This document shows, piece by piece, positions 1-64,000 of a DNA stretch of 64,000 nt. A model generated the notes under the pieces. The model was not told the origin of the DNA and searched no databases. It was given only the letters and a program-made list of their open reading frames with translations. Source of the DNA: Candidatus Cloacimonadota bacterium (GTDB taxonomy: Bacteria; Cloacimonadota; Cloacimonadia; Cloacimonadales; TCS61). The position numbers were made by a program, and so were the translations under genes. Where the stretch lies: positions 62,001 to 126,000 of the forward strand of contig JASUTE010000004.1 of assembly GCA_030445745.1 (NCBI GenBank), written 5' to 3'. Position 1 is the stretch's first letter; each line of letters starts with the position of its first letter.

Positions 1-1
1 A

Positions 2-1480
2 AGAATTATCAACGAGCCAACAGCAGCAGCTTTAGCCTATGGGTTGAATAACAAAAAAGAGGAAAAAGTTGCAGTATACGATCTAGGTGGTGGTACTTTT
101 GATATCTCTATTTTGGAAGTAGCTGAAGGTGTTGTAGAGGTACTTTCTACCAATGGCGATACCCACTTGGGTGGAGATGATTTTGACCAAAAAATAATGG
201 ACTGGCTTATCAAAAAATTCAAAGATGATGAAGGAATTGACCTTTCCGGCGATAAAATGGCAATGCAGCGTATTCGTGAAGCTGCTGAAAAAGCTAAAAT
301 AGAACTTTCTGGAACTCAAACCACAAATATTAATCTGCCTTTCATAACTGCAGATGCTTCTGGCCCCAAACACCTGAGTTACGATCTGAGTAAATCTGAA
401 TTTAACAGAATGACAAGTGATCTAATAGATCGTTCAATTGAACCCTGTAAAATGGCTTTGAAAGATGCTAAATTGAATGTTGGTGACATTGACGAGATCA
501 TTTTAGTGGGTGGAAGTACCAGAATACCCGCTGTTAAGGAAGCTGTGGAAAAATTCTTTGGTAAAAAACCAAATCAAAGTGTGAATCCAGACGAAGTAGT
601 AGCAGTAGGAGCTGCTATTCAAGGTGGAATTCTTTCCGGAGATGAAAATCTGAATGATATTCTGCTTTTGGATGTAACTCCTCTCTCTTTGGGTATAGAA
701 ACCTTAGGTGGAGTTATGACAACTCTAATCGAGAGAAATACAACTATCCCAACCAAGAAGAGCCAAGTATTCTCGACAGCTGCCGATAACCAGCCTACAG
801 TTTCTATACATGTACTACAAGGAGAGCGTCCTATGGCTCAGGACAATAGAACTCTGGGACGCTTTGATCTAACCGGAATTCCACCAGCTCCACGCGGAGT
901 ACCTCAAATCGAGGTTACCTTCGATATCGATGCTAATGGTATCTTGCATGTTTCTGCAAAAGACAAGGGTACCGGCAAAGAACAGTCTATCAAAATAGAA
1001 AGAACCGGTTCTTTGAGTGAAGAAGAGATCGAAAAAATGGTAAAAGATGCCGAAGCACATTCCGAAGAAGATAAGAAAAAGCAGGAAATAGTAACTGCAA
1101 AAAATGAACTAGATAACCTGATCTTCTCAACCGAAAAGAGCTTGAAAGAACATGGCGATAAGCTTTCCGATGAGGAGAGAAAACAGGTGGAAGATGCTAT
1201 CAAAGAGGCTAAAGAAAAATACGAAAAAGGCAATAGCAAACAGGAATATGAAACTGCTAAAGAAGAACTGGCAAAAAAAGCTCAAAAGATCGGTGAAATA
1301 ATGTACGCTGAAATGCAAAAAGAACAACAACAGCAGGGCGCAGCAGGTGGCGGTGCTCAGAACATGAACCAAGCTGATTTCGATTCTAGCAAAATGAACC
1401 AAGAAAAGGAAGATAAATCGGAAAAAGATGAAGGACCGGTTGATGCCGACTTCGAAGTAGTTGATGACGACGAGAAATAA
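2..1480 (+). CDS. dnaK: Molecular chaperone DnaK (Hsp70), 5' truncated by window edge
   Basis: The reading frame is open from base 2, beginning [14 protein letters not shown], a core Hsp70 ATPase motif, so the N-terminal ~150 residues lie outside the window. About 492 residues remain. The phosphate-binding strand DLGGGTFD and the adenosine motif [10 protein letters not shown] are visible, followed by the linker and substrate-binding domain ([17 protein letters not shown]) and a helical lid. The tail ends in [11 protein letters not shown], resembling the acidic bacterial DnaK C-terminus. It folds proteins with ATP, DnaJ and GrpE. dnaJ follows 68 bp downstream after a hairpin. An apparent TTG start at base 44 is internal to the gene. 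Confidence 0.97.
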
Positions 1481-1490
1481 ATAAAAAATA

Positions 1491-1522
1491 CTTGCGGAGA
1501 TTTCCCTCTCCGCAAGTTTATC
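1491..1522 (+). terminator. Hairpin between dnaK and dnaJ
   Basis: A perfect 10-bp inverted repeat, CTTGCGGAGA (1491-1500) with TCTCCGCAAG (1507-1516), has a 6-nt loop and is followed by TTTATCTT. The short U run suggests a partial terminator or a processing hairpin that would give dnaK more transcript than dnaJ. Confidence 0.7.
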
Positions 1523-1548
1523 TTAAATCTTCTTAAAGGAATTTCAAT

Positions 1549-2706
1549 ATGGCAAAACGTGATTATTATGAAGTACTCGGAGTTGACAAAAATGCTTCTG
1601 CGAGTGATATAAAAAGAGCATATCGCAAATTGGCGATGAAATATCATCCTGATAAAAATAAAGATGACAAAGAAGCTGAAAATAAATTCAAAGAGGCTTC
1701 CGAAGCTTATGAAGTACTTAGTGATCCGCAAAAACGTCAGAAATATGATCAGTATGGGCATGCGGGTGTAGAAGGCTCATTTAGCAATGGTGGCTTTAGC
1801 TGGGATGATTTTACCCATGCCAGTGATTTTTCCGATATTTTCGGAGAAGGTGGCTTGGGTAGTATCTTTGAAAGTTTCTTCGGTGGATTTGGCGGCAGTG
1901 GAAGACGTTCTGCCAGACAAAACAACCGTGGTGAGGATTTGCAAATATCGCTTTCCCTAACTTTGGAAGAAATTGCCAAAGGAGTAGAGAAAAAGATAAA
2001 AATAAATGTGATGGAAACTTGCGAAAAGTGCAATGGTACTGGTTCGGAAGATGGGAAAGTACGAACTTGTCCACAATGTCATGGTACCGGACGTGTAAGA
2101 CAAACCACTCGTTCCTTGTTCGGGCATATGCAAACTGTAGCAACCTGTCCTTCCTGTAACGGAGAGGGTAAGATTATAAGAAATCGCTGTCCTGTGTGTC
2201 ATGGAGAAGGCCGTGTTAATAAACCCAAAACGGTAACTGTTAAAATTCCAGCAGGAGTAAGCGAAGGCCAATATGTGCGATTGCGCGGAGAAGGTAATGT
2301 AGGTAAGCGTAGTGGCAGCCGGGGCGATATTTTGGTACTGGTAAAAGAGAAAGAGCATAAGCTTTTCGAACGCCAGGATGCAAATTTATTACTGGAATTT
2401 CCAATTAGTTTTTCTCAGGCAGCTTTAGGCGATGAGGTTAAGGTACCCACTCTCTCTGGTAAGGTAAAAATGAAAATTCCAGCGGGAACTCAATCGGGGA
2501 AAGTTTTCCGATTGAGAGGACAAGGTTTGCCACATGTAAACAGTTCGTATCGAGGTGATTTGTATATAAAAGTTGTAGTGGTTACTCCACGTAAATTAAG
2601 ATCGGAAGAGAAAGAATTATTCGAAAAGTTGAGCAAATATGATTCGGAAAAACGTTTGCATCCTGGGAAAAACCTTTTCAGTAAATTAAAAGATATTTTC
2701 GCATAA
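1549..2706 (+). CDS. dnaJ: Co-chaperone DnaJ (Hsp40)
   Basis: 385 residues, full length for class I DnaJ. The J domain (1-70) carries the HPD motif at 33-35, which stimulates DnaK ATPase activity. A Gly/Phe-rich linker follows, then four CxxCxGxG zinc-binding repeats ([32 protein letters not shown]) from about residue 158 to 225, then the C-terminal peptide-binding domains. AAGGA precedes the ATG. It is the partner of the dnaK gene immediately upstream. Confidence 0.98.
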
Positions 2707-2711
2707 GTTAG

Positions 2712-2738
2712 AAAGGGGCAAATTTAGCCCCTTTTTTT
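2712..2738 (+). terminator. Rho-independent terminator after dnaJ
   Basis: Stem AAAGGGGC (2712-2719), 7-nt loop, GCCCCTTT (2727-2734), running directly into a T tract. This is a canonical intrinsic terminator closing the dnaK-dnaJ unit. Confidence 0.9.
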
Positions 2739-2753
2739 ATAGGGAGAGATATT

Positions 2754-3491
2754 ATGCCTTGCTATTATATACCTAAATTACCAAACCAAAAAGGGGAATT
2801 CAGTTTTGGCGGCAGTGAGTATCATCATTTAGTAAATGTTAGGCGTATTCAGCCCGGAAATGAAGTGCTGCTTACAAATGGCAAAGGTATAATTGCTACG
2901 TTTATTGTAAAAGAGATAGAATCTAAGCAGGTTATTGGCAGAATAAAAAAAATCAGAGAACTTGCTCCAGCAAAACCAGCGATTGCAGCTAGTTTTTCTC
3001 TTTTAAAAAATAAAAATGATGAGCTAATAGTGGAAAAACTCACTGAACTAGGAATTAGAGAATTTTTCCCTATTACTACTGCACGGACTATTCGTAAAGT
3101 AGGGAAGAATACAACTGAAAAATTCAAAAAAACTGCTATAACAGCCATAAAACAGTGTGATAATGCCTATTTGCCGTATATTCATTCAATAGGTAAATTT
3201 CCACAGGTTCTAAATAAGATAAAAGAAAATGGTTATATTCCCCTGGTTGCCTTGGAACAAGGCCGGCACCTACTGCTGGAAAATATAGTGCAAAGGCATC
3301 CAGAGCAAAATTACTGCCTTGTTTTCGGGCCCGAAGGTGGATTTAGCCCTGCAGAAATAGAAATTTTGCAAAATTGGAATATCCAATTATTTTCTTTAGG
3401 AAATCATATATTACGAGCAGAAACAGCTGCAATAACTGCTGCTGCACAAATTTTAAATTTTTATTTAAAACAAAATCCAGAGTACTATTAG
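2754..3491 (+). CDS. rsmE: 16S rRNA (uracil1498-N3)-methyltransferase RsmE
   Basis: 245 residues, normal for RsmE, which methylates U1498 of 16S rRNA using S-adenosylmethionine. The N-terminal PUA-like RNA-binding part carries HHLVNVRRIQPG. The C-terminal SPOUT fold shows the trefoil-knot signature FGPEGGFS near residue 193 and LGNHILRAETAAI near the end. The AGGGAGAG ribosome site lies before the ATG. It is first in a compact run with the small gene at 3507 and the nucleotidyltransferase at 3716. Confidence 0.95.
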   Translation: MPCYYIPKLPNQKGEFSFGGSEYHHLVNVRRIQPGNEVLLTNGKGIIATFIVKEIESKQVIGRIKKIRELAPAKPAIAASFSLLKNKNDELIVEKLTELGIREFFPITTARTIRKVGKNTTEKFKKTAITAIKQCDNAYLPYIHSIGKFPQVLNKIKENGYIPLVALEQGRHLLLENIVQRHPEQNYCLVFGPEGGFSPAEIEILQNWNIQLFSLGNHILRAETAAITAAAQILNFYLKQNPEYY

Positions 3492-3506
3492 CAAAGGGGG
3501 AAATTG

Positions 3507-3719
3507 ATGAACGAAAAAAGAAAAGTTAATTTCACTTTTGGTATAACTGATGAACTGAAAAAGTATTTTATGATTGGCACTGATCATGGGAATTTGGCTA
3601 TTTTGGATGGTGGCAATTTAAAGTTGTTGCTTAAAAAGGGTGTGAGTACCGAGAAAGCCAAGGAAATACGCGATCTACTAAATTATTATATCGAAGATAT
3701 TTCATACGAAAAAGAATGA
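3507..3719 (+). CDS. Small conserved-looking protein, unknown function
   Basis: 70 residues, not recognised. I chose ATG 3507 over the TTG at 3504 because AAGGGGG ends at 3500, giving a 6-nt spacing. It appears soluble, with an N-terminal beta-like half and a charged helical C-terminal half (EKAKEIRDLLNYYIEDI). It sits 15 bp after rsmE. Its stop overlaps the start of the next gene (ATGA), which supports real translation and coupling to the nucleotidyltransferase. Confidence 0.7.
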   Translation: MNEKRKVNFTFGITDELKKYFMIGTDHGNLAILDGGNLKLLLKKGVSTEKAKEIRDLLNYYIEDISYEKE

Positions 3720-5065
3720 ACTTGGTTTTAAAAAAAATTAGAAATTTAACTCGAGATACCAAGTTCGAAGGTAGAATTTATGTGGTAGGAGGTTTTGTAC
3801 GCGACCTTATTCTGAAACGAAATTCCTACGATATTGATATTTTAGTAAATTTACCTGAAGGTGGTATAAAACTGGCTAATTTTTTATATGAAAAAAAAAT
3901 GGTAACTCGACCGGTGCTATTTCCTAAATATGGAACCGCTCAGGTGCAATGTTTTGGCTATCAATTGGAATTTGTGATGTGCCGCCAGGAAAATTACCGG
4001 AAGGGCTCACGCAAACCAAAAGTAGCTTCAGCTTCATTGCAGGCTGATATAAGGCGGCGCGATTTTACAATTAACACCCTGTTGCTGGATATTAAAACTG
4101 GCCAAATTTTAGATTTAACTGGACAGGCAAAAGCAGATTTAGAAGCAAAGAAGATACGTGCTGCTAACCAACCAGCTGAGATTTTTAGAGAAGATCCATT
4201 GCGCTTGTTGCGTGCTATTCGTTTCGCTGTTCAACTGAATTTCGCTATTGAAGAGAATACTTATGATGCTATTTGCCAGCAGGCTAAGCAATTAAAAAAC
4301 ATTTCCTGGGAAAGAAAACGTGATGAAATTTCCAAAATTGTTCTTTCTGCTCAATCAGCTCGTGGTTTACAAATGTTGTACGCAACTAATTTGTTAAAGT
4401 TTGTTATTTCCGAGCTGCTTCCTACAGTTAATTGTGCCCAAAACATCTTTCACTATCAGGATGTATGGCAGCATACTTTACAAGTTTTGAAAAATACAAA
4501 ACCAATAGCTCAACTGCGCTGGGCAGCTTTGTTGCATGATATTGGCAAACCGGTGGTAAAGAGTAAAGAAAATGGTGAGATTCACTTCTACAATCACGAA
4601 GAGAAAAGTGCTGAAATAGCTGCGAATATATTGCGAAGGTTGAAATTTTCCAAAAAATTTATAAAGGAAGTTGTTTTTTTGATAAAAAATCACTTGCGAA
4701 CTCAGAATTATGGTGATGAAAGCGAAGTGGTTAGCGATAAAAAAATCAGAAAGTTAGTTCACGAAAGTGGCGAACTTCTGGACAATCTACTGCAGCTTAT
4801 TCATGCAGATAATTTGGCAAAAAAAGAACCTAAGCCGAACCAGATTCCCAACCTGCAGAAACGCATTGAAAAACTACAATTCCCTGTGGAGAACAAACCA
4901 CCGGTCGATGGTCAGGACATCATGACTGCATTTGAACTAAAATCTGGCAAAAAAGTTGGAGAATTATTGGGGCTGGCTAAAAAAATTTGGTTGGAACATC
5001 CAAACTGGCAAAAAGCGCAGATTTTAGCAGAAATAAAAAAAAGGTGCGATAGTAGCGGTACCTAA
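3716..5065 (+). CDS. cca: CCA-adding / poly(A) polymerase family nucleotidyltransferase with HD domain
   Basis: 449 residues. The class II nucleotidyltransferase head has VVGGFVRD near residue 25 and the metal-binding DIDILV just after. RRRDFTINTL and REDPLRLLRAIRF follow, as in CCA/PcnB enzymes. An HD phosphohydrolase-like domain lies near 250-350 (HTLQVL, LLHDIGKP). It most likely adds or repairs the tRNA 3' CCA end. Poly(A) polymerase activity cannot be excluded from sequence alone. Translation is probably coupled to the 70-residue ORF it overlaps by 4 bp. Confidence 0.9.
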   Translation: MNLVLKKIRNLTRDTKFEGRIYVVGGFVRDLILKRNSYDIDILVNLPEGGIKLANFLYEKKMVTRPVLFPKYGTAQVQCFGYQLEFVMCRQENYRKGSRKPKVASASLQADIRRRDFTINTLLLDIKTGQILDLTGQAKADLEAKKIRAANQPAEIFREDPLRLLRAIRFAVQLNFAIEENTYDAICQQAKQLKNISWERKRDEISKIVLSAQSARGLQMLYATNLLKFVISELLPTVNCAQNIFHYQDVWQHTLQVLKNTKPIAQLRWAALLHDIGKPVVKSKENGEIHFYNHEEKSAEIAANILRRLKFSKKFIKEVVFLIKNHLRTQNYGDESEVVSDKKIRKLVHESGELLDNLLQLIHADNLAKKEPKPNQIPNLQKRIEKLQFPVENKPPVDGQDIMTAFELKSGKKVGELLGLAKKIWLEHPNWQKAQILAEIKKRCDSSGT

Positions 5066-5366
5066 GGATAAATTTGGGGATATAAATCCTTGTTGATGGG
5101 AGGAATCCATAGAAGATATTTATCTTAAAGTGGAAGTTAGTAACTTTGCTTTTTCAATATTCGATAACATTGCCGTGAGAGTAGAAATGCATTTAATCTG
5201 ACATTCCTATGGAATCAAGAGCGAGGAATAATTCCTCCTGATTAAGATATTCTTCAATTTTCATTGATTCCTGTTTCCATAAATAAAAGCATTTGACCAA
5301 TTCCCAAATAGTCCAAAATTTGATTTTGTAAATTTCGCTGTGAAAATTTTATAAGTTTAAATAAAA
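5066..5366. other. 301-bp gap, possible decayed ORF on the minus strand
   Basis: No supportable gene. On the minus strand a frame of about 44 codons is open without a start, containing WELVKCFYLWKQESMKIEEY and ending GMSD before a stop. It includes a 23-residue ATG ORF preceded by CAGGAA, and may be a gene relic. A short perfect palindrome, GAGGAAT-A-ATTCCTC, occupies 5223-5237. No tRNA, terminator or clear promoter was seen. Confidence 0.35.
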
Positions 5367-6248
5367 TTGGGAGAAGTCCTGGAACAGAAACAAGAAAAAA
5401 CTAAAGCTGTACTATTGATGTTGCTTTCGGCACTGTCTTTTGCTTTTATGGCGGCGCTGGTAAAATTACTGCAAGATATCCCAGTATTCGAGAAGGTATT
5501 TTTTAGGAACTTTGTAGCATTATTCATTGCTCTGAGTTGGGTTCTTAAAAAGAAATTACCTATTTTGGGGGAAAAACAGCATCAGAAATATCTGTTGGCG
5601 CGCTCTTTATTAGGTGCTACAGGTATGGTGCTCTATTTTTATGCTATCACCAATCTGCTGCTGGCAGATTCCGCCATGTTGAATAAACTTTCCCCATTTT
5701 TCGTAACAATTTTTGCTGTTATTTTTTTAAAAGAAAAAATAACCCAAATTCGTATAATAACATTAGCAGTAGCTTTTGCGGCTGCATTAATTATAATAAA
5801 ACCCAGATTTGACCTTAGTATTTTACCGGCATTGGCCGGTTTGGGCTCGGCTGTTTTTGCTGGCGCTGCCTACACCATGGTTCGCTATCTTAGAGATAAG
5901 GAAGCTCCGGCAACCATTGTTTTCTATTTTGCTGCAGTATCTACGCTAATAATGCTGCCTTTAATGTTGATGAATTTTAAAATGCCTAATTTAACCCAGA
6001 TAGTTTTCCTAATTGGAACAGGTTTATTTGCAGCGATCGGGCAATTTTCGCTTACTTATTCCTACAAATATGCTCCAGCTTCCGAGGTGGCTATCTATAA
6101 CTATGCCAATATACTATTTTCGGCGATAATTGGCTATGTTCTTTGGTATGAAGTTTCCGATATACTTAGCATTATTGGCGGGTTTTTAATTATTTCGATG
6201 TCTGTTCTGAATTTTTGGGAAACGAATATAAAAAAAAGAGTTGATTAG
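5367..6248 (+). CDS. DMT-superfamily (EamA) membrane transporter
   Basis: 293 residues with about ten hydrophobic helices in two EamA-type halves. The first half begins LLMLLSALSFAFMAALVKLL, and the second has GLGSAVFAGAAYTMVRYL and ends with a basic tail. This fits an inner-membrane metabolite exporter or importer of the drug/metabolite family. The substrate is not predictable. The start is uncertain. TTG 5367 lacks a good ribosome site, and the first ATG (5418) would cut into helix 1. It is 48 bp before obgE. Confidence 0.85.
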   Translation: MGEVLEQKQEKTKAVLLMLLSALSFAFMAALVKLLQDIPVFEKVFFRNFVALFIALSWVLKKKLPILGEKQHQKYLLARSLLGATGMVLYFYAITNLLLADSAMLNKLSPFFVTIFAVIFLKEKITQIRIITLAVAFAAALIIIKPRFDLSILPALAGLGSAVFAGAAYTMVRYLRDKEAPATIVFYFAAVSTLIMLPLMLMNFKMPNLTQIVFLIGTGLFAAIGQFSLTYSYKYAPASEVAIYNYANILFSAIIGYVLWYEVSDILSIIGGFLIISMSVLNFWETNIKKRVD

Positions 6249-6284
6249 TTCAGCAGAAAGATTAATTTTGTATAAAATATTTGA

Positions 6285-8400
<2,116 letters not shown>

Positions 8401-8410
8401 GAGATTTTTT

Positions 8411-9085
8411 ATGAAGAGAGAAACGAAAATAACCCATGATTTTTTGAAACATCCCGCTGGTTCAGTACTAATAGAAACAGGTGAAACCAAGGTGATATGT
8501 ACGGTAAGCGTGCAGGAAGGTGTGCCACCATTTTTAAATGGCGAGCAAGAAGGCTGGCTAACTGCTGAATACAACATGCTGCCAGGTGCAACAGACCAGC
8601 GGTTTAGAAGAGAGAGAAGAGAAATTTCCGGGCGCACAGCCGAGATCCAGCGCCTTATTGGCCGCAGCCTACGGGCAGTGGTAGATCGCAGCTTATTCCC
8701 TGGTTACACAATAATTGCGGATTGTGATGTATTGCAAGCCGATGGTGGAACTAGAACAGCTTCTGTAACAGGTGCCTGCGCAGCCTTGAACGATGCTTTC
8801 CAAAAAATGCTGGCAGCAGAAAAGATAGAACAAAATCCGCTGAAAGAATGGGTAGCTGCCATAAGTGTGGGAATAGTTAACGGTAAGCCGGTTTTAGACC
8901 TTTGCTACCAGGAAGATTCCCAGGCAGATGTGGATATGAACGTGGTAATGACCGAAAGTGGCAAATTTATCGAGATCCAAGGAACAGCCGAAAACGCTGT
9001 TTTCGATAAACAGCAATTGGATGAAATGCTGGAATTGGCCGCAGAGGGAATACAGCAGCTAATAGCTGTGCAAAAAAGCTGTTGA
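8411..9085 (+). CDS. rph: Ribonuclease PH (N-terminally short)
   Basis: 224 residues against about 238 in typical RNase PH, the phosphorolytic 3' exoribonuclease that trims tRNA precursors. The core is intact ([67 protein letters not shown]). The usual N-terminal xDGRxxDQLRP segment is absent. The dprA stop lies only 10 bp upstream, so no earlier start is possible in this frame. The ATG has a GGAG site. A polar lead into lepB follows. Confidence 0.93.
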
Positions 9086-9133
9086 CAGCATTGCCATAAA
9101 CTATGTGTAGGTAAGCAGCGAGGTAGAAAAAAC

Positions 9134-9952
9134 ATGTTTGGTAAAAAGAAAAACAAAAAAGTTAAAAGAAAAAAGAATACTTTACAAGGCTGGTTGGAAG
9201 CACTTTTGTTTGCCTTGGTAGTGGTGATGCCGATAAAGAATTATACTTTTCAGAATTTTAAAATTCCTTCTTCTTCCATGGAAAAAACTCTGTTGATAGG
9301 TGACTATCTGATAGCGAACAAATGGAAATATTTCGTTGCCGATCCTGAAAGGGGAGACATTGTTACTTTCAAAAATCCGGCTGACCCCACCTATGCTCAA
9401 CCACCAGAAAAATATGCCCAGTTGATAGGTCCGGTATTTTGGGATAAACAAGAGTGGGGATTAAAATGGCAGGAAAAAAAGAACGTGGTAAAACGTGTGA
9501 TTGGAATGCCGGGAGATACTTTAGAGATTAAAAACAAATATGTTTATATAAATGGTAAAAAGTTGGAAGAAGATTATGCCCAGTACTTGGATAGATCAGG
9601 CTTTTTTGGAAGGGAAGAGATAGTTTGGGATTATGATCTGCGTAAATTCCAAGGCAGCGATGTAAATTTTGGTCAGCATCAGGGTGTGATGGGCAATCGT
9701 GATAATTTTGGACCGGTAGTGGTGCCTGCTGGAGCCTATTTTGTGATGGGAGATAATCGTGATCTGAGCCTGGACAGCCGTTATTGGGGCTTTTTGAATC
9801 GCGAGTTCATCACCGGTTCACCTTCACTTATTGTATTTTCACAAGGAGAAAAACCGGTAAACAGTATGCGCGAATATTTGATAAAAGAGCGAAATAACCT
9901 GCACAAAGAGAGCTCCATTCGCTGGGGAAGGACTTTTAAGCTAATCCACTAA
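9134..9952 (+). CDS. lepB: Signal peptidase I
   Basis: 272 residues. A basic N-terminus precedes one membrane helix (LEALLFALVVVMPI). Then comes the catalytic serine motif IPSSSMEKTL (Ser48), box C RGDIVTFKNP, the catalytic lysine motif KRVIGMPGD near 120, and GDNRDLSLDSRYWG. It cleaves Sec signal peptides in the periplasm, relevant to the many exported proteins in this window. The stop shares bases with the following hemW start. Confidence 0.97.
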   Translation: MFGKKKNKKVKRKKNTLQGWLEALLFALVVVMPIKNYTFQNFKIPSSSMEKTLLIGDYLIANKWKYFVADPERGDIVTFKNPADPTYAQPPEKYAQLIGPVFWDKQEWGLKWQEKKNVVKRVIGMPGDTLEIKNKYVYINGKKLEEDYAQYLDRSGFFGREEIVWDYDLRKFQGSDVNFGQHQGVMGNRDNFGPVVVPAGAYFVMGDNRDLSLDSRYWGFLNREFITGSPSLIVFSQGEKPVNSMREYLIKERNNLHKESSIRWGRTFKLIH

Positions 9953-11040
9953 TGATAGAACACATCTATATTCACGTTCCTTTTTGCCTGCAAAAATGTT
10001 CCTATTGTTCTTTTTATTCGGAAATATTTCATACAGCAAGTAAAGATAAATATTTAAATCTTTTAAAAAAAGAAGCGCAACTTTTTTTGGAAAAATATGC
10101 GATAGATGCCAAAACTATCTATTTTGGCGGTGGAACTCCTTCACTATTACAGCCAGAAGAGCTACAGAGTATAATTGATCTTTTTCCTGGCAAAAAAACA
10201 GAAATTACCTTGGAAGTTAATCCGGCCAGTGTGGATAGAAAATATATTTCCCAACTGGCACAAACACAGGTAAATCGTATTAGTTTGGGTGCACAGTCTT
10301 TTTTGGATAAAGAACTAAAACTTTTGGGACGACTACACGATTCTGCTGATATTTACCAAATATACGAGGAGTTCAGAAAGGCAGAATTTAGTAATATATC
10401 TTTGGATCTTATCTATGGTCTGCCCAACCAGCGGTTGGTAGAGTTAAAACATTCATTGCAAGAGTTAAAAGTTTTGCAGCCTGAGCATGTTTCGCTTTAT
10501 TGCCTTAGTTTGGAAGAAGATGTTCCTCTGCATGAAGCACGAAATGAGATTCCAACAGATGCAACTGTGGCTAATTTTTACCATAAGATAAGAGAATTTT
10601 TGCAAAATTGTGGTTACCAACACTATGAAATTTCCAACTTTTGCCAACCGGGTAGATTTTCCCAGCATAATAGCTGTTATTGGCAAGATAAACACTATAT
10701 TGGCGTGGGTCCTGCTGCTGCCGGTTATGTGGGAAAGTTTCGCTATCGGAATGCAGCAGACTTGCAAGCATATAGCCAGCAAATTGAAGCTGAAATAATT
10801 GAAGAAAACAAAGAATATATCGACGAACAGAGGCATAAACAGGAATATATAATGTTGGCACTTCGCACAGAATCGGGAATAGACTTACAAAACTATTTTC
10901 AGAAATTTGCGGTTGATTTTGAACAAGAATACTTTAATATTTTAAATAAATATGAGAAATATTTCAATTTTAGTGATAACAAGATAAGTTTAAAATCGGA
11001 ATACTATTTTGTTTCCAACCAAATTTTGGCAGAATTTTAA
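9952..11040 (+). CDS. hemW: Radical SAM HemW-type protein
   Basis: 362 residues. A radical-SAM cluster motif C12-LQK-C16-SY-C19 is in the HemW/HemN form (CxxxCxYC). It is followed by IYFGGGTPSLL and EVNPASVD, and the family signature YEISNF. The C-terminal HemN-type domain is present. HemW is a haem chaperone, and older annotation calls it coproporphyrinogen III oxidase. The family's extra N-terminal cysteine of true HemN is not seen. The start overlaps lepB by one base. Confidence 0.92.
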   Translation: MIEHIYIHVPFCLQKCSYCSFYSEIFHTASKDKYLNLLKKEAQLFLEKYAIDAKTIYFGGGTPSLLQPEELQSIIDLFPGKKTEITLEVNPASVDRKYISQLAQTQVNRISLGAQSFLDKELKLLGRLHDSADIYQIYEEFRKAEFSNISLDLIYGLPNQRLVELKHSLQELKVLQPEHVSLYCLSLEEDVPLHEARNEIPTDATVANFYHKIREFLQNCGYQHYEISNFCQPGRFSQHNSCYWQDKHYIGVGPAAAGYVGKFRYRNAADLQAYSQQIEAEIIEENKEYIDEQRHKQEYIMLALRTESGIDLQNYFQKFAVDFEQEYFNILNKYEKYFNFSDNKISLKSEYYFVSNQILAEF

Positions 11041-11049
11041 GAGGTTTTT

Positions 11050-12297
11050 ATGAAGAAAATTATTTTAATAGTGATAATCTTATTTAGCATGACCCTGCCA
11101 GCAGAGATTTTAATTCCTATGGATAGCTCACAGGCGAATCATCTGAAAGCTTATGGAGTTGCTTTTGAGGGTCTGAAACAGAAATTAGTAATAAAATGGC
11201 TGTTGAACTACCGCGGTGGTTCCTATCTTGTTCCCAATTCCACAGAAATAGAAAATTTGTGTAAACTGCGTGGAGTTAGCTACGAATTAATTGGTAGTGC
11301 CGAAGTTGCCCAGATTATGACTACTATACAAAATTCAAATATGGATGCAGTGGTTTTAGAAAAAGAGCCCAAAATTGCGGTGTATGTACCACCAAATGCA
11401 CAGCCGTGGGACGATGCGGTTACCCTGGTTCTTACCTATGCTCAAATTGATTACGATACTCTGTGGGACAGTGGTGTTTTGGCAGGTAAGTTGGAACAAT
11501 ACGACTGGCTGCATTTGCATCACGAGGATTTTACTGGGCAGTATGGCAAATTCTATGCCAGTTATCGTAATGCTGCTTGGTATAGGAATGATGTGAAAAC
11601 AAATGAACAGTTAGCTGCAGAGTTAGGTTTTTCCAAAGTATGGCAGTTGAAGCATGCAGTAGCCGAAAAGATTCGCGAATATGTGAAAAATGGCGGTTTT
11701 ATGTTTGCCATGTGCGCTGCCACCGATACTTTCGATATTGCTTTAGCTGCCGGAGATGTAGATATTTGCGATACTGTTTTTGATGGGGATCCACCCGATC
11801 CACAAGCGCAACAGAAGCTGAATTATCAGCGCTGTTTTGCTTTCACCGATTTCAATTTAATCACGAATCCGTATGAATATGAATTTTCCGATATTGACGC
11901 CAGTGATTATGCCAAAATCCGCGGACCAGAGGAGGATTATTTTACTCTGTTCGATTTCTCTGCCAAATACGACCCTGTTCCCACCATGCTAACTCAATGC
12001 CATACAAATGTGGTGAACGGATTTTTGGGTCAAACAACTTCTTTTCATAAAGATAAAGTGAAAAAGAATGTGATAATTTTGGGAGAATCACCACAAGTAG
12101 AGGAAGTTAAATATTTACACGGCAATTTTGGCAAAGGTACTTTTACCTTTTATGGTGGTCACGATCCGGAAGATTACCAGCATAGGATTGGTGACCCTGA
12201 AACAGTGCTGGATTTGCATAAAAACTCACCAGGCTATCGCTTAATTTTGAATAATATTTTATTTCCTGCTGCAGAGAAGAAAAAATTGAAAACATAA
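11050..12297 (+). CDS. Secreted protein of unknown function
   Basis: 415 residues with a signal peptide (KKIILIVIILFSMTLPAE). The mature part shows no catalytic motif I can name with confidence. Segments such as IAVYVPPNAQPWDDAV, WLHLHHEDFTGQYG, GGFMFAMCAATDTFDIAL and GTFTFYGGHDPEDY suggest an alpha/beta, class-I-amidotransferase-like (ThuA-like) fold. I recall similar proteins carrying the label asparagine synthetase B in automated annotation. No asparagine-synthetase signature is visible, so I do not use that name. GAGGTTTTT precedes the ATG, 9 bp after hemW. Confidence 0.75.
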   Translation: MKKIILIVIILFSMTLPAEILIPMDSSQANHLKAYGVAFEGLKQKLVIKWLLNYRGGSYLVPNSTEIENLCKLRGVSYELIGSAEVAQIMTTIQNSNMDAVVLEKEPKIAVYVPPNAQPWDDAVTLVLTYAQIDYDTLWDSGVLAGKLEQYDWLHLHHEDFTGQYGKFYASYRNAAWYRNDVKTNEQLAAELGFSKVWQLKHAVAEKIREYVKNGGFMFAMCAATDTFDIALAAGDVDICDTVFDGDPPDPQAQQKLNYQRCFAFTDFNLITNPYEYEFSDIDASDYAKIRGPEEDYFTLFDFSAKYDPVPTMLTQCHTNVVNGFLGQTTSFHKDKVKKNVIILGESPQVEEVKYLHGNFGKGTFTFYGGHDPEDYQHRIGDPETVLDLHKNSPGYRLILNNILFPAAEKKKLKT

Positions 12298-12370
12298 CAG
12301 GTAAAATTTTTAATTCTGCCTTAGTAAAAGAGATGATGAAGTTAGATAACTAACAAAAAGATAATAAGTT

Positions 12371-12429
12371 GAATAAAATGCTGGACAAACAATCCTTAGT
12401 AATCTTTTTGACATAAAAGCATTTTATTT
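12371..12429 (+). promoter_or_regulatory. Inverted repeat in the rpsA leader
   Basis: ATAAAATGCT (12373-12382) pairs perfectly with AGCATTTTAT (12418-12427) across a 35-nt loop, and pairing can be extended by at least one A-T on the outside. The right arm ends four bases before the rpsA ribosome site (TAGGAGAGG). Since S1 controls its own translation in other bacteria, this could be an autoregulatory fold. That role is inference. Confidence 0.45.
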
Positions 12430-12441
12430 TTAGGAGAGGTT

Positions 12442-13980
12442 ATGGAAAAAGTGGATATTAACACGAAGAAAAATGAAGAATTGCAAGAACAACAAGAAGT
12501 TACAGAAGAGACAGCTGTGGAAAATACAGAAGAACCAACTAAGACCGAAGCAGAAGTCGAAAAAGAAGAAGTAGAAAAGAAAGAAGCTTCGGAGAATTCA
12601 GAGGAAGGAGCTGAATTCGAAAAGCTGCTGGAAGAATCCATCAGCAATATTGCAAAATTTGAAGTAGGTGATAAGGTTAAAGGCGAAATTATCAATATCA
12701 CCGATTCCTATATTTTTGTTTCTTTAGGTGGAAAACGTGATGCCTATGCTGAAAAACAGGATTATATGAACAAAAAGGGTGAATTGCCCTATAAAGTTGG
12801 CGACAAATTGGAAGGTTATGTGGTAAAATTTACGGAAACAGAGACTCTTATTTCCAAGAGTTTACATACTGTGAATTTGCATCTACTTCGAAATGCATAT
12901 GAAGATAAAATACCTGTGAAGGGGAAAGTAACAGGACTTACCAAAGGTGGATATGTTATCAATCTTTCCGGTATTCGCGCTTTTTGCCCTGTATCGCAGA
13001 TAAACGACCGCCCTGTTACCGATATGAATCGGTTTATGGGAGAAAGCTTCGATTTTAGAATTATAAAATTTAACGATAAGGGAAGAAATATTGTAGTTTC
13101 CCGCCGTAAAATTCAGGAAGAGAAAAGGGCTATACTGAAAAAAGAAGCTTTAGAAAACCTGGAAGTTGGCATGGTAGTTAAAGGTAAGGTTACTCGTCTT
13201 ACCAATTTTGGTGCCTTTATCGATTTAGGTGGCATTGATGGTTTGTTACATATTTCTCAGTTTAGCTGGGGCCGTGTGGAATCACCTAACGAAATGTTGA
13301 ACCTGGGAGATGAAGTAGAAACTAAGATTATCAATATTAAAGGTGATAAGATTTCTTTAAGCCTGAAAGCGCTGCAAGAAAATCCTTTTGATATAGCAAT
13401 AAAAGAACTAAAAGAAGGCGATGTAGTTAATTGTCGTATTCTGCGTAATCAACCATTTGGTTCTTTTGCCGAGATCAAACCTGGTGTAGAAGGACTTATT
13501 CCTATCTCCGAATTAGCACGTGGCCGCCGTATAGCTTCTCCCGATGAAATAGTTTCTGAAGGAGATTTGGTGGAAGTACAGATATTGAACATAGATAAGG
13601 ATAAAAGAAAGATATCACTCTCTATGAAAGCTTTGCAGCCAGATCCTTGGGACAGCATCAACGATTATGTTCAAGAAGGGAATGTGGTAACAGGCAAAAT
13701 TGAAAACATTATGAACTTTGGTGTTTTTGTGAAGATAAAAGATGGCGTGACTGGTCTTATTCCACAAAGCAAGCTGAAACAAGCCAAAGAAAACATTACT
13801 GAAGACCAGATAGGTGAAGATTATAAGGTAAGAGTTGCTAAAATAGATGTAGTAAAGAAACGTATTTCCTTGGAACCAACTAACTTGCCCGAATCTACAG
13901 TAGATAAAAACAATTGGCGTAAATTTAAAAAATCTAATGTACAAGAAGTTGAAGGAGATAATCCTTTTTCTGTATTGTAA
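12442..13980 (+). CDS. rpsA: 30S ribosomal protein S1
   Basis: 512 residues. A highly acidic Glu-rich leader (about 1-60) precedes five S1 OB-fold repeats beginning near 75, 155, 240, 325 and 415. Examples are GKVTRLTNFGAFIDLGGIDG and GKIENIMNFGVFVKIKDG. S1 helps the ribosome bind and unfold mRNA. The canonical E. coli protein has six repeats, so this is the shorter architecture plus an acidic extension. It has a strong AGGAGAGG site and a terminator downstream. Confidence 0.94.
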   Translation: MEKVDINTKKNEELQEQQEVTEETAVENTEEPTKTEAEVEKEEVEKKEASENSEEGAEFEKLLEESISNIAKFEVGDKVKGEIINITDSYIFVSLGGKRDAYAEKQDYMNKKGELPYKVGDKLEGYVVKFTETETLISKSLHTVNLHLLRNAYEDKIPVKGKVTGLTKGGYVINLSGIRAFCPVSQINDRPVTDMNRFMGESFDFRIIKFNDKGRNIVVSRRKIQEEKRAILKKEALENLEVGMVVKGKVTRLTNFGAFIDLGGIDGLLHISQFSWGRVESPNEMLNLGDEVETKIINIKGDKISLSLKALQENPFDIAIKELKEGDVVNCRILRNQPFGSFAEIKPGVEGLIPISELARGRRIASPDEIVSEGDLVEVQILNIDKDKRKISLSMKALQPDPWDSINDYVQEGNVVTGKIENIMNFGVFVKIKDGVTGLIPQSKLKQAKENITEDQIGEDYKVRVAKIDVVKKRISLEPTNLPESTVDKNNWRKFKKSNVQEVEGDNPFSVL

Positions 13981-14013
13981 AAACTTCTACATTTAAATAA
14001 ACTAATAATTTCT

Positions 14014-14042
14014 AAGTCCCGTTCTTGGCGGGACTTTTTTTA
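14014..14042 (+). terminator. Rho-independent terminator after rpsA
   Basis: Stem AAGTCCCG (14014-14021), 7-nt loop, CGGGACTT (14029-14036), then a T run. It closes the plus-strand housekeeping stretch. Genes beyond it are on the minus strand. Confidence 0.92.
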
Positions 14043-14109
14043 TGTTTAGATTTGGAATTATTAAACTGGGATTTGGTATTCTTTTGTTTAAGAAAAAAAC
14101 TTGCTTCGG

Positions 14110-14687
14110 CTAAATTTCCTTCTCAAAAAGGCTGCATTCGTGTACCCTTTCGAATTCATTCTTTATTTTTTCAGAATTATTGCCGAGATAATGACAGAAA
14201 GTATTACAAATATACAAATTTTTAATTTTACTTTTTGCAATTTTATCACATTCATTGCCGCTGGTAAAAACATGGTAATATGATTCTTTTTTTTTAAACC
14301 CTCTATTTCTGTACCAATCAAGTACAAATTTATCATCCCGAGTCCATGCTTGAATGATTTTGATATTATTTTGCTTTAAAAATGAAGAGGCTTTCCTAAG
14401 TAATTTTGTTGCGATTCCTTGCTTTCTGAATTCTGGTAATACTGCTAAATGCCAGATAACAGCAGTCAATTCGTCTTGTTTGTAGCCAACATTTCCGATT
14501 TCGTTTTCATATTCAACATCAATCCCACAAGTTGATTGTTTATTTCTGCTATCAATTCGATTGCCGGATTTTCATAAATTTCTTTTTTTTGTAAGACATT
14601 GTCAAAGTAAGCTGAATCTAAAAATGAAACAACTCTACAGCGTAACCAAGCTTGTTCATCTTTTTTACTGTACTTTCTAATTTTCAT
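14110..14687 (-). pseudogene. GNAT acetyltransferase interrupted by a frameshift
   Basis: Two adjoining frames form one GNAT protein. The N-terminal half (from 14687) begins MKIRKYSKKDEQAWLRCR and reaches NNQLVGL. The C-terminal half (to 14110) continues IDVEYENEIGNVGYKQDELT, then has the acetyl-CoA motif LAVLPEFRKQGIATKLL and WYRNRGFKKKESYYHV. Restoring one base near 14520-14526 joins them as QLVG-IDVEYE. It is either a recent pseudogene or a one-base sequencing error. It overlaps the upstream GNAT gene by 11 bp, at the end of a minus-strand operon. Confidence 0.8.
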
Positions 14688-15282
14688 TCTTATCCTTTTT
14701 GTTATTTTTAGGATTTAACTTATTAAAATTAACCTTCAAAAAAGGTGATGTGAACTCTGTAGACAGAATATCCATCATAATTTCATCATATTTTTTACCA
14801 CCCATTATTAGGGCTTCACGTCTTTTCCCTATAAATTTGAAGCCTACTTTTTGGTAGGAAGCTATCGCTCTTTTATTAAAGCTGAAAACTTCCAACATGA
14901 TATTGTGCAAATTTAGAATGTTAAAACCATAATCTAAGAGTAGCTGAGTAGCTTCAGTGCCATAACCACGATTCCAGTAGCTTTTATCTCCGATAATAAT
15001 ACCCAGTTCAGCTTTGCGGTTCAACTTTTCTATATTAAAAAGCGAACAATTTCCTATTAACTTATCGGTTTGTATGTCTACAATTGCAAAAGCAGCAGCA
15101 CCGCTAGTTATCATTTCTTTTAGTATGTCTTCTTCCTTGCTCAGGCTAAGTTGTTGTCGGAATACTAGCGTGTTTTGCGTAACTTCCCAATCATTTAACC
15201 ATTGGCAATATTGGTCAGCATCTTCTTCCGAAACCGGTGAAAGATAGCATTTTTTACCAATAAGTTTTCTATAATACTTCAT
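14677..15282 (-). CDS. RimJ/RimL-type GNAT acetyltransferase
   Basis: 201 residues. YLSPVSEEDADQYCQWLNDW at the N-terminus and IIIGDKSYWNRGYGTEATQL (acetyl-CoA-binding motif A) then HNIMLEVFSFNKRAIASYQKVGF are typical of the RimL/SpeG group, which transfers acetyl groups from acetyl-CoA to amino groups of proteins or small amines. The substrate is unknown. The ATG overlaps the stop of the 40-residue ORF upstream (ATGA), so translation is likely coupled. Confidence 0.88.
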   Translation of the reverse strand: MKYYRKLIGKKCYLSPVSEEDADQYCQWLNDWEVTQNTLVFRQQLSLSKEEDILKEMITSGAAAFAIVDIQTDKLIGNCSLFNIEKLNRKAELGIIIGDKSYWNRGYGTEATQLLLDYGFNILNLHNIMLEVFSFNKRAIASYQKVGFKFIGKRREALIMGGKKYDEIMMDILSTEFTSPFLKVNFNKLNPKNNKKDKNEN

Positions 15283-15401
15283 TTTTTATTGTTCTCCATC
15301 TTTTTCTGCAAACTCTCTAAACCTTTTTCCAAACCTATTAGGCTGGCAGCACCAACCAATAGTGAAATTAGCAGATCGCGAAATAGTTCATTCTTTTTCA
15401 T
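15279..15401 (-). CDS. Small 40-residue protein with a hydrophobic segment
   Basis: The ORF runs from ATG at 15401 to TGA at 15279-15281. It begins MKKNELFRDLLISLLVGAAS and has a charged amphipathic tail (GLEKGLESLQKKMENNKK). It starts 4 bp after the DUF5362-like gene and its stop overlaps the next ATG, so it fills the gap in a tightly packed operon. A single membrane-associated helix is likely. There is no separate ribosome site, which fits coupled translation. Function unknown. Confidence 0.6.
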   Translation of the reverse strand: MKKNELFRDLLISLLVGAASLIGLEKGLESLQKKMENNKK

Positions 15402-15405
15402 ATTG

Positions 15406-15744
15406 CTAGTTCATAAAAGTTGTAGCACTACCTGCAAAAAACGCTATAGCGAAAAAAGCTATGTAAACTATCATTACAATTCCTTGTATGGTGAAATATT
15501 TCTTGATATTGGCTAATGCCTCTACCAACTGTTCTTCGGAATTAGCCAGGTAAGATTGTTCTACTAAGTTGGCGGATTTATACAAAATAATTCCTAACCA
15601 AATCGGCAGCCATGCTATAATTATACCGAAGATCGTGATTGCGGTAAATATACCGCCTATTATTAGCATCACCCCGATGAATTTCATCCAGCCTTTGGCT
15701 TCATATAAATTTCTAATAAGATCTTGCAAAGTTATGTTTTCCAT
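15406..15744 (-). CDS. DUF5362-like membrane protein
   Basis: 112 residues with three hydrophobic segments: MKFIGVMLIIGGIFTAITIF, IIIAWLPIWLGIILY and IQGIVMIVYIAFFAIAFF. The pattern of a short cytosolic lead (LVEA/LYEAKGWMKFIG) and AWLPIWLG resembles the DUF5362 family, whose function is unknown. AGGAGGG gives a strong ribosome site before the ATG. It heads the operon with the 40-residue ORF and two GNAT genes. Confidence 0.8.
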   Translation of the reverse strand: MENITLQDLIRNLYEAKGWMKFIGVMLIIGGIFTAITIFGIIIAWLPIWLGIILYKSANLVEQSYLANSEEQLVEALANIKKYFTIQGIVMIVYIAFFAIAFFAGSATTFMN

Positions 15745-15819
15745 AATTCCCTCCTACAGTTTAAGCAGCAATGAAGTTGGCAGAATTGTCAAATAGTTTT
15801 GTTTAATTTTATGTTTTTC

Positions 15820-16086
15820 TTATTTCAACAACAAACACTTACTGGTTGCCTTGGTCTTGCCATCTACCTGCAGACGATATAAATATACACCCGATGCTAC
15901 CGAGTTATTATTATCGTCTTTACCATTCCAAACTAAGCTGTGCTCACCTTGCTGTAGCGAATTTCTGCTTAATGTTCTAATTTTTTGCCCTTTTGGATTA
16001 TAAATATTCACTTTTACCTGAGAAGCTGGTTCGGGCAGTATAAAGGAGATATTAGTGCTGGGATTAAAGGGGTTGGGATGGTTAGC
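15820..16086. repeat. Direct repeat copy A: sorting-domain coding sequence
   Basis: The 3' end of the Asp-box propeller gene is almost the same at DNA level as 18224-18490 at the end of the next gene. By eye identity is above 90 percent, and many differences are at third codon positions. This suggests a recently exchanged or duplicated sorting-domain cassette. Confidence 0.85.
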
Positions 16087-18093
16087 GAGTTGATAAACAG
16101 GGATCGCTACAGGATGATTAGTAGTTCCTACAAAGTCGGGGTCTACTTGGTAAATAGAAGAGAAATCGGGACAAATTATCAACTCATCTGTAGATTCATA
16201 ATAATCTATATTGACCAACTTATTTCTTAATGGAATATCTTCAAAATTTATCTCTTCCCAGTTGTTCCCATCATCTTGTGTTACAAAAAGATGAGGAGCA
16301 AGCCCATTATAATTGAACCTGTTGCTAGGAGACATAAAGATTGTGCCTGGTTGGTTTGAACGCAACTCAAAATCTATAACGCGATAATCGTAGGAAATGT
16401 CTTGGATACAATCTTCGTAGTCAACAAAATCTTGGGTGCGAAATAGTTCATCGCGAGATACTTCTAAGGAATGATTGGAAGTATTTATATAAAAATTATG
16501 AGTTTGTGGTTGGTAAGCAAATCCCCCGTAGGTTCTATTGGGAAGCTGAAATACTGTTTCCCAGGTTAACCCCAGATCTTCTGTTTTAACTATTCCTCTG
16601 TATACAGCACGAGCATAATAAGTATTATCCACTTTTATTAAATCATACAGAGAGATACTTTCCTCTCCCTGGTTTTCATCCGTTTGCAATATTTTAGTCC
16701 AGGTTTGACCTCTATCTTCGCTTCGATATATAAACGAAATGCTATTGTATGCATTCACAGAAGATTGTTTGCCGCTGATAACCAAAATTTGATCTGTTAA
16801 AAATTGTACATTGCCAATTAACTGCCTGTGATCTTCCTCGATACCATTATTAGAAGGTTGCCAGGTATTACCTCCATCTTCAGAAATGTATATTCCTTTT
16901 CTTATAGAACTGGCTATGCAGAAGCTACTGTCATAAGGAGATTGGGCAAAATCAAAAATATTATATACAGAATCTACTCTTGTCCATGTTTGCATATTAC
17001 TATCTTTTCTAAATAGCAAGGAACTACCACAAAATTTTGTGGAATTGTCTGCAGGTGGTTTGTTACAAAAAAAAATGTGCTGTCCATAAATATCAATAGG
17101 ATTTATATTAGTTGTTTCATTTGTAATAGCATTGAATTTAAAAATCCCAGCACTGAAACTAAGGAAAATTATATCTTCTTGGTAAGAATCTATGTATAAA
17201 CCGTTATTTTCGATGGCAAAATCATCTCCCATTTTTATCCAGTTACTGTTTTCCAAATCTAATTTATATACCCCAAAATCTCTGTTTTCACTTTCGGCGC
17301 GGCCTGCATTCATATATATTCCAGTTGAATGTTTTTCCAAATCGCTGGGGAAGTTAAAATTGTAGCCAAAAGTTATATTCTGCCAGCTCACACCACCATC
17401 ATAGGTAATAAAAACTCGATCATTTATATTTGTTTCAGTTGTCCCACCAATAATATAAGTTGAATCGTCAATAGTAATCGCTGAGAGTATTGCAAAATCT
17501 GTATTTTGGAAATAAGCGTTATTCTCTTCTATCCAGGTTTTGCCTTTATCGTAACTTTTATATAGATTTTGATTGTTTATTAATAAGATAAAATTGGTGT
17601 CTGTATTGTAAGCAAGTATCTGACACCAGAGAAAAGTAGGTAAAGCTGACCAACTAGAACCATTGTTTTCGCTTCTATACCACATATTAAATCCCATCTG
17701 AGCAAATACAATCTCTGGTTCTGGTTCATAAATATGCAAGGTTAATGGTGAACCAGCTTGGCTTAAGCCATTCTCTGTTATGCTCCAACTTTGTCCTCCA
17801 TCCAGTGATCTGTATAAATGTTCGTTAGTGCCTATGAAAACTGTGTTATTATAAGCTGTTAAAGATTGTATTTCTTCATTAACGCTACAACTAAATTGCA
17901 TCTCTTGCCATTGCTCGTCTTGGGTAACTTTATATACTTTCTCATTTCTACTAGACACATACATATTGCCTGTGATATCATCTACTGCCATGTACCAGCC
18001 AGATATTCCGCTAGGGCCAACTTGTTGTATAGACCATAACGCTGTAAATAATAGGGAACAAATGAGTATATTTATTATTTTCATTTTCTTCAA
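15820..18093 (-). CDS. Secreted Asp-box beta-propeller protein with C-terminal sorting domain
   Basis: 757 residues with a signal peptide (INILICSLLFTALWS). At least eight BNR/Asp-box repeats of the S/T-x-D-x-G-x-x-W type occur (YRSLDGGQSWS, YISEDGGNTWQ, YRSEDRGQTWT, FVTQDDGNNWE), as in sortilin/sialidase-like propellers. No sialidase catalytic site was recognised. The last ~90 residues are a FlgD-like/type IX-like sorting domain starting HPNPFNPSTNISF and ending in CLLLK. It is probably cell-surface or released. GGAGG precedes the start and the duplicated promoter lies about 70 bp upstream. Confidence 0.88.
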   Translation of the reverse strand: MKKMKIINILICSLLFTALWSIQQVGPSGISGWYMAVDDITGNMYVSSRNEKVYKVTQDEQWQEMQFSCSVNEEIQSLTAYNNTVFIGTNEHLYRSLDGGQSWSITENGLSQAGSPLTLHIYEPEPEIVFAQMGFNMWYRSENNGSSWSALPTFLWCQILAYNTDTNFILLINNQNLYKSYDKGKTWIEENNAYFQNTDFAILSAITIDDSTYIIGGTTETNINDRVFITYDGGVSWQNITFGYNFNFPSDLEKHSTGIYMNAGRAESENRDFGVYKLDLENSNWIKMGDDFAIENNGLYIDSYQEDIIFLSFSAGIFKFNAITNETTNINPIDIYGQHIFFCNKPPADNSTKFCGSSLLFRKDSNMQTWTRVDSVYNIFDFAQSPYDSSFCIASSIRKGIYISEDGGNTWQPSNNGIEEDHRQLIGNVQFLTDQILVISGKQSSVNAYNSISFIYRSEDRGQTWTKILQTDENQGEESISLYDLIKVDNTYYARAVYRGIVKTEDLGLTWETVFQLPNRTYGGFAYQPQTHNFYINTSNHSLEVSRDELFRTQDFVDYEDCIQDISYDYRVIDFELRSNQPGTIFMSPSNRFNYNGLAPHLFVTQDDGNNWEEINFEDIPLRNKLVNIDYYESTDELIICPDFSSIYQVDPDFVGTTNHPVAIPVYQLANHPNPFNPSTNISFILPEPASQVKVNIYNPKGQKIRTLSRNSLQQGEHSLVWNGKDDNNNSVASGVYLYRLQVDGKTKATSKCLLLK

Positions 18094-18131
18094 CCTCCAA
18101 AATAAGGGAGATGGGAATTTCCCATTTTTTA

Positions 18132-18193
18132 AAATTTCAATCCAATAAAATCTACACTCGGATTATTAGTTTTGTAATTTATGTGTCAAATAT
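18132..18193 (-). promoter_or_regulatory. Duplicated promoter unit, copy 1
   Basis: A 62-bp segment is identical to 21119-21180 except for one base (18161). On the minus strand it contains TTGACA (18189-18184), a 16-bp spacer and AATAAT (18167-18162), a near-consensus sigma-70 promoter. Predicted start near 18155, about 60 nt before the Asp-box propeller gene at 18093. Confidence 0.75.
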
Positions 18194-18223
18194 ATTTTAG
18201 ATTTAAATAAATATGAAGTTTCC

Positions 18224-18490
18224 CTACTTCAACAACAAACATTTACTGGTTGCCTTGGTCTTGCCATCTACCTGCAGGCGATATAGATATACGCCCGAAG
18301 CTACTGAGTTATTTTCATGGTCTTTACCATTCCAAATTAAGCTGTGCTCACCTTGCTGTAGCGAATTTCTGCTTAATGTTCTAATTTTTTGCCCTTTTAG
18401 GTTATAAATATTCACTTTTACCTGAGAAGCTGGTTCGGGCAGTATAAAGGAGATGGTAGTGCTGGGATTAAAGGGATTGGGATGGTTTTG
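18224..18490. repeat. Direct repeat copy B: sorting-domain coding sequence
   Basis: This is the partner of 15820-16086, encoding the C-terminal sorting domain of the LVIVD protein. The two copies run base for base with only scattered substitutions and no indel that I can see. Confidence 0.85.
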
Positions 18491-20458
18491 CAAGGTAAGC
18501 TCATAACTAGGTACCTCGTTTGGTTGATTAGCAGTAAGAGTAATATTATATTCATCTAATTGGTATCTTCCTACTACATATAATTTATTTCTTTCAGGGA
18601 GCATAATATTATCGGTAACATCGATACCAAAATCGTAATCGCCAATAAATTCGATGGAATCATTTTGCCATGTATAAAAGACAACTTCTGTTTCATAGAT
18701 ATCTTCATCTTTACCCCATAAAAAATTACCAATGGGTTTGATTATATTCTCACTGGTTAGTTCATCTAGGCTTTCCAGTGTGTTTGGATATGTGTATTGG
18801 CATAAGCAATATTGATCTGGCTGTAAACTATTATATTTGGCTAGAAATAATTTATCTGCTTCTAATATATACATCCTATTATAGATGCTTTCGCCGATAT
18901 TTAGTTGAAAATTTGCTATTTCTGAAAATGGTGGTGTGTTTTCGCGTACACTTGTATATTTCAAATCACCTTGTTCATAAGAAATAAAAATGTTATTAGA
19001 AAATGTCTCGTCCGGTTTTTGTAATAGAGAGGGATCTTCACCTAAATAAATATCTTGCACATACTCTATAGTGTAATCAGGTAAGATTTCATAAACTTCC
19101 AAATCATCCGCACTATTACGTAAAAAAAGATAGTTGTTTTCTAAGTAAACATAGTAACAGTAACTACTCATTTGGATTTCATTCTCTAAAATAATTTCCT
19201 CTTCATTACAGCTATAAAGCCGCAGGTAATTTACCCCAATTTCTGGATTTGTCATATAGCAAATATAATCTTCGTTACTGGCAACATATCCAAGTCCATA
19301 AAAGGCAGGCTCCATTTTGTGTACTTGGGGGCTGTCTTCATTGGAATTAAAATAGCGATATTGAGGGAAATTATTGTATATCAAAAAGGGCTCGCTATAT
19401 GTATTAAATAAATTAAACATTCCTCCCGAGCCATATTCATCTATCACTTCTATTTGGGGAAGCATGGTTGCATCCATCTGGGCTATATTTCCCCAATGAC
19501 TTACGGTGTATAGGTAGGAAGAGTAGGGGATAAAATTATTTTTTTGAACTGAACCACTGGTCTTAAGTTCGGTTTTTCTGGCGATAAATTGCGGGTTTGC
19601 CGGATCGCTAATATCGTAAAACCAAAAATAATTATTGCCATCGTTGAATATAAGCATATCTTCATAGATTCTGCAGCTTGGTATATAATAATAATCGTAT
19701 TGAGGAATATTATCAACTCTACCGACTATTTGCATGTCGGTGAAATCGCTTATGTCCACAATCACAATATCATCTGATCTGCAAACATAAAGCAGATTGT
19801 TGTGCACATAATAGTAATAGATAAATTGCAGGTCTCCTATTATTGAAAAATCTACCTCTACTGGCTCTAAGGGATTACTGATATCCCAAACACAAAGAGC
19901 TCCTTCATCGGTGGCGGCATTTAGCATATTGAATATTAAGTAATTTCCTATTAAGGTATATTGTGCTCCAACTTCCAGGGTGGTTATGGTTTCCAGGGTT
20001 TCTTTATCTACCAGTGTTGCCAAGGTGCTGCCACTTTTGCTATAGAGTATGTAGTCTTCATTTACTTTCATATTCATAATAACAGGAGTATTAACCAACA
20101 AAGAATCAACCTTTATCATTTCATTCCCGGAAATATCAATAATGCTGATTTTAGAAGAATTATCACCATATTCAGCTTCTGCTAAATATAGTAAATTGTC
20201 AAATATTTGAGCTTTAGAGAAATCGAAAATTTTTATTCTGGAATTTAAATTTAAACTGCCATCTGTATCTATATTATATTCTTCTATGCCTCCCCTAGCA
20301 CTTATATAAATTTTATTATTTTTTTTTAAAAAACTTGAAAATCTATACTCTGCCACCTGGTCTATAGTTTGCACATATTCAAAATCTATAGATTGGGCAT
20401 AGAATGAAATTGAAAATATGGTTAATATAAGTAATAAAAATTTGCTTTTATTTCGCAT
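18224..20458 (-). CDS. Secreted LVIVD-type beta-propeller protein with C-terminal sorting domain
   Basis: 744 residues with a signal peptide (FLLLILTIFSISFYAQS). Repeats of the LVIVD/choice-of-anchor type are visible: LCVWDISNPLEPV, IVIVDISDFTDMQIVGRVD, FWFYDISDPANPQFIARK. They suggest a beta-propeller surface protein. The C-terminal ~90 residues form the same sorting domain as the neighbouring propeller gene (HPNPFNPSTTISF to CLLLK). AGGAGG sits 8 nt before the ATG. It follows the small secreted gene by 57 bp and is probably co-transcribed with it. Confidence 0.87.
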   Translation of the reverse strand: MRNKSKFLLLILTIFSISFYAQSIDFEYVQTIDQVAEYRFSSFLKKNNKIYISARGGIEEYNIDTDGSLNLNSRIKIFDFSKAQIFDNLLYLAEAEYGDNSSKISIIDISGNEMIKVDSLLVNTPVIMNMKVNEDYILYSKSGSTLATLVDKETLETITTLEVGAQYTLIGNYLIFNMLNAATDEGALCVWDISNPLEPVEVDFSIIGDLQFIYYYYVHNNLLYVCRSDDIVIVDISDFTDMQIVGRVDNIPQYDYYYIPSCRIYEDMLIFNDGNNYFWFYDISDPANPQFIARKTELKTSGSVQKNNFIPYSSYLYTVSHWGNIAQMDATMLPQIEVIDEYGSGGMFNLFNTYSEPFLIYNNFPQYRYFNSNEDSPQVHKMEPAFYGLGYVASNEDYICYMTNPEIGVNYLRLYSCNEEEIILENEIQMSSYCYYVYLENNYLFLRNSADDLEVYEILPDYTIEYVQDIYLGEDPSLLQKPDETFSNNIFISYEQGDLKYTSVRENTPPFSEIANFQLNIGESIYNRMYILEADKLFLAKYNSLQPDQYCLCQYTYPNTLESLDELTSENIIKPIGNFLWGKDEDIYETEVVFYTWQNDSIEFIGDYDFGIDVTDNIMLPERNKLYVVGRYQLDEYNITLTANQPNEVPSYELTLQNHPNPFNPSTTISFILPEPASQVKVNIYNLKGQKIRTLSRNSLQQGEHSLIWNGKDHENNSVASGVYLYRLQVDGKTKATSKCLLLK

Positions 20459-20485
20459 TTGTTTTACCTCCTAGAATATAATGGC

Positions 20486-20505
20486 AGCCCGAACAAGTTC
20501 GGACT
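20486..20505. repeat. Tight palindrome between two secreted-protein genes
   Basis: AGCCCGAAC (20486-20494) and GTTCGGACT (20497-20505) form a 9-bp stem (one G-T pair) around AA. No U tract follows. It may be a copy of a dispersed short palindromic element or an mRNA-stabilising hairpin. Confidence 0.5.
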
Positions 20506-20515
20506 GACGGGTTAG

Positions 20516-20914
20516 TTAGAATGCTTGATACCACTGTATATCTACTCTTTCGATACCATCATAGTAACTTACATACATGCTGCCACGGAAATAAACTCTT
20601 ATTTCATCGCAATATTCATAATTATGATATTGATCAGAAAAATTATAAGAATAATGTCCGAGATTATCTGTACTAAATCCAGATGGGGTTACGGCAAATA
20701 CTCCACCACCATGCTCGTCATCATAGATAAGTTTAACTGTAATTGGTTCATTAGCAGCAGGGACCCACTCTTTTTGGACATAGTCCCATACTTCAACAGT
20801 ACCTTGGATATTCGAGGCAGTATCTCTATCACTTTCGTTAAATATAATTTGTTCAGCATTTAAACTTATGACGGTTAGCATAAGCATGGCTAAGATTATT
20901 GTTAATTTTTTCAT
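20516..20914 (-). CDS. Small secreted beta-rich protein, unknown function
   Basis: 132 residues from the chosen ATG at 20914, which has AAGGAG 6-7 nt upstream. An ATG at 20929 is in frame but would contain that ribosome site. The signal peptide is KKLTIILAMLMLTVISLNAE. The mature part (IQGTVEVWDYVQKEWVP, ITVKLIYDDEHGGG, DNLGHYSYNFSD) reads like one beta-sandwich domain of the Ig/carboxypeptidase-regulatory kind. No sorting tail. It is preceded by a ~225-nt leader with a short ORF, a G13 tract and a hairpin. Confidence 0.75.
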   Translation of the reverse strand: MKKLTIILAMLMLTVISLNAEQIIFNESDRDTASNIQGTVEVWDYVQKEWVPAANEPITVKLIYDDEHGGGVFAVTPSGFSTDNLGHYSYNFSDQYHNYEYCDEIRVYFRGSMYVSYYDGIERVDIQWYQAF

Positions 20915-20968
20915 CTTTTTCTCCTTCATAGTTTTTTTTCGATCACAATCCCGCTCATGCTATGTTTT

Positions 20969-20995
20969 AGCTCCCTGCAAAGGTAGCAGAGAGCT
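20969..20995 (-). promoter_or_regulatory. Hairpin in the leader of the small secreted gene
   Basis: AGCTCCCTGC (20969-20978) pairs with GCAGAGAGCT (20986-20995) with one mismatch around a 7-nt loop. It lies between the G13 tract and the gene at 20914. A stem without a U tract could modulate leader transcription or stability. Confidence 0.5.
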
Positions 20996-21049
20996 TGCTA
21001 AAATGAACTTATTTTTACACCTTAATATTTTGCTAGTTAATAAAATAAT

Positions 21050-21062
21050 GGGGGGGGGGGGG
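21050..21062. repeat. Homopolymeric G13 tract (C13 on the minus strand)
   Basis: Thirteen consecutive G residues in an otherwise AT-rich leader. On the minus strand it falls inside a short ORF that starts at ATG 21105 after AAAGGGGG and reads MKKSDLQYLAYIKV, then prolines. With 13 C it stops just after the tract. With 14 C it would read on for about 30 more codons into the hairpin. Homopolymer length is also error-prone in sequencing. Confidence 0.9.
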
Positions 21063-21118
21063 TAACTTTGATGTATGCTAAGTATTGTAAATCAGATTTT
21101 TTCATCTTTTCCCCCTTT

Positions 21119-21180
21119 AAATTTCAATCCAATAAAATCTACACTCGAATTATTAGTTTTGTAATTTATGTGTCAAATAT
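21119..21180 (-). promoter_or_regulatory. Duplicated promoter unit, copy 2
   Basis: Matches 18132-18193 at 61 of 62 positions. Minus-strand TTGACA (21176-21171), 16-bp spacer, AATAAT (21154-21149). It would start transcription near 21142 into the G13 leader, the small secreted gene (20914) and the LVIVD propeller gene. Confidence 0.75.
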
Positions 21181-21211
21181 TTTTTGTGAAATAATGTGGT
21201 ACTAGCGCTCG

Positions 21212-21437
21212 CTATTTACTAAGAACTACAATTTCTTCCAAATAGCGTTTGCTTGCTGTTATTTCGGAAATTACTTGCTGGAAAATGTGGCCAGGATATT
21301 GGCTTTTACACTACTACCCAAACCCTCGGAAAGCTCGGCGATAAGCCGGTTATTGTCTACGCTTGAAAATGATGCGATCACGCAAAGTTCTTCCGAAAAT
21401 TTTGAACTTTGCCAACATCGAAGAAAAGCTTACTCAT
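21212..21437 (-). pseudogene. Relic of a SpoIIE-family serine phosphatase (5' end)
   Basis: ATG 21437 overlaps the stop of the upstream relic (ATGAGTAA) and reads MSKLFFDVGKVQNF. It then shifts frame to EELCVIASFSSVDNNRLIAE and LSEGLGSSVKANILATFSSK, and shifts again to VISEITASKRYLEEIVVLSK before a stop. The LSDGLGSGVKANILATLTSK-like motif is what I know from SpoIIE phosphatases encoded beside sensory [FeFe]-hydrogenases. At least two frameshifts and loss of the 3' part make it non-functional. The promoter unit follows within 32 bp. Confidence 0.65.
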
Positions 21438-21845
21438 CTATTTCGTTGTTCTCTATTATCATTAAGTTAAGAAGTAAAATCTTGGATTCTGAAGTGGTTT
21501 CACCCAAAAGGCTGATAATTTGCTGAGCTACTAGCATCTGTTTATCGATAACGTTTTTAGCTTTTTCCACTATTTTATCTTTCATTTCCCGCTTTTGCTC
21601 ACGATTGAGAAAATGGTCGGTAATATCAACGAAGAAGTACGCATACAGGTTTTCATCTTCCAATTTGAGGGTGAGAGGGTGTAAATTTACCAGATTTTGT
21701 CTGTTCTTTTATTTGGGAATATTGATCGGATTTCTGCATTTGGGAAAAAAGGTACGCCCAGAACTTCATTTACATTTTTGCCGGCAATAGTGGTATTAAG
21801 GCAAATATTTTCAAGAAAGTTCTGTTGAATTTTACTATTTTAAGG
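21430..21845 (-). pseudogene. Relic of a sensory [FeFe]-hydrogenase (C-terminal PAS tail)
   Basis: Two minus-strand frames carry one protein tail. The first has TIAGKNVNEVLGVPFFPNAE and stops at 21687-21689. A shifted frame continues NLVNLHPLTLKLEDENLYAY, then FFVDITDHFLNREQKREMKD and IDKQMLVAQQIISLLGETTS, and stops at 21430. The VIxKQMxVAQxIxxLLGETTxExK tail is characteristic of sensory hydrogenases (HydS) with a PAS domain. The hydrogenase core is absent. It lies 34 bp past rex, suggesting a deletion. Confidence 0.62.
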
Positions 21846-21878
21846 TTAAAATTACTAATCCGTTAGTGACATTTTCAA

Positions 21879-22523
21879 TTATTTTTTTCTGCTAGCTTTT
21901 TCTAGCTCGTGCAATTTCCTTAATAACACGGCCAAACTGGGGTAGATGTCCACATTTTCCACAATGATGTCGGCAGGCACGCTCAATTTTATCGGCGTGA
22001 AGTTCCAAATAGCTTTTATTCCATTTTTCACCATAAGATCGGTAATTTTTTGTGCTACTTCACTGGTGGTGGTTATTATACCTATTCTTACATCCATCTT
22101 TTCGGCAAAATAGGAAAACCTGTCGATATTGTATATTTTAACGCTGGCGATATTTTTTCCAATTTTCTCAGGATTTTTATCAAATGCAGCGACAATTTGG
22201 AACCCAGCTTTTACGAAACCTTGGTAGTGCAAAATAGCTGTTCCTAAATGGCCTGCACCCACCAAAAAAGCATAGGAAATTTCATCCCAATAAATAAACT
22301 TGGTAATAGCTTTTATCAGGTCGTCTACCTTATGCCCAACTTTAGGAATACCACGCACGCCGGTTAGAGCCAGATCTTTTCTTACTTGGGTGTGATGGAC
22401 TCCCAATCTGCGTGCTATTTCTGAAGCTGAAGTATATTTTTCACCTCTCTTCTGCAGTGTTTTAAGAAACTGGATGTATTTGGGAAAACGTCTTAAGGTA
22501 AGATCGGAAACCGGTTTTTTCAT
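21879..22523 (-). CDS. rex: Redox-sensing transcriptional repressor Rex
   Basis: 214 residues, full length. The N-terminal winged helix has ASEIARRLGVHHTQVRKDLA. A Rossmann NAD(H)-binding domain follows with FLVGAGHLGTAIL and AAFDKNPEKIG, and IWNFTPIKLSVP near the end. Rex senses the NADH/NAD ratio and represses fermentation and hydrogenase genes. Here it is flanked by relics of exactly such genes (Fe-alcohol dehydrogenase, hydrogenase tail). No convincing Rex operator was found nearby. Confidence 0.95.
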   Translation of the reverse strand: MKKPVSDLTLRRFPKYIQFLKTLQKRGEKYTSASEIARRLGVHHTQVRKDLALTGVRGIPKVGHKVDDLIKAITKFIYWDEISYAFLVGAGHLGTAILHYQGFVKAGFQIVAAFDKNPEKIGKNIASVKIYNIDRFSYFAEKMDVRIGIITTTSEVAQKITDLMVKNGIKAIWNFTPIKLSVPADIIVENVDIYPSLAVLLRKLHELEKASRKK

Positions 22524-22679
22524 AATACCTCACTTCAAGATTTATCTTATCCTGTTTCCAAGCTACTGAACAAAATATGGCAGATAGCAGAACAGAATTT
22601 CAGAATCATATAGTATGCTTTACAGCAATCTATTTTCTGTCAATACCAAGTTCAAGTTTAGGAGTAACTTTCTCTACCT
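22524..22679. other. Intergenic stretch upstream of rex
   Basis: No gene, tRNA or terminator was recognised here. It should contain the rex promoter (minus strand), but I see no convincing -35/-10 pair or Rex box. The relic at 22680-22942 and the 81 bp before mnmG complete the rex-mnmG gap. Confidence 0.5.
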
Positions 22680-22942
22680 TAGAAGGATCTTCTGTCACCA
22701 GGCTTGGGGGGCAGTGCGGGCGGCAGGTATTCTTGTACTAACTTTACAGTTTCTTTGGCTGTTAGTACCGAAAATGGAGAAGCTATCGAGGAGGTAGCTG
22801 CTTCAGTAACGTGATTCACAGCATCTACAGATACAGAGTGAGTTTGGGTTTCTGGCAATCCAACCATACAACCTGGGTCAACGATGGCAAATTATACATA
22901 TTTATCGATAACTTTGTGTCTAATAAAAAAAGCGATCACCTT
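22680..22942 (-). pseudogene. Relic of an iron-containing alcohol dehydrogenase
   Basis: One minus-strand frame, broken by a TAA at 22892-22894, reads VIDKYV-stop-FAIVDPGCMVGLPETQTHS, then VDAVNHVTEAATSSIASPFS and KETVKLVQEYLPPAL before diverging. This aligns by eye with the FAIVDPELTxxLPxxxTAxxGxDALTHAIEAxxSxxASPFxD and LIxEYLPxA segments of Fe-ADH enzymes. The N-terminal nucleotide-binding part and the iron-ligand histidine region are missing. It lies just upstream of rex, in the same direction. Confidence 0.6.
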
Positions 22943-23023
22943 TCTTTTCAAATTATTTTCCTATTTTTCTTCTGGTGCTTGACAGCTGCAAGCTTGATTC
23001 AAAACTGGTAGCAAGGTTGAAAT

Positions 23024-24862
23024 ATGAACAAATTTGATGTAATTGTAGTAGGAGCTGGCCATGCTGGCATCGAAGCAGGTTTAGCTGCAGCTCGGATGGG
23101 AGCCAAAACTCTGGTTTTTGTGATTAAGCTAGAAAGTATTGGCCGGATGTCTTGCAATCCATCAGTAGGTGGGCCAGCCAAGGGTCACCTTGCGCGTGAG
23201 ATAGATTGTGTAGGCGGCGAAATAGCCAAAGCAGCCGATATTACCGGAATCCAATTTAGAATGTTGAATAGGAAAAAGGGACCAGCAGTATGGGCACCAC
23301 GCTCGCAGAACGATAGAAAAGCGTATTCTTCCTACATGCAAAAAGTTATGGAAGAGCAGGATAACCTATTTTTAGTAGAGGCAATAGTAGATGAACTGCT
23401 TTTAGATAAAAAAGGTACAGCTATAAGGGGAGTGAAGACATTTCTGGGTGAGGAATACTACGCACCCAGAGTAATTTTGGCAAATGGTACTTTTTTGCGC
23501 GGCTTGGTTCACATAGGCGATGTGCATTATAGTGCTGGTCGAGCAGGTGAACCGGCAGCCGAAAAGCTCTCTGCATCACTGCAGGAAGCTGGTCTGCGCT
23601 TAGCCAGGTTCAAAACAGGAACACCGCCACGAGTCGATTTGCGCACAGTGGACTTGGACAAAGTTAGTGAACAACCCGGCGATGAAAATCCTGAAGGCTT
23701 TAGTTTTTACAGAGATATCAAGGTGAAAAATCTGGTGAGTTGCTTCCTTACTTTTACCAATCCCCAAACTCATAAAATAATCCACGAAAACTTAAATAAA
23801 TCATCTTTATATGGCGGCTACATTGATGGAGTAGGACCGCGTTATTGTCCCTCTATCGAAGACAAGGTAGTAAAATTCAGCAGTAAACCACAACACCAGG
23901 TTTTTATTGAACCTGAGGGGCTAAACACACATGAAGCTTATGTAAATGGTATTTCCAATAGTTTGCCACCACAAGTGCAAAAGCAGCTGGTGGCTTCCAT
24001 TCCGGGTTTGGAAAATGCCAGCATTATGCGTTATGGCTATGCTATAGAATATGATTATATAATTCCGGAAGAATTGCGGATAACTATGGAAAGCAAGCGT
24101 ATTTCCGGGTTGTATTTGGCTGGACAGATTAACGGAACTTCCGGCTACGAAGAAGCAGCTGCCCAGGGCTTGGCAGCAGGTATAAATGCAGTGCTATCAC
24201 TCGATAAAAAAGATCCCGTTATCTTCGATCGTTCCAATTCCTATATTGGTGTACTTTTAGATGATTTGGTAACCAAAGGAACCAATGAACCCTACCGTTT
24301 ATTTACTTCCAGAGCTGAATATCGGTTATTCCTAAGGCAAGATAATGCAGATGAACGGCTTATGCCCCTTGGTTACAAGCTGGGGTTAGTTTCCGAGAAA
24401 AGATGGCAAAAATATCAGCAAGTACAACAGATCAAAGCGCGTGAACTGGATTTTTTAAGAAAAAATAATTGCCAGCTAGTGCCTGGTATGAAACACGCTA
24501 CCAAGTTTGCTAACCTGCTAAAAAGGCCGGAGATAGAATTTAAAGATTTGACAAAATATGGATTTAAGTTACCTAAAGACGTTACCGAGGATATTCAAAA
24601 CAGAATTAGCTTAGAGATAAAATATGAAGGCTATTTAAAACGTCAACAGGAGCAGATAAATAAGTTCAAAAACATGGAAGAGCATAAACTTCCCAGCGAC
24701 ATAAATTATATGCATATAGATTCAATAGCTTATGAAGCCAGGGAAAAACTACAAAAGATAAAGCCGGAATCATTGGGGCAAGCTGCTAGAATTCCGGGAG
24801 TGAATCATACTGATATTACCGCTTTGATGGTGTATATGAAAAAGAATAAGAAAAAGATATGA
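23024..24862 (+). CDS. mnmG: tRNA uridine-5-carboxymethylaminomethyl(34) synthesis enzyme MnmG (GidA)
   Basis: 612 residues. FAD-binding dinucleotide motif [12 protein letters not shown] at the N-terminus, [39 protein letters not shown], the GidA signature ANGTFLRG, and the C-terminal helical domain. With MnmE it modifies wobble uridines. The gene starts after AAGGTTGAAAT. It overlaps the following lipoprotein gene by 4 bp (ATGA). Confidence 0.97.
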
Positions 24863-25635
24863 AAAAATTTAGTTGGTTGATTTTAATAATATTTTTGGTA
24901 AGTTGTGCTTCACATAAAAACCAAATATCGGTAACACCTAAAGCAAATTTTGAAGATAAAATGCAAGCACCGTTGCCTAGCTGGATGCACAAGATTCCTC
25001 AGAAAGCTGTTGTGGGAATTGCTCCTTTAAAGTCGGATAAAGAAAGCTCGATAGATGCTGCCCGCAAGATGGCAGCTGTGTTTTCCAACCGTAATAGAGC
25101 TTCTATTGTAATTTCCAAAATGGGAAATAGGGAGGCTGAAGACGATTTAGCAGATATGCAGGTGAAATTCAGGATGAACGTGGGTGACCCACTGCAAGCA
25201 CAAAAAATTTACGAACAGCTGGAGTTGAAAGCTGAAACAAAATTGCACAACTATTTTATCGGTTTATTTGCACCTGCAGAAATTAAGTTAGGATTAAGCG
25301 GAAATATAAAAACATCTTCTAAGGTTCCTACTTGGTACCAATATGGAAGTTTAGAAGATGAAAACGGTGTGGTTACCTGCCAAACGATGGCTAGCAGTGC
25401 CGATTTAGTACGTGCCTGGGAAAAAGCTGCTGAAAATGGGCGTTTGCGTATTGCTGAATATCTGGAAAAACATGTGCAAGGTCTGCTAGCTTCCCATAAC
25501 CAGAATATAGATAAATATATTTCAGTAGAAACTGCCCAAAATGTAGGTGCATTTAAAATACTCCGTAGTTCCGTACAAGTTTGTTATAAAGATCATCTAC
25601 TTTCCTACAAAGTATATATGGAAATGCAAAGATGA
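24859..25635 (+). CDS. Lipoprotein, LPP20-like, unknown function
   Basis: 258 residues. Lipobox IIFLVSCAS gives a cleavable lipoprotein signal with acylated Cys16. The mature part has [20 protein letters not shown] and a long alpha/beta region with [14 protein letters not shown], similar in layout to LPP20-type envelope lipoproteins. No catalytic motif is seen. It overlaps both mnmG and kdsB by 4 bp, so all three are translated from one mRNA. Confidence 0.75.
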
Positions 25636-26363
25636 AAGTAGCTGTAATACCCGCTCGCTACAATTCTACTCGTTTACCTGGAAAACCACTGAAACTGCTG
25701 GCTGGCAAATCTATAATTCAATGTGTTTATGAAAAAGTGCAAGCAGCTGGTTTATTTCAGAAGGTAATAGTAGCTACCGATGATATACGAATTCGAGATG
25801 CAGTGTTGGCTTTTGGCGGAGCTGTGCAAATAACTTCACCTAATCACAGAAGTGGAAGTGATAGAATTGCGGAAGTGGTGGCCGATATGCCAGCAGATAT
25901 CGTGGTGAATGTGCAGGGCGATGAACCATTTATTACAACTGCTGCTTTACAAACTTTAGTAGATCAATTCCAAAATAAGTCGGTGCAAGTGGCTTCGCTT
26001 ATGCATGCTATGCAGAAGGATTTTGCAAATCCAAATCGAGTAAAAGTGGTGTGCGATAGAGAGGGTTTTGCCCTCTATTTTTCACGCTCGCCAATACCAT
26101 TTCATCGCCAGCAAGATGCCATACAGAGGTATTTTCAGCACATTGGAGTGTATGCTTATAGAAAACCAGCGCTAATGAAATTTGTGCAGCACGAACCAAC
26201 ATTTCTGGAAAAAACAGAAAAATTGGAGCAATTACGTTTCTTGGAAAACGGCACAAGAATTAAAATGGTGCAAACCAACTACAAAGGCTTTGGTATCGAT
26301 ACCTTGGAAGATCTAAAGGCTGCCGAGAAATTATTGAATGTTTTGGAGAACACCACTAAATAA
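25632..26363 (+). CDS. kdsB: 3-deoxy-manno-octulosonate cytidylyltransferase (CMP-KDO synthetase)
   Basis: 243 residues. The N-terminal nucleotide-binding motif IPARYNSTRLPGKPL is followed by VVATDDIRI, NHRSGSDRIAEV, VNVQGDEPF and FSRSPIPFHR, all typical of KdsB. It activates KDO for lipopolysaccharide, so this organism should have an LPS-bearing outer membrane. The 3' end overlaps the convergent serpin gene by 33 bp. Confidence 0.96.
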   Translation: MKVAVIPARYNSTRLPGKPLKLLAGKSIIQCVYEKVQAAGLFQKVIVATDDIRIRDAVLAFGGAVQITSPNHRSGSDRIAEVVADMPADIVVNVQGDEPFITTAALQTLVDQFQNKSVQVASLMHAMQKDFANPNRVKVVCDREGFALYFSRSPIPFHRQQDAIQRYFQHIGVYAYRKPALMKFVQHEPTFLEKTEKLEQLRFLENGTRIKMVQTNYKGFGIDTLEDLKAAEKLLNVLENTTK

Positions 26364-27518
26364 AATAGTTCCTGTTTCTCTGTGTTTTATGAGAAATAAA
26401 AAGGGATGATCGGCGCGAAAAATTTTGTTTTTCACAGGTGGTGCCGATTTTATGGCAACCACGCCGCCAGTAGCTGCAGCAGCTTCTGTTCCTGTTTCAT
26501 CTACCTGCACAAATGCTTTATGCAACACTGCACTCAAGTATAGGGCTTTCTGCTTATTCATACCCGAAAGGTCAGCGTCATTGCCGAAGACATCCTTCAT
26601 TCCCATTTTCTGCAAAACTGCTTTCAAATTCAAGGTTTTAGTAAGCTTAAATTTGGGTATTATTACTTCAACTCTTTCTGGTTTTGGTTTAGAATGCTGT
26701 TTTTCATTGTTGGTAAGTGAACCTAAAACATCATCGATATTGCTGTTTGCTTTAGGCAGTAAAATTTCCAAATATAGCTCGTTTCGTTTGTAAGGAATTT
26801 GAACCAGCTGATACTTTGGATTCTCAGTGTAATTTATGGTTAATTCTTTGCGCATAAAATCAGTTTGCTGTTTTTCGGCAGCAGCATAGAAATAATCCTC
26901 AAAATTATTTTTGGGGTCAAATGGGAACTCCCAGTTTCCTAGAAAATAGATGGCATCGGTTAAAACTACTCTGGTTGTAGGTTGCAAAATGCCTGGTTTT
27001 ATTAAATCTTTTATCTTGTTTTTTGTTTGAGCTTCAACCCATCTATTAATTTTTTGTCTAGATTTTTCCAAAGAAGCTGGTGTAGAAAAATTTAGTTTAT
27101 AGGCTTCTGTTTGGTAATATTTCTGTAGTTTTTTTTGGTAGGAATTTAGTAGCTGAAAATCTTGCTGCACCCACAAGGCATTGGCAATATTCAGTTGGGA
27201 ATATTTTACCTGTTTCACAGAGTTTGTTTGGGAAGCAAAAGCTGCCTGGAAATCTTCTGAATTATCAAAATACAGCACTTGTTGCATCTGTTTAGCGGTG
27301 TTACCTTTAGCACCTGCATATACCATCGCCAAAGCGGTTCGGATGCTAAAGGAAGAGAGAAATAAGTTTTCCGTGGTATCTAGATTTTGTAGGAGGTCGT
27401 AGCAGAATTGGTGATTGGGATTTTCTGGCATAGAAAAAGGCTTTTCTGCCTGGTTGGCGGACATTCCAAATAACAAGGAATTGATGAGCACGAGGGCAAT
27501 TAATAAAAGTTTATACAT
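26331..27518 (-). CDS. Secreted serpin (serine/cysteine protease inhibitor)
   Basis: 395 residues with a signal peptide (LLLIALVLINSLLFGMSAN). The serpin fold is complete: NLFLSSFSIRTALAMVYAGA near the N-terminus, NALWVQQDF, VLTDAIYFLGNWEFPFDP, the hinge VDETGTEAAAATGGVVA near 341 and DHPFLFLIKHRETGTILFSG at the end. The intact small-residue hinge argues for an inhibitory serpin that traps proteases by loop insertion. The P1 residue cannot be fixed by eye. IKSAPP lies in the loop. Prokaryotic serpins are patchily distributed, and lateral transfer is possible. Confidence 0.92.
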   Translation of the reverse strand: MYKLLLIALVLINSLLFGMSANQAEKPFSMPENPNHQFCYDLLQNLDTTENLFLSSFSIRTALAMVYAGAKGNTAKQMQQVLYFDNSEDFQAAFASQTNSVKQVKYSQLNIANALWVQQDFQLLNSYQKKLQKYYQTEAYKLNFSTPASLEKSRQKINRWVEAQTKNKIKDLIKPGILQPTTRVVLTDAIYFLGNWEFPFDPKNNFEDYFYAAAEKQQTDFMRKELTINYTENPKYQLVQIPYKRNELYLEILLPKANSNIDDVLGSLTNNEKQHSKPKPERVEVIIPKFKLTKTLNLKAVLQKMGMKDVFGNDADLSGMNKQKALYLSAVLHKAFVQVDETGTEAAAATGGVVAIKSAPPVKNKIFRADHPFLFLIKHRETGTILFSGVLQNIQ

Positions 27519-28293
27519 ATTTTTCTCCTTCTTGTAATATTTTCGAGCTTTCTACTGCTCTGTAAGGGTAAAAATTCTTGTTTTCTGGCTTTATCGCTTC
27601 AGTGGGGCAAAAACTAAGACAGCGCATACACATTTGGCACTCATCTTCGAACTCGGGATAATGATCCATAGTGATGTTATCTACTGGACATAATTTGTAG
27701 CAAAGTCCGCATTTTATGCACTTGGTAGTGTCTATATCAAATTCATATTTATTTCGTAGGAGATCCAAAAATTTTTCACTTTGTGATATTTTTTTCATAG
27801 GATTGGGTAGGGGAAGATGAGGCCACTTACTAATGCCGAAAGTGATATCGTGGGCAAATTTACGAGCTTTATTAATCCCTTTCTCTTGCAGTTTTTCAAC
27901 TTTGGGTGCTGGTTTTTTTAGGTTCATATTATGTGGCATTTTTATCTCTTTAGCACCAATGGGACGATAGCCCTTCTTTTTTAGAAGCCTGTAAACAGCA
28001 CTTTTTAAACTACTACTAAAAATTGCCATGGTATCCACCATGAAAGCATCTTGCGGTTCTGCGATAGTGGGAATATCTTCCAAAAATTCCCAGATAAATT
28101 TAAAGGTGGATTGCATAATTACAGGAAAAGCCAAACCTAGTAAATTATCTGGATTTATTTGGTCTGCTTCCGATTTTTCTATACGAAAAAGATCAACTTT
28201 ATAACCATGTGTTTCAAAGAAGTCTTTCATCTCTTTTACCACAAGGTAGGTGTTTCCAGTACCCGAAAAGTAATAAAAATCTAATTTTTTCAT
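27511..28293 (-). CDS. EFR1-type flavodoxin-ferredoxin fusion protein
   Basis: 260 residues. An N-terminal flavodoxin-like domain with FMN phosphate loop FSGTGNTYLV (about 8-17) is joined to a dicluster ferredoxin near 190-235: CIKCGLCYKLCP and CQMCMRCLSFCP. This is the layout of EFR1-family ferrodoxins, cytosolic electron carriers of unknown partner. Its start overlaps hisC by 4 bp and its stop overlaps the serpin start by 8 bp. Confidence 0.88.
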   Translation of the reverse strand: MKKLDFYYFSGTGNTYLVVKEMKDFFETHGYKVDLFRIEKSEADQINPDNLLGLAFPVIMQSTFKFIWEFLEDIPTIAEPQDAFMVDTMAIFSSSLKSAVYRLLKKKGYRPIGAKEIKMPHNMNLKKPAPKVEKLQEKGINKARKFAHDITFGISKWPHLPLPNPMKKISQSEKFLDLLRNKYEFDIDTTKCIKCGLCYKLCPVDNITMDHYPEFEDECQMCMRCLSFCPTEAIKPENKNFYPYRAVESSKILQEGEKYV

Positions 28294-29354
28294 GTTCTCC
28301 CCTCACTAAATTTTTTTTCTAATTCAAAAAAAGTATGGTTTTCTGTAGGTGTGCCTACAGAGACCCGCAGATAGTTTTTCAATATTGGATGAGCGCTTAT
28401 ATCACGCACGGCAATTTCGTTTTCTTGTAAATATTGGAAAAGTGAAGTGCTGTTTTCTCCAGCAGTGAAAGCCAGAAAGTTGGTAGAAGAGGGTTCTACC
28501 TTTATACCATCAAGTTGGCGTAAGCTTTCATACATTTCATTACGTAATTTAATTACGTTTTGGGTATGCTGTAAGAATATTTCTCTAAAATCAAGTATAG
28601 TATCAGCAAAAGTTTGTGTTAACAAACTTAAATTGAATGCTGTTATCACCTTTTTTAGCTGTTGTATATTTTGCTGATTGGAAATAGCATAGCCAAAGCG
28701 TAAGCCGGCAGCAGAAAAAGATTTTGAAAATGAACGTACTAAAATTAGGTTAGGAAACCGTTCCACATAATTTTGCAAAGTTGCACCTGAAAATTCAAAA
28801 TAAGTTTCATCAACTAGCACCAATTTATTGCATTTTTCAATTATATACAGTAGTTTTTGTTTAGGAAACAAATTACCAGTAGGATTATTAGGATTGCACA
28901 ATATAGCTAATTTACAATTAGTATGGTTGCACATTTCTAAAAACTTATCTGGATTAAAATCAAAATTTTTATCTAAGTGCAAAAATTTTATCTGCATTCC
29001 CACTGCGGAAGTATAGCTCTTGTAGTCGAAATAGGAGGGTGACAGAGAAACGGCATAATCTTCCGAACTATTGCGCACGGCTGTAAAAATATAGTAGAGC
29101 ATCTCATCGGCGCCATTGCCTAAAACCAGGTTTTGAGTGTTTGTCCCAACATAGTTTGCCAGTTTCTTTTTCAAACTGCTACTAATAGGATTAAAATAAC
29201 GGTTCAAATGTACATTTTGCATCTTTTTTAAAAAGGCATCTTTAATTACTGAAAAAGGGTCCAGCGTGCTTTCGTTCAAGCACATCATCGTTTTTTTGCG
29301 GGGGACTTTTATCTCTACTGCTTTTTTATTTTGCAGATCATTTCTAAAAAACAT
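28290..29354 (-). CDS. hisC: Histidinol-phosphate aminotransferase-like PLP enzyme
   Basis: 354 residues, class I/II aminotransferase fold. The N-terminal ISSSLKKKLANYVG and GNGADEMLYYIF are HisC-like. CNPNNPTGN, VDETYFEFSG and the PLP-lysine motif VRSFSKSFSAAGLRFGYA follow. HisC converts imidazole-acetol phosphate to histidinol phosphate. No other his gene is in the window, so it could act on another amino acid or phosphonate substrate (CobD-like). It overlaps the EFR1 ferrodoxin gene. Confidence 0.82.
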   Translation of the reverse strand: MFFRNDLQNKKAVEIKVPRKKTMMCLNESTLDPFSVIKDAFLKKMQNVHLNRYFNPISSSLKKKLANYVGTNTQNLVLGNGADEMLYYIFTAVRNSSEDYAVSLSPSYFDYKSYTSAVGMQIKFLHLDKNFDFNPDKFLEMCNHTNCKLAILCNPNNPTGNLFPKQKLLYIIEKCNKLVLVDETYFEFSGATLQNYVERFPNLILVRSFSKSFSAAGLRFGYAISNQQNIQQLKKVITAFNLSLLTQTFADTILDFREIFLQHTQNVIKLRNEMYESLRQLDGIKVEPSSTNFLAFTAGENSTSLFQYLQENEIAVRDISAHPILKNYLRVSVGTPTENHTFFELEKKFSEGRT

Positions 29355-29434
29355 TCTAACCTCTTAAATTAAGAAAATATATTTACGAATAAGTTGTATT
29401 TATAATTAAAGTCAATAGAAAATATGGAGGTTAT

Positions 29435-30139
29435 ATGGAAATTAAAACGATTTTATTTGATGCTGACGGGACTTTATTCGATTTTTCCAAAGCGGAGCAA
29501 ACTGCTTTCACAAAAACTTTATCCTATTTTGGAATAATAGATAAAAATGGCAAGTTAGCAAAAACTTACGCACAGTGTAATAATAGAATGTGGGAAAAGT
29601 TCGAGCAAGGACAGATCTCTGCAAAAAAACTTAGAATCGAGCGCTTTCGGCTTTTCTTAGAACAAAGTCGTTTGCCAGGTAAAGCAGCGGAGTTTAGCAA
29701 AAAATACATTAGTGAACTTAGCCGATGCCGTTATCTATTGCCAGGTGCTAAGCAAATTTTGCAGCAGCTTTTTGGCAAATTCGAAATAAACTTAATAACC
29801 AATGGTCTGCAAGATGTACAGCGGTCTCGCATAGAAAAATCGGAGTTAGCAAATTACTATTCACAGCTGTTTATTTCGGAAGAAATTGGCTTTCCTAAAC
29901 CCGATAGAAGGATCTTTGATTTTGTATTTAAAAAAATACTTCACAAAAATAAAAAACAGGTACTAATTGTCGGCGATAATTTATTTTCAGACATAAAAGG
30001 TGGAATTGATTATGGCATAAGAACCTGCTGGTTCAATCCGCTAAATGCTGCCAACAGCAGCAACATTGTTCCCGAGTTTGAAATTCAGGATTTAACTGAG
30101 TTGAAGAAAATATTAGGAGTAGAAGATGAAAATAATTAA
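29435..30139 (+). CDS. HAD-superfamily hydrolase, YjjG-like nucleotidase
   Basis: 234 residues. HAD motif I LFDADGTLFD (nucleophile Asp), motif II-like LITNGLQDVQ, GFPKPDRRIF with the motif III lysine, and VGDNLFSDIKGG (motif IV). The N-terminal cap and the ITNG pattern are like YjjG, which dephosphorylates non-canonical pyrimidine nucleotides. GGAGG lies before the ATG. It overlaps the ABC transporter lipoprotein gene by 14 bp, so it may be the phosphatase of that uptake system. Confidence 0.85.
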   Translation: MEIKTILFDADGTLFDFSKAEQTAFTKTLSYFGIIDKNGKLAKTYAQCNNRMWEKFEQGQISAKKLRIERFRLFLEQSRLPGKAAEFSKKYISELSRCRYLLPGAKQILQQLFGKFEINLITNGLQDVQRSRIEKSELANYYSQLFISEEIGFPKPDRRIFDFVFKKILHKNKKQVLIVGDNLFSDIKGGIDYGIRTCWFNPLNAANSSNIVPEFEIQDLTELKKILGVEDENN

Positions 30140-31028
30140 ATTGATTGTAATTTTAACATTTTTACTATCTGTAGCTGCTTGTAACACCAATGCTAAATTA
30201 GGCAGCAAGCATAATCCGATTAAAATGTATTTTGTTCCTTCCATGGAGGCCGGTAAAATTATTACAAGCGGTCGCGAAATTGCCGATCATTTGGAAGAAG
30301 TTACAGGCTATAGCTTTAAAGTTGCAGTACCCACCAGCTACGCTTCGGTAATAGAAGCAATGGGAACCAAAGAAACTGATATCGCTTGGTTAGCTACTTT
30401 TGCTTATGTTTTGGCACACGAGAAATTTGGTGCAGAAGTAGAATTAACAGTTGTTCGCCAGGGTATGGAAAAGTATCGTGGTCAGTTTGTAGCAAAAGTT
30501 GGAAGTGGTATCGATTCTATCGAGGATATAGAAGGGAAGGTAATTGCATATACCGATGCGGCTTCTACTTCGGGTTATATTTATCCTTCTGCATTGCTGA
30601 AGCAAAAAGGTATAAAGCCTGCCAGAACTTTTTTTGCTGGGGGACATCCGCAGGCAATTTTAGCCGTCTATCAAGGGCGAGCAGATGTGGGATGTACATT
30701 TTGGACTCCTTCCAATGATAATGAAATACGCGATGCACGCCGTGCTGTTATAGAAACTTATCCCGATGTGGTTGAAAAAATTAAAATTATCGGATTTACC
30801 GATTGGATTCCTAACGATACCGTTGCTTTCCGCAAAAATTTCCCCAAAGAGATGAAAGAGGAAATTGTAGATGAACTGTTAAAATTTGCTAAAACTAAAA
30901 AAGGCAAACGAATTTTGTATGAGATCTTAGATATAGATGATTTGGTGCGAGCTAAAGATTCCGACTACGACATTGTTCGTGAAACCTTGAAATTAACTGG
31001 AAGCGATGCAGCGGATATGCTGGAATGA
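30126..31028 (+). CDS. phnD: PhnD-like phosphonate/phosphite ABC transporter binding lipoprotein
   Basis: 300 residues. The lipoprotein signal ends LSVAAC. The periplasmic-binding fold has YFVPSMEAGKI, DIAWLATFAYVLAHEKFGAE and SGYIYPSALLKQKG, then AGGHPQAILAVYQGRADVG, all typical of PhnD/PtxB. Several Ser/Thr near the pocket would bind an oxyanion. The substrate (phosphonate, phosphite or a phosphate ester) is not predictable. The stop overlaps phnC. Confidence 0.9.
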   Translation: MKIIKLIVILTFLLSVAACNTNAKLGSKHNPIKMYFVPSMEAGKIITSGREIADHLEEVTGYSFKVAVPTSYASVIEAMGTKETDIAWLATFAYVLAHEKFGAEVELTVVRQGMEKYRGQFVAKVGSGIDSIEDIEGKVIAYTDAASTSGYIYPSALLKQKGIKPARTFFAGGHPQAILAVYQGRADVGCTFWTPSNDNEIRDARRAVIETYPDVVEKIKIIGFTDWIPNDTVAFRKNFPKEMKEEIVDELLKFAKTKKGKRILYEILDIDDLVRAKDSDYDIVRETLKLTGSDAADMLE

Positions 31029-31792
31029 AAAATATTATTGAAATTTCTGAACTGCATAAGATCTACGCAGGTGGTACTCATGCTTTGCAGGGAATAGACT
31101 TGCAAGTGAAAGAGGGAGAGTTCTTAATTTTATTGGGGCTTTCTGGCTCTGGCAAATCTACCCTGTTACGCTGTTTGAACCGGCTGATCGAGCCTACATC
31201 CGGCCGAATCAATATCGATGGTGAAGATGTAATATCAGCGAAAGGTATAAGACTGAGAAAAATAAGAAGGCGCATCGGTATGATCTTTCAACAGTTCAAT
31301 CTAATCAAAAATCTCAGTGCACTCACCAATGTACTCAGTGGTAAACTAGGCTATGTTTCATTGTGGCATGCACTTACATTCAGACAACACAAACAAGATG
31401 TACAAGAAGCACAGCAAAATTTACAACGAGTTGGTTTAAACGATTTTGCTAATAACAAAATTAGGAATTTAAGCGGTGGACAGCAGCAACGTGTAGCTAT
31501 TGCCCGTGCCCTGATGCAAAATCCCAAATTAATTCTGGCAGATGAACCAGTAGCCAGTCTGGATCCTGCAACAGCAGATTCAGTGATGAAATATCTGGGT
31601 GAGTTGAACAAAAAAGATGATATAACTGTTATTTGCTCATTGCATTTTCTTAGTCTTGCTCGTAAATATGGTTCTCGGGTTGTGGCATTAAAAAATGGCA
31701 AAATTGTTTTTGATGGTATTCCCACAGAGATAGATGAGCAAAAATTCAAAGATATTTACGGCGAGGAAGCTGAGGAGGTGGAGATACGATGA
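31025..31792 (+). CDS. phnC: PhnC-like ABC transporter ATP-binding protein
   Basis: 255 residues. Walker [13 protein letters not shown]-loop FQQFNL, signature [15 protein letters not shown], Walker [13 protein letters not shown] and H-loop [25 protein letters not shown] closely matches PhnC. It powers uptake by the upstream lipoprotein and downstream permease. It overlaps both neighbours by 4 bp (ATGA). Confidence 0.94.
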
Positions 31793-32991
31793 GAACTATA
31801 ATAAAAAATACCGCCAAAGGCTTGCTAACCGATCTTCTATTCTGGACATATTTGTTTAGTTGTGTATATTTTTTAGTAAATTTATGGGCTACAATTGAAT
31901 TCAGTTACCTTTATCTGTTTTTAGCTGGAATCGTAGCAGCTTTGGCTACTTTTTTCAGTAAGCTTTCCCTGGGTTACAAGATGTTTAGGAAGGGCCAGAA
32001 AAAGAAGTGGACGAAGACGTTTTGGGGCTGGAGTGTAGCAATAGCTCTTGTTATAACTTTTACTGTAGGTTGGAATATAGTGGAAGTGCAACCCTATAAG
32101 TTTTTTACAGGCTTTTCTAAAGCTGGAGGTATAACTTCAGGGATTTTTGATCCCAGCATTGTGGGCTATCAGCTTACAGAAGACTCTTTTGAACAAATGA
32201 AAAAAGCTGAAATTCCTAAACCTATTTTACAGAAGCTGGAAAAAATTAAATACAAAAATTTTAATACGGGGAATATGTTGGAAGAGCGGTTGCAAAAGCT
32301 AATTTCTGCAACTAATTATGCAAAGTATAAGGATAGGATTTTCGCAAGTGCCCAAAAAAATACCAAAATGCTGAATATGGCTTTGGAAGCTTTGGCTGAA
32401 ACAATTTTTTTGGCATTATTAGCTACGGTTTTAGCAATTCCATTTGCCTTTATTCTTAGCTTTTTTGCTGCCCGCAATCTAATGCCGAAAACTATACTGG
32501 GAAATGCTGTGTATTTGGTTATAAGAACAGTAGCTACTATTTTCCGATCAATAGAAGCTTTAGTGTGGGCTATTATCTTTAGTGTTTGGGTGGGTATAGG
32601 ACCTTTTGCTGGTATGCTGGCCTTGATGATACACTCCATAGCAGCTCTTACTAAATTATATTCCGAACAGATAGAAAATATTGATCCTGGCCCAGTAGAA
32701 GCTATTAAAGCAACTGGAGCCAGCACGTTACAAACCTGGATCTATGCTGTTATCCCACAAATTATTTCGCCTTACCTGGCTTTTACTATCTATCGCTGGG
32801 ATATAAATGTTCGTATGGCTACTATCGTCGGTTTTGTGGGTGGTGGTGGTATTGGTCTGCTGCTTCTGCAACAACAACAATTACTGCGCTGGCATAATGT
32901 AGGACTTATTATCTGGCTTATTGCGGCAGTAGTGTGGATAATGGATATGGTGAGCGCTAGGGTAAGGGAAAAATTAGCCGAGCTGAATTAA
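31789..32991 (+). CDS. phnE: PhnE-like ABC transporter permease with N-terminal extension
   Basis: 400 residues against roughly 260-290 for usual PhnE. The C-terminal ~200 residues hold the permease domain (LAETIFLALLATVLAIPFAF, IENIDPGPVEAIKATGAST, TIVGFVGGGGIGLLL). An extra ~75-residue N-terminal part with two hydrophobic helices and a basic loop (KMFRKGQKKKWTKTFWG) precedes the usual first helix. It forms the transmembrane channel for the PhnD-type ligand. The start overlaps phnC. Confidence 0.9.
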   Translation: MRTIIKNTAKGLLTDLLFWTYLFSCVYFLVNLWATIEFSYLYLFLAGIVAALATFFSKLSLGYKMFRKGQKKKWTKTFWGWSVAIALVITFTVGWNIVEVQPYKFFTGFSKAGGITSGIFDPSIVGYQLTEDSFEQMKKAEIPKPILQKLEKIKYKNFNTGNMLEERLQKLISATNYAKYKDRIFASAQKNTKMLNMALEALAETIFLALLATVLAIPFAFILSFFAARNLMPKTILGNAVYLVIRTVATIFRSIEALVWAIIFSVWVGIGPFAGMLALMIHSIAALTKLYSEQIENIDPGPVEAIKATGASTLQTWIYAVIPQIISPYLAFTIYRWDINVRMATIVGFVGGGGIGLLLLQQQQLLRWHNVGLIIWLIAAVVWIMDMVSARVREKLAELN

Positions 32992-33004
32992 AATGGAGGA
33001 TATG

Positions 33005-34402
33005 ATGGATAACGAGAAATTATATTATAATCCAAAACCTACAAAACAGCGTTCTAAATTTGAGTCAGTTTTTATTAAATATACACAAGAGCAAATTCTT
33101 TTATTCGGTTTTGTAATTTTAATAATTATTGGTGCTATTATTTTAAGTTTACCAATTTCTTCTGCAACGGGAACAAATCAGCCTTTTATTGATGCGTTAT
33201 TTACCTCGGCCTCAGCAGTATCAACAACAGGTTTAAGTGTAGTTGATATAGGAACTTTTTACAATTTGTTTGGGCAGATTATTATTCTGCTTTTAATACA
33301 AGTTGGAGGTTTAGGGTACATGGTATTTGTGGTTTTACTTATCTATATTATTAGGCGAAATATATCGTTGCAGGGTTCGTTTTTCATGAAAGAAATACTA
33401 TCAGGAGATTCTGGTATTACAGCTGAAAACGTTTTAAAAGTAGTTAAAATCGTAATAGTTACAACATTGATTATAGAATTATTCGGTGCAGTTTTATACA
33501 CTGTTTTCTTTTATCAAGATTTCTCAATATCAAAAGCAATATATTATGGCATTTTCCATTCTATTTCAGCTTTTTGTACAGCTGGTTTTTCTTTATTCTC
33601 GGATAGTATGTCACAGTATCAATTTAATTATGGAATAAATATAACTACATATTTAATTACAATGGCAGGTGGTCTTGGGTTTGTGGTGTTATATGACGTC
33701 TTTTCTAAGCTCAAAAATAAGAACCTTAAATTCTGCAGATTAATGCCATATTCAAAACTAGTGCTGGTTACTTCTGCAATTATTATTGGTATTAGTTCGA
33801 TTATAATCTTCTATTCAGAAACTTTGCTTACACATTATTCAGATTCAAATAGATTCCTAACAACATTGTTTCAATCAATTTCAGCATCTTCGACAACTGG
33901 ATTTAATTCATTCGATATAACATCATATAGTATTACATCACTATTTGTAATAATTGTGTTAATGTTCATTGGAACTGGCTCCGCCAGTACCGGGGGTGGG
34001 GTAAAATGCTCAACCTTTTCGATTGCAGTATTATCGATAATTGCTATATTAAAAGGAAACAAAGATACAAATGCTTTCGGGCATAAAGTTCCTCAACATA
34101 CTGTTAAGATTGCCTTTGTCATAATATTTTTAGGAATCTCATTAATTCTGGTTGATTTGATAATCTTAGCAAATACTGAAACTCATTCTCTATTTGACTT
34201 AATTTTCGAAATAACTTCAGCTTTTGGAACTGTAGGATTATCTACTGGTATAACCTCTACTCTAAGTTACGCTGGTAAAGCGATAATTATCTTCACTATG
34301 TTAATAGGACGTTTGGGACCCCTAACAATAGGTATGAGTATTGCAGGGAAGCAACCCAAAAGTACGTTCAGTTACGGTGTGGAACAGTTTCATGTAGGCT
34401 AA
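33005..34402 (+). CDS. ktrB: KtrB/TrkH-type potassium uptake channel subunit
   Basis: 465 residues from ATG 33005, chosen because GGAGG at 32995-32999 is correctly spaced. ATG 32993 would contain it. Four selectivity-filter pore loops are visible (SAVSTTGLSVVD, SAFCTAGFSLFS, SASSTTGFNSFD, SAFGTVGLSTG), each with the key glycine. About eight to ten membrane helices. It imports K+ with Na+ or H+. Its regulatory TrkA/KtrA partner is not in the window. Codon use looks more AT-rich than the neighbours. Confidence 0.92.
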   Translation: MDNEKLYYNPKPTKQRSKFESVFIKYTQEQILLFGFVILIIIGAIILSLPISSATGTNQPFIDALFTSASAVSTTGLSVVDIGTFYNLFGQIIILLLIQVGGLGYMVFVVLLIYIIRRNISLQGSFFMKEILSGDSGITAENVLKVVKIVIVTTLIIELFGAVLYTVFFYQDFSISKAIYYGIFHSISAFCTAGFSLFSDSMSQYQFNYGINITTYLITMAGGLGFVVLYDVFSKLKNKNLKFCRLMPYSKLVLVTSAIIIGISSIIIFYSETLLTHYSDSNRFLTTLFQSISASSTTGFNSFDITSYSITSLFVIIVLMFIGTGSASTGGGVKCSTFSIAVLSIIAILKGNKDTNAFGHKVPQHTVKIAFVIIFLGISLILVDLIILANTETHSLFDLIFEITSAFGTVGLSTGITSTLSYAGKAIIIFTMLIGRLGPLTIGMSIAGKQPKSTFSYGVEQFHVG

Positions 34403-34544
34403 TCCAATATAATCAATATTTTACTTTAAAATTACATGATTAAAAAGAGATAAAATACTAAACCCAAAAGCTTTTAGTTACCATTTTAGAGAGTTTTTTC
34501 TGCTATAGAGCTTTTGTTTATTTTAGTTCTGGAATCATAATATT
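34403..34544. other. Non-coding gap after ktrB
   Basis: A 142-bp AT-rich stretch with an AAAAGCTTTT palindrome at about 34468-34477. No terminator with a clean stem and T tract was found, and no gene. A decayed minus-strand gene follows. Confidence 0.5.
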
Positions 34545-34849
34545 CTAGTATTTTTTTCCAAATTTATTACAGTTTATTTTTATTACTTCTCCCGCTTCCA
34601 GTCCTAAGATTTTGTAAATATAATCACCGCTCTCTTTATTTTGCTACAACTGAGTATGTTGTGTGATGATTGGCTATCCATCTTTTTCGATTCCTACTTA
34701 ACCATTAAAATATTCGGAAACATTACATACTTTGTATTCGCATTCTATGGTAAGTGTTTTCGTATGAGGATTATCATTTGCCTGTAGGTTGGAAGCAGGA
34801 AGTGCACAAAGTGTTCCTAAAACATCAATACAGGCAAGATATGTTATCT
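34545..34849 (-). pseudogene. Relic of a secreted protein, family unrecognised
   Basis: One minus-strand frame downstream of the DUF4405-like gene reads KITYLACIDVLGTLCALPAS, then NLQANDNPHTKTLTIECEYK and VSEYFNG before TAA. It continues in frame through two more stops as VGIEKDG, PIITQHTQL and QNKESGDYIYKILGLEAGEV. Coherent protein-like text in one frame with three stops marks a decayed gene with a signal peptide. No start codon remains. Confidence 0.6.
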
Positions 34850-35074
34850 TTTCTTTTTCTTAAAGATTTGATTTTTTAGCCAATTCCAATTCAATCTTAT
34901 GTGAAAAATAGCCATTATAAAGAAAAGAATACCGGCGATTTCATGGATTTCGCTCAAAAATGATGCACCTTTAAGTTGTGATGGAATAAATTCATAAAAG
35001 AGAATACTTAAAACTATAATAAGGAACAAAAAGAGCATACAAACGTTAACGATTTTGAGTGATTTTAATTTCAT
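34844..35074 (-). CDS. DUF4405-like two-helix membrane protein
   Basis: 76 residues. Helix 1 is VCMLFLFLIIVLSILFYEF. Helix 2 is HEIAGILFFIMAIFHIRLNW, with HxxxG and a second His followed by NW, the DUF4405 pattern related to cytochrome b561-like haem-binding helices. A strong AGGAGG precedes the start. It may bind haem in the inner membrane. Its likely partner gene downstream has decayed. Confidence 0.75.
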   Translation of the reverse strand: MKLKSLKIVNVCMLFLFLIIVLSILFYEFIPSQLKGASFLSEIHEIAGILFFIMAIFHIRLNWNWLKNQIFKKKKR

Positions 35075-35128
35075 AAATCCTCCTACTGCTATTTGGAAAT
35101 TTATTTAACTATTTGTCAATAAATAAAA

Positions 35129-35166
35129 AAATCGGTGACAGAAATATCGGTCACCGATTTTTGTAT
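35129..35166. terminator. Bidirectional terminator after the SDR gene
   Basis: AAATCGGTGAC (35129-35139) and GTCACCGATTT (35150-35160) form a perfect 11-bp stem with a 10-nt loop, with A-rich sequence on the left and T-rich on the right. It ends the minus-strand SDR gene and would also stop plus-strand reads. Confidence 0.88.
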
Positions 35167-35174
35167 TTATTATA

Positions 35175-35939
35175 TTATTGAGCTGTCATTCCACCATCTA
35201 CCGGCAATACTACTCCCGTAATAAAGCTACTTTCATCACTAGCTAGAAATACTGCTGCAGCTGCTACTTCTTCGTTTGTTGCATATCTTTGTAGGGGGAT
35301 AGATTGCTCGAAATTAGATTTAGCTGCTTCTGCCTGACCAGGAGTGAATCCCTCTTCCAAAGAGCGCATCATACGATTATCTACCGGAGCTGGGTTAATT
35401 GTATTTACTCGTATTTTGTGAGGAGCACCTTCCAGAGCTGCTGAGCGCATCATACCTATGACAGCATGTTTGCTGGTAACATAGGGAAGTATATTGGCTG
35501 TGCCAGTTAAGCCAGCTACCGATGATGTCATAATAACCGAACCGCCTTTTTCTTTCATCAATGGAAAGATATAACGCAGCCCATAAAACATTCCATCCAC
35601 GTTAATGGACATTAATTTATGGTATTTATCCAGCGAATAATCTTCTAATGGTTTAACTTCGCCTTCTATACCAGCATTGTTGCAAAACACATCTACATTG
35701 CCGAAAAGCTCTTTAGCCTTCTTAGCATAAGCTTTTACTTGCTCTTCATCGCTAACATCTGCAACAAAGGTGTGCACATTTGGTGAGTTTAAATCTTCTG
35801 CTGTTTTTTGCAATGCTCTTTCGTTTATATCAACCAAAAGAATTTTAGCGCCTTCAGCCAGCATCATTTTTGCTACTGTAGAGCCAATTCCTCCGGATCC
35901 ACCGGTGATAACTATCTTTTTGTTTTCCAGTCTTTTCAT
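35175..35939 (-). CDS. Short-chain dehydrogenase/reductase
   Basis: 254 residues from ATG 35939, chosen because GGAGG lies 5-6 nt upstream. ATG 35951 would contain it. Cofactor motif TGGSGGIGSTVA, DVSDEEQVKAYA, NNAGIEG, catalytic Ser in SSVAGLTG, Tyr-x-x-x-Lys as YVTSK, and FLASDESSFITGVVLPVDGG at the C-terminus. A classical NAD(P)-dependent oxidoreductase. An acidic residue after the glycine motif (LLVDINE) favours NAD. Substrate unknown. Confidence 0.92.
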   Translation of the reverse strand: MKRLENKKIVITGGSGGIGSTVAKMMLAEGAKILLVDINERALQKTAEDLNSPNVHTFVADVSDEEQVKAYAKKAKELFGNVDVFCNNAGIEGEVKPLEDYSLDKYHKLMSINVDGMFYGLRYIFPLMKEKGGSVIMTSSVAGLTGTANILPYVTSKHAVIGMMRSAALEGAPHKIRVNTINPAPVDNRMMRSLEEGFTPGQAEAAKSNFEQSIPLQRYATNEEVAAAAVFLASDESSFITGVVLPVDGGMTAQ

Positions 35940-36015
35940 TTTTTCCTCCATTTTACTTTTCTTAATAAACTAATGGTAAATGTTAATAATGCTAAATATA
36001 TTTTCTAAATTTGGA

Positions 36016-36048
36016 AATAAAAAAGCCCGAGCTATTAGGGCTCGGGCT
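36016..36048 (-). terminator. Rho-independent terminator after gcvPB
   Basis: On the minus strand, AGCCCGAGC (36048-36040), 7-nt loop, GCTCGGGCT (36032-36024), then TTTTTATTT. It closes the gcvPA-gcvPB operon 22 bp past the stop. Confidence 0.9.
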
Positions 36049-36069
36049 AGAAGATTAATAAATTAGTAT

Positions 36070-37518
36070 TTACCACTCAAATTTCACATTAAGCTCGCGT
36101 ACCGCTTTGGTATCGTCCACCCGGCGAACCGGAGTGTTTAGTGGTGCTTCTTTTAGTGTTTCAGGTGAATTTACAGCTTCTGCAGCAATATCTACCATAG
36201 CTTCAATAAATTCATCTAAAGTTTCCTTGCTTTCCGTTTCTGTGGGTTCTATCATCATTGCTTCCGAGACTATAAGTGGGAAGTAGATGGTAGGAGCATG
36301 AATTCCTTTATCTAAGAGTCTTTTGGCTATATCCAAAGTTTTTACTCCGGTTTTATCCTTCTGCCATTTACCGCTAGCTACAAATTCATGCATACAATAT
36401 TCATCTTTGAATGGGACTAAATAATGTGCTTGCAGTTTTTTCATTAGGTAATTAGCATTAATCACAGCGTTTTCAGAAACTCTTTTTAATCCTTTAGGGC
36501 CTAACATCTTAAGATAGATGTAAGCACGCACATTTACAGCAAAATTACCATAGAACGAATGTATTTTCCCAATAGAAGTATTTTTGTGGGAATAATCCCA
36601 GAAAAATTTTCCATCTTTTCGATTAACCATTGGTACAGGTAGGAATTTTACCAGATCTTTCCGTACTCCAATTGGACCTGAACCTGGTCCACCACCTCCA
36701 TGTGGGGTAGCGAAAGTTTTATGCAAGTTGTAATGCATAACATCAAAACCAATTTCACCCGGTTTCACTATTCCCAAAAGTGCGTTAAAATTGGCTCCAT
36801 CCATATACATTAAGCCGTCAACATCGTGAATAATCTTGCTGATTTCTTCAATTTGGGCTTCGAAAATACCCAAAGTATTTGGATTTGTAAGCATGAACCC
36901 AGCAGTTTTTTCATTAACGGCTTCGCGCAGAGCTTTAATATCCACCATACCGCGCTCGTTACTGGGAATTTCTACTACTTCATATCCTACCATTTTCACA
37001 CTAGCAGGGTTGGTGCCATGAGCAGAATCTGGAAGAATGATTTGGTTTTTTTTATTTCCCTTAGTAGCATGATATGCTTTTATAATCTTCAGGCCAGTAA
37101 ATTCGCCTTGAGCTCCAGCTACGGGTTGTAGGGAAGCTTTTGCGAAACCAGAAATTTCTGAGAGCATATTTTGAAGCTCAAACAGAATTTCCAGCGCTCC
37201 TTGAACAGTATTTTCTGGTTGTAGAGGATGAATATTGGCAATAGAGGGATTTCGAACCAATTCTTCACTTATTTTAGGATTATATTTCATTGTGCAGGAA
37301 CCAAGAGGATAAAATCCCTTTTCTATAAAATGATTCATATGACTAAGCTCGATAAAGTGACGCATTACATCTAGTTCACTTACTTCTGGCAATTTTAACT
37401 CTTGTTTACGACGGAAGTTTTCCGGGAAACAGTTTTCTAATTTGGTATCTACATCATTTGCAGGCAGGGTATAACCTCTACGGTTGTCGGAGTGTTTTTC
37501 AAAAATAGTTTTAGGCAT
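36070..37518 (-). CDS. gcvPB: Glycine dehydrogenase (decarboxylating) subunit 2
   Basis: 482 residues, the C-terminal half of the split P-protein. PLGSCTMKYNPKI, QPVAGAQGEFTGL, and the PLP-lysine motif NLHKTFATPHGGGGPGSGPI are visible. With subunit 1 it decarboxylates glycine and passes the aminomethyl group to lipoyl-H protein. Genes for H and T proteins are not in the window. The neighbour gcvPA ends one base before its start. Confidence 0.96.
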   Translation of the reverse strand: MPKTIFEKHSDNRRGYTLPANDVDTKLENCFPENFRRKQELKLPEVSELDVMRHFIELSHMNHFIEKGFYPLGSCTMKYNPKISEELVRNPSIANIHPLQPENTVQGALEILFELQNMLSEISGFAKASLQPVAGAQGEFTGLKIIKAYHATKGNKKNQIILPDSAHGTNPASVKMVGYEVVEIPSNERGMVDIKALREAVNEKTAGFMLTNPNTLGIFEAQIEEISKIIHDVDGLMYMDGANFNALLGIVKPGEIGFDVMHYNLHKTFATPHGGGGPGSGPIGVRKDLVKFLPVPMVNRKDGKFFWDYSHKNTSIGKIHSFYGNFAVNVRAYIYLKMLGPKGLKRVSENAVINANYLMKKLQAHYLVPFKDEYCMHEFVASGKWQKDKTGVKTLDIAKRLLDKGIHAPTIYFPLIVSEAMMIEPTETESKETLDEFIEAMVDIAAEAVNSPETLKEAPLNTPVRRVDDTKAVRELNVKFEW

Positions 37519-37519
37519 C

Positions 37520-38854
37520 TTAAACCTCCTTCAAAGCAGCAACTAATTCGTCTAAGTTAGTTTTACTTTTCTTTTCGGTAACAGCTATTAGCAGTAAGTT
37601 TTCCTCTAAACCAAACTGTTCCAAACTAATACCAGGCAAAATATCGTAGTCTACCAGTTTAGTTATTATCTTTTTAGCCGGTAACGGGGTTTTTACGGTA
37701 AATTCTTTAAAGAAAGGTTTGTTGCTCATTAGTTTATAATTAGGAAGCTCGGCGATCTTAGTAGCCAGGTAATGAGCTTTAGTAGCACTTTGGGTTGCTA
37801 CTTCCTGTAATCCCTTGGGGCCCATCAGACTCATATAAACTGTAGCTGCCAATGTGCAAAGAGCATCGTTAGAGCAGATGTTGGAAGTAGCTTTGGCACG
37901 ACGAATATGTTGTTCGCGCGCTTGCAGAGTTAAAGCATAAGCACGAGTGCCATTGGCATCTTCGGTTGCCCCTACAATGCGGCCGGGCATGGTACGTGCC
38001 AATTTTTGGTGGGTAGCCAAAAACCCAAAGAGGGGGCCACCATAATTAGTGTGATTGCCTAAGGCTTGACCTTCGCCCACCACAATATCTGCTTTGTATT
38101 CTGCTGGAGAATTCAATACAGCCAAAGAGATGGGATCTACAACAGCTATAAATAAAGCTTTTTTAGCGGAATGCGTTATTTTCTCGATAGCGGCCATATC
38201 TTCCAAATTACCAAAGAAGTTTGGAGTTTGTACAACCACACAAGCTGTATCGTTATCGCTTGTTTCTGCCAATTTCTGCAGGTTATCTTCAATATCAACA
38301 TCGATCAATTCAATATCCATTCCCTCTGTATAGACACTCACTATTTGACGATATAAAGGATTAAGCGAGTTAGCCAGAATTGCTTTATTCTTCTTGGTTT
38401 TACGTGCAGCCATCAGAACAGCTTCTGCTGTGGCTGTAGCACCGTCGTACAAACCTGCATTGGAAATTTCCATTCCCGTCAGTTCACATATCATTGTTTG
38501 ATATTCGTAGATATATTGTAGAGTTCCCTGGCTAACCTCAGCTTGGTAGGGTGTATAAGCGCTATGAAATTCAGGACGCTGAATGATATGATCTACTGCT
38601 GCGGGAATAAAGTGATCGTAAATTCCACCACCTAAAAAGGCATTGATTTCGTTTGCTGAAATGTTTTTGGCAGCTAGTTTAGCATATTTGCGAGAAATTT
38701 CTAATTCAGAATACTGTTTTTCCAAACAGCAATCTTCTTGAAGAAGGAATTTTTCTGGGATGTTTTTCAACAGTTGTGAAAAATTCTCCACACCAATTGC
38801 TGCCAACATTTCCTGGCGTTCTTTGTTTGTATTGGAAATGAAGGGCATATTCAT
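37520..38854 (-). CDS. gcvPA: Glycine dehydrogenase (decarboxylating) subunit 1
   Basis: 444 residues, matching the N-terminal half of P-protein. FLGGGIYDHFIPAAVDHI, YTPYQAEVSQGTLQYIYEYQ and YDGATATAEAVLMAARKT are family hallmarks, and ICSNDALCTLAATVYMSLMG lies near the end. It forms the heterotetrameric P-protein with gcvPB, used for glycine breakdown by an amino-acid fermenter. AAGGAG precedes the ATG. Confidence 0.96.
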   Translation of the reverse strand: MNMPFISNTNKERQEMLAAIGVENFSQLLKNIPEKFLLQEDCCLEKQYSELEISRKYAKLAAKNISANEINAFLGGGIYDHFIPAAVDHIIQRPEFHSAYTPYQAEVSQGTLQYIYEYQTMICELTGMEISNAGLYDGATATAEAVLMAARKTKKNKAILANSLNPLYRQIVSVYTEGMDIELIDVDIEDNLQKLAETSDNDTACVVVQTPNFFGNLEDMAAIEKITHSAKKALFIAVVDPISLAVLNSPAEYKADIVVGEGQALGNHTNYGGPLFGFLATHQKLARTMPGRIVGATEDANGTRAYALTLQAREQHIRRAKATSNICSNDALCTLAATVYMSLMGPKGLQEVATQSATKAHYLATKIAELPNYKLMSNKPFFKEFTVKTPLPAKKIITKLVDYDILPGISLEQFGLEENLLLIAVTEKKSKTNLDELVAALKEV

Positions 38855-38941
38855 ACTCCTTTTTATATATTTTTTTAATTTTACAATTTTTTTTGTACTT
38901 ATTCTGTCAATTAAAACGATTAAAGAAAAAACAGAGCTTTT

Positions 38942-39595
38942 TTAGTCCAAAATTATTTTATTTTGCAGTTCAAAAAAACTTTTCACCGTCAGGTCTGCTT
39001 TGTTAATATCTTGTTTGGAAGTGGAATTGGTTTGAAGTGCTGCGCAATACATACCTGCCATTTTTGCAGCATTAACTCCGTTAGCCGAATCTTCTATCAC
39101 CAGAATGTTCGCAGGTTTTGTATGCAAGAATTCGGCACTTTTTAAGAATATTTCGGGGGAGGGTTTGGGATTGGTTACATTTTCACCGCCTAAAATACTG
39201 TCAAAATAATCTCTGATTCCTAATTTATTCAGTATCAAAATTACTAATTTGCTGTGGGTAGAAGAAGCAACGGCTAGTGGCAAACCAGCTGTCTTTTGTA
39301 AAAAGGGTAGTAACCCGGGCATGGGTTTCAATTTATTTATTTTTTTAAACTCAGAATAAAGCAGTTTCTTATTTTGCTCTATTAACTGCTCTACGGAATT
39401 CGGAAGCGCATGCTTTTGTTTCAGATAACTCCACATATATTGTAAATTGCTGCCAATAAAGCTTTCATATTCCTGCTCTCCAACCTCTATATTTAAATTA
39501 TCGAACATCTTTTGAGTAATTTTTGCATGCAGAGGTTCACTATCTAGTAGCACTCCATCCATATCAAAAATAATAGCTTTTGGTTTGAATTTCAT
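38942..39595 (-). CDS. HAD hydrolase, beta-phosphoglucomutase-like
   Basis: 217 residues. Motif I FDMDGVLLDSEPLH, motif II LAVASSTHSK, lysine in NPKPSPEIF, and motif III/IV IEDSANGVNAAKMAG. The DxDGVxxDSE form places it with beta-PGM and sugar/phosphoglycolate phosphatases. Substrate uncertain. It is 87 bp upstream of gcvPA on the same strand, and an A/T-rich gap with TTGACA (38910-38905) lies between them. Confidence 0.88.
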   Translation of the reverse strand: MKFKPKAIIFDMDGVLLDSEPLHAKITQKMFDNLNIEVGEQEYESFIGSNLQYMWSYLKQKHALPNSVEQLIEQNKKLLYSEFKKINKLKPMPGLLPFLQKTAGLPLAVASSTHSKLVILILNKLGIRDYFDSILGGENVTNPKPSPEIFLKSAEFLHTKPANILVIEDSANGVNAAKMAGMYCAALQTNSTSKQDINKADLTVKSFFELQNKIILD

Positions 39596-39725
39596 ATCTC
39601 CTTCCTTGATACAAATGAAACTTAAAACTTAACTAAAATGTCAAGCAAATCTGCTTTTTGTTTGACAACCACAGCATTTTCCAATTTATGAGAAATATCT
39701 AAAATAAAATATGAGGATAAGATAA

Positions 39726-41051
39726 ATGCCTAAAAAAGGTGGTAGATACGTTTTTTTAATAATATTTAGTATGTTTATCGTGGCTTGTTCCGACCAAGTA
39801 GAACAAGAAAAAAAAATTGAAGAACCCGTATTACCAAAATATGAATATAGAACTGGTCACATAGGACGAGGTGAAACTTTAGCTGAAACTATGCTGGAAA
39901 TGGGATTAAAAAATACCCAGGTTTATGCTATGGTTAATAAACTTAATTCAGTTTATAATTTACGCTATACGCATCCGGGAGATAGTTTTCAAGTCAAATT
40001 AGATTCTTTGCACAATATTCAAGAGCTTAGCTTTTATCCGGAAGTGGTAAAAACCTACAAAGTGATTCGAAAAGATAGATTGGTTTATGATGAAGATAGT
40101 TTGCGGGCATTGCAGGCAAAAAAACTCCCGCCTCTGGATTTTCTAGAAAGGATGGATGATTACATCATCGATACCACCTTTGTTTATACTGCTCAGGTAG
40201 ATTCTTTGCCTTTAAAAAAGGAAATTGGAATTTGTACGGGTGAGATAGAGAGTTCTTTATGGCAAGCCATGCTGGATGCAGGTGAAAAACCTAAACTTAC
40301 GATGGAACTCAGTCAAATATTCCAGTGGGATATCGATTTTAATATTGATCCACAAAAGGGAGATAAATTTATCTTGGCCTACGAAAAATATACAAGCGAT
40401 GGCGAATTTGTGAAATATGGAAATATCCTCACAGCACGGTATGTTAGCAAAAAATATGATAATACAGCTTATCGATTTAATTCCCTAACCGATGGACCTC
40501 ACTACTACGATTCTCAAGGGAAATCATTCCAAAAAGCGTTTTTGAAATCGCCATTGAATTATACGCGGATAACTTCCTACTTTGGGTATAGAAATCATCC
40601 GATAGCTCGTAAAGTAAGATTCCACAATGGGGTAGATTACGCTGCCCCTTATGGCACACCGGTAGAAAGCACTGGCGAAGGTGTGGTAATTCATAAAGGA
40701 TGGAAAGGTGGTCATCCCACGGTGAATGGCCGGCGCGGAGGATATGGGAAAACAGTTATGATTCGTCACAGCAATGGCTATAAAACTCTTTATGGTCACT
40801 TAAGCAGCTATGCCAAGATTTGGGTAGGAAAAAGAGTAAGTCAACATGAGGTGATAGGTTATGTCGGCTCTACTGGTCTTTCTACTGGAAATCATCTACA
40901 CTACACCATATATCATCACGATAAACCAATAAATCCTTTAAGATTGAAAAATGTGTCAGGTCCACCAGTACCAAAAGAGCAAATGGCTGAATTCAAAGAA
41001 CGTGTTAAAGAGCTAAAACAGCTTATTGCAGGTTTCGATGGAATTTCCTAA
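39726..41051 (+). CDS. M23-family murein endopeptidase lipoprotein
   Basis: 441 residues. Lipoprotein signal FSMFIVACSD. The middle holds a LysM/OapA-like region (RTGHIGRGETLAETMLEMG). The C-terminal M23 (LytM) domain has the zinc ligands in HNGVDYAAPYGTP and STGNHLHYTIY, with HSNGYKTLYGHL between. It probably cleaves peptidoglycan cross-links in cell growth or division. Active-site His and Asp residues are intact. The 3' end overlaps the next gene by 14 bp. Confidence 0.92.
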   Translation: MPKKGGRYVFLIIFSMFIVACSDQVEQEKKIEEPVLPKYEYRTGHIGRGETLAETMLEMGLKNTQVYAMVNKLNSVYNLRYTHPGDSFQVKLDSLHNIQELSFYPEVVKTYKVIRKDRLVYDEDSLRALQAKKLPPLDFLERMDDYIIDTTFVYTAQVDSLPLKKEIGICTGEIESSLWQAMLDAGEKPKLTMELSQIFQWDIDFNIDPQKGDKFILAYEKYTSDGEFVKYGNILTARYVSKKYDNTAYRFNSLTDGPHYYDSQGKSFQKAFLKSPLNYTRITSYFGYRNHPIARKVRFHNGVDYAAPYGTPVESTGEGVVIHKGWKGGHPTVNGRRGGYGKTVMIRHSNGYKTLYGHLSSYAKIWVGKRVSQHEVIGYVGSTGLSTGNHLHYTIYHHDKPINPLRLKNVSGPPVPKEQMAEFKERVKELKQLIAGFDGIS

Positions 41052-42072
41052 GTTAGTTTTAGATAAACAAAAATGCAAAACAAATATAAAAAGGTTTGTT
41101 AGCAAAGCCAAGAAGAAAGGTTTAATATTTCGGCCGCATTTCAAAACTCATCAGTCCGCGCAAATTGGTGAATGGTTTCGGCAAAATGGTGTTAATAGTA
41201 TCACAGTATCTTCTATAGCAATGGCGGAATATTTCGCAGCTGCTGGCTGGAATGATATCACTATTGCCTTTCCCTTGAATGTTTTACAAATTTCACAGTA
41301 TAACAAGCTAGCAGAAAATATTAATTTAAATTTATTAATCTCCACGACTCAGATTTTGCCGAAATTATCCCAGCTATCAGATAAAATAGGCTATTTCATC
41401 GAATTAGATAATGGCAGCAATCGCAGTGGGTTGGAAATAGATCTTGCGTTGAAATTAGCTGCAATATTACCTTCAGATCGGGTTAGGGGTTTTTTATTGC
41501 ATGCAGGAAATACTTATAAGGCAAAAAATTCCACTGAAATTTTGAAAATACACCAGCAGCAATTAGAAATAGCGCAAAAGTGTAAACAGAATTTTCCTGA
41601 AAAGATATTTTCTATTGGTGATACACCTTCTTTCAGTCTTGCTGAAACTTTTTCTAATATTGATGAGGCGAGACCAGGTAACTTTGTATTTTTCGATGTA
41701 ATGCAAAGAAATTTGGGAAGCTGCCAATGGGAAGATATAGCTTTAGCAGTATATTGCCCAGTAGTAGCAATGTATGATAAGCGTCAGGAAATAGTGATTC
41801 ATGGTGGCGCCGTACATCTTTCCAAAGAAAATGAAAAAGGTTGTTTTGGTAGGGTTGCAATTCCTGGTAAAACAGGGTGGGGAGAACCTTTGCCGGATAC
41901 ATATGTAACTTCGTTATCACAAGAACATGGCATTATAAAAACTCGAGGAGATGTTTTAGAAATGATAGAATTAGGTTCTATTTTAGCTATTTTGCCTATT
42001 CATTCTTGTTTAACAGCAAATCTGTTTACAGAATACAATACCTTAGAAAATAATATAATAGAAAAGTTGTAA
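41038..42072 (+). CDS. Alanine racemase-like / D-threonine aldolase-like PLP enzyme
   Basis: 344 residues from ATG 41038. A TTG 12 bp upstream is in frame. The PLP-lysine region is RPHFKTHQS, in the N-terminal TIM barrel of the alanine-racemase superfamily. The C-terminal D-serine-deaminase-like metal site motif is PIHSCLTANLF (His and Cys). This is the DSD1/D-threonine aldolase layout, acting on D-hydroxy amino acids. It overlaps the peptidase gene, so it may use D-amino acids from peptidoglycan (inference). Confidence 0.82.
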   Translation: MEFPKLVLDKQKCKTNIKRFVSKAKKKGLIFRPHFKTHQSAQIGEWFRQNGVNSITVSSIAMAEYFAAAGWNDITIAFPLNVLQISQYNKLAENINLNLLISTTQILPKLSQLSDKIGYFIELDNGSNRSGLEIDLALKLAAILPSDRVRGFLLHAGNTYKAKNSTEILKIHQQQLEIAQKCKQNFPEKIFSIGDTPSFSLAETFSNIDEARPGNFVFFDVMQRNLGSCQWEDIALAVYCPVVAMYDKRQEIVIHGGAVHLSKENEKGCFGRVAIPGKTGWGEPLPDTYVTSLSQEHGIIKTRGDVLEMIELGSILAILPIHSCLTANLFTEYNTLENNIIEKL

Positions 42073-42083
42073 AAGGAGTATTT

Positions 42084-43037
42084 ATGAATGTTTTAGTAAC
42101 TGGCGGTGCTGGTTTTATTGGTTCTCATTTGTGTGAAAAACTTTTGGATGCTGGACACAGGGTCTATAATGTAGATAATTTTTGTGATTTCTATTCGCCA
42201 GATATAAAAAGAAATAATATTCAAGTAGCTCAGCAAAATCCAAATTATAGATTGCTGGCAGGCGATATTCGTAACCAGGAATTTTTAGAAAGAATTTTTG
42301 CAGAAAATCAATTCGACATGGTAATTCACTTAGCAGCCATGGCGGGAGTTAGGCCATCTATAAAAGCTCCTCAGCTTTATACTGAGGTAAATGTAAATGG
42401 TACAGTAAACTTATTGGAATGCTGTCGCAAAAATTCCATTAAGAATTTTATCTTTGCCTCTTCCAGCTCGGTTTATGGCAATAATACCAAAATACCATTT
42501 GCCGAAACCGATGCGGTTGATTTTCCTATTTCGCCCTATGCTGCTACTAAAAAAGCGGGAGAACTTTGGTGCTATACCTACCATCATCTACACAAAATCT
42601 CTATTGCCTGTTTACGGTTTTTTACTGTCATTGGCCCGCGCCAGAGGCCTGATTTGGCATTACACAAATTTGCCAGTAGAATTGCTAACCATAAACCTAT
42701 TCAGGTGTATGGTGACGGCAGTTCCAAACGAGATTATACCTACATCGACGATATCACTGACGGAGTGCTGAAAGCGATGCAATATGTCAAAAACAATTTG
42801 GTTTACGATATTTTCAATTTAGGTGAATCGAAGAGGATAGATCTATTACATATGATAAAGAGCTTGGAAGATGAAATGGGAATGACTGCGGAGAAAGAGT
42901 GGCTGCCTATGCAACCAGGTGATGTACAGCTTACCTATGCTGATATCGAAAAGAGTAGAAAAATTTTAGGTTACTCGCCACAATTCCCTTTTGAACTTGG
43001 TGTGAAGAAATTTGTGGAATGGTTTAACGAAAGATAA
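42084..43037 (+). CDS. NAD-dependent nucleotide-sugar epimerase (GalE / UDP-glucuronate 4-epimerase type)
   Basis: 317 residues, an extended SDR. NAD motif VTGGAGFIGSHL, VIHLAAMAGVRPSI, ASSSSVYGNN, catalytic SPYAATKKAGE (Tyr-x-x-x-Lys), and FFTVIGPRQRPD. HLAAMAGVR and the length fit UDP-glucuronate or UDP-glucose 4-epimerase. It likely supplies sugars for surface polysaccharide. A KGAGT-type ribosome site lies 7 bp upstream. Confidence 0.9.
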   Translation: MNVLVTGGAGFIGSHLCEKLLDAGHRVYNVDNFCDFYSPDIKRNNIQVAQQNPNYRLLAGDIRNQEFLERIFAENQFDMVIHLAAMAGVRPSIKAPQLYTEVNVNGTVNLLECCRKNSIKNFIFASSSSVYGNNTKIPFAETDAVDFPISPYAATKKAGELWCYTYHHLHKISIACLRFFTVIGPRQRPDLALHKFASRIANHKPIQVYGDGSSKRDYTYIDDITDGVLKAMQYVKNNLVYDIFNLGESKRIDLLHMIKSLEDEMGMTAEKEWLPMQPGDVQLTYADIEKSRKILGYSPQFPFELGVKKFVEWFNER

Positions 43038-43085
43038 ATTTTGGAATAAAATTTGCATTAATCATGGAAAATTCGGAGGATAAAG

Positions 43086-43652
43086 ATGAAAATAGTCAGA
43101 ACAGTTATGATCTTGGTGCTAGTATTGCTTTCTGTAGCAGCATTAGCCGAACTAAAAGGAAAGGATTTTGTGGAGAAGGGTGAACTGCAAGAATTTAGCG
43201 GAAACCTAATAAAGACTGATGAAGAGTGGTCTTTACAGACAGAAGAAGCCACTTTTGATTTGCATTTTGGCCCACAGGAATATCTGCAGAGCAAAGAAGT
43301 TGTGCTGCAAGAAGATACAGAAATAAATTTAACGGGCTATTTGTATAAAAAAAATATTGCCGTTGTTAAGTTTGTTTACTATGATGTTAATGTGGTTTTG
43401 CGAAGCGATAAAGGTGATCCACTTTGGCATGGCACAAAATATGCCAAAAAACATGATAAGCATTACGTGGATTCCAGCAAATGCATTGGCTGCAAACTTT
43501 GTGTTAGTGCCTGCCCCACAGGTGCTATTAGCATGAAAGATGGCAAAGCTGTTATCGATCCGGACAAATGTATAAACTGTGGTATTTGTATAAATGGAAA
43601 TGGTCAGGGGTTTTCCGGTTGTCCGGTAAAGGCTATAAACAAGAATGAATAA
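43086..43652 (+). CDS. Exported dicluster [4Fe-4S] ferredoxin protein with N-terminal domain
   Basis: 188 residues. A Sec signal peptide (TVMILVLVLLSVAALAE) is followed by about 95 residues of beta-rich sequence, perhaps an OB-like domain (FSGNLIKTDEEWSLQTEEAT). The ferredoxin domain has cluster I CIGCKLCVSACP and an unusual cluster II, CINCGIC, with the fourth Cys 10 residues later (SGCP). TCGGAGGA gives a strong ribosome site. It is first of the seven-gene ferredoxin operon and overlaps the next gene by 8 bp. Export of a Fe-S protein through a Sec-like signal is unusual. Confidence 0.85.
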   Translation: MKIVRTVMILVLVLLSVAALAELKGKDFVEKGELQEFSGNLIKTDEEWSLQTEEATFDLHFGPQEYLQSKEVVLQEDTEINLTGYLYKKNIAVVKFVYYDVNVVLRSDKGDPLWHGTKYAKKHDKHYVDSSKCIGCKLCVSACPTGAISMKDGKAVIDPDKCINCGICINGNGQGFSGCPVKAINKNE

Positions 43653-44433
43653 ACGAGATAAAATTCGTTTTTTTAGTCAGCTTTTTTTCCTAATAGTATC
43701 GTTAACGCTCTTAGTTTTGCTAATTTTAGGATTTCTAGGAGTATCGCACTCTTACTGTCCATTTGCCAGTGTTTGTTTTGGAATTCTGGGGCTTAGTCCT
43801 GCAGTTTCGGTTTGGTTGTTTAAAACAGCTGCTATTGTAGGAATTCTAATAGCTTTCAGTACGGTCTTTTGGGGAAGAAAGTTTTGCGGTTATATATGTT
43901 TCTTGGGCACACTTCAGGAATTTATTTACAATTTGAACTGCAGCCGGAAAAAGTATTGTCGGAAACTGTCTTATAAAACTCATTTAATTTTAAGAGTGTT
44001 AAAGTATCTGGTACTTATCTTTACAGCAGTGACTGCTTTCTTGGCTCTACAGTATCTATATATGAAATTTTGTCCAGTGTATGCATTAGCTCATCCCCAA
44101 AACATTAGCTTAGCAGCAGTATTTACTTTAATTGTGATATTTGTTTTGGGAGTGTGGGTCGAAAGATTTTGGTGCAGATATTTGTGCCCTTATGCAGCAT
44201 TGATGAATCTATTCCAATATATGGGTAAATTGCTGGGAATTAAAAGACAGAAAATTAGAAGAAATATTGAAGCAAGCGTGAATTGTAAAACTTGTTCAAA
44301 TTATTGTCCAATGGGCATAAAAATTGAATGTAAAGAGGAGATAAGTAATATTAACTGCATACATTGTGGTCGTTGTGTTAGAAAATGTTTGAAAGACAAT
44401 TTCTCTAAAGAACAGTGTTTATACAGAGATTAA
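43645..44433 (+). CDS. NapH/NosR-like membrane polyferredoxin
   Basis: 262 residues. Four to five membrane helices carry the family's paired cysteine motifs FCGYICFLGTLQE and FWCRYLCPYAALMN, followed by a soluble dicluster tail: CKTCSNYCP plus a fourth Cys in IECKEE, and CIHCGRCVRKC. NapH/NosR/CcoG-type proteins pass electrons across or along the inner membrane. Here it is the only polytopic inner-membrane member of the operon, so it is the likely electron entry point. The tail side (cytosol or periplasm) is not settled by sequence. Confidence 0.88.
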   Translation: MNKRDKIRFFSQLFFLIVSLTLLVLLILGFLGVSHSYCPFASVCFGILGLSPAVSVWLFKTAAIVGILIAFSTVFWGRKFCGYICFLGTLQEFIYNLNCSRKKYCRKLSYKTHLILRVLKYLVLIFTAVTAFLALQYLYMKFCPVYALAHPQNISLAAVFTLIVIFVLGVWVERFWCRYLCPYAALMNLFQYMGKLLGIKRQKIRRNIEASVNCKTCSNYCPMGIKIECKEEISNINCIHCGRCVRKCLKDNFSKEQCLYRD

Positions 44434-44436
44434 ATT

Positions 44437-45402
44437 ATGAAAAAGATACTCATATTTTTAGCGATTTTAAGTTTATTCGCTTGTGATGATTCTATTTCCA
44501 AGCTTAGTCTAGATAATACAGCTCCTAACCCGGTTTCTAATTTGCAAATATTAGAAACGGGAGGAGATTATGTGAAGTTGATATGGAGTGTACCAGATTC
44601 CAAAGATGCTGCTTTTTACAAAATTTATAAAAAATTAAGTACGGAAACAGAGACTATTACCAACTTTATTTTTACCGATCAACTTCAAGTTAACTTACAA
44701 AACACTCAGCAGGGTATAATTATAGACAGCTTAGCTTTCAGCAATAATTACGATTTTGCCGTTTCGGTGTGCGATGAAAGCATGAATGAGAGCGAATTAC
44801 AAAAAATAACAGGTATTGAAACGCTTAACAATAATCCTGTTGACACAACACCTCCAGGTGATATTGCACAGCTGCAGTTGGTACCTACATTTTCGGAAGG
44901 CTATGAGATAATTGACGTAGTTATAACAGCTTCTTTTGTTGCACCAGGCGATGATGGCGATAACGGTATAACCGAGATTGAAGTAAGATATTCACCATTT
45001 GGACCAGTTAATTCAGATAACTGGCAAACCGCTTTTCCTTATCAGGGTACAGTTTTTAGTGGTATTGCTGGAGAAACCACAATAATTGAACTTCCCTTGA
45101 AAAAATGTATGGCTCCCCCTCCCGTTCCACCCAATTATGCTTTTTATTTTGCTGCCAGAGCTATTGATGAAGCAGGAAATACTTCGGCTATCAAGAGTTT
45201 TTCTGGTAAAATAACCGCAGAAGTTATCCGTAAAAGCTGTATTTCTTGTTGGGAATGTTTAGATATTTGCCCGGAAAATGCTATCTCCAAACAAAACGGA
45301 AAGGCTTCTATCGATTTGAGCAAATGTGTGCGCTGTGGCGATTGTATTTTAACCTGTGAAGAAAAAGGTAATGAAGCAATAAAATATTATATAACAGAAT
45401 AA
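44437..45402 (+). CDS. Fibronectin-III-like lipoprotein with C-terminal ferredoxin domain
   Basis: 321 residues. Lipobox LAILSLFACDD. Two fibronectin-type-III-like domains follow: APNPVSNLQILETGGDYVKL with IYKK, and DTTPPGDIAQLQLVP with EVRYSPFGP and AARAIDEAGN. The C-terminal ~60 residues are a dicluster ferredoxin, CISCWECLDICP and CVRCGDCILTC. A membrane-anchored ferredoxin on a beta-sandwich stalk is an unusual fusion. It would place clusters in the periplasm or at the surface. Confidence 0.83.
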   Translation: MKKILIFLAILSLFACDDSISKLSLDNTAPNPVSNLQILETGGDYVKLIWSVPDSKDAAFYKIYKKLSTETETITNFIFTDQLQVNLQNTQQGIIIDSLAFSNNYDFAVSVCDESMNESELQKITGIETLNNNPVDTTPPGDIAQLQLVPTFSEGYEIIDVVITASFVAPGDDGDNGITEIEVRYSPFGPVNSDNWQTAFPYQGTVFSGIAGETTIIELPLKKCMAPPPVPPNYAFYFAARAIDEAGNTSAIKSFSGKITAEVIRKSCISCWECLDICPENAISKQNGKASIDLSKCVRCGDCILTCEEKGNEAIKYYITE

Positions 45403-45419
45403 AAGAGAGGTAGGAGAAG

Positions 45420-45959
45420 ATGAAAAAGAAAATAATTTACGCGATAATTTTGCTGTTTGTAATGGCCGTAACACTATATGCTGCTAGGGTTATCTATCAA
45501 ATAGACCCCGATCAGTGTAATGGTTGTGGTGAGTGTTTTGTACAATGTCCCAATGATGCTATCTATTATGATTATGAAGTATGGACTTATCAGATCAATC
45601 CAGAATTATGTGATGGTTGCGGAGATTGTGTAGATACTTGTAATCATAATGCTATTCATGAAGTTGTTAGCAATGGCAGTGAAGAGATCGATCCTAATTT
45701 AAAGATATCTTGTTTCCCCAATCCACTTAGCTCTAATACAACTATTTCTTATGATATGCACAACGGGCAAAAAGGAGAAATAGTTATCTTTAACATCAAA
45801 GGCAGAAAAATTCGTTCTTTTCCAATAGAAAGCCGTACTGGCCAGGTCAGCTGGGATGGAAAGGATAGAGCTGGCAATGAAGTTGCAGAAGGTATTTATT
45901 TCTATAAATTGAAAACCGGCAATAGAAAAGTGATAAAAAGACTAACTGTAATAAAATGA
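45420..45959 (+). CDS. Exported dicluster ferredoxin with C-terminal sorting domain
   Basis: 179 residues. Signal peptide IIYAIILLFVMAVTLYA. Clusters CNGCGECFVQCP and CDGCGDCVDTCN sit near 31-80. The C-terminal ~80 residues are a FlgD-like sorting domain (CFPNPLSSNTTISYD, IFNIKGRKIRSF, WDGKDRAGNEVAEGIYFYKL). This is related to the tails of the two propeller proteins at 15820 and 18224. The tail predicts transport to the cell surface. It overlaps the next gene by 4 bp. Confidence 0.85.
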   Translation: MKKKIIYAIILLFVMAVTLYAARVIYQIDPDQCNGCGECFVQCPNDAIYYDYEVWTYQINPELCDGCGDCVDTCNHNAIHEVVSNGSEEIDPNLKISCFPNPLSSNTTISYDMHNGQKGEIVIFNIKGRKIRSFPIESRTGQVSWDGKDRAGNEVAEGIYFYKLKTGNRKVIKRLTVIK

Positions 45960-46198
45960 AAAAAATTAATATAATTTTAGTTTTAGTGCTGCTGCTCATT
46001 ATTTCGTGTGCAGCAGCCTCTGCTGCTTATCGAGTAAATACAAACGACTGTGTAGGTTGTAATGATTGTGTTAAAGTGTGTCCTGTAAATGCGATCTCTA
46101 TCGAAGATGGAAAAGCTTATATAGACCAGGAGAAATGCATCAAATGTGGGTTGTGTTATAAAACCTGTACTTACGAAGTTATTAGGAAATCAAAATGA
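45956..46198 (+). CDS. Small exported dicluster ferredoxin
   Basis: 80 residues. The signal sequence IILVLVLLLIISCAAASAA fits either a lipobox (LIISC) or a signal peptidase I site (ASAA). The mature part is a minimal ferredoxin, CVGCNDCVKVCP and CIKCGLCYKTC. ATGA overlaps join it to both neighbours. It could shuttle electrons between the anchored ferredoxins. Confidence 0.87.
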   Translation: MKKINIILVLVLLLIISCAAASAAYRVNTNDCVGCNDCVKVCPVNAISIEDGKAYIDQEKCIKCGLCYKTCTYEVIRKSK

Positions 46199-46437
46199 GA
46201 AAAATTGCTATTCTATTCTTGCTAATTGTTCTGATAGCTGTTTGGGGTTGTGAAAAAGTTAGCAATCCCCAATATCATGTAGATAAAGAATCGTGTAATG
46301 CTTGCGGAGAATGTTTAATTGTATGTCCCGTAGACGCTATTGAATTCGACGCAGATGGTAAAGCTGTGATCGACCAAACCAAATGTAACCAATGTGGCAA
46401 ATGTATAAATGTTTGCCCTCAGGATGCGATATACTAA
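46195..46437 (+). CDS. Small ferredoxin lipoprotein
   Basis: 80 residues. The signal ends VLIAVWGCEK, a plausible lipobox. Mature clusters are CNACGECLIVCP and CNQCGKCINVCP, both fully canonical. It resembles the preceding gene, suggesting tandem duplication and divergence. The stop TAA shares its final A with the ATG of the outer-membrane gene. Confidence 0.87.
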   Translation: MRKIAILFLLIVLIAVWGCEKVSNPQYHVDKESCNACGECLIVCPVDAIEFDADGKAVIDQTKCNQCGKCINVCPQDAIY

Positions 46438-47633
46438 TGAAAAAATTGTTTTTATTGCTTATAGTTTTATATGCTGTAACCGTACAAGCTCAGCTATCCA
46501 GTTATACCGATATCAGTTTTCGCTATATTAATACCGATTCCAGTAGTGAATTTTTTACCGATCCCAATGATTCAGAGGTGAAAAAGGCTAGTGGCTACTC
46601 GGGTATGGATTGGGAATATCATCTTAACTACAAGTTCAACAAAAATTTATTTCTTACATGGAATAATCAGCTTTTTTATTCTGAAGTATCGTCAGAGTTA
46701 CGCAATTCCTTCCTATACGATAAAAGCCGCTTGAGTATAGGTTTTCGAAATTCTGTTCACAAACTTTCACTTTTTCTGAATAACAGGTTTTATGGAGATG
46801 ATGATACCACGATCTCGAATATTGCCGGCTTAGATACTTTGATTAAAAAAAGAGCCACCTTTGCTTATGGCTTAAACTATGAGCTGAATTTCGGGAAACT
46901 AGAATTTGCTACTTCCGGTTACTATAGAAATTTGCGCTACTTAGAATACACAACCAGTCAAAATGAATGGGAAAATGATCTCTACTTAGCTAGTAAGCTC
47001 GGTTACCAGATTATACCACACTGGCAAATTTTCACCAATTTCTACTATAAAGATGACCTAAACCAGGTGGATTGGTACGACCAGACTAAATGGGGGGCAG
47101 GAGTTGCCTACGAAAATAGATTTGACTTTTTCAACTCTGTAGAAGCAGTGGTGAATTATTTTCATAGCGAAACAGATGAGTTGCCCCAATATCAGAATGA
47201 CTATCTTTTCACCAAAGTTCGCTATTTCAAAAGATTTGGCACAACTTTCAGTAGCTTTATAACTTATATAAATCGTAGTACCTACAACACTTCCCAAGAA
47301 AAACTCTTGCGGATCTCTAATTTAATAAGACTGCAGGCAAAATATATTTATCAAGAAGGCAGAGCAGAATCTTCTTATCTACTGTTTTCCGGAAAATATA
47401 ATCCAGAGAATTCTGGCAGTAAGTTACGCTTGGGTGTGAACCAGCATTTATTTAAAGACCTCTATTTTGGTATAGCTGGTGAGTATGCACCAGACCTGTA
47501 CAATGGTTATGAAGGAGAATTCCGATATTTACTTAGCGGATTTCGCTATCTCTACCTGCGCTATCAACTGCGGGATTACCAGGATTTTGTTGGTACTCAG
47601 AAGATTCAGGCAGGCCTTTCTTACCAGTTTTAA
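46437..47633 (+). CDS. Outer-membrane beta-barrel protein
   Basis: 398 residues from ATG 46437 with signal peptide KKLFLLLIVLYAVTVQAQ. Alternating aromatic/polar strands run throughout (DISFRYINTDSS, WEYHLNYKFNKNLFLTWNNQ, YFGIAGEYAPD, FRYLYLRYQL), and the chain ends in YQF, the C-terminal phenylalanine of barrel proteins. No family name is recognised. The strand count suggests a porin-size barrel of about 16-20 strands. Placed last in the ferredoxin operon, it could be the outer-membrane sheath of an electron conduit. Confidence 0.82.
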   Translation: MKKLFLLLIVLYAVTVQAQLSSYTDISFRYINTDSSSEFFTDPNDSEVKKASGYSGMDWEYHLNYKFNKNLFLTWNNQLFYSEVSSELRNSFLYDKSRLSIGFRNSVHKLSLFLNNRFYGDDDTTISNIAGLDTLIKKRATFAYGLNYELNFGKLEFATSGYYRNLRYLEYTTSQNEWENDLYLASKLGYQIIPHWQIFTNFYYKDDLNQVDWYDQTKWGAGVAYENRFDFFNSVEAVVNYFHSETDELPQYQNDYLFTKVRYFKRFGTTFSSFITYINRSTYNTSQEKLLRISNLIRLQAKYIYQEGRAESSYLLFSGKYNPENSGSKLRLGVNQHLFKDLYFGIAGEYAPDLYNGYEGEFRYLLSGFRYLYLRYQLRDYQDFVGTQKIQAGLSYQF

Positions 47634-47638
47634 TTTAA

Positions 47639-47657
47639 TTTGAGAATCATTCGCAAA
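47639..47657 (+). promoter_or_regulatory. Fur-box-like palindrome upstream of fur
   Basis: TTTGAGAATCATTCGCAAA is an interrupted palindrome (TTTGnGAATnATTCnCAAA) of Fur-box length, 6 bp after the barrel gene stop. TTGACA (47665-47670) follows 7 bp later and is likely the -35 of the fur promoter, so this box would act in autoregulation. Related sequences lie before feoB and feoA. Confidence 0.7.
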
Positions 47658-47708
47658 AATAAGCTTGACACATAATAAGCGCTGTGCAATTTAGGCGCAG
47701 AGGTTATT

Positions 47709-48137
47709 ATGAAAAAAGAAGAAGCTATTTTTCGTGATTTTTTGAAAACAAAGGGGCTAAAATTAACTAAACCCCGTCGCATTATCCTGAATGCGGTCTT
47801 CAGCACACACGAGCATTTTAATGTGGATGCACTTTACGATATTATCCGTAAAAGACATAAAAATGTATCGCGGGCAACCATCTACAGAACTATGCCGCTT
47901 ATGATAGAAGCAGGTCTTATAAAACAAGCTTTACGATGTCAGGCAAAAGACCACTACGAACATATTTTTGGCCATAAAAGTCATCTACATTTTATCTGCG
48001 ATAAATGTGGAAAAATAGTTGAAAAAGAGAGTAAACAAGTTGAAAAAATAATAAAAGATCTAGCAGAAACTGAAGGATTTGAAATACGTGAATTCAATGT
48101 TGGTGCTAAAGGTTTGTGTGCAGATTGCCGCAGTTAA
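47709..48137 (+). CDS. fur: Fur-family metal-responsive regulator
   Basis: 142 residues. Winged helix KLTKPRRIILNAVFSTHEHF and VSRATIYRTMPLMIEAGLI, then the metal-binding dimerisation half with DHYEHIFGHKSHLHFICDKC and CADC. The CxxC pairs bind structural Zn. Its position before feoB-feoA-feoC and the three similar boxes indicate iron-responsive repression. PerR or Zur specificity cannot be fully excluded by eye. Confidence 0.92.
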   Translation: MKKEEAIFRDFLKTKGLKLTKPRRIILNAVFSTHEHFNVDALYDIIRKRHKNVSRATIYRTMPLMIEAGLIKQALRCQAKDHYEHIFGHKSHLHFICDKCGKIVEKESKQVEKIIKDLAETEGFEIREFNVGAKGLCADCRS

Positions 48138-48151
48138 AAATTTAGACTGTA

Positions 48152-48170
48152 TCTGAGAATGAATTGCAAA
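48152..48170 (+). promoter_or_regulatory. Fur-box-like site upstream of feoB
   Basis: TCTGAGAATGAATTGCAAA, matching the box before fur at 15 of 19 positions and the box before feoA at 17 of 19. It lies 22 bp before the feoB start in a 55-bp gap. Confidence 0.65.
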
Positions 48171-48192
48171 ATCAAATAGTTGAGAGGTTAAC

Positions 48193-50430
48193 TTGAAAAA
48201 ATATACAATAGCATTAGCAGGAAATCCCAATTGTGGTAAAACTACCCTGTTCAACGCTTTTACCGGTTCCAAACAAAGGGTAGGCAACTGGCCAGGTGTA
48301 ACTGTAGAAAAAATTATCGGTAACTATAAATATAAAGATGCTGAATATGAAATTATCGACTTGCCTGGAATATATTCCTTTTCAGCACATTCGATGGACG
48401 AAACAGTATCCCGAGAGTTTATCTTGATGGAGAAACCAGACTTAGTAGTGAACATTATAGATGCTACTAACCTGGAAAGAACACTCTATCTTACTACCCA
48501 GCTTCTGGAAATGAAGATTCCAGTTATTATCGCGCTGAATATGATGGATATGGCTAAACAGCGGCGGATAAAGATAGAGCTGGATCATTTAGCCAAGCAC
48601 CTTGATACAAAAATAATATCTATTGTAGCACCCAAAAAACAAGGTCTGGATGAATTAAAACAACAAATTGCTGAAAGTGTAGAAAAACAACATATTCCTC
48701 ATACCCAGGTGGAATACGATTCCGTGGTAGAAACAGCTATAAATGAGATAGCTCCGCAGTTAGATAAATATGCCAAAAAATATCAAGTAGATAAACGCTG
48801 GCTAGCTATCAAACTGTTGGAAGAGGACAAGTTAGCTGCTCAGCTTACCAATTCCGACTTAGCAGATCTAGTAAATCAGCAGATCCAGAAAATAGAAAAA
48901 CATACTAATAACGATGTGGAAATTGTAATTGCAGATGGACGCTATGGTTTTATTCATGGATTAACTTTGGATGTGGTTCATAAAGCTGGTGATGCTCGGC
49001 GTAATTTTTCCGATCTGGTAGATAGTATCGTATTAAATCGTGTTTTGAGCATTCCCATATTTTTGGGAGTGATGTATCTGGTATTTATGCTAACAATAAA
49101 TGTGGGTTCTCCCTTCATAGATTTTTTTGATAATTTAATGGGCACTATTTTTGTGGATGGTACAGAGTACTTTTTACAAAGTCTTAATGCTCCAGCATGG
49201 CTTATTTTACTACTGGCACAAGCTTTAGGAGGTAGCATTCAAACAATTTCCACCTTTATTCCTCCTATTTTCTTTATGTTTCTATCGCTTTCCATTTTAG
49301 AAGATTCGGGTTATATGAGCAGGGCTGCTTTTGTGATGGACAGGTTTATGCGCTTCATTGGCCTCCCGGGAAAAGCATTTATTCCAATGTTGGTGGGTTT
49401 CGGTTGCAATGTTCCAGCAATAATGGCAACCAGGACACTGGAAAATAAAAAAGATAGACTCTTAACTATTCTAATTAACCCATTAATGTCCTGCGGTGCC
49501 AGATTACCTGTTTATACACTTTTCGCAGCAGTATTTTTCCCTGAACATGGAGGACAGGTAATTTTTGCACTCTATCTCACTGGTATTGTCTTAGCTATAA
49601 TATTCGGGCTAATTTTCAAGAAAACTCTTTTCAAAGGCGAAACTTCTACATTTGTTATGGAACTATCACCTTATCACCTACCAACTTTCAACGGAATTAT
49701 GTTACATACCTGGCAACGTCTGAAAGGTTTTATCATCAGAGCTGGGAAAGTAATCGTAATTTTTATAATTATATTAACTGTGTTAAATTCGGTGGGAATA
49801 GATGGAAGTTTGGGCAATCAGGATTCAGAGAATTCTGTGTTAAGCTACATTGGGAAAAAGATTAGTCCGATTTTCCAACCAATGGGAGTACAGCAGAAAA
49901 ATTGGCCAGCAGTAGTTGGTATGATGACGGGTATTTTTGCTAAAGAAACAGTGGTAGGAACGCTGGATGCACTTTATTCGCAACTGGCTGGAGCTCAGCA
50001 GCAAGTAGAAGAAGAAACCGGTTACGATTTTACCTCGGGTATAGTTGCTTCTTTTCGGGCTATAGCTACTGGATTTGGTATAATAGAAGCTAAAGATGGA
50101 GAAACTACTCTACAAAAGGGTGTTACCAGAGAAATGATGAACAGATTTGGTGGAAAGAATAATGCTTTTGCCTATCTGCTATTTATACTTATTTATGCTC
50201 CCTGTGTGGCTGTAATCGGCGCTATTTACAAGGAAACAAACCTGAAATGGACATTTTTTTCTGTTTCCTATTTAACCATGTTGGCATGGTTGGTAGCCAC
50301 TTTGTTTTACCAAGTTTCGATAATTGCGATACAACCTGCTGTAAGTTTGGGTTGGATTCTGGGAATTAGCTTGATTTTCTTTGGATTCTATAAAACACTA
50401 CAAAAGATAAAACCAGGTGAAACTTTTTGA
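48193..50430 (+). CDS. feoB: Ferrous iron transporter FeoB
   Basis: 745 residues. Cytosolic G domain with P-loop AGNPNCGKTTLFNA, DLPGIYSFS and NMMD. The membrane domain has two Gate motifs, including MLVGFGCNVPAIMATRTL and FAKETVVGTLDALY. The start is TTG 48193 with GAGAGG spaced 6 nt, and no better ATG lies upstream. It imports Fe2+ under anaerobic conditions. The feoA gene follows after a Fur box. Confidence 0.96.
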   Translation: MKKYTIALAGNPNCGKTTLFNAFTGSKQRVGNWPGVTVEKIIGNYKYKDAEYEIIDLPGIYSFSAHSMDETVSREFILMEKPDLVVNIIDATNLERTLYLTTQLLEMKIPVIIALNMMDMAKQRRIKIELDHLAKHLDTKIISIVAPKKQGLDELKQQIAESVEKQHIPHTQVEYDSVVETAINEIAPQLDKYAKKYQVDKRWLAIKLLEEDKLAAQLTNSDLADLVNQQIQKIEKHTNNDVEIVIADGRYGFIHGLTLDVVHKAGDARRNFSDLVDSIVLNRVLSIPIFLGVMYLVFMLTINVGSPFIDFFDNLMGTIFVDGTEYFLQSLNAPAWLILLLAQALGGSIQTISTFIPPIFFMFLSLSILEDSGYMSRAAFVMDRFMRFIGLPGKAFIPMLVGFGCNVPAIMATRTLENKKDRLLTILINPLMSCGARLPVYTLFAAVFFPEHGGQVIFALYLTGIVLAIIFGLIFKKTLFKGETSTFVMELSPYHLPTFNGIMLHTWQRLKGFIIRAGKVIVIFIIILTVLNSVGIDGSLGNQDSENSVLSYIGKKISPIFQPMGVQQKNWPAVVGMMTGIFAKETVVGTLDALYSQLAGAQQQVEEETGYDFTSGIVASFRAIATGFGIIEAKDGETTLQKGVTREMMNRFGGKNNAFAYLLFILIYAPCVAVIGAIYKETNLKWTFFSVSYLTMLAWLVATLFYQVSIIAIQPAVSLGWILGISLIFFGFYKTLQKIKPGETF

Positions 50431-50444
50431 GAATGATTTGCAAA
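50426..50444 (+). promoter_or_regulatory. Fur-box-like site between feoB and feoA
   Basis: TTTGAGAATGATTTGCAAA, overlapping the last bases of feoB. It differs from the box before fur at two positions. Its presence inside the feo cluster suggests a separate iron-regulated promoter for feoA-feoC. Confidence 0.65.
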
Positions 50445-50486
50445 AAATCTAAAAATAAATAGTTTTTAAAATAAAAAGGATAAAAA

Positions 50487-50780
50487 TTGTTTGGAAGAAA
50501 AAAAAGACGAAGAGCTAAAGGGAAACGTTGTAAAAATCATCCGCAGTGCAACCGTGGGAGCAATAATAATAGATTTTTAAATCTGTGTGAAGCCGAAGTT
50601 GGTAGAAAATATGTGGTAGTGGATAATCCAGATCACAAAATAATGGAGATGGGTGTTTTTAATGGCTGTGTTATCACTGTACACAAAAATAACCCAAGTG
50701 ATAGTAATATAATTATAGCGGTAGGTGAATCTCGGTTCATAATTCCCAAGCCAACTGCTTGCCGCATTTTGATACGCTAA
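50487..50780 (+). CDS. feoA: FeoA-domain protein with basic N-terminal extension
   Basis: 97 residues, starting at TTG 50487 after AAAAGGA. The C-terminal ~72 residues match the SH3-like FeoA fold (LCEAEVGRKYVVVD, MEMGVFNGCVITVH, GESRFIIPKPTACRILI). The first 25 residues are Lys/Arg-rich with two Cys and a His (RCKNHPQCNRG), an addition I do not recognise. FeoA assists FeoB. The stop is one base before the next start. Confidence 0.87.
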   Translation: MFGRKKRRRAKGKRCKNHPQCNRGSNNNRFLNLCEAEVGRKYVVVDNPDHKIMEMGVFNGCVITVHKNNPSDSNIIIAVGESRFIIPKPTACRILIR

Positions 50781-50781
50781 A

Positions 50782-51006
50782 ATGCTCTCGGAAATTATAG
50801 AATATTTTCACCAAAAAAAAGTATTAAGTATTTCAGAAATAGCTACTTGGTTAAATTCTAACGAAGAAGCAGTAGAGGGAATGTTGCAAATACTGTTGCG
50901 TAAGAAAATGATAAAGCCGTGGAGACCTGCGTGTAAAAGCTGTAGCTCCTCCTGTGCTTCCTGTAATTTGGTGAAAACAAAATATTACCAGTGGATTTCT
51001 GCTTGA
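50782..51006 (+). CDS. FeoC-like winged-helix protein with Cys cluster
   Basis: 74 residues. A small winged helix (VLSISEIATWLNSNEEAVEG, LLRKKMIKPW) is followed by CKSCSSSCASC, a four-Cys patch as in FeoC proteins that bind a [4Fe-4S] cluster and regulate FeoB stability or transcription. It directly follows feoA. Confidence 0.82.
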   Translation: MLSEIIEYFHQKKVLSISEIATWLNSNEEAVEGMLQILLRKKMIKPWRPACKSCSSSCASCNLVKTKYYQWISA

Positions 51007-51038
51007 CTAAAGCTTGCCACAATAAGTAAAAAGTTCTT

Positions 51039-53117
51039 ATGCAAGCTTTACAGAAAGATATTAAATATTTGAAAGGTGTCGGTGAAAAACGAGCTCTTTT
51101 GCTACACAAATTAAATATATACACCATCGCCGATTTAATGGAATTTTTTCCTAGAGCCTACTTGAACAGACATTCCAAAGATACAATTGCCAAACTAAAC
51201 CCAGAAGAGCAAGCAGCAGTTATTGGGCATATCGTTTCGGTGGAAAAACGTAATTTGGGAAGGCATCGCACGCAGCTTAACGTAGTAGTTAGTGATGGTA
51301 AAAGCTATCTTTTTTGTACTTGGTTTCGGTTTGGGAAATGGTTGCCGGCTAAGTTCGAGGTAGGGAAAAAGATTTGGGTAAGCGGTAAAATTTCTTATTT
51401 CAAAGGTAGTCCACAAATTGTGCACCCCGATTTTGAAGTTTTGGAAGAGGACGAAGAGCAGAGTTTTTGGAACAAACGCGATATTTTACCTGTTTATCCG
51501 CTTACCGAGGGTATTTCTATTCGTCAAATGCGCCGTTTAATTTTGAATGCTTTCCAATTTTATGCAGATGAAATACAGGAAACATTACCCGAATATTTAC
51601 GTGAAAAATTGAAATATGAGCCCAGGCGTATTTCACTGCAGAAAATCCACTTTTCGCAACATCCAGATGAAATTCCTCCCATCAAGCAGCGTTATGCTTT
51701 TGAAGAATTATTCTATCACCAATTAATGTTAGCCAGAGTAAAAAAAATCCATAAACAAAAGGAATCTGGTTATAAATTCATCTTACACAAAACTTATACC
51801 ACTAAGCTAAAAGGGTCTTTGCCATTTAAGATGACAGCAGCACAAAAAAAGGTAATCCGCGAGTTTGTGGCCGATATGAATTCTGACAGACAGATGAATA
51901 GACTGTTGCAGGGCGATGTAGGTTCTGGAAAAACCATCATAACTGTTTTTGCTATGCTGCTTGCAATAGAAAATGGATTCCAGGCAATTTTTATGGCACC
52001 TACCGAGATTTTGGCAGAACAGCATTTTGCCAGTATTAAATCTTTTTTACAAAATCAGCCCGATATAAAAATAGCCTTACTAAAAGGTGGTAATTATAAA
52101 GGGAAAAAAGCTACTATAGAAAAAATCGCAAACGGTGAAATCGATATTATCGTAGGAACACACGCACTTATTCAGCCAGATATAAAATACAAAAAAGTGG
52201 GTTTTGTAGCAATAGATGAACAGCATCGTTTTGGCGTAGAGCAGCGCGCTGTACTTTCCCAAAAAAATCGTCATCCCGATGTAATGTACCTTTCTGCAAC
52301 TCCCATTCCTCGTTCTTTGGCCTTAACTGTATATGGCGATTTGGATGTGAGTGTTTTAGATGAACTTCCCCCAGGAAGGCAGCCCATTAAAACTATCTGG
52401 CGCAATTCCAACAAGAAAAAAACTGTTTATAAAGAGGTTGAAAAAGAGTTACAGAAAGGTAAACAGGTCTATATTGTTTGCCCGCTTATTGAGCAATCGG
52501 AAAAGAGTGATCTGTTGGCAGCGGAAACGCTTTATCAGGAAATTTCTGAGAGGATTTTTCCCAAATACAATAGTTTTTTGCTGCATGGAAAGATGAAAAC
52601 TGCCGAAAAAGATGAAATCATGCAGAAATTTAAGCAAACTCCAGCTTCTATTTTAGTTTCCACCACGGTTATCGAGGTGGGGATAGATGTACCCAATGCT
52701 TCTGTAATGATAATTGAGCATGCTGAGCGCTTTGGGCTTAGTCAGTTACATCAACTGCGGGGTAGGGTAGGTCGAGGTCAAGGCAGATCTTATTGCTATC
52801 TTATCGCACATCCGCCAATAAGCTCAGAAGCCCGTGAGCGCCTACAGACTATGGTTTCTACCACAGATGGTTTCAAAATAGCTGAAAAAGACCTGGAACT
52901 ACGCGGCCCAGGTGATTTTTTTGGTACAGAACAATCTGGTATGCCTCTGTTCAAACATGCCAATTTAGTGCGCGACCAGCATCTGCTGAAAATAGCTAGA
53001 AATTTGGCTTTCCAAATTGTGAAAGATGATCCCCAACTTGAAAAGCCAGAAAATAGATTGTTACACCAAAAATATAAAGCTGAATTTGCTCAGCGTGAGC
53101 AGCTTTTTAATTTCTAA
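51039..53117 (+). CDS. recG: ATP-dependent DNA helicase RecG
   Basis: 692 residues. The N-terminal wedge/OB domain (LKYLKGVGEKRALLLHKLNI-like start) binds forks. Helicase motifs follow: QGDVGSGKTI (Walker A), MAPTEILAEQHF, VAIDEQHRFGV (DExH as DEQH), YLSATPIPRSL, and LHQLRGRVGRGQ. It remodels stalled replication forks. The gene overlaps the convergent SIMPL gene by 4 bp. Confidence 0.97.
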   Translation: MQALQKDIKYLKGVGEKRALLLHKLNIYTIADLMEFFPRAYLNRHSKDTIAKLNPEEQAAVIGHIVSVEKRNLGRHRTQLNVVVSDGKSYLFCTWFRFGKWLPAKFEVGKKIWVSGKISYFKGSPQIVHPDFEVLEEDEEQSFWNKRDILPVYPLTEGISIRQMRRLILNAFQFYADEIQETLPEYLREKLKYEPRRISLQKIHFSQHPDEIPPIKQRYAFEELFYHQLMLARVKKIHKQKESGYKFILHKTYTTKLKGSLPFKMTAAQKKVIREFVADMNSDRQMNRLLQGDVGSGKTIITVFAMLLAIENGFQAIFMAPTEILAEQHFASIKSFLQNQPDIKIALLKGGNYKGKKATIEKIANGEIDIIVGTHALIQPDIKYKKVGFVAIDEQHRFGVEQRAVLSQKNRHPDVMYLSATPIPRSLALTVYGDLDVSVLDELPPGRQPIKTIWRNSNKKKTVYKEVEKELQKGKQVYIVCPLIEQSEKSDLLAAETLYQEISERIFPKYNSFLLHGKMKTAEKDEIMQKFKQTPASILVSTTVIEVGIDVPNASVMIIEHAERFGLSQLHQLRGRVGRGQGRSYCYLIAHPPISSEARERLQTMVSTTDGFKIAEKDLELRGPGDFFGTEQSGMPLFKHANLVRDQHLLKIARNLAFQIVKDDPQLEKPENRLLHQKYKAEFAQREQLFNF

Positions 53118-53821
53118 TCGGAATAAAAAGAGCAGGTTACCGTTACTTTTATATTCTTTTTGCGGGTAGAAGTAGAGTGGATTCCATAGCCGGCAATATC
53201 GGTGGAATAGGGCTCGGTTATTTGGAAAACACCTGCGTGAGCAGTTTTTAATTTTCCTACTTTAGAACCATTGGCTGCAGCAATTTCGTTAGCTCGTTCG
53301 CGTGCATTTTTGGTAGCAGCTGCCAGAAGTTGTTTCTTAATTTCGGGAAGTTTAGTGGAAAAATACTGCAAATTAGTTCGTTCAAATGCAATTCCAGCAT
53401 CAATAAATTTTTTGGGATTAATACTGATATCTTCCACCGCATCTAACTGCTCGGAAATGATAAAAATACGCTGTTCAAAGTGATTCCCAACTATTTTTCC
53501 CTGCTCGCCATATTGTTTGTAAACGTTCACGGGACTTATGTTCATGTCGGAGTAAGCAATGTTTTGTTTTTCCCATATTAGTTTAAATTTTTCCAATTTA
53601 TTTTGCAGAATCTTGTAGCCGGCAGCAATGTCATTAACATCATTCACATTAGTCGAAATGGAAAAATCCCATTTAATTTTATCAGCAGTAAAAGCTTCTG
53701 TGGCGTAGCCCACTACCCGAATTGTATTTTTGTTAGCGCGCGAGGAATGGAAAAATATTCCAAATACCAAAGCGGCTAAAATTAGACCCACACTCAAGAT
53801 CACGGCGAATTTGTTGTTCAT
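53114..53821 (-). CDS. SIMPL-domain protein (DUF541), membrane anchored
   Basis: 235 residues from ATG 53821, chosen because GGAGG is 7 nt upstream. Longer frames run into the preceding gene. One N-terminal anchor helix (FAVILSVGLILAALVFGIFF) precedes IRVVGYATEAFTADKIKWDF, which starts the SIMPL fold. ARERANEIAAANGSKVGKL is the typical conserved helix. It is likely periplasmic. Function poorly known. Confidence 0.88.
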   Translation of the reverse strand: MNNKFAVILSVGLILAALVFGIFFHSSRANKNTIRVVGYATEAFTADKIKWDFSISTNVNDVNDIAAGYKILQNKLEKFKLIWEKQNIAYSDMNISPVNVYKQYGEQGKIVGNHFEQRIFIISEQLDAVEDISINPKKFIDAGIAFERTNLQYFSTKLPEIKKQLLAAATKNARERANEIAAANGSKVGKLKTAHAGVFQITEPYSTDIAGYGIHSTSTRKKNIKVTVTCSFYSD

Positions 53822-53822
53822 T

Positions 53823-54893
53823 TTATTCCTCCAATTTTTTCTTATTTCCCTCGATATCAATTTCATACCAGCCGGAACTGTCAATAAGTATTCCAGCTCC
53901 AGTGTTACCTTTTTTCAGGCCGGCATCAATAGGAATTATCTTTCCTTGGAAAATGGGAGTGATTTGTTCTTGAGTGGTGTGTCCTACAACTATTTTTTCT
54001 ACCTTAAAATGAGACAGAGTGCTGTCGACCTGAGCTTGATTTATAGCTTTATAACGCCAACTGCTGCCAAAATAACCACGATACCAAAAAGGGCCCTTGC
54101 TGTGCTGTAAATATTCTAAACTATCAGGCAGGTTCATTTGCACAGCTAGCTTATTTAGTTGGGAAATAGATAAATTTTGCCTATAAACTAGCGGGTGAAT
54201 GCCGGCATGCACAAAGAGAATATTGTTTATTTTTATCGCATTAGGAAGTGTGTGTAGCCATTTTCCCAAAATGCTGTTTGTTGCATAAAGCTGCGGATAT
54301 TTTTTGTTGAGCAACTTGCAGGTTTTTGCCAAATATTTATCGTTCACATAACGCAGATCATTCTGCTGTATCATTTTTTCATGATTCCCGCGAAGTAAGA
54401 TAACACAGCCCCCGGCTTGACAAGCTTGATTACGCAGTTTGTAAAGTAGCCAAAAACTCTGGTTAACCTGTGCCCCTCTATCGAAAATATCACCAACCAC
54501 AACTAACACCCCATCTGCGAAGCTCCAGTTAAAGTCATCATCGATAACGTGAGCTTCTTTTAATAATTTTTGCATAACTCCAAATTGACCATGCACATCG
54601 CTGAGGGCAAATATCTTACTAGCAGATAAGGAATCAACTTCAGGGAATTTAGTTTTTGCTATTTTTACTGGATATGGTAAAATACTCTCGGAAAAGTTTA
54701 CAGTATCGGCATAAACTTTATGGTACAAGCTATCGTTTTGAATAAAATAAACTTGTAGGCTATCGTTTTCCCAAAAAATATATGGGCCATCGTTCCAAGA
54801 CTCTTTTGACCCATCTTGGGGAAAACTGATATAATTGTATGTTGCCCACAATAAACTACTTAAAAGGAAGAAAACGAAGATAACTTTCTTCAT
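53823..54893 (-). CDS. Secreted calcineurin-like metallophosphatase
   Basis: 356 residues with signal peptide VIFVFFLLSSLLWATYN. Metallophosphoesterase motifs: IFALSDVHGQFG (DxH), VVVGDIFDRGAQ (GDxxDRG), LLRGNHEKM (GNHE) and VHAGIHPLV, with GHT near the C-terminus. This is the PPP/bis(5'-nucleosyl)-tetraphosphatase-like family, probably a periplasmic phosphatase. It sits one base after the zinc permease gene and may be in the same operon. Confidence 0.9.
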   Translation of the reverse strand: MKKVIFVFFLLSSLLWATYNYISFPQDGSKESWNDGPYIFWENDSLQVYFIQNDSLYHKVYADTVNFSESILPYPVKIAKTKFPEVDSLSASKIFALSDVHGQFGVMQKLLKEAHVIDDDFNWSFADGVLVVVGDIFDRGAQVNQSFWLLYKLRNQACQAGGCVILLRGNHEKMIQQNDLRYVNDKYLAKTCKLLNKKYPQLYATNSILGKWLHTLPNAIKINNILFVHAGIHPLVYRQNLSISQLNKLAVQMNLPDSLEYLQHSKGPFWYRGYFGSSWRYKAINQAQVDSTLSHFKVEKIVVGHTTQEQITPIFQGKIIPIDAGLKKGNTGAGILIDSSGWYEIDIEGNKKKLEE

Positions 54894-54894
54894 A

Positions 54895-55716
54895 CTAACA
54901 TTTTCTCTTTTTCCTTTTTAAAAATAGCGAAATGAAATAAGCCATACCGCTTAAGATGATTATAGTAGCTCCAGTTGGTAGGTTAGCTGAATACGAAAGC
55001 ACAATGCCACTTCCAGTGAATATAATTCCCAATACTGCAGCTATTAACATCATTGTTGCTGGGCTTCTGCTGAAAAGAAATGCGATAGCAGCGGGTAGAG
55101 TTAAAAGTGCTATCACCAATATTATGCCAACAATTTGAATTAGTACCACTATAGTAAGTGCAATTAGAATAAGTAGAAAGATGTAAAGTAAATTAACCTT
55201 CAAACCGCTGATACGTGCATATTTTTCATCAAAAGCGATTGCTATAAACTGACGATAGAAGACAAAAATGCTGCCAATAATTACTAAATTCAAAATTAAC
55301 AGGACCCATAAATCGGAACGTGTAACTAACAAAATATTTCCAAATAGGTAGGTCATCAAATCGCTTTTATAACCAGGAGTAAGATACATGAAGATTAGTC
55401 CTAAAGCCATACCAACAGCCCACAAAGCTCCAATCACTGTATCTTCGTGCTGTGCTCCTTTTAGCTTTATAAGTCCAATAATTACAGCAGCCAAGATGGC
55501 GAATACAAAGGCACCGATAAGGGGCTCGATTCCCAAATAATAAGCAATGCCTATACCACCTAAAACAGTATGTGCAATACCGCCGCTGATAAATGTGATG
55601 CGTTTTATAATGACAAAAGTACCAGTAATTCCACAGACTATGCTAGCCAGAATACCTGCTATGATGGCATTTTGCAAAAAAGCATGATTTAAAAACGAGT
55701 AGAAAAATTCTGCCAT
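54895..55716 (-). CDS. znuB: ZnuB/MntB-type metal ABC transporter permease
   Basis: 273 residues with about eight membrane helices. ISGGIAHTVLGGIGIAYYLG and LLTLPAAIAFLFSRSP are ABC-3 permease family signatures. It forms the channel for the metal bound by ZnuA. Spacing to znuC is 9 bp. Confidence 0.92.
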   Translation of the reverse strand: MAEFFYSFLNHAFLQNAIIAGILASIVCGITGTFVIIKRITFISGGIAHTVLGGIGIAYYLGIEPLIGAFVFAILAAVIIGLIKLKGAQHEDTVIGALWAVGMALGLIFMYLTPGYKSDLMTYLFGNILLVTRSDLWVLLILNLVIIGSIFVFYRQFIAIAFDEKYARISGLKVNLLYIFLLILIALTIVVLIQIVGIILVIALLTLPAAIAFLFSRSPATMMLIAAVLGIIFTGSGIVLSYSANLPTGATIIILSGMAYFISLFLKRKKRKC

Positions 55717-55725
55717 AAAATCTCC

Positions 55726-56457
55726 TTACAAATTACAACCGTGTTCCAAAGCTTTTATAGAACCCATATAAGCTTGTTGCAGTTTTTCACCTTTAATATC
55801 TTTCGTATAATGCGTGCAACTACGCACATTTAAACAGGTTACTTTGTTTACATAGGAAGAAACAAAAGCGATGTCGTGAGAAACAAGTAAAATAGTAGTA
55901 TTTTTGTTTAATTCTTCCAAGGTGTCGTAGATATCTTTTTCTATGGAAGAATCGATAGAGGCGGTGGGTTCATCCAGCAGCAAAATTTTGGGATCTGTCA
56001 TTAGAGCACGGGCAATAAGGGTACGCTGTTTCTGTCCGCCGGAAAGTTCACCCAGCCTTTTTTCAGCTATATTTTCTATTTGGAGTTTTTTCAAGAGAGC
56101 AATTGCTTTTTTTTGTGCACGTTGTGGGTATTTAGGAAAGAAAGAATTGTTTTGTAAACAGCTCATCATTACTACTTCTTTTACTTTAATGGGAAAATCG
56201 GAATCGAATTGGGCATATTGTGGTACATATCCTATATGACGACGTGCTTTTTGTGGGGTAGTACCTAAAATTTCTATCTTACCGCTATCTGGTTGCAAAA
56301 AGCCCAAAATTATTTTCAGTAAAGTTGTTTTGCCGCCTCCGTTTGGACCCAAAATAGCCATAAAATCATTTTCTTCTACTTCCAAATTGATATTTTTCAA
56401 GGAAGGTTGAAAGTCATAGCTATAAGATAGATTTTCTATTTTTATTATTTTATTCAT
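55726..56457 (-). CDS. znuC: ZnuC-type metal ABC transporter ATPase
   Basis: 243 residues. Walker A LGPNGGGKTTLL, Q-loop VPQYAQFD, signature LSGGQKQRTLIARAL, Walker B ILLLDEPTASID. FLQPDSGKIEILG matches zinc/manganese-type ATPases. The start overlaps znuA by 8 bp. Confidence 0.94.
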   Translation of the reverse strand: MNKIIKIENLSYSYDFQPSLKNINLEVEENDFMAILGPNGGGKTTLLKIILGFLQPDSGKIEILGTTPQKARRHIGYVPQYAQFDSDFPIKVKEVVMMSCLQNNSFFPKYPQRAQKKAIALLKKLQIENIAEKRLGELSGGQKQRTLIARALMTDPKILLLDEPTASIDSSIEKDIYDTLEELNKNTTILLVSHDIAFVSSYVNKVTCLNVRSCTHYTKDIKGEKLQQAYMGSIKALEHGCNL

Positions 56458-57319
56458 TCAATGCCTTTCTCAGTTGTTGTGCTACCTGTAGTAAATTTTC
56501 GGAATAATTAGGTGCTAAGGGATCGATAGAGACCGCTGTGCCACCTATTTGTTCTGCTATCGATTTAGCAATAGCTCTGTTAAACTGCTTTTGTATGAAA
56601 ATGGTTTTTATTTGGTGCTGGTTTGCGAAATCTATTATAGCAGCTAACTCCTTGGAATTTGGGGATTTTCCTTCCATTTCAATAGGTATTTGGGTTAAAT
56701 CAAACTCTTCAGCAAAGTAGCCCCAAGAGGGGTGAAAAACCAAAAATTTTCGATTAGGTAGATCTTTTAAAATTATGGCAATTTGTTCATGCAGGTTTTG
56801 TAGTTCATTTTGGAAACTGCTTAAGTTATTCTGTATTTTTTGTTTATGGTTAGGAAATTGTTTCACAAGCTCATTAGCTATATTCTCAGCTTGTTTTTTT
56901 ACCAAGAGTGGGCTAAGCCAAATATGCGGATCTTGGGTATGTGAAGCGTGATGCTGTTTTGTATCAGCAAGCAAGTGAGTTTGCATATCTCGCAGTTTGA
57001 TACCAGCGCGGGTATCAACAATTTTAAGATTGGGATTGGTTTGTTTTATTTTTGGCAGCCAGGCTTTTTCGAAAGGAACCCCAATTCTGAAAAAAAGAAG
57101 CGCATCTGCTAGTTTAGCCATTTGTTTGGGGGTTACTTCATAGGTAGCAGGGTTTGCACCAGGTTGCACCATTACCTCTATCTCTACCAAATCTTGTGCC
57201 AACTTCTCTACAAAATATTTTTGGGGTAAAATACTAACGAAAACTGTATTTTGGGCATTTTGTGTACTACAGGAAAATAGAATACCAAATAACACTACTA
57301 TCAAGCATATTTTCTTCAC
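56450..57319 (-). CDS. znuA: ZnuA-type metal-binding lipoprotein
   Basis: 289 residues. Lipobox ILFSCST. Cluster A-I fold with VSILPQKYFVEKLA, VEVMVQPGANPATYEVTPKQ, a His-rich loop (TKQHHASHTQDPHIW) and HPSWGYFAEEF. Several His and Asp ligands fit Zn2+ or Mn2+ capture. The His-rich loop favours zinc. The stop overlaps znuC and the start overlaps the small exported gene. Confidence 0.9.
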   Translation of the reverse strand: MKKICLIVVLFGILFSCSTQNAQNTVFVSILPQKYFVEKLAQDLVEIEVMVQPGANPATYEVTPKQMAKLADALLFFRIGVPFEKAWLPKIKQTNPNLKIVDTRAGIKLRDMQTHLLADTKQHHASHTQDPHIWLSPLLVKKQAENIANELVKQFPNHKQKIQNNLSSFQNELQNLHEQIAIILKDLPNRKFLVFHPSWGYFAEEFDLTQIPIEMEGKSPNSKELAAIIDFANQHQIKTIFIQKQFNRAIAKSIAEQIGGTAVSIDPLAPNYSENLLQVAQQLRKALNE

Positions 57320-57687
57320 TTTTGGCTCTCCCGCTCTTGTAACATTTTTTCTCCAGAATCTATTGTAGTAATTGCATCAGCAATCTGAACAATTCCTACT
57401 TTCCCATCAACTGTACACAAAACATTTTTCTCTAGTTGGAAAGTTGTGGAAAATTCATTAATATCCAATTGAACAGCTGCTGGTTTTAGTTGCTTAAGTT
57501 CATCATAATTGTCTATAACTGCAGCTTTTATGATATATATGGAGTCACCTTTAGCAATTTGTATTTCAGATTCACAGCTACTTAATAGTTTGCCTTCGAT
57601 TTTTTCTTGATTTAGTAAAATTGCTGTGACAGCATTTAATTGGATAAAAAATATTATAATTAATAACCAACTAGCAAATTTTTTCAT
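57316..57687 (-). CDS. Small exported protein at the head of the znu operon
   Basis: 123 residues with signal peptide FASWLLIIIFFIQLNAVTA. The mature part is beta-rich (LLNQEKIEGKLLSSCESEIQ, LEKNVLCTVDGKVGIVQIAD), with a helical acidic end. No motif recognised. Overlap by 4 bp with znuA suggests a role in metal uptake, but this is only context. Confidence 0.7.
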   Translation of the reverse strand: MKKFASWLLIIIFFIQLNAVTAILLNQEKIEGKLLSSCESEIQIAKGDSIYIIKAAVIDNYDELKQLKPAAVQLDINEFSTTFQLEKNVLCTVDGKVGIVQIADAITTIDSGEKMLQERESQK

Positions 57688-57762
57688 ATCAACCCTTCTA
57701 AACTTCTAATATAAAAGATAAAATTATTTAAAATTTTACAAGCAAAATCTTGTATCTGAGCT

Positions 57763-58509
57763 TCAGCTCAAATTTGGGTATTCAACATTTTGCAAATATA
57801 ATCCTTGGGGAGGAGCGGTGGAGATTAAGTTACTTTGGGGAGATCGAGCTGCTAGCAACTCTGTTATTATGCTTATTTCTTGTTCTTTATGGGAAATATT
57901 TACCAAGGTGCCAACTACACGGCGTACCATGTTATGCAAAAATCTATTAGCTTCTATCTGCAGAGTTATGGTATCAGTATTTTCATAGCAGTTGAAATTA
58001 TAAATTTCGCAGATTTGGGTTTTTACATCCGGATTAAATTTGCTAAAGGCGGTAAAATCATGTTTACCTAAGAAAAGTTGTGCCGCTTGATCGATAATAG
58101 AAATATTCAAGTTTTTTTTGGGAAAATAACTCTGGTAGAAGCGATTGAAAGGTGTTCGTTTTTTGGTAATGATGTATAAATAAGTTCGTTTGCTAGCATC
58201 GTAACGCGCATGAAAATCTGCTGGTACTTCCCAAATTTGTTTTATCAAAATATCCTCTGGCAAAAGTGAATTTAATGCTGCCACTATTTGTTTGGGTTGC
58301 ATGGAAATGGGAAAATCGAAATGCGCATATTGGTTAAGGGCATGTACTCTAGCATCGGTACGTCCACTTCCCACAATTGGTGTGGTTTGTTTGGCTATTT
58401 TAGATAGAGTAGGTTCCAAAACTTGTTGCACTGTGCGTACTTGAGGCTGAGTTTGCCAACCGCTAAAAAAAGTACCGTCATAACTCAATTGCATCAAAAA
58501 ACGCTTCAT
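57763..58509 (-). CDS. truA: tRNA pseudouridine(38-40) synthase
   Basis: 248 residues from ATG 58509. A TTG 12 bp upstream is in frame but weaker. LSYDGTFFSGWQTQPQVRTV, catalytic Asp in GSGRTDARVHALNQYAHFD, and FLHNMVRRVVGTL are TruA hallmarks. It isomerises uridines in the tRNA anticodon arm. The start overlaps the upstream membrane-protein gene. Confidence 0.95.
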   Translation of the reverse strand: MKRFLMQLSYDGTFFSGWQTQPQVRTVQQVLEPTLSKIAKQTTPIVGSGRTDARVHALNQYAHFDFPISMQPKQIVAALNSLLPEDILIKQIWEVPADFHARYDASKRTYLYIITKKRTPFNRFYQSYFPKKNLNISIIDQAAQLFLGKHDFTAFSKFNPDVKTQICEIYNFNCYENTDTITLQIEANRFLHNMVRRVVGTLVNISHKEQEISIITELLAARSPQSNLISTAPPQGLYLQNVEYPNLS

Positions 58510-59120
58510 AGATATTTCCAACTAACTAAGTTTAGAAGCAGAATATAAAAGAGCAAGATAAAATTAGCACTATTTGCTATACTCCTAATAGGCAGAGGTT
58601 CTGCCAATTTGGCCTCAATTTTCTTTACTATTGAAGGTGAATCCTGAGCAGTTTTGGTAATAGCTTGCAGTGCAGAATGAAAAATATCACTTTTTATCTG
58701 ACGAAAATTATTTATAAATGCTGGTATAAACTCCACAGTAGCGGAAATGTAAAGTACAAAAGCAGATTTTTTGCCAAAGATTGGGGCAATATCTGCTAAG
58801 AAGTTATGAAGACTGGTAGTGTGAATAAGATAAACTGAAACCATGACTAAAATTAAAATCTTGGTAGCTGTTTGTAGTTGAGAAATAAAATCTGAGTCGA
58901 ACAATATTCCTAACAGAAAAAAAGCTATAAAAAACGGAACCAACTTGAGGCTGGTTCGGAGCCAGGCGATAATTAGTGTTGGCTGTAACAGAAAAAAAAT
59001 AAATTGTGCTATCAGCAAATAACCGATGAATTCAAAACTTGCATGAAATAAATAGAATATTACCGAAATCAACAGTAGAAGTTTGAGTAAAAGGTGCTGT
59101 TTGGAAAATAAATTATTCAT
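58506..59120 (-). CDS. Polytopic membrane protein, possibly EcfT/CbiQ-like
   Basis: 204 residues with five to six hydrophobic helices (LLKLLLLISVIFYLFHASF, FFIAFFLLGILFDSD, ILILVMVSVYLIHT). The spacing of helices and the region SATVEFIPAFINNFRQIKSD followed by a soluble loop and a last helix recall the coupling subunit of ECF/cobalt transporters. The identification is weak, and no ECF ATPase gene is nearby. Overlaps truA. Confidence 0.6.
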   Translation of the reverse strand: MNNLFSKQHLLLKLLLLISVIFYLFHASFEFIGYLLIAQFIFFLLQPTLIIAWLRTSLKLVPFFIAFFLLGILFDSDFISQLQTATKILILVMVSVYLIHTTSLHNFLADIAPIFGKKSAFVLYISATVEFIPAFINNFRQIKSDIFHSALQAITKTAQDSPSIVKKIEAKLAEPLPIRSIANSANFILLFYILLLNLVSWKYL

Positions 59121-61380
59121 TTTGATTTGGTTTGGTTGTAGGAAGGGGAAGATTGTTTTCCGAATTGCCCAGAGTATCTGCTATTGCGGGGTTCAATGTG
59201 TTAATACTGTCTGGCTTTTGGATTTTTACACTATCGGAATATAACTTGGTGCTATCTTGTAACGCACTTAAATTTTTAGCAGTTGCATTCATGCTATCTA
59301 CCACGGTTTTAGTGCTATCTAGCATTACTTTAGCGCTATCGCTAGCAGCTTGTTCTGCTGCCATTGCCTCTTTAATTGCCTGCAGGCGATCTTCTTTTAT
59401 AAATTTTTTGCCATCAAAGAATTTTTGCACTTCATCTTTCCACTCGCTGTCTTCCATGGCTAATATCTGTTTCCAATATGGTTTAGCCGCCAAAGTATCT
59501 TCTCGGATGAAATATTGGATATGCCCCAAAGCATACAGCGCTTTTTGATAAAATCTGTGGGTTGAATCGCTGGCAATGTTTTCCAATAGTTCTATGGTTT
59601 TGGAATAGTTTTCTTCTAAATGTTGCATAGCTTGGTGATATTCGTTTAGCTGTTGCTCTTCCTCTGTTCCAAACTCAATTTTCTGGTTATTCAAAAGTTG
59701 TCGGCAGGCCCTAGTGTATTTGTTTTCAGGATAATTCTGTTCTAAATATCTGGTAAGGCTATCGGCAGTAGTGCTATCGTGTTTCACCTTATCATAGATC
59801 CAAACTTTTAGAAAATTAGCATGGGGGATACATATATCTTGATAAATTTTATACTCTTTTTGTTTTTGTGAAATTTGGTTTTGTAACTCTGTGAATTTAG
59901 TTTGTAAGGAATCTATTACTGCATTTTTGCGAGCAACAGAATCGCTAGCAGCGGTTGTGGAATCTATCTTTACTGAATCAGCCGGTAAAGAGTTCAAGCT
60001 ATCTTGTGTTAGTGTAAAGGAAAGTGTATCAATATACACCTCTGTAGAATCTTCAGGCAAGATAACGCTGGAATCTGCTACTACTGTGGTCAAGGTGGAA
60101 TCTGAACTGATGGTTTCTGTTAGGAAGGGATGAGCCAAATGTAAACTATCCAACTGTGCTTGCAAGGAGTCTAATTCAGCACCTATTAATTCCTTACGTT
60201 GAATGATATCATTATAGACAACCAAAGCAGAATCTGGTTGCTGCAAATTCTGCAAATAGAATTCTGCCAGCTTAAACTGTTGGTCGACTAAAGTTTCGAT
60301 ATCAAGAGTTCTATCTGGGTGGTAATATTGAATAATTTGGCTTGCCACCGAGCTTTTGGAAACTGCTTTTTCTACAAATTCCGAGTTTCTATCTTGATTT
60401 TGCACTTGATTATATTTTTCGATAGCAGCTTCATAATCATGTGTGATTTGGAAGTGCATCTCGCCCCAGTAAAAATAGGCCTGTGCAGCTACTTTACTGC
60501 GTTTATTTTCGTCTATTATTTTTTGGAAAAGTTCTGCTGCTTTTTCGGTTTTCTTCAGGTTTGCCAAACTGCGGGCAATTAAGAGTTCAATTTTGGGAAA
60601 ATTAGCAGGGTCAACTTCATCTTTTAAAAGTTCGCGACTTTCTTGCAAAGCTTGGTCGTAATTTTTTAACTCTAACTGGTTCAAAGCAAGGTAATAGCGA
60701 GCATCTAATTTGGTTCTTTTGCTTACTTTGCTATTAATTAACTCGGTAAAGGTATCGCGGGAGCGCTGGTATTTTTCCTCTTCCCAATATAATTTTCCTA
60801 AATTAAAGAAAGCTTGTTCAAATTCATCCGATTTTGGAAATTTATTAACAATATTATTCAAATAATATTCTGCTTGCAAATAATTTTCATCATCTTTGTA
60901 ATATTGAGCCAGTGTGAGTAATATTTGTGGATGGATCTCTTTGAACTCTTTTTTTTGTAATAATTCTTTTAGCTCTTCAATAGCCTGAGTTTTTTTATTC
61001 ATCTGGTAATGGCTTTTAGCTAAAAACAGATGTGCTTCTTCGTAAAATTCACTTTCAGGGTAAAATTTAATAAGTTCTTCGAATTTTTCTATAGCCTGTA
61101 CATAACCGCGTCCTTTATAATAGAAAGCTTTTCCCATCAACATCAGAGCATCATCGGCATATTTACTATCTTTGTAATCGGTTAAGATTATCCCACATTT
61201 TTTTATAACTTGATTGTATTTGCCAATAGCATTAGAATTTGCCCTGCCGTCATCTCGGCGCGGCATTTCGCTGGCTTCTTTATAAAGTTTTTTGGCATTG
61301 TAAAAAGTGTTGTAGTAGGCATTGAAGTTGGTACAGGAAAAAATAGCAAATATAAGCAACAGGGGAAAATATTTTTTCAT
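59113..61380 (-). CDS. Large TPR lipoprotein
   Basis: 755 residues. Lipobox LIFAIFSCTN, then NAYYNTFYNAKKLYKEA, a motif I associate with outer-membrane TPR lipoproteins of the Bacteroidota-like group. About nine tetratricopeptide repeats follow (KYADDALMLMGKAFYYKGRG, QAEYYLNNIVNKFPKSDEFE). A Ser/Thr-rich region holding repeated DSTLTTVVADSS-like segments lies near 420-480. It could be a BamD-like or PorW/SprE-like assembly lipoprotein. The latter would fit the sorting-domain proteins here. Function inferred only. Confidence 0.78.
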   Translation of the reverse strand: MKKYFPLLLIFAIFSCTNFNAYYNTFYNAKKLYKEASEMPRRDDGRANSNAIGKYNQVIKKCGIILTDYKDSKYADDALMLMGKAFYYKGRGYVQAIEKFEELIKFYPESEFYEEAHLFLAKSHYQMNKKTQAIEELKELLQKKEFKEIHPQILLTLAQYYKDDENYLQAEYYLNNIVNKFPKSDEFEQAFFNLGKLYWEEEKYQRSRDTFTELINSKVSKRTKLDARYYLALNQLELKNYDQALQESRELLKDEVDPANFPKIELLIARSLANLKKTEKAAELFQKIIDENKRSKVAAQAYFYWGEMHFQITHDYEAAIEKYNQVQNQDRNSEFVEKAVSKSSVASQIIQYYHPDRTLDIETLVDQQFKLAEFYLQNLQQPDSALVVYNDIIQRKELIGAELDSLQAQLDSLHLAHPFLTETISSDSTLTTVVADSSVILPEDSTEVYIDTLSFTLTQDSLNSLPADSVKIDSTTAASDSVARKNAVIDSLQTKFTELQNQISQKQKEYKIYQDICIPHANFLKVWIYDKVKHDSTTADSLTRYLEQNYPENKYTRACRQLLNNQKIEFGTEEEQQLNEYHQAMQHLEENYSKTIELLENIASDSTHRFYQKALYALGHIQYFIREDTLAAKPYWKQILAMEDSEWKDEVQKFFDGKKFIKEDRLQAIKEAMAAEQAASDSAKVMLDSTKTVVDSMNATAKNLSALQDSTKLYSDSVKIQKPDSINTLNPAIADTLGNSENNLPLPTTKPNQNE

Positions 61381-61381
61381 T

Positions 61382-62899
61382 TTATTGCAGGGTAATTATC
61401 TTGTTAAGTTTAGCTAATAGTTCTTCCGATTCTATATAATTTTTTGCTTTATGAATATCTTCGGTTATAATACGGTCTTTTTCCAAAGGCAAAATCTGGC
61501 TTCTGACCTCTTTTTTTAATTTTTCAATAAAATTGGAGCTTTTAAAGTTGCGGTAGTCTAGCGCTTGCAAGGCTGCCATTAATTCAATTCCCAATACATA
61601 TGCAACGTTGGAAATCACATTGCGGGCTTTTACAGCACCTATAGTTCCCATGCTTACATGATCTTCCTGATTAGCCGAAGTGGGAATGGAATCAACACTC
61701 GCTGGATGTGCTAACACTTTATTTTCCGAAACCAGAGAAGCGCTGGTAAGTTGTGCTATCATAAACCCGGAATCTAAACCAGGGCGGGCAGCTAGGAATG
61801 GTTTTAAATCGCGATTTAAGGCTGGATTTAAAAGCTGCTCAGTACGCCTTTCTGAAATATTAGCCAATTCTGCTACTGCAATAGCCAAACTATCTGCTGC
61901 AATAGCTACAGGCTCACCATGAAAGTTACCGCCAGAAATTACCTTGTCTTCATCAGGAAAGATTAAAGGATTATCGGTGGTAGAGTTGAGTTCGATAGTA
62001 AGAACGTTGCGTACATAGCTCAAAGCTTCGCGTACAGCTCCATGTACCTGGGGAGTGCAGCGCAAACTGTATGCATCTTGCACATTCTTACAATTTCGAT
62101 GTGACTCTCGTAATGGACTATTTTTTAAAATATTATACAGATTAGCTGCAGATTTTTTTTGGCCTGGGTAGGGACGCAAATTATGAATTAACGGATCGAA
62201 AGCAGCTGGAGTTCCTAAAAGAGCATCTACACTAGCTGCAGCGCAAACATCTGCCATTTGAGTTAGGTGTTCTGCCTTTAACAAAGCCAAAGCAGCAATT
62301 CCTGTCATTACTTGAGTGCCATTATTCAAAGCAAGTCCTTCTTTAGCCTTTAATTTTATCGGTTTTAAGCCAGCTTGGGCCATTGCTTCTGCCCCAGGCA
62401 TTATTTTGCCTTGATATTCTGCTTCACCCTTTCCCAATAGAACCAAAGCTAAATGAGAAAGCGGTGCCAAATCGCCACTAGCACCTACAGAACCCTTTTC
62501 TGGAATGCAGGGATGAATTTGCATATTTAACATATCTATAAGAGTTTGCAAGGTTTGTAAACGAATCCCAGAATGTCCCTTTGCTAAAACATTTATGCGT
62601 AATAGCATAATAGCTCTGACTTCTTCTTTAGGTAATAAATTTCCAACACCAGTTGCATGACTCAAGATCAGGTTTTGCTGAAGTTCGTCTATTTGATCAG
62701 GTGGAATTTTTATGGAAGCAAATTTGCCAAATCCGGTGGTTAAACCGTAAACAGTTTTATTTTCAGCTATTATTTTTTCTATATATTTGCGGCATTTTGT
62801 CACTTTCTGTTGGGAAGCTTCACTTAATTCTATTTTTTCATCTTCGCAAGCAACTTTTTTTAATTCTTCTAAAGTTAAATTATATCCATCTATTTTCAA
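61382..62899 (-). CDS. hutH: Histidine ammonia-lyase
   Basis: 505 residues. The MIO prosthetic-group tripeptide Ala140-Ser141-Gly142 lies in GSVGASGDLAPLSH. YGLTTGFGKFA near 51 holds the catalytic Tyr, and NGTQVMTGIAAL, STTDNPLIF and DHVSMGTIGA are conserved. It deaminates histidine to urocanate, feeding amino-acid fermentation. No hutU, hutI or hutF is in the window. Other ammonia-lyases of this family are less likely given the full HutH motif set. Confidence 0.95.
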   Translation of the reverse strand: MKIDGYNLTLEELKKVACEDEKIELSEASQQKVTKCRKYIEKIIAENKTVYGLTTGFGKFASIKIPPDQIDELQQNLILSHATGVGNLLPKEEVRAIMLLRINVLAKGHSGIRLQTLQTLIDMLNMQIHPCIPEKGSVGASGDLAPLSHLALVLLGKGEAEYQGKIMPGAEAMAQAGLKPIKLKAKEGLALNNGTQVMTGIAALALLKAEHLTQMADVCAAASVDALLGTPAAFDPLIHNLRPYPGQKKSAANLYNILKNSPLRESHRNCKNVQDAYSLRCTPQVHGAVREALSYVRNVLTIELNSTTDNPLIFPDEDKVISGGNFHGEPVAIAADSLAIAVAELANISERRTEQLLNPALNRDLKPFLAARPGLDSGFMIAQLTSASLVSENKVLAHPASVDSIPTSANQEDHVSMGTIGAVKARNVISNVAYVLGIELMAALQALDYRNFKSSNFIEKLKKEVRSQILPLEKDRIITEDIHKAKNYIESEELLAKLNKIITLQ

Positions 62900-62910
62900 T
62901 TTCTACTCCA

Positions 62911-63567
62911 TTAAAATCTATAATTAAATGTAAGCAGCGGGTTCAGCTGTTTGTTTACTTTTACTTTAACATCTACTTCAGTTTGGAGTGCACTTATTCG
63001 TAGAGAATTTATAACACTAATAATATGATTTGCTACTATTGCTCCGCTAAAAACCTTGGCGTAATCATCGAATTCAAGGCTTCTTTTTTGCAAAATTTTA
63101 TAATCATGTTGGCGCTCATCAGATTCCCATTTCCAAAAATGAGATTCTGAATAGATATGTTCATCAATAAATTGCTGTCGTTCCTCCGGATCTTCAATAC
63201 TTTCAGCCTGTAGGATGATATTGGCATTGTATCCGCCGGTTTCAAAACCGTAGCTATCATAGTTTTTCAAATCGATCCAGAAATCTTGGCTATAATTACC
63301 TTGGGGATCTACGTCAGCGTAACGATAAGCGTAATCGTGTGCTGCAGATATTTTCAGGTCAGATTCTTGGGCAAAGTAGAGTTGCGCCGACCAAAGCAGT
63401 ATTTCGGAAGCAATAAAAGCGTAACCAGTATTATTGCCCATGGAAATTTCGCCCCAACCTGGCAATATAGCCGATTTCAAGACATTTATTTTACTATGTT
63501 GAGCAGTTAAATTAGTTGTAAATAACAGTAAAAGGGTAATGATGAGTAATTTAGAAATTAATTTCAT
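62911..63567 (-). CDS. Exported DUF5683-like protein
   Basis: 218 residues with signal peptide LLIITLLLLFTTNLTAQ. KSAILPGWGEISMGNNTGYA with FIASEILLWSAQLYFA matches the PGxGQ-type region of DUF5683, a membrane-associated family of unknown function. The middle is acidic and Tyr/Asn-rich. The upstream paralogue's 3' end overlaps the first 17 bp of this gene. Confidence 0.75.
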   Translation of the reverse strand: MKLISKLLIITLLLLFTTNLTAQHSKINVLKSAILPGWGEISMGNNTGYAFIASEILLWSAQLYFAQESDLKISAAHDYAYRYADVDPQGNYSQDFWIDLKNYDSYGFETGGYNANIILQAESIEDPEERQQFIDEHIYSESHFWKWESDERQHDYKILQKRSLEFDDYAKVFSGAIVANHIISVINSLRISALQTEVDVKVKVNKQLNPLLTFNYRF

Positions 63568-64000
63568 ATGAAACCTGCATTCCTTTTTTTTGTAAATCTG
63601 GTTTTACAGAAAGATTGTTCAGCTTTTCTTTCACATAATTACTGGTAACCATAGCATCGATGGTGGAAACGATTCGATTTAGAATAGCTGCTGCAATGGC
63701 AAAATTGGCATATATTTCCAAATCTTGTTTTTCGCGCCGCAAATCTTTATATTTTTGCCAATCTTGCGTATTTTCCCAGTTCCAATTATTTTCTTCAGGT
63801 AGCAAATTATTGTTCAAGTAAGTTTCGTAAGCATCCTTATCTTCCAAACCTATCAAAAAATAATTACGTGCAGTTTGGATGACATCGTTGTTATAATCTT
63901 CTAAACTCATATAATCTTGAGCTTTTTGGTAGATAAAATCAGGGCTGTCGGAGTTTAGACCGGCATTATTTTGGGCAAATTGCTGGTAGGTGTTTATTTT
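63551..64000 (-). CDS. Paralogue of the DUF5683-like protein, 5' truncated by window edge
   Basis: The frame is open to base 64000, so the true start lies beyond the window. About 149 residues are visible, ending before TAA at 63551. INTYQQFAQNNAGLNSDSPD precedes an ATG at 63910, so that ATG is internal. NWNWENTQDWQKYKDLRREK and ANFAIAAAILNRIVSTIDAM parallel HFWKWESDERQHDYKILQKR and VFSGAIVANHIISVINSLRI in the next gene. This marks a tandem duplication. Confidence 0.75.
   Translation of the reverse strand, partial: KINTYQQFAQNNAGLNSDSPDFIYQKAQDYMSLEDYNNDVIQTARNYFLIGLEDKDAYETYLNNNLLPEENNWNWENTQDWQKYKDLRREKQDLEIYANFAIAAAILNRIVSTIDAMVTSNYVKEKLNNLSVKPDLQKKGMQVSYEINF

Follow-up and report, generated by a model that had tools for sequence, protein, structure and literature searches.

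What does a bacterium gain by exporting five ferredoxins that are encoded together with an outer-membrane barrel? The question is raised by a tight seven-gene operon at positions 43086-47633 of the window, a 64,000-nucleotide stretch of a Candidatus Cloacimonadota genome. All of its genes are on the + strand. Five encode dicluster ferredoxins that are exported or lipidated, and the other two a NapH-like membrane iron-sulphur protein and a barrel:

43086..43652, + strand: F1, exported ferredoxin, 188 aa (Fer4, 57.7 bits), the usual partner of the NapH-like gene
43645..44433, + strand: NapH-like inner-membrane iron-sulphur protein, 262 aa (Fer4_5 and NapH model matches)
44437..45402, + strand: F3, lipoprotein, 321 aa (Fer4_21, 38.5 bits; lipobox LFAC at residues 13-16)
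45420..45959, + strand: F4, exported ferredoxin, 179 aa (Fer4, 51.9 bits)
45956..46198, + strand: F5, small exported dicluster ferredoxin without a lipobox, 80 aa (Fer4, 57.3 bits)
46195..46437, + strand: F6, small dicluster ferredoxin lipoprotein, 80 aa (Fer4, 61.5 bits)
46437..47633, + strand: outer-membrane barrel with a signal peptide, 398 aa (predicted 20 strands, no plug domain)

The original prediction described seven genes with overlaps or gaps of at most 17 bp, and the ORF coordinates agree: the junctions are, in order, an 8 bp overlap, gaps of 3 and 17 bp, two overlaps of 4 bp and one of 1 bp. Promoter and terminator scans of the locus gave results at chance level. Five of the products had been read as dicluster [4Fe-4S] proteins bearing signal peptides or lipoboxes. 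This reading holds, as each carries two C-x2-C-x2-C motifs, matches dicluster Fer4 families well over the cut-off and begins with a hydrophobic signal, while lipobox-type cysteines are found in gene 3 (FAC-D) and gene 6 (WGC-E). All five signals look Sec-type. Because of this, and because TatC was not found, their clusters would need to be inserted outside the cytosol. To our knowledge, no machine is known that assembles clusters there, and how Sec-exported proteins obtain [4Fe-4S] clusters is a biochemical question that the operon raises.

We then considered haem and flavin as alternative cofactors. As had been noticed before, there is no CxxCH haem motif in any of the seven proteins, and the cytochrome c assembly family PF01578 is absent from the host genome, so the operon lacks the multihaem c-type cytochrome of porin-cytochrome systems. 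Across the phylum, PF01578 was found in one of 124 genomes and in none of the 70 of high quality. The lack of this assembly protein from the phylum lends support to the suggestion that ferredoxins here take the place of multihaem cytochromes; that electrons are transferred at all, in which direction and to which acceptor, is what we infer. The operon also differs from flavinylated NapH-like (FLEET) systems, as none of the seven proteins matched FMN_bind at E 1 and the sole ApbE match in the genome is on another contig. Readings based on ApbE, on flavin or on type IX secretion alone did not fit the operon.

The second gene was correctly called as encoding a NapH-like membrane protein. Its product matches Fer4_5 (PF12801) in two stretches (49.7 bits, cut-off 22) and has membrane segments, which places it in the NapH-like superfamily. 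It falls far below the cut-offs of the NapH family itself (TIGR02163, 66.6 of 213 bits; NF007013, 52.7 of 234 bits). Conserved HxxCP-x4-C, GRxFCGxxC and RxWCRxxCP motifs are followed by a C-terminal dicluster ferredoxin domain, and the cysteines are invariant in the NapH-like alignment (A3). F1, whose orthologues adjoin NapH in most loci (alignment A4), consists of a signal peptide, an N-terminal OB-like domain and a C-terminal dicluster [4Fe-4S] domain. Its AlphaFold2 model (pLDDT 90) combines a five-strand OB-like domain with a clostridial ferredoxin fold. In six loci, all from one family, POR/KOR alpha-gamma and beta genes precede NapH-F1 in an apparent operon. No match to the MqnA/D family was found in the host genome, so a quinol donor is unsupported by that route.

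The remaining ferredoxins differ in the domains attached to them. F3 has an FN3-like body, with weak fn3 and DUF4959 matches, followed by a C-terminal dicluster ferredoxin domain. Its orthologues range from 200 to 1400 aa, and in many loci an FN3 ferredoxin separates F1 from F5. Behind its dicluster domain, F4 has a C-terminal sorting domain for type IX secretion (TIGR04183, 41.6 bits, cut-off 23; PF18962, 39.1 bits, cut-off 27), an architecture repeated in loci L113 and L164. This sorting tail at the end of gene 4 had been overlooked in the original prediction. With a sorting domain over the cut-off and the translocon protein SprA present in the host genome, F4 has the features of type IX cargo, and its sequence predicts a cell-surface ferredoxin. 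F5 directly precedes F6 in most barrel loci, and its Fibrobacterota counterpart (L243, L248) carries a Tat-like RR signal. F6, in turn, is the immediate upstream neighbour of the barrel gene in most intact loci, also in Fibrobacterota, and the cysteine after its signal is kept in clear gene-6 orthologues across the phylum.

The last gene had been called a beta-barrel, with structure prediction proposed as a check. The AlphaFold2 model bears out the call with high confidence, giving a wide plugless pore of 20 strands (pLDDT 90.1, pTM 0.80) that occupy the protein from residue 19 on. The protein had no match among Pfam, NCBIfam or PDB sequences. MtrB-type barrels, to which it may nevertheless be related, were not among the structural matches listed (Foldseek, VIA). 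The model resembles the TonB-dependent receptors BtuB, Cir, FhuA and FusA in fold and calibre (Z 15-18), aligning to their barrels from about residue 135-160, that is, past the plug. Identity to them is about 8%, and the model differs in having 20 strands where they have 22 and in lacking the plug, a domain missing both from the model and from the profile matches (Plug, TonB_dep_Rec). As these receptors, FusA included, are its top structural matches, the barrel might serve FusA-like uptake of iron or ferredoxin, with the exported ferredoxins as bait or storage. We consider this highly improbable: besides the missing plug, the operon has no TonB or protease gene, and the ferredoxins share an operon with the barrel, one of them bearing a surface-sorting tail. 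A size estimate gives the lumen a free width of about 25-28 A and mature F6 one of about 25 A. The barrel is thus predicted to leave roughly enough room for a single small ferredoxin.

We next determined how far the gene set is conserved. The barrel family was found in 45 of 386 genomes, and the profile search of these 386 returned no member outside the phylum. In 36 of the 41 Cloacimonadota loci that encode the barrel, its immediate upstream neighbours are ferredoxin genes. Four of the remaining five are located at the end of a contig, and in the fifth, L110, F5 and F6 are nevertheless present upstream. This clustering is kept even though the barrels diverge to about 16-20% identity. Downstream, 29 of the 41 loci encode a DsbD-like membrane protein that is absent from the host genome itself. 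This protein of about 330 aa might from its size have been taken for ApbE, which we rejected as it belongs to DsbD_2 (PF13386; 72-74 bits, cut-off 24.9); C19, C23, C104 and C128 are invariant in 23 sequences. It was through the DsbD-like protein, not the barrel profile, that we reached relatives in Fibrobacterota, where the order F5-F6-barrel-DsbD is retained, usually with a NapH-like polyferredoxin after it. The barrel profiles of the two phyla are homologous (hhalign Prob 97.4, E 1.6e-11). DsbD_2 relatives without ferredoxin-barrel neighbours (L205-L208, L210/L251, L212, L245, L246) were not counted. Co-occurrence as a conserved cluster, proposed at the outset as a check, is therefore found in many Cloacimonadota genera and families and in Fibrobacterota: the gene set is a conserved system of two phyla.

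NapH-like matches are more widespread, occurring in 87 of the 124 phylum genomes. Of these, 78 are strong, and 34 of the 78 fall among the 42 barrel genomes. Many genomes thus have NapH-F1 without the barrel, which implies that the pair can serve other acceptors. This fits an alternative in which NapH, F1 and the small ferredoxins only feed periplasmic or surface reductases or stress defence, the barrel being an ordinary channel or a device for threading or displaying ferredoxin lipoproteins. NapH-like proteins elsewhere do serve varied oxidoreductases (PMC8238504). Still, we regard this alternative as quite unlikely, since no reductase gene accompanies the gene set and the F5-F6-barrel linkage, which spans two phyla, is tighter than that between NapH and the barrel.

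The genomic neighbourhood also bears on a role in iron supply. Directly after the operon are fur (47709-48137) and feoB (48193-50430), and NapH directly precedes Fur-FeoB in genomes G070 and G071 as well. The same electron path could then act as an assimilatory ferric reductase, supplying FeoB with Fe(II) for import by reducing Fe(III) on the cell surface or within the periplasm, with iron supply rather than respiration or syntrophy as its purpose. Fur-box-like sites precede both fur and feoB and also occur at the end of feoB, but none was found before the ferredoxin operon. The cluster does not adjoin Fur-FeoB in any other locus that was mapped, and the M23 peptidase-NapH-Fur order common to G070 and G071 may be an inherited position only. 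The earlier hint at iron limitation fits only close relatives with an adjacent Fur-FeoB, and we think an assimilatory purpose unlikely.

Taken together, these findings make it fairly likely that the product of the operon is a haem-free conduit that carries low-potential electrons outward across the whole cell envelope. In the cytosol, 2-oxoacid:ferredoxin oxidoreductase, for instance, would reduce a low-potential ferredoxin, from which the NapH-like protein would receive electrons at its C-terminal dicluster domain. The conserved cysteine-ligated centres of the NapH-like protein would carry them over the inner membrane. F1 would take them up in the periplasm and the small ferredoxins would relay them. 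The lipoprotein F6, together with F5, may dock in or under the plugless barrel, so that the two clusters of F6 bridge the outer membrane. At the surface, F3 with its FN3-like body and F4 with its type IX sorting tail would accept the electrons and pass them on to an acceptor outside the cell, such as a mineral, a humic substance or a partner cell. In most relatives, the DsbD-like protein probably keeps the cysteines of the exported ferredoxins reduced. Several features fit this reading less well: the Sec-type export of iron-sulphur proteins, although F5 of Fibrobacterota has a Tat-like RR; the adjoining Fur-FeoB genes, which would suit iron acquisition; the NapH-like genes in genomes that have no barrel; and the absence of the DsbD-like protein from the host genome.

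The components would serve either direction equally well, and the same conduit might instead run inward, from FeS minerals or partners to cytosolic ferredoxin. Ferredoxin-type potentials would suit low-potential donors, and KOR, encoded with NapH-F1 in the six loci above, has been proposed to run reductively in the phylum (PMC13082233). We consider uptake very unlikely, as the 2-oxoacid:ferredoxin oxidoreductases beside NapH-F1, though reversible, are better known for reducing ferredoxin in fermentation.

An outward conduit probably lets bacteria unable to make cytochrome c pass electrons outside. The outer-membrane electron conduits known to us depend on multihaem cytochromes, and no exported, periplasmic, surface or outer-membrane ferredoxin conduit is described in the open-licence papers that we searched. 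We tentatively propose, giving it slightly less than an even chance, that small Sec-exported ferredoxins in a plugless barrel form a third class of outer-membrane conduit, haem-free and flavin-free, which wires fermentative ferredoxin to the outside in phyla without cytochrome c and whose clusters are assembled outside the cytosol. If true, a [4Fe-4S]-only conduit would explain electron export by cytochrome-free fermenters and syntrophs. Extracellular electron transfer would then also reach lineages that are classed as incapable of it today, since screening relies on CxxCH motifs. Such a conduit would also provide a molecular candidate for direct interspecies electron transfer, already suspected in Cloacimonadota (PMC13082233).

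Among known systems, porin-cytochrome conduits (MtrCAB, PioAB and relatives) share the layout of inner-membrane donor, periplasmic carriers, outer-membrane barrel and surface redox lipoprotein, and here too the barrel is encoded in the same operon as the carriers. In contrast to them, the operon has dicluster ferredoxin carriers and no haem motif, we found no sequence relation, and its barrel has a predicted 20 strands; that of MtrB has 26. NapGH and NapH-like extracytosolic systems (PMC8238504) likewise pass electrons from a NapH-like membrane iron-sulphur protein to exported carriers. Unlike in those systems, the carriers here continue to an outer-membrane barrel, and the operon is without an FMN-binding or ApbE partner. 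Flavin-based extracellular electron transfer and DUF3570/DsbD flavin systems (PMC8238504) also combine a membrane donor with exported redox proteins, in some clusters with a DsbD-type protein, but the present system uses Fe-S rather than flavin, DsbD_2 rather than PF02683, and another barrel. One Fibrobacterota relative, L249, carries flavinylation-like motifs.

The original prediction described a seven-gene operon of exported ferredoxins, a NapH-like membrane protein and an outer-membrane barrel, and its junctions, ferredoxin matches, export signals and lack of haem motifs all bear this out. The genes at 43086-47633 are, in order:

43086..43652 (+) F1, exported dicluster ferredoxin
43645..44433 (+) NapH-like membrane protein
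44437..45402 (+) F3, exported dicluster ferredoxin, FN3 lipoprotein
45420..45959 (+) F4, exported dicluster ferredoxin
45956..46198 (+) F5, exported dicluster ferredoxin
46195..46437 (+) F6, exported dicluster ferredoxin
46437..47633 (+) barrel

Successive junctions are an 8 bp overlap, gaps of 3 and 17 bp, two 4 bp overlaps and a 1 bp overlap. All five ferredoxins carry two C-x2-C-x2-C motifs, match dicluster ferredoxin families far over cut-off and start with a hydrophobic N-terminal export signal, which in F3 and F6 ends in a lipoprotein-like cysteine. The F6 cysteine is kept in clear orthologues of the phylum and, on inspection of the sequences, is preceded by lipobox-type residues in most. 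At its C-terminus F4 has a sorting domain for type IX secretion (TIGR04183 at 41.6 bits versus a cut-off of 23), and the genome (2.04 Mb, 99.3% complete) encodes SprA of that system. The NapH-like protein matches Fer4_5 and scores far under the NapH family cut-off. The predicted fold of F1 joins an OB-like domain to a ferredoxin of clostridial type. In several F1 orthologues Asp replaces the second cysteine of the second cluster; those with CDGD instead of CxxC (L074 7869-8399, L076 8358-8900 and L072 2717-3247) may hold a [3Fe-4S] or Asp-ligated cluster.

The expected co-occurrence of ferredoxins and barrel across genomes is conserved in Cloacimonadota and extends to Fibrobacterota. In 36 of the 41 clear-barrel loci that were fetched and gene-mapped, a co-directional ferredoxin gene precedes the barrel by at most three genes. 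A contig end truncates four of the five exceptions, and the last, L110, still has F5 and F6 upstream once all frames are read. This linkage persists even where, in other families, the barrel shares only ~16-20% identity with that of the window. The barrel profile matched in 45/386 genomes, all inside Cloacimonadota among the matches listed. Of the 124 phylum genomes, 87 gave a NapH-like match, a strong one in 78 cases. F1 adjoins the NapH-like gene nearly everywhere in the mapped loci, while F3 ranges from ~200 to 1400 aa. Strong NapH matches (78 genomes) and barrels (42 genomes) coincide in 34 (Fisher p 0.003, kinship ignored), so NapH-F1 also operates in genomes that lack the barrel.

In 29 loci the barrel is followed by a DsbD_2 (PF13386) membrane protein of ~330 aa, absent from the window's own genome. 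Across 23 sequences of this protein, the cysteines C19, C23, C104 and C128 never vary. In a scan of 84,980 species genomes with its profile, the named relatives with a match were nearly all Candidatus Cloacimonadota, with Fibrobacterota represented by L209 and L213. Four Cloacimonadota relatives (L205, L206, L207 and L208) lie without any ferredoxin or barrel; that of L205 adjoins M42 peptidase and ABC transporter genes, and the neighbours of the others are similar in size.

The DsbD-like protein occurs in 9 of 167 Fibrobacterota genomes searched. Loci L241, L243, L248 and L250 encode exported ferredoxin(s), an FN3-type lipoprotein, F5-like and F6-like ferredoxins, a barrel (414-463 aa) and the DsbD-like protein, and L247 encodes an F6-like protein, a barrel and the DsbD-like protein; a NapH-like polyferredoxin of 502-525 aa then follows in L241, L243, L247 and L248. 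The barrel profiles of the two phyla are homologous (hhalign Prob 97.4, E 1.6e-11). In another Fibrobacterota relative, L249 (same locus as L211; 650-4506), the barrel N-terminus and the FN3 lipoprotein carry DAxSSA(T/S) motifs, which we take to resemble flavinylation motifs. This cluster is possibly a flavin-ferredoxin hybrid, with flavins joining the ferredoxins.

An AlphaFold2 model of the barrel (27 homologues; pLDDT 90.1, pTM 0.80) predicts a signal helix and 20 strands with no plug, in agreement with the barrel assignment. Its best solved structural matches are TonB-dependent receptor barrels (Z up to 18.5, ~8% identity), with which it aligns only past their plug. The free lumen, estimated from strand number, is ~25-28 Å versus ~25 Å for mature F6, so F6 could possibly fit inside.

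The operon shares its layout with porin-cytochrome conduits. However, the CxxCH haem motif that defines those conduits is absent from all seven operon proteins, and among the matches listed we found no relatedness between the parts of the two systems. The cytochrome c assembly protein PF01578 matched in 1/124 phylum genomes and 0/70 high-quality ones, versus 9/14 control genomes; Cloacimonadota thus seem unable to build multihaem conduits. The sole match (G097:C124:8378-9103, in an 86% complete genome) possibly stems from contamination. We rate the ferredoxin-barrel system as categorically new, judged against open-licence papers, and hold a conduit function with moderate confidence.

Six loci from a different family place POR/KOR alpha-gamma and beta genes ahead of NapH and F1, the beta gene overlapping NapH or lying within 4 bp of it in five. 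This arrangement points to cytosolic ferredoxin as the electron donor. The MqnA/D family was not found in the window's genome. A 2026 study reported no evident ferredoxin-dependent hydrogenase in Cloacimonadota, proposed a transmembrane KOR and suspected direct interspecies electron transfer, naming pili as the sole hardware (PMC13082233). Gene content, signals, clustering and the predicted fold are what the analysis shows; the electron path is inferred at each transfer step. Cytosolic ferredoxin would reduce the NapH-like protein, which would pass electrons on to F1; F5 and F6 would then carry them at the barrel, and the surface proteins F3 and F4 would hand them to an acceptor outside the cell. 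In relatives, the DsbD-like protein would hold exported cysteines reduced. Export is a weak point of this path: as TatC was not found in the window's genome, the ferredoxins would have to leave by Sec and receive their clusters outside the cytosol, where we guess that assembly is spontaneous in anoxic, sulphidic surroundings. F5 of the Fibrobacterota loci L243 and L248 carries a Tat-like twin-arginine signal. In G046 (L163 1016-6527) and G047 (L165 5696-11208), F1 and barrel are preceded by genes for a molybdopterin subunit of xanthine-dehydrogenase type and for an Fe-S flavoprotein oxidoreductase, possibly a different electron source; neighbours were assigned by domain test in L163 and by size plus one ferredoxin match in L165.

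The main rival to a conduit is that the operon serves iron supply, as Fur and FeoB genes (47709-48137 and 48193-50430) come directly after it and NapH also precedes Fur-FeoB in G070 and G071, but a search upstream of the ferredoxin operon gave no Fur-box-like site. Such sites (TGAGAATNATTYGCA) do occur before fur (47641-47655), before feoB (48154-48168) and at the feoB end (50428-50442). With at most three mismatches, the window holds seven matches versus 2.5 expected, and 3/100 shuffles reach seven. Past feoB, two small ORFs (50484-51010) look FeoA- and FeoC-like by eye, the latter with a CxxC-rich tail, which suggests a fur-feoB-feoA-feoC module behind the operon.
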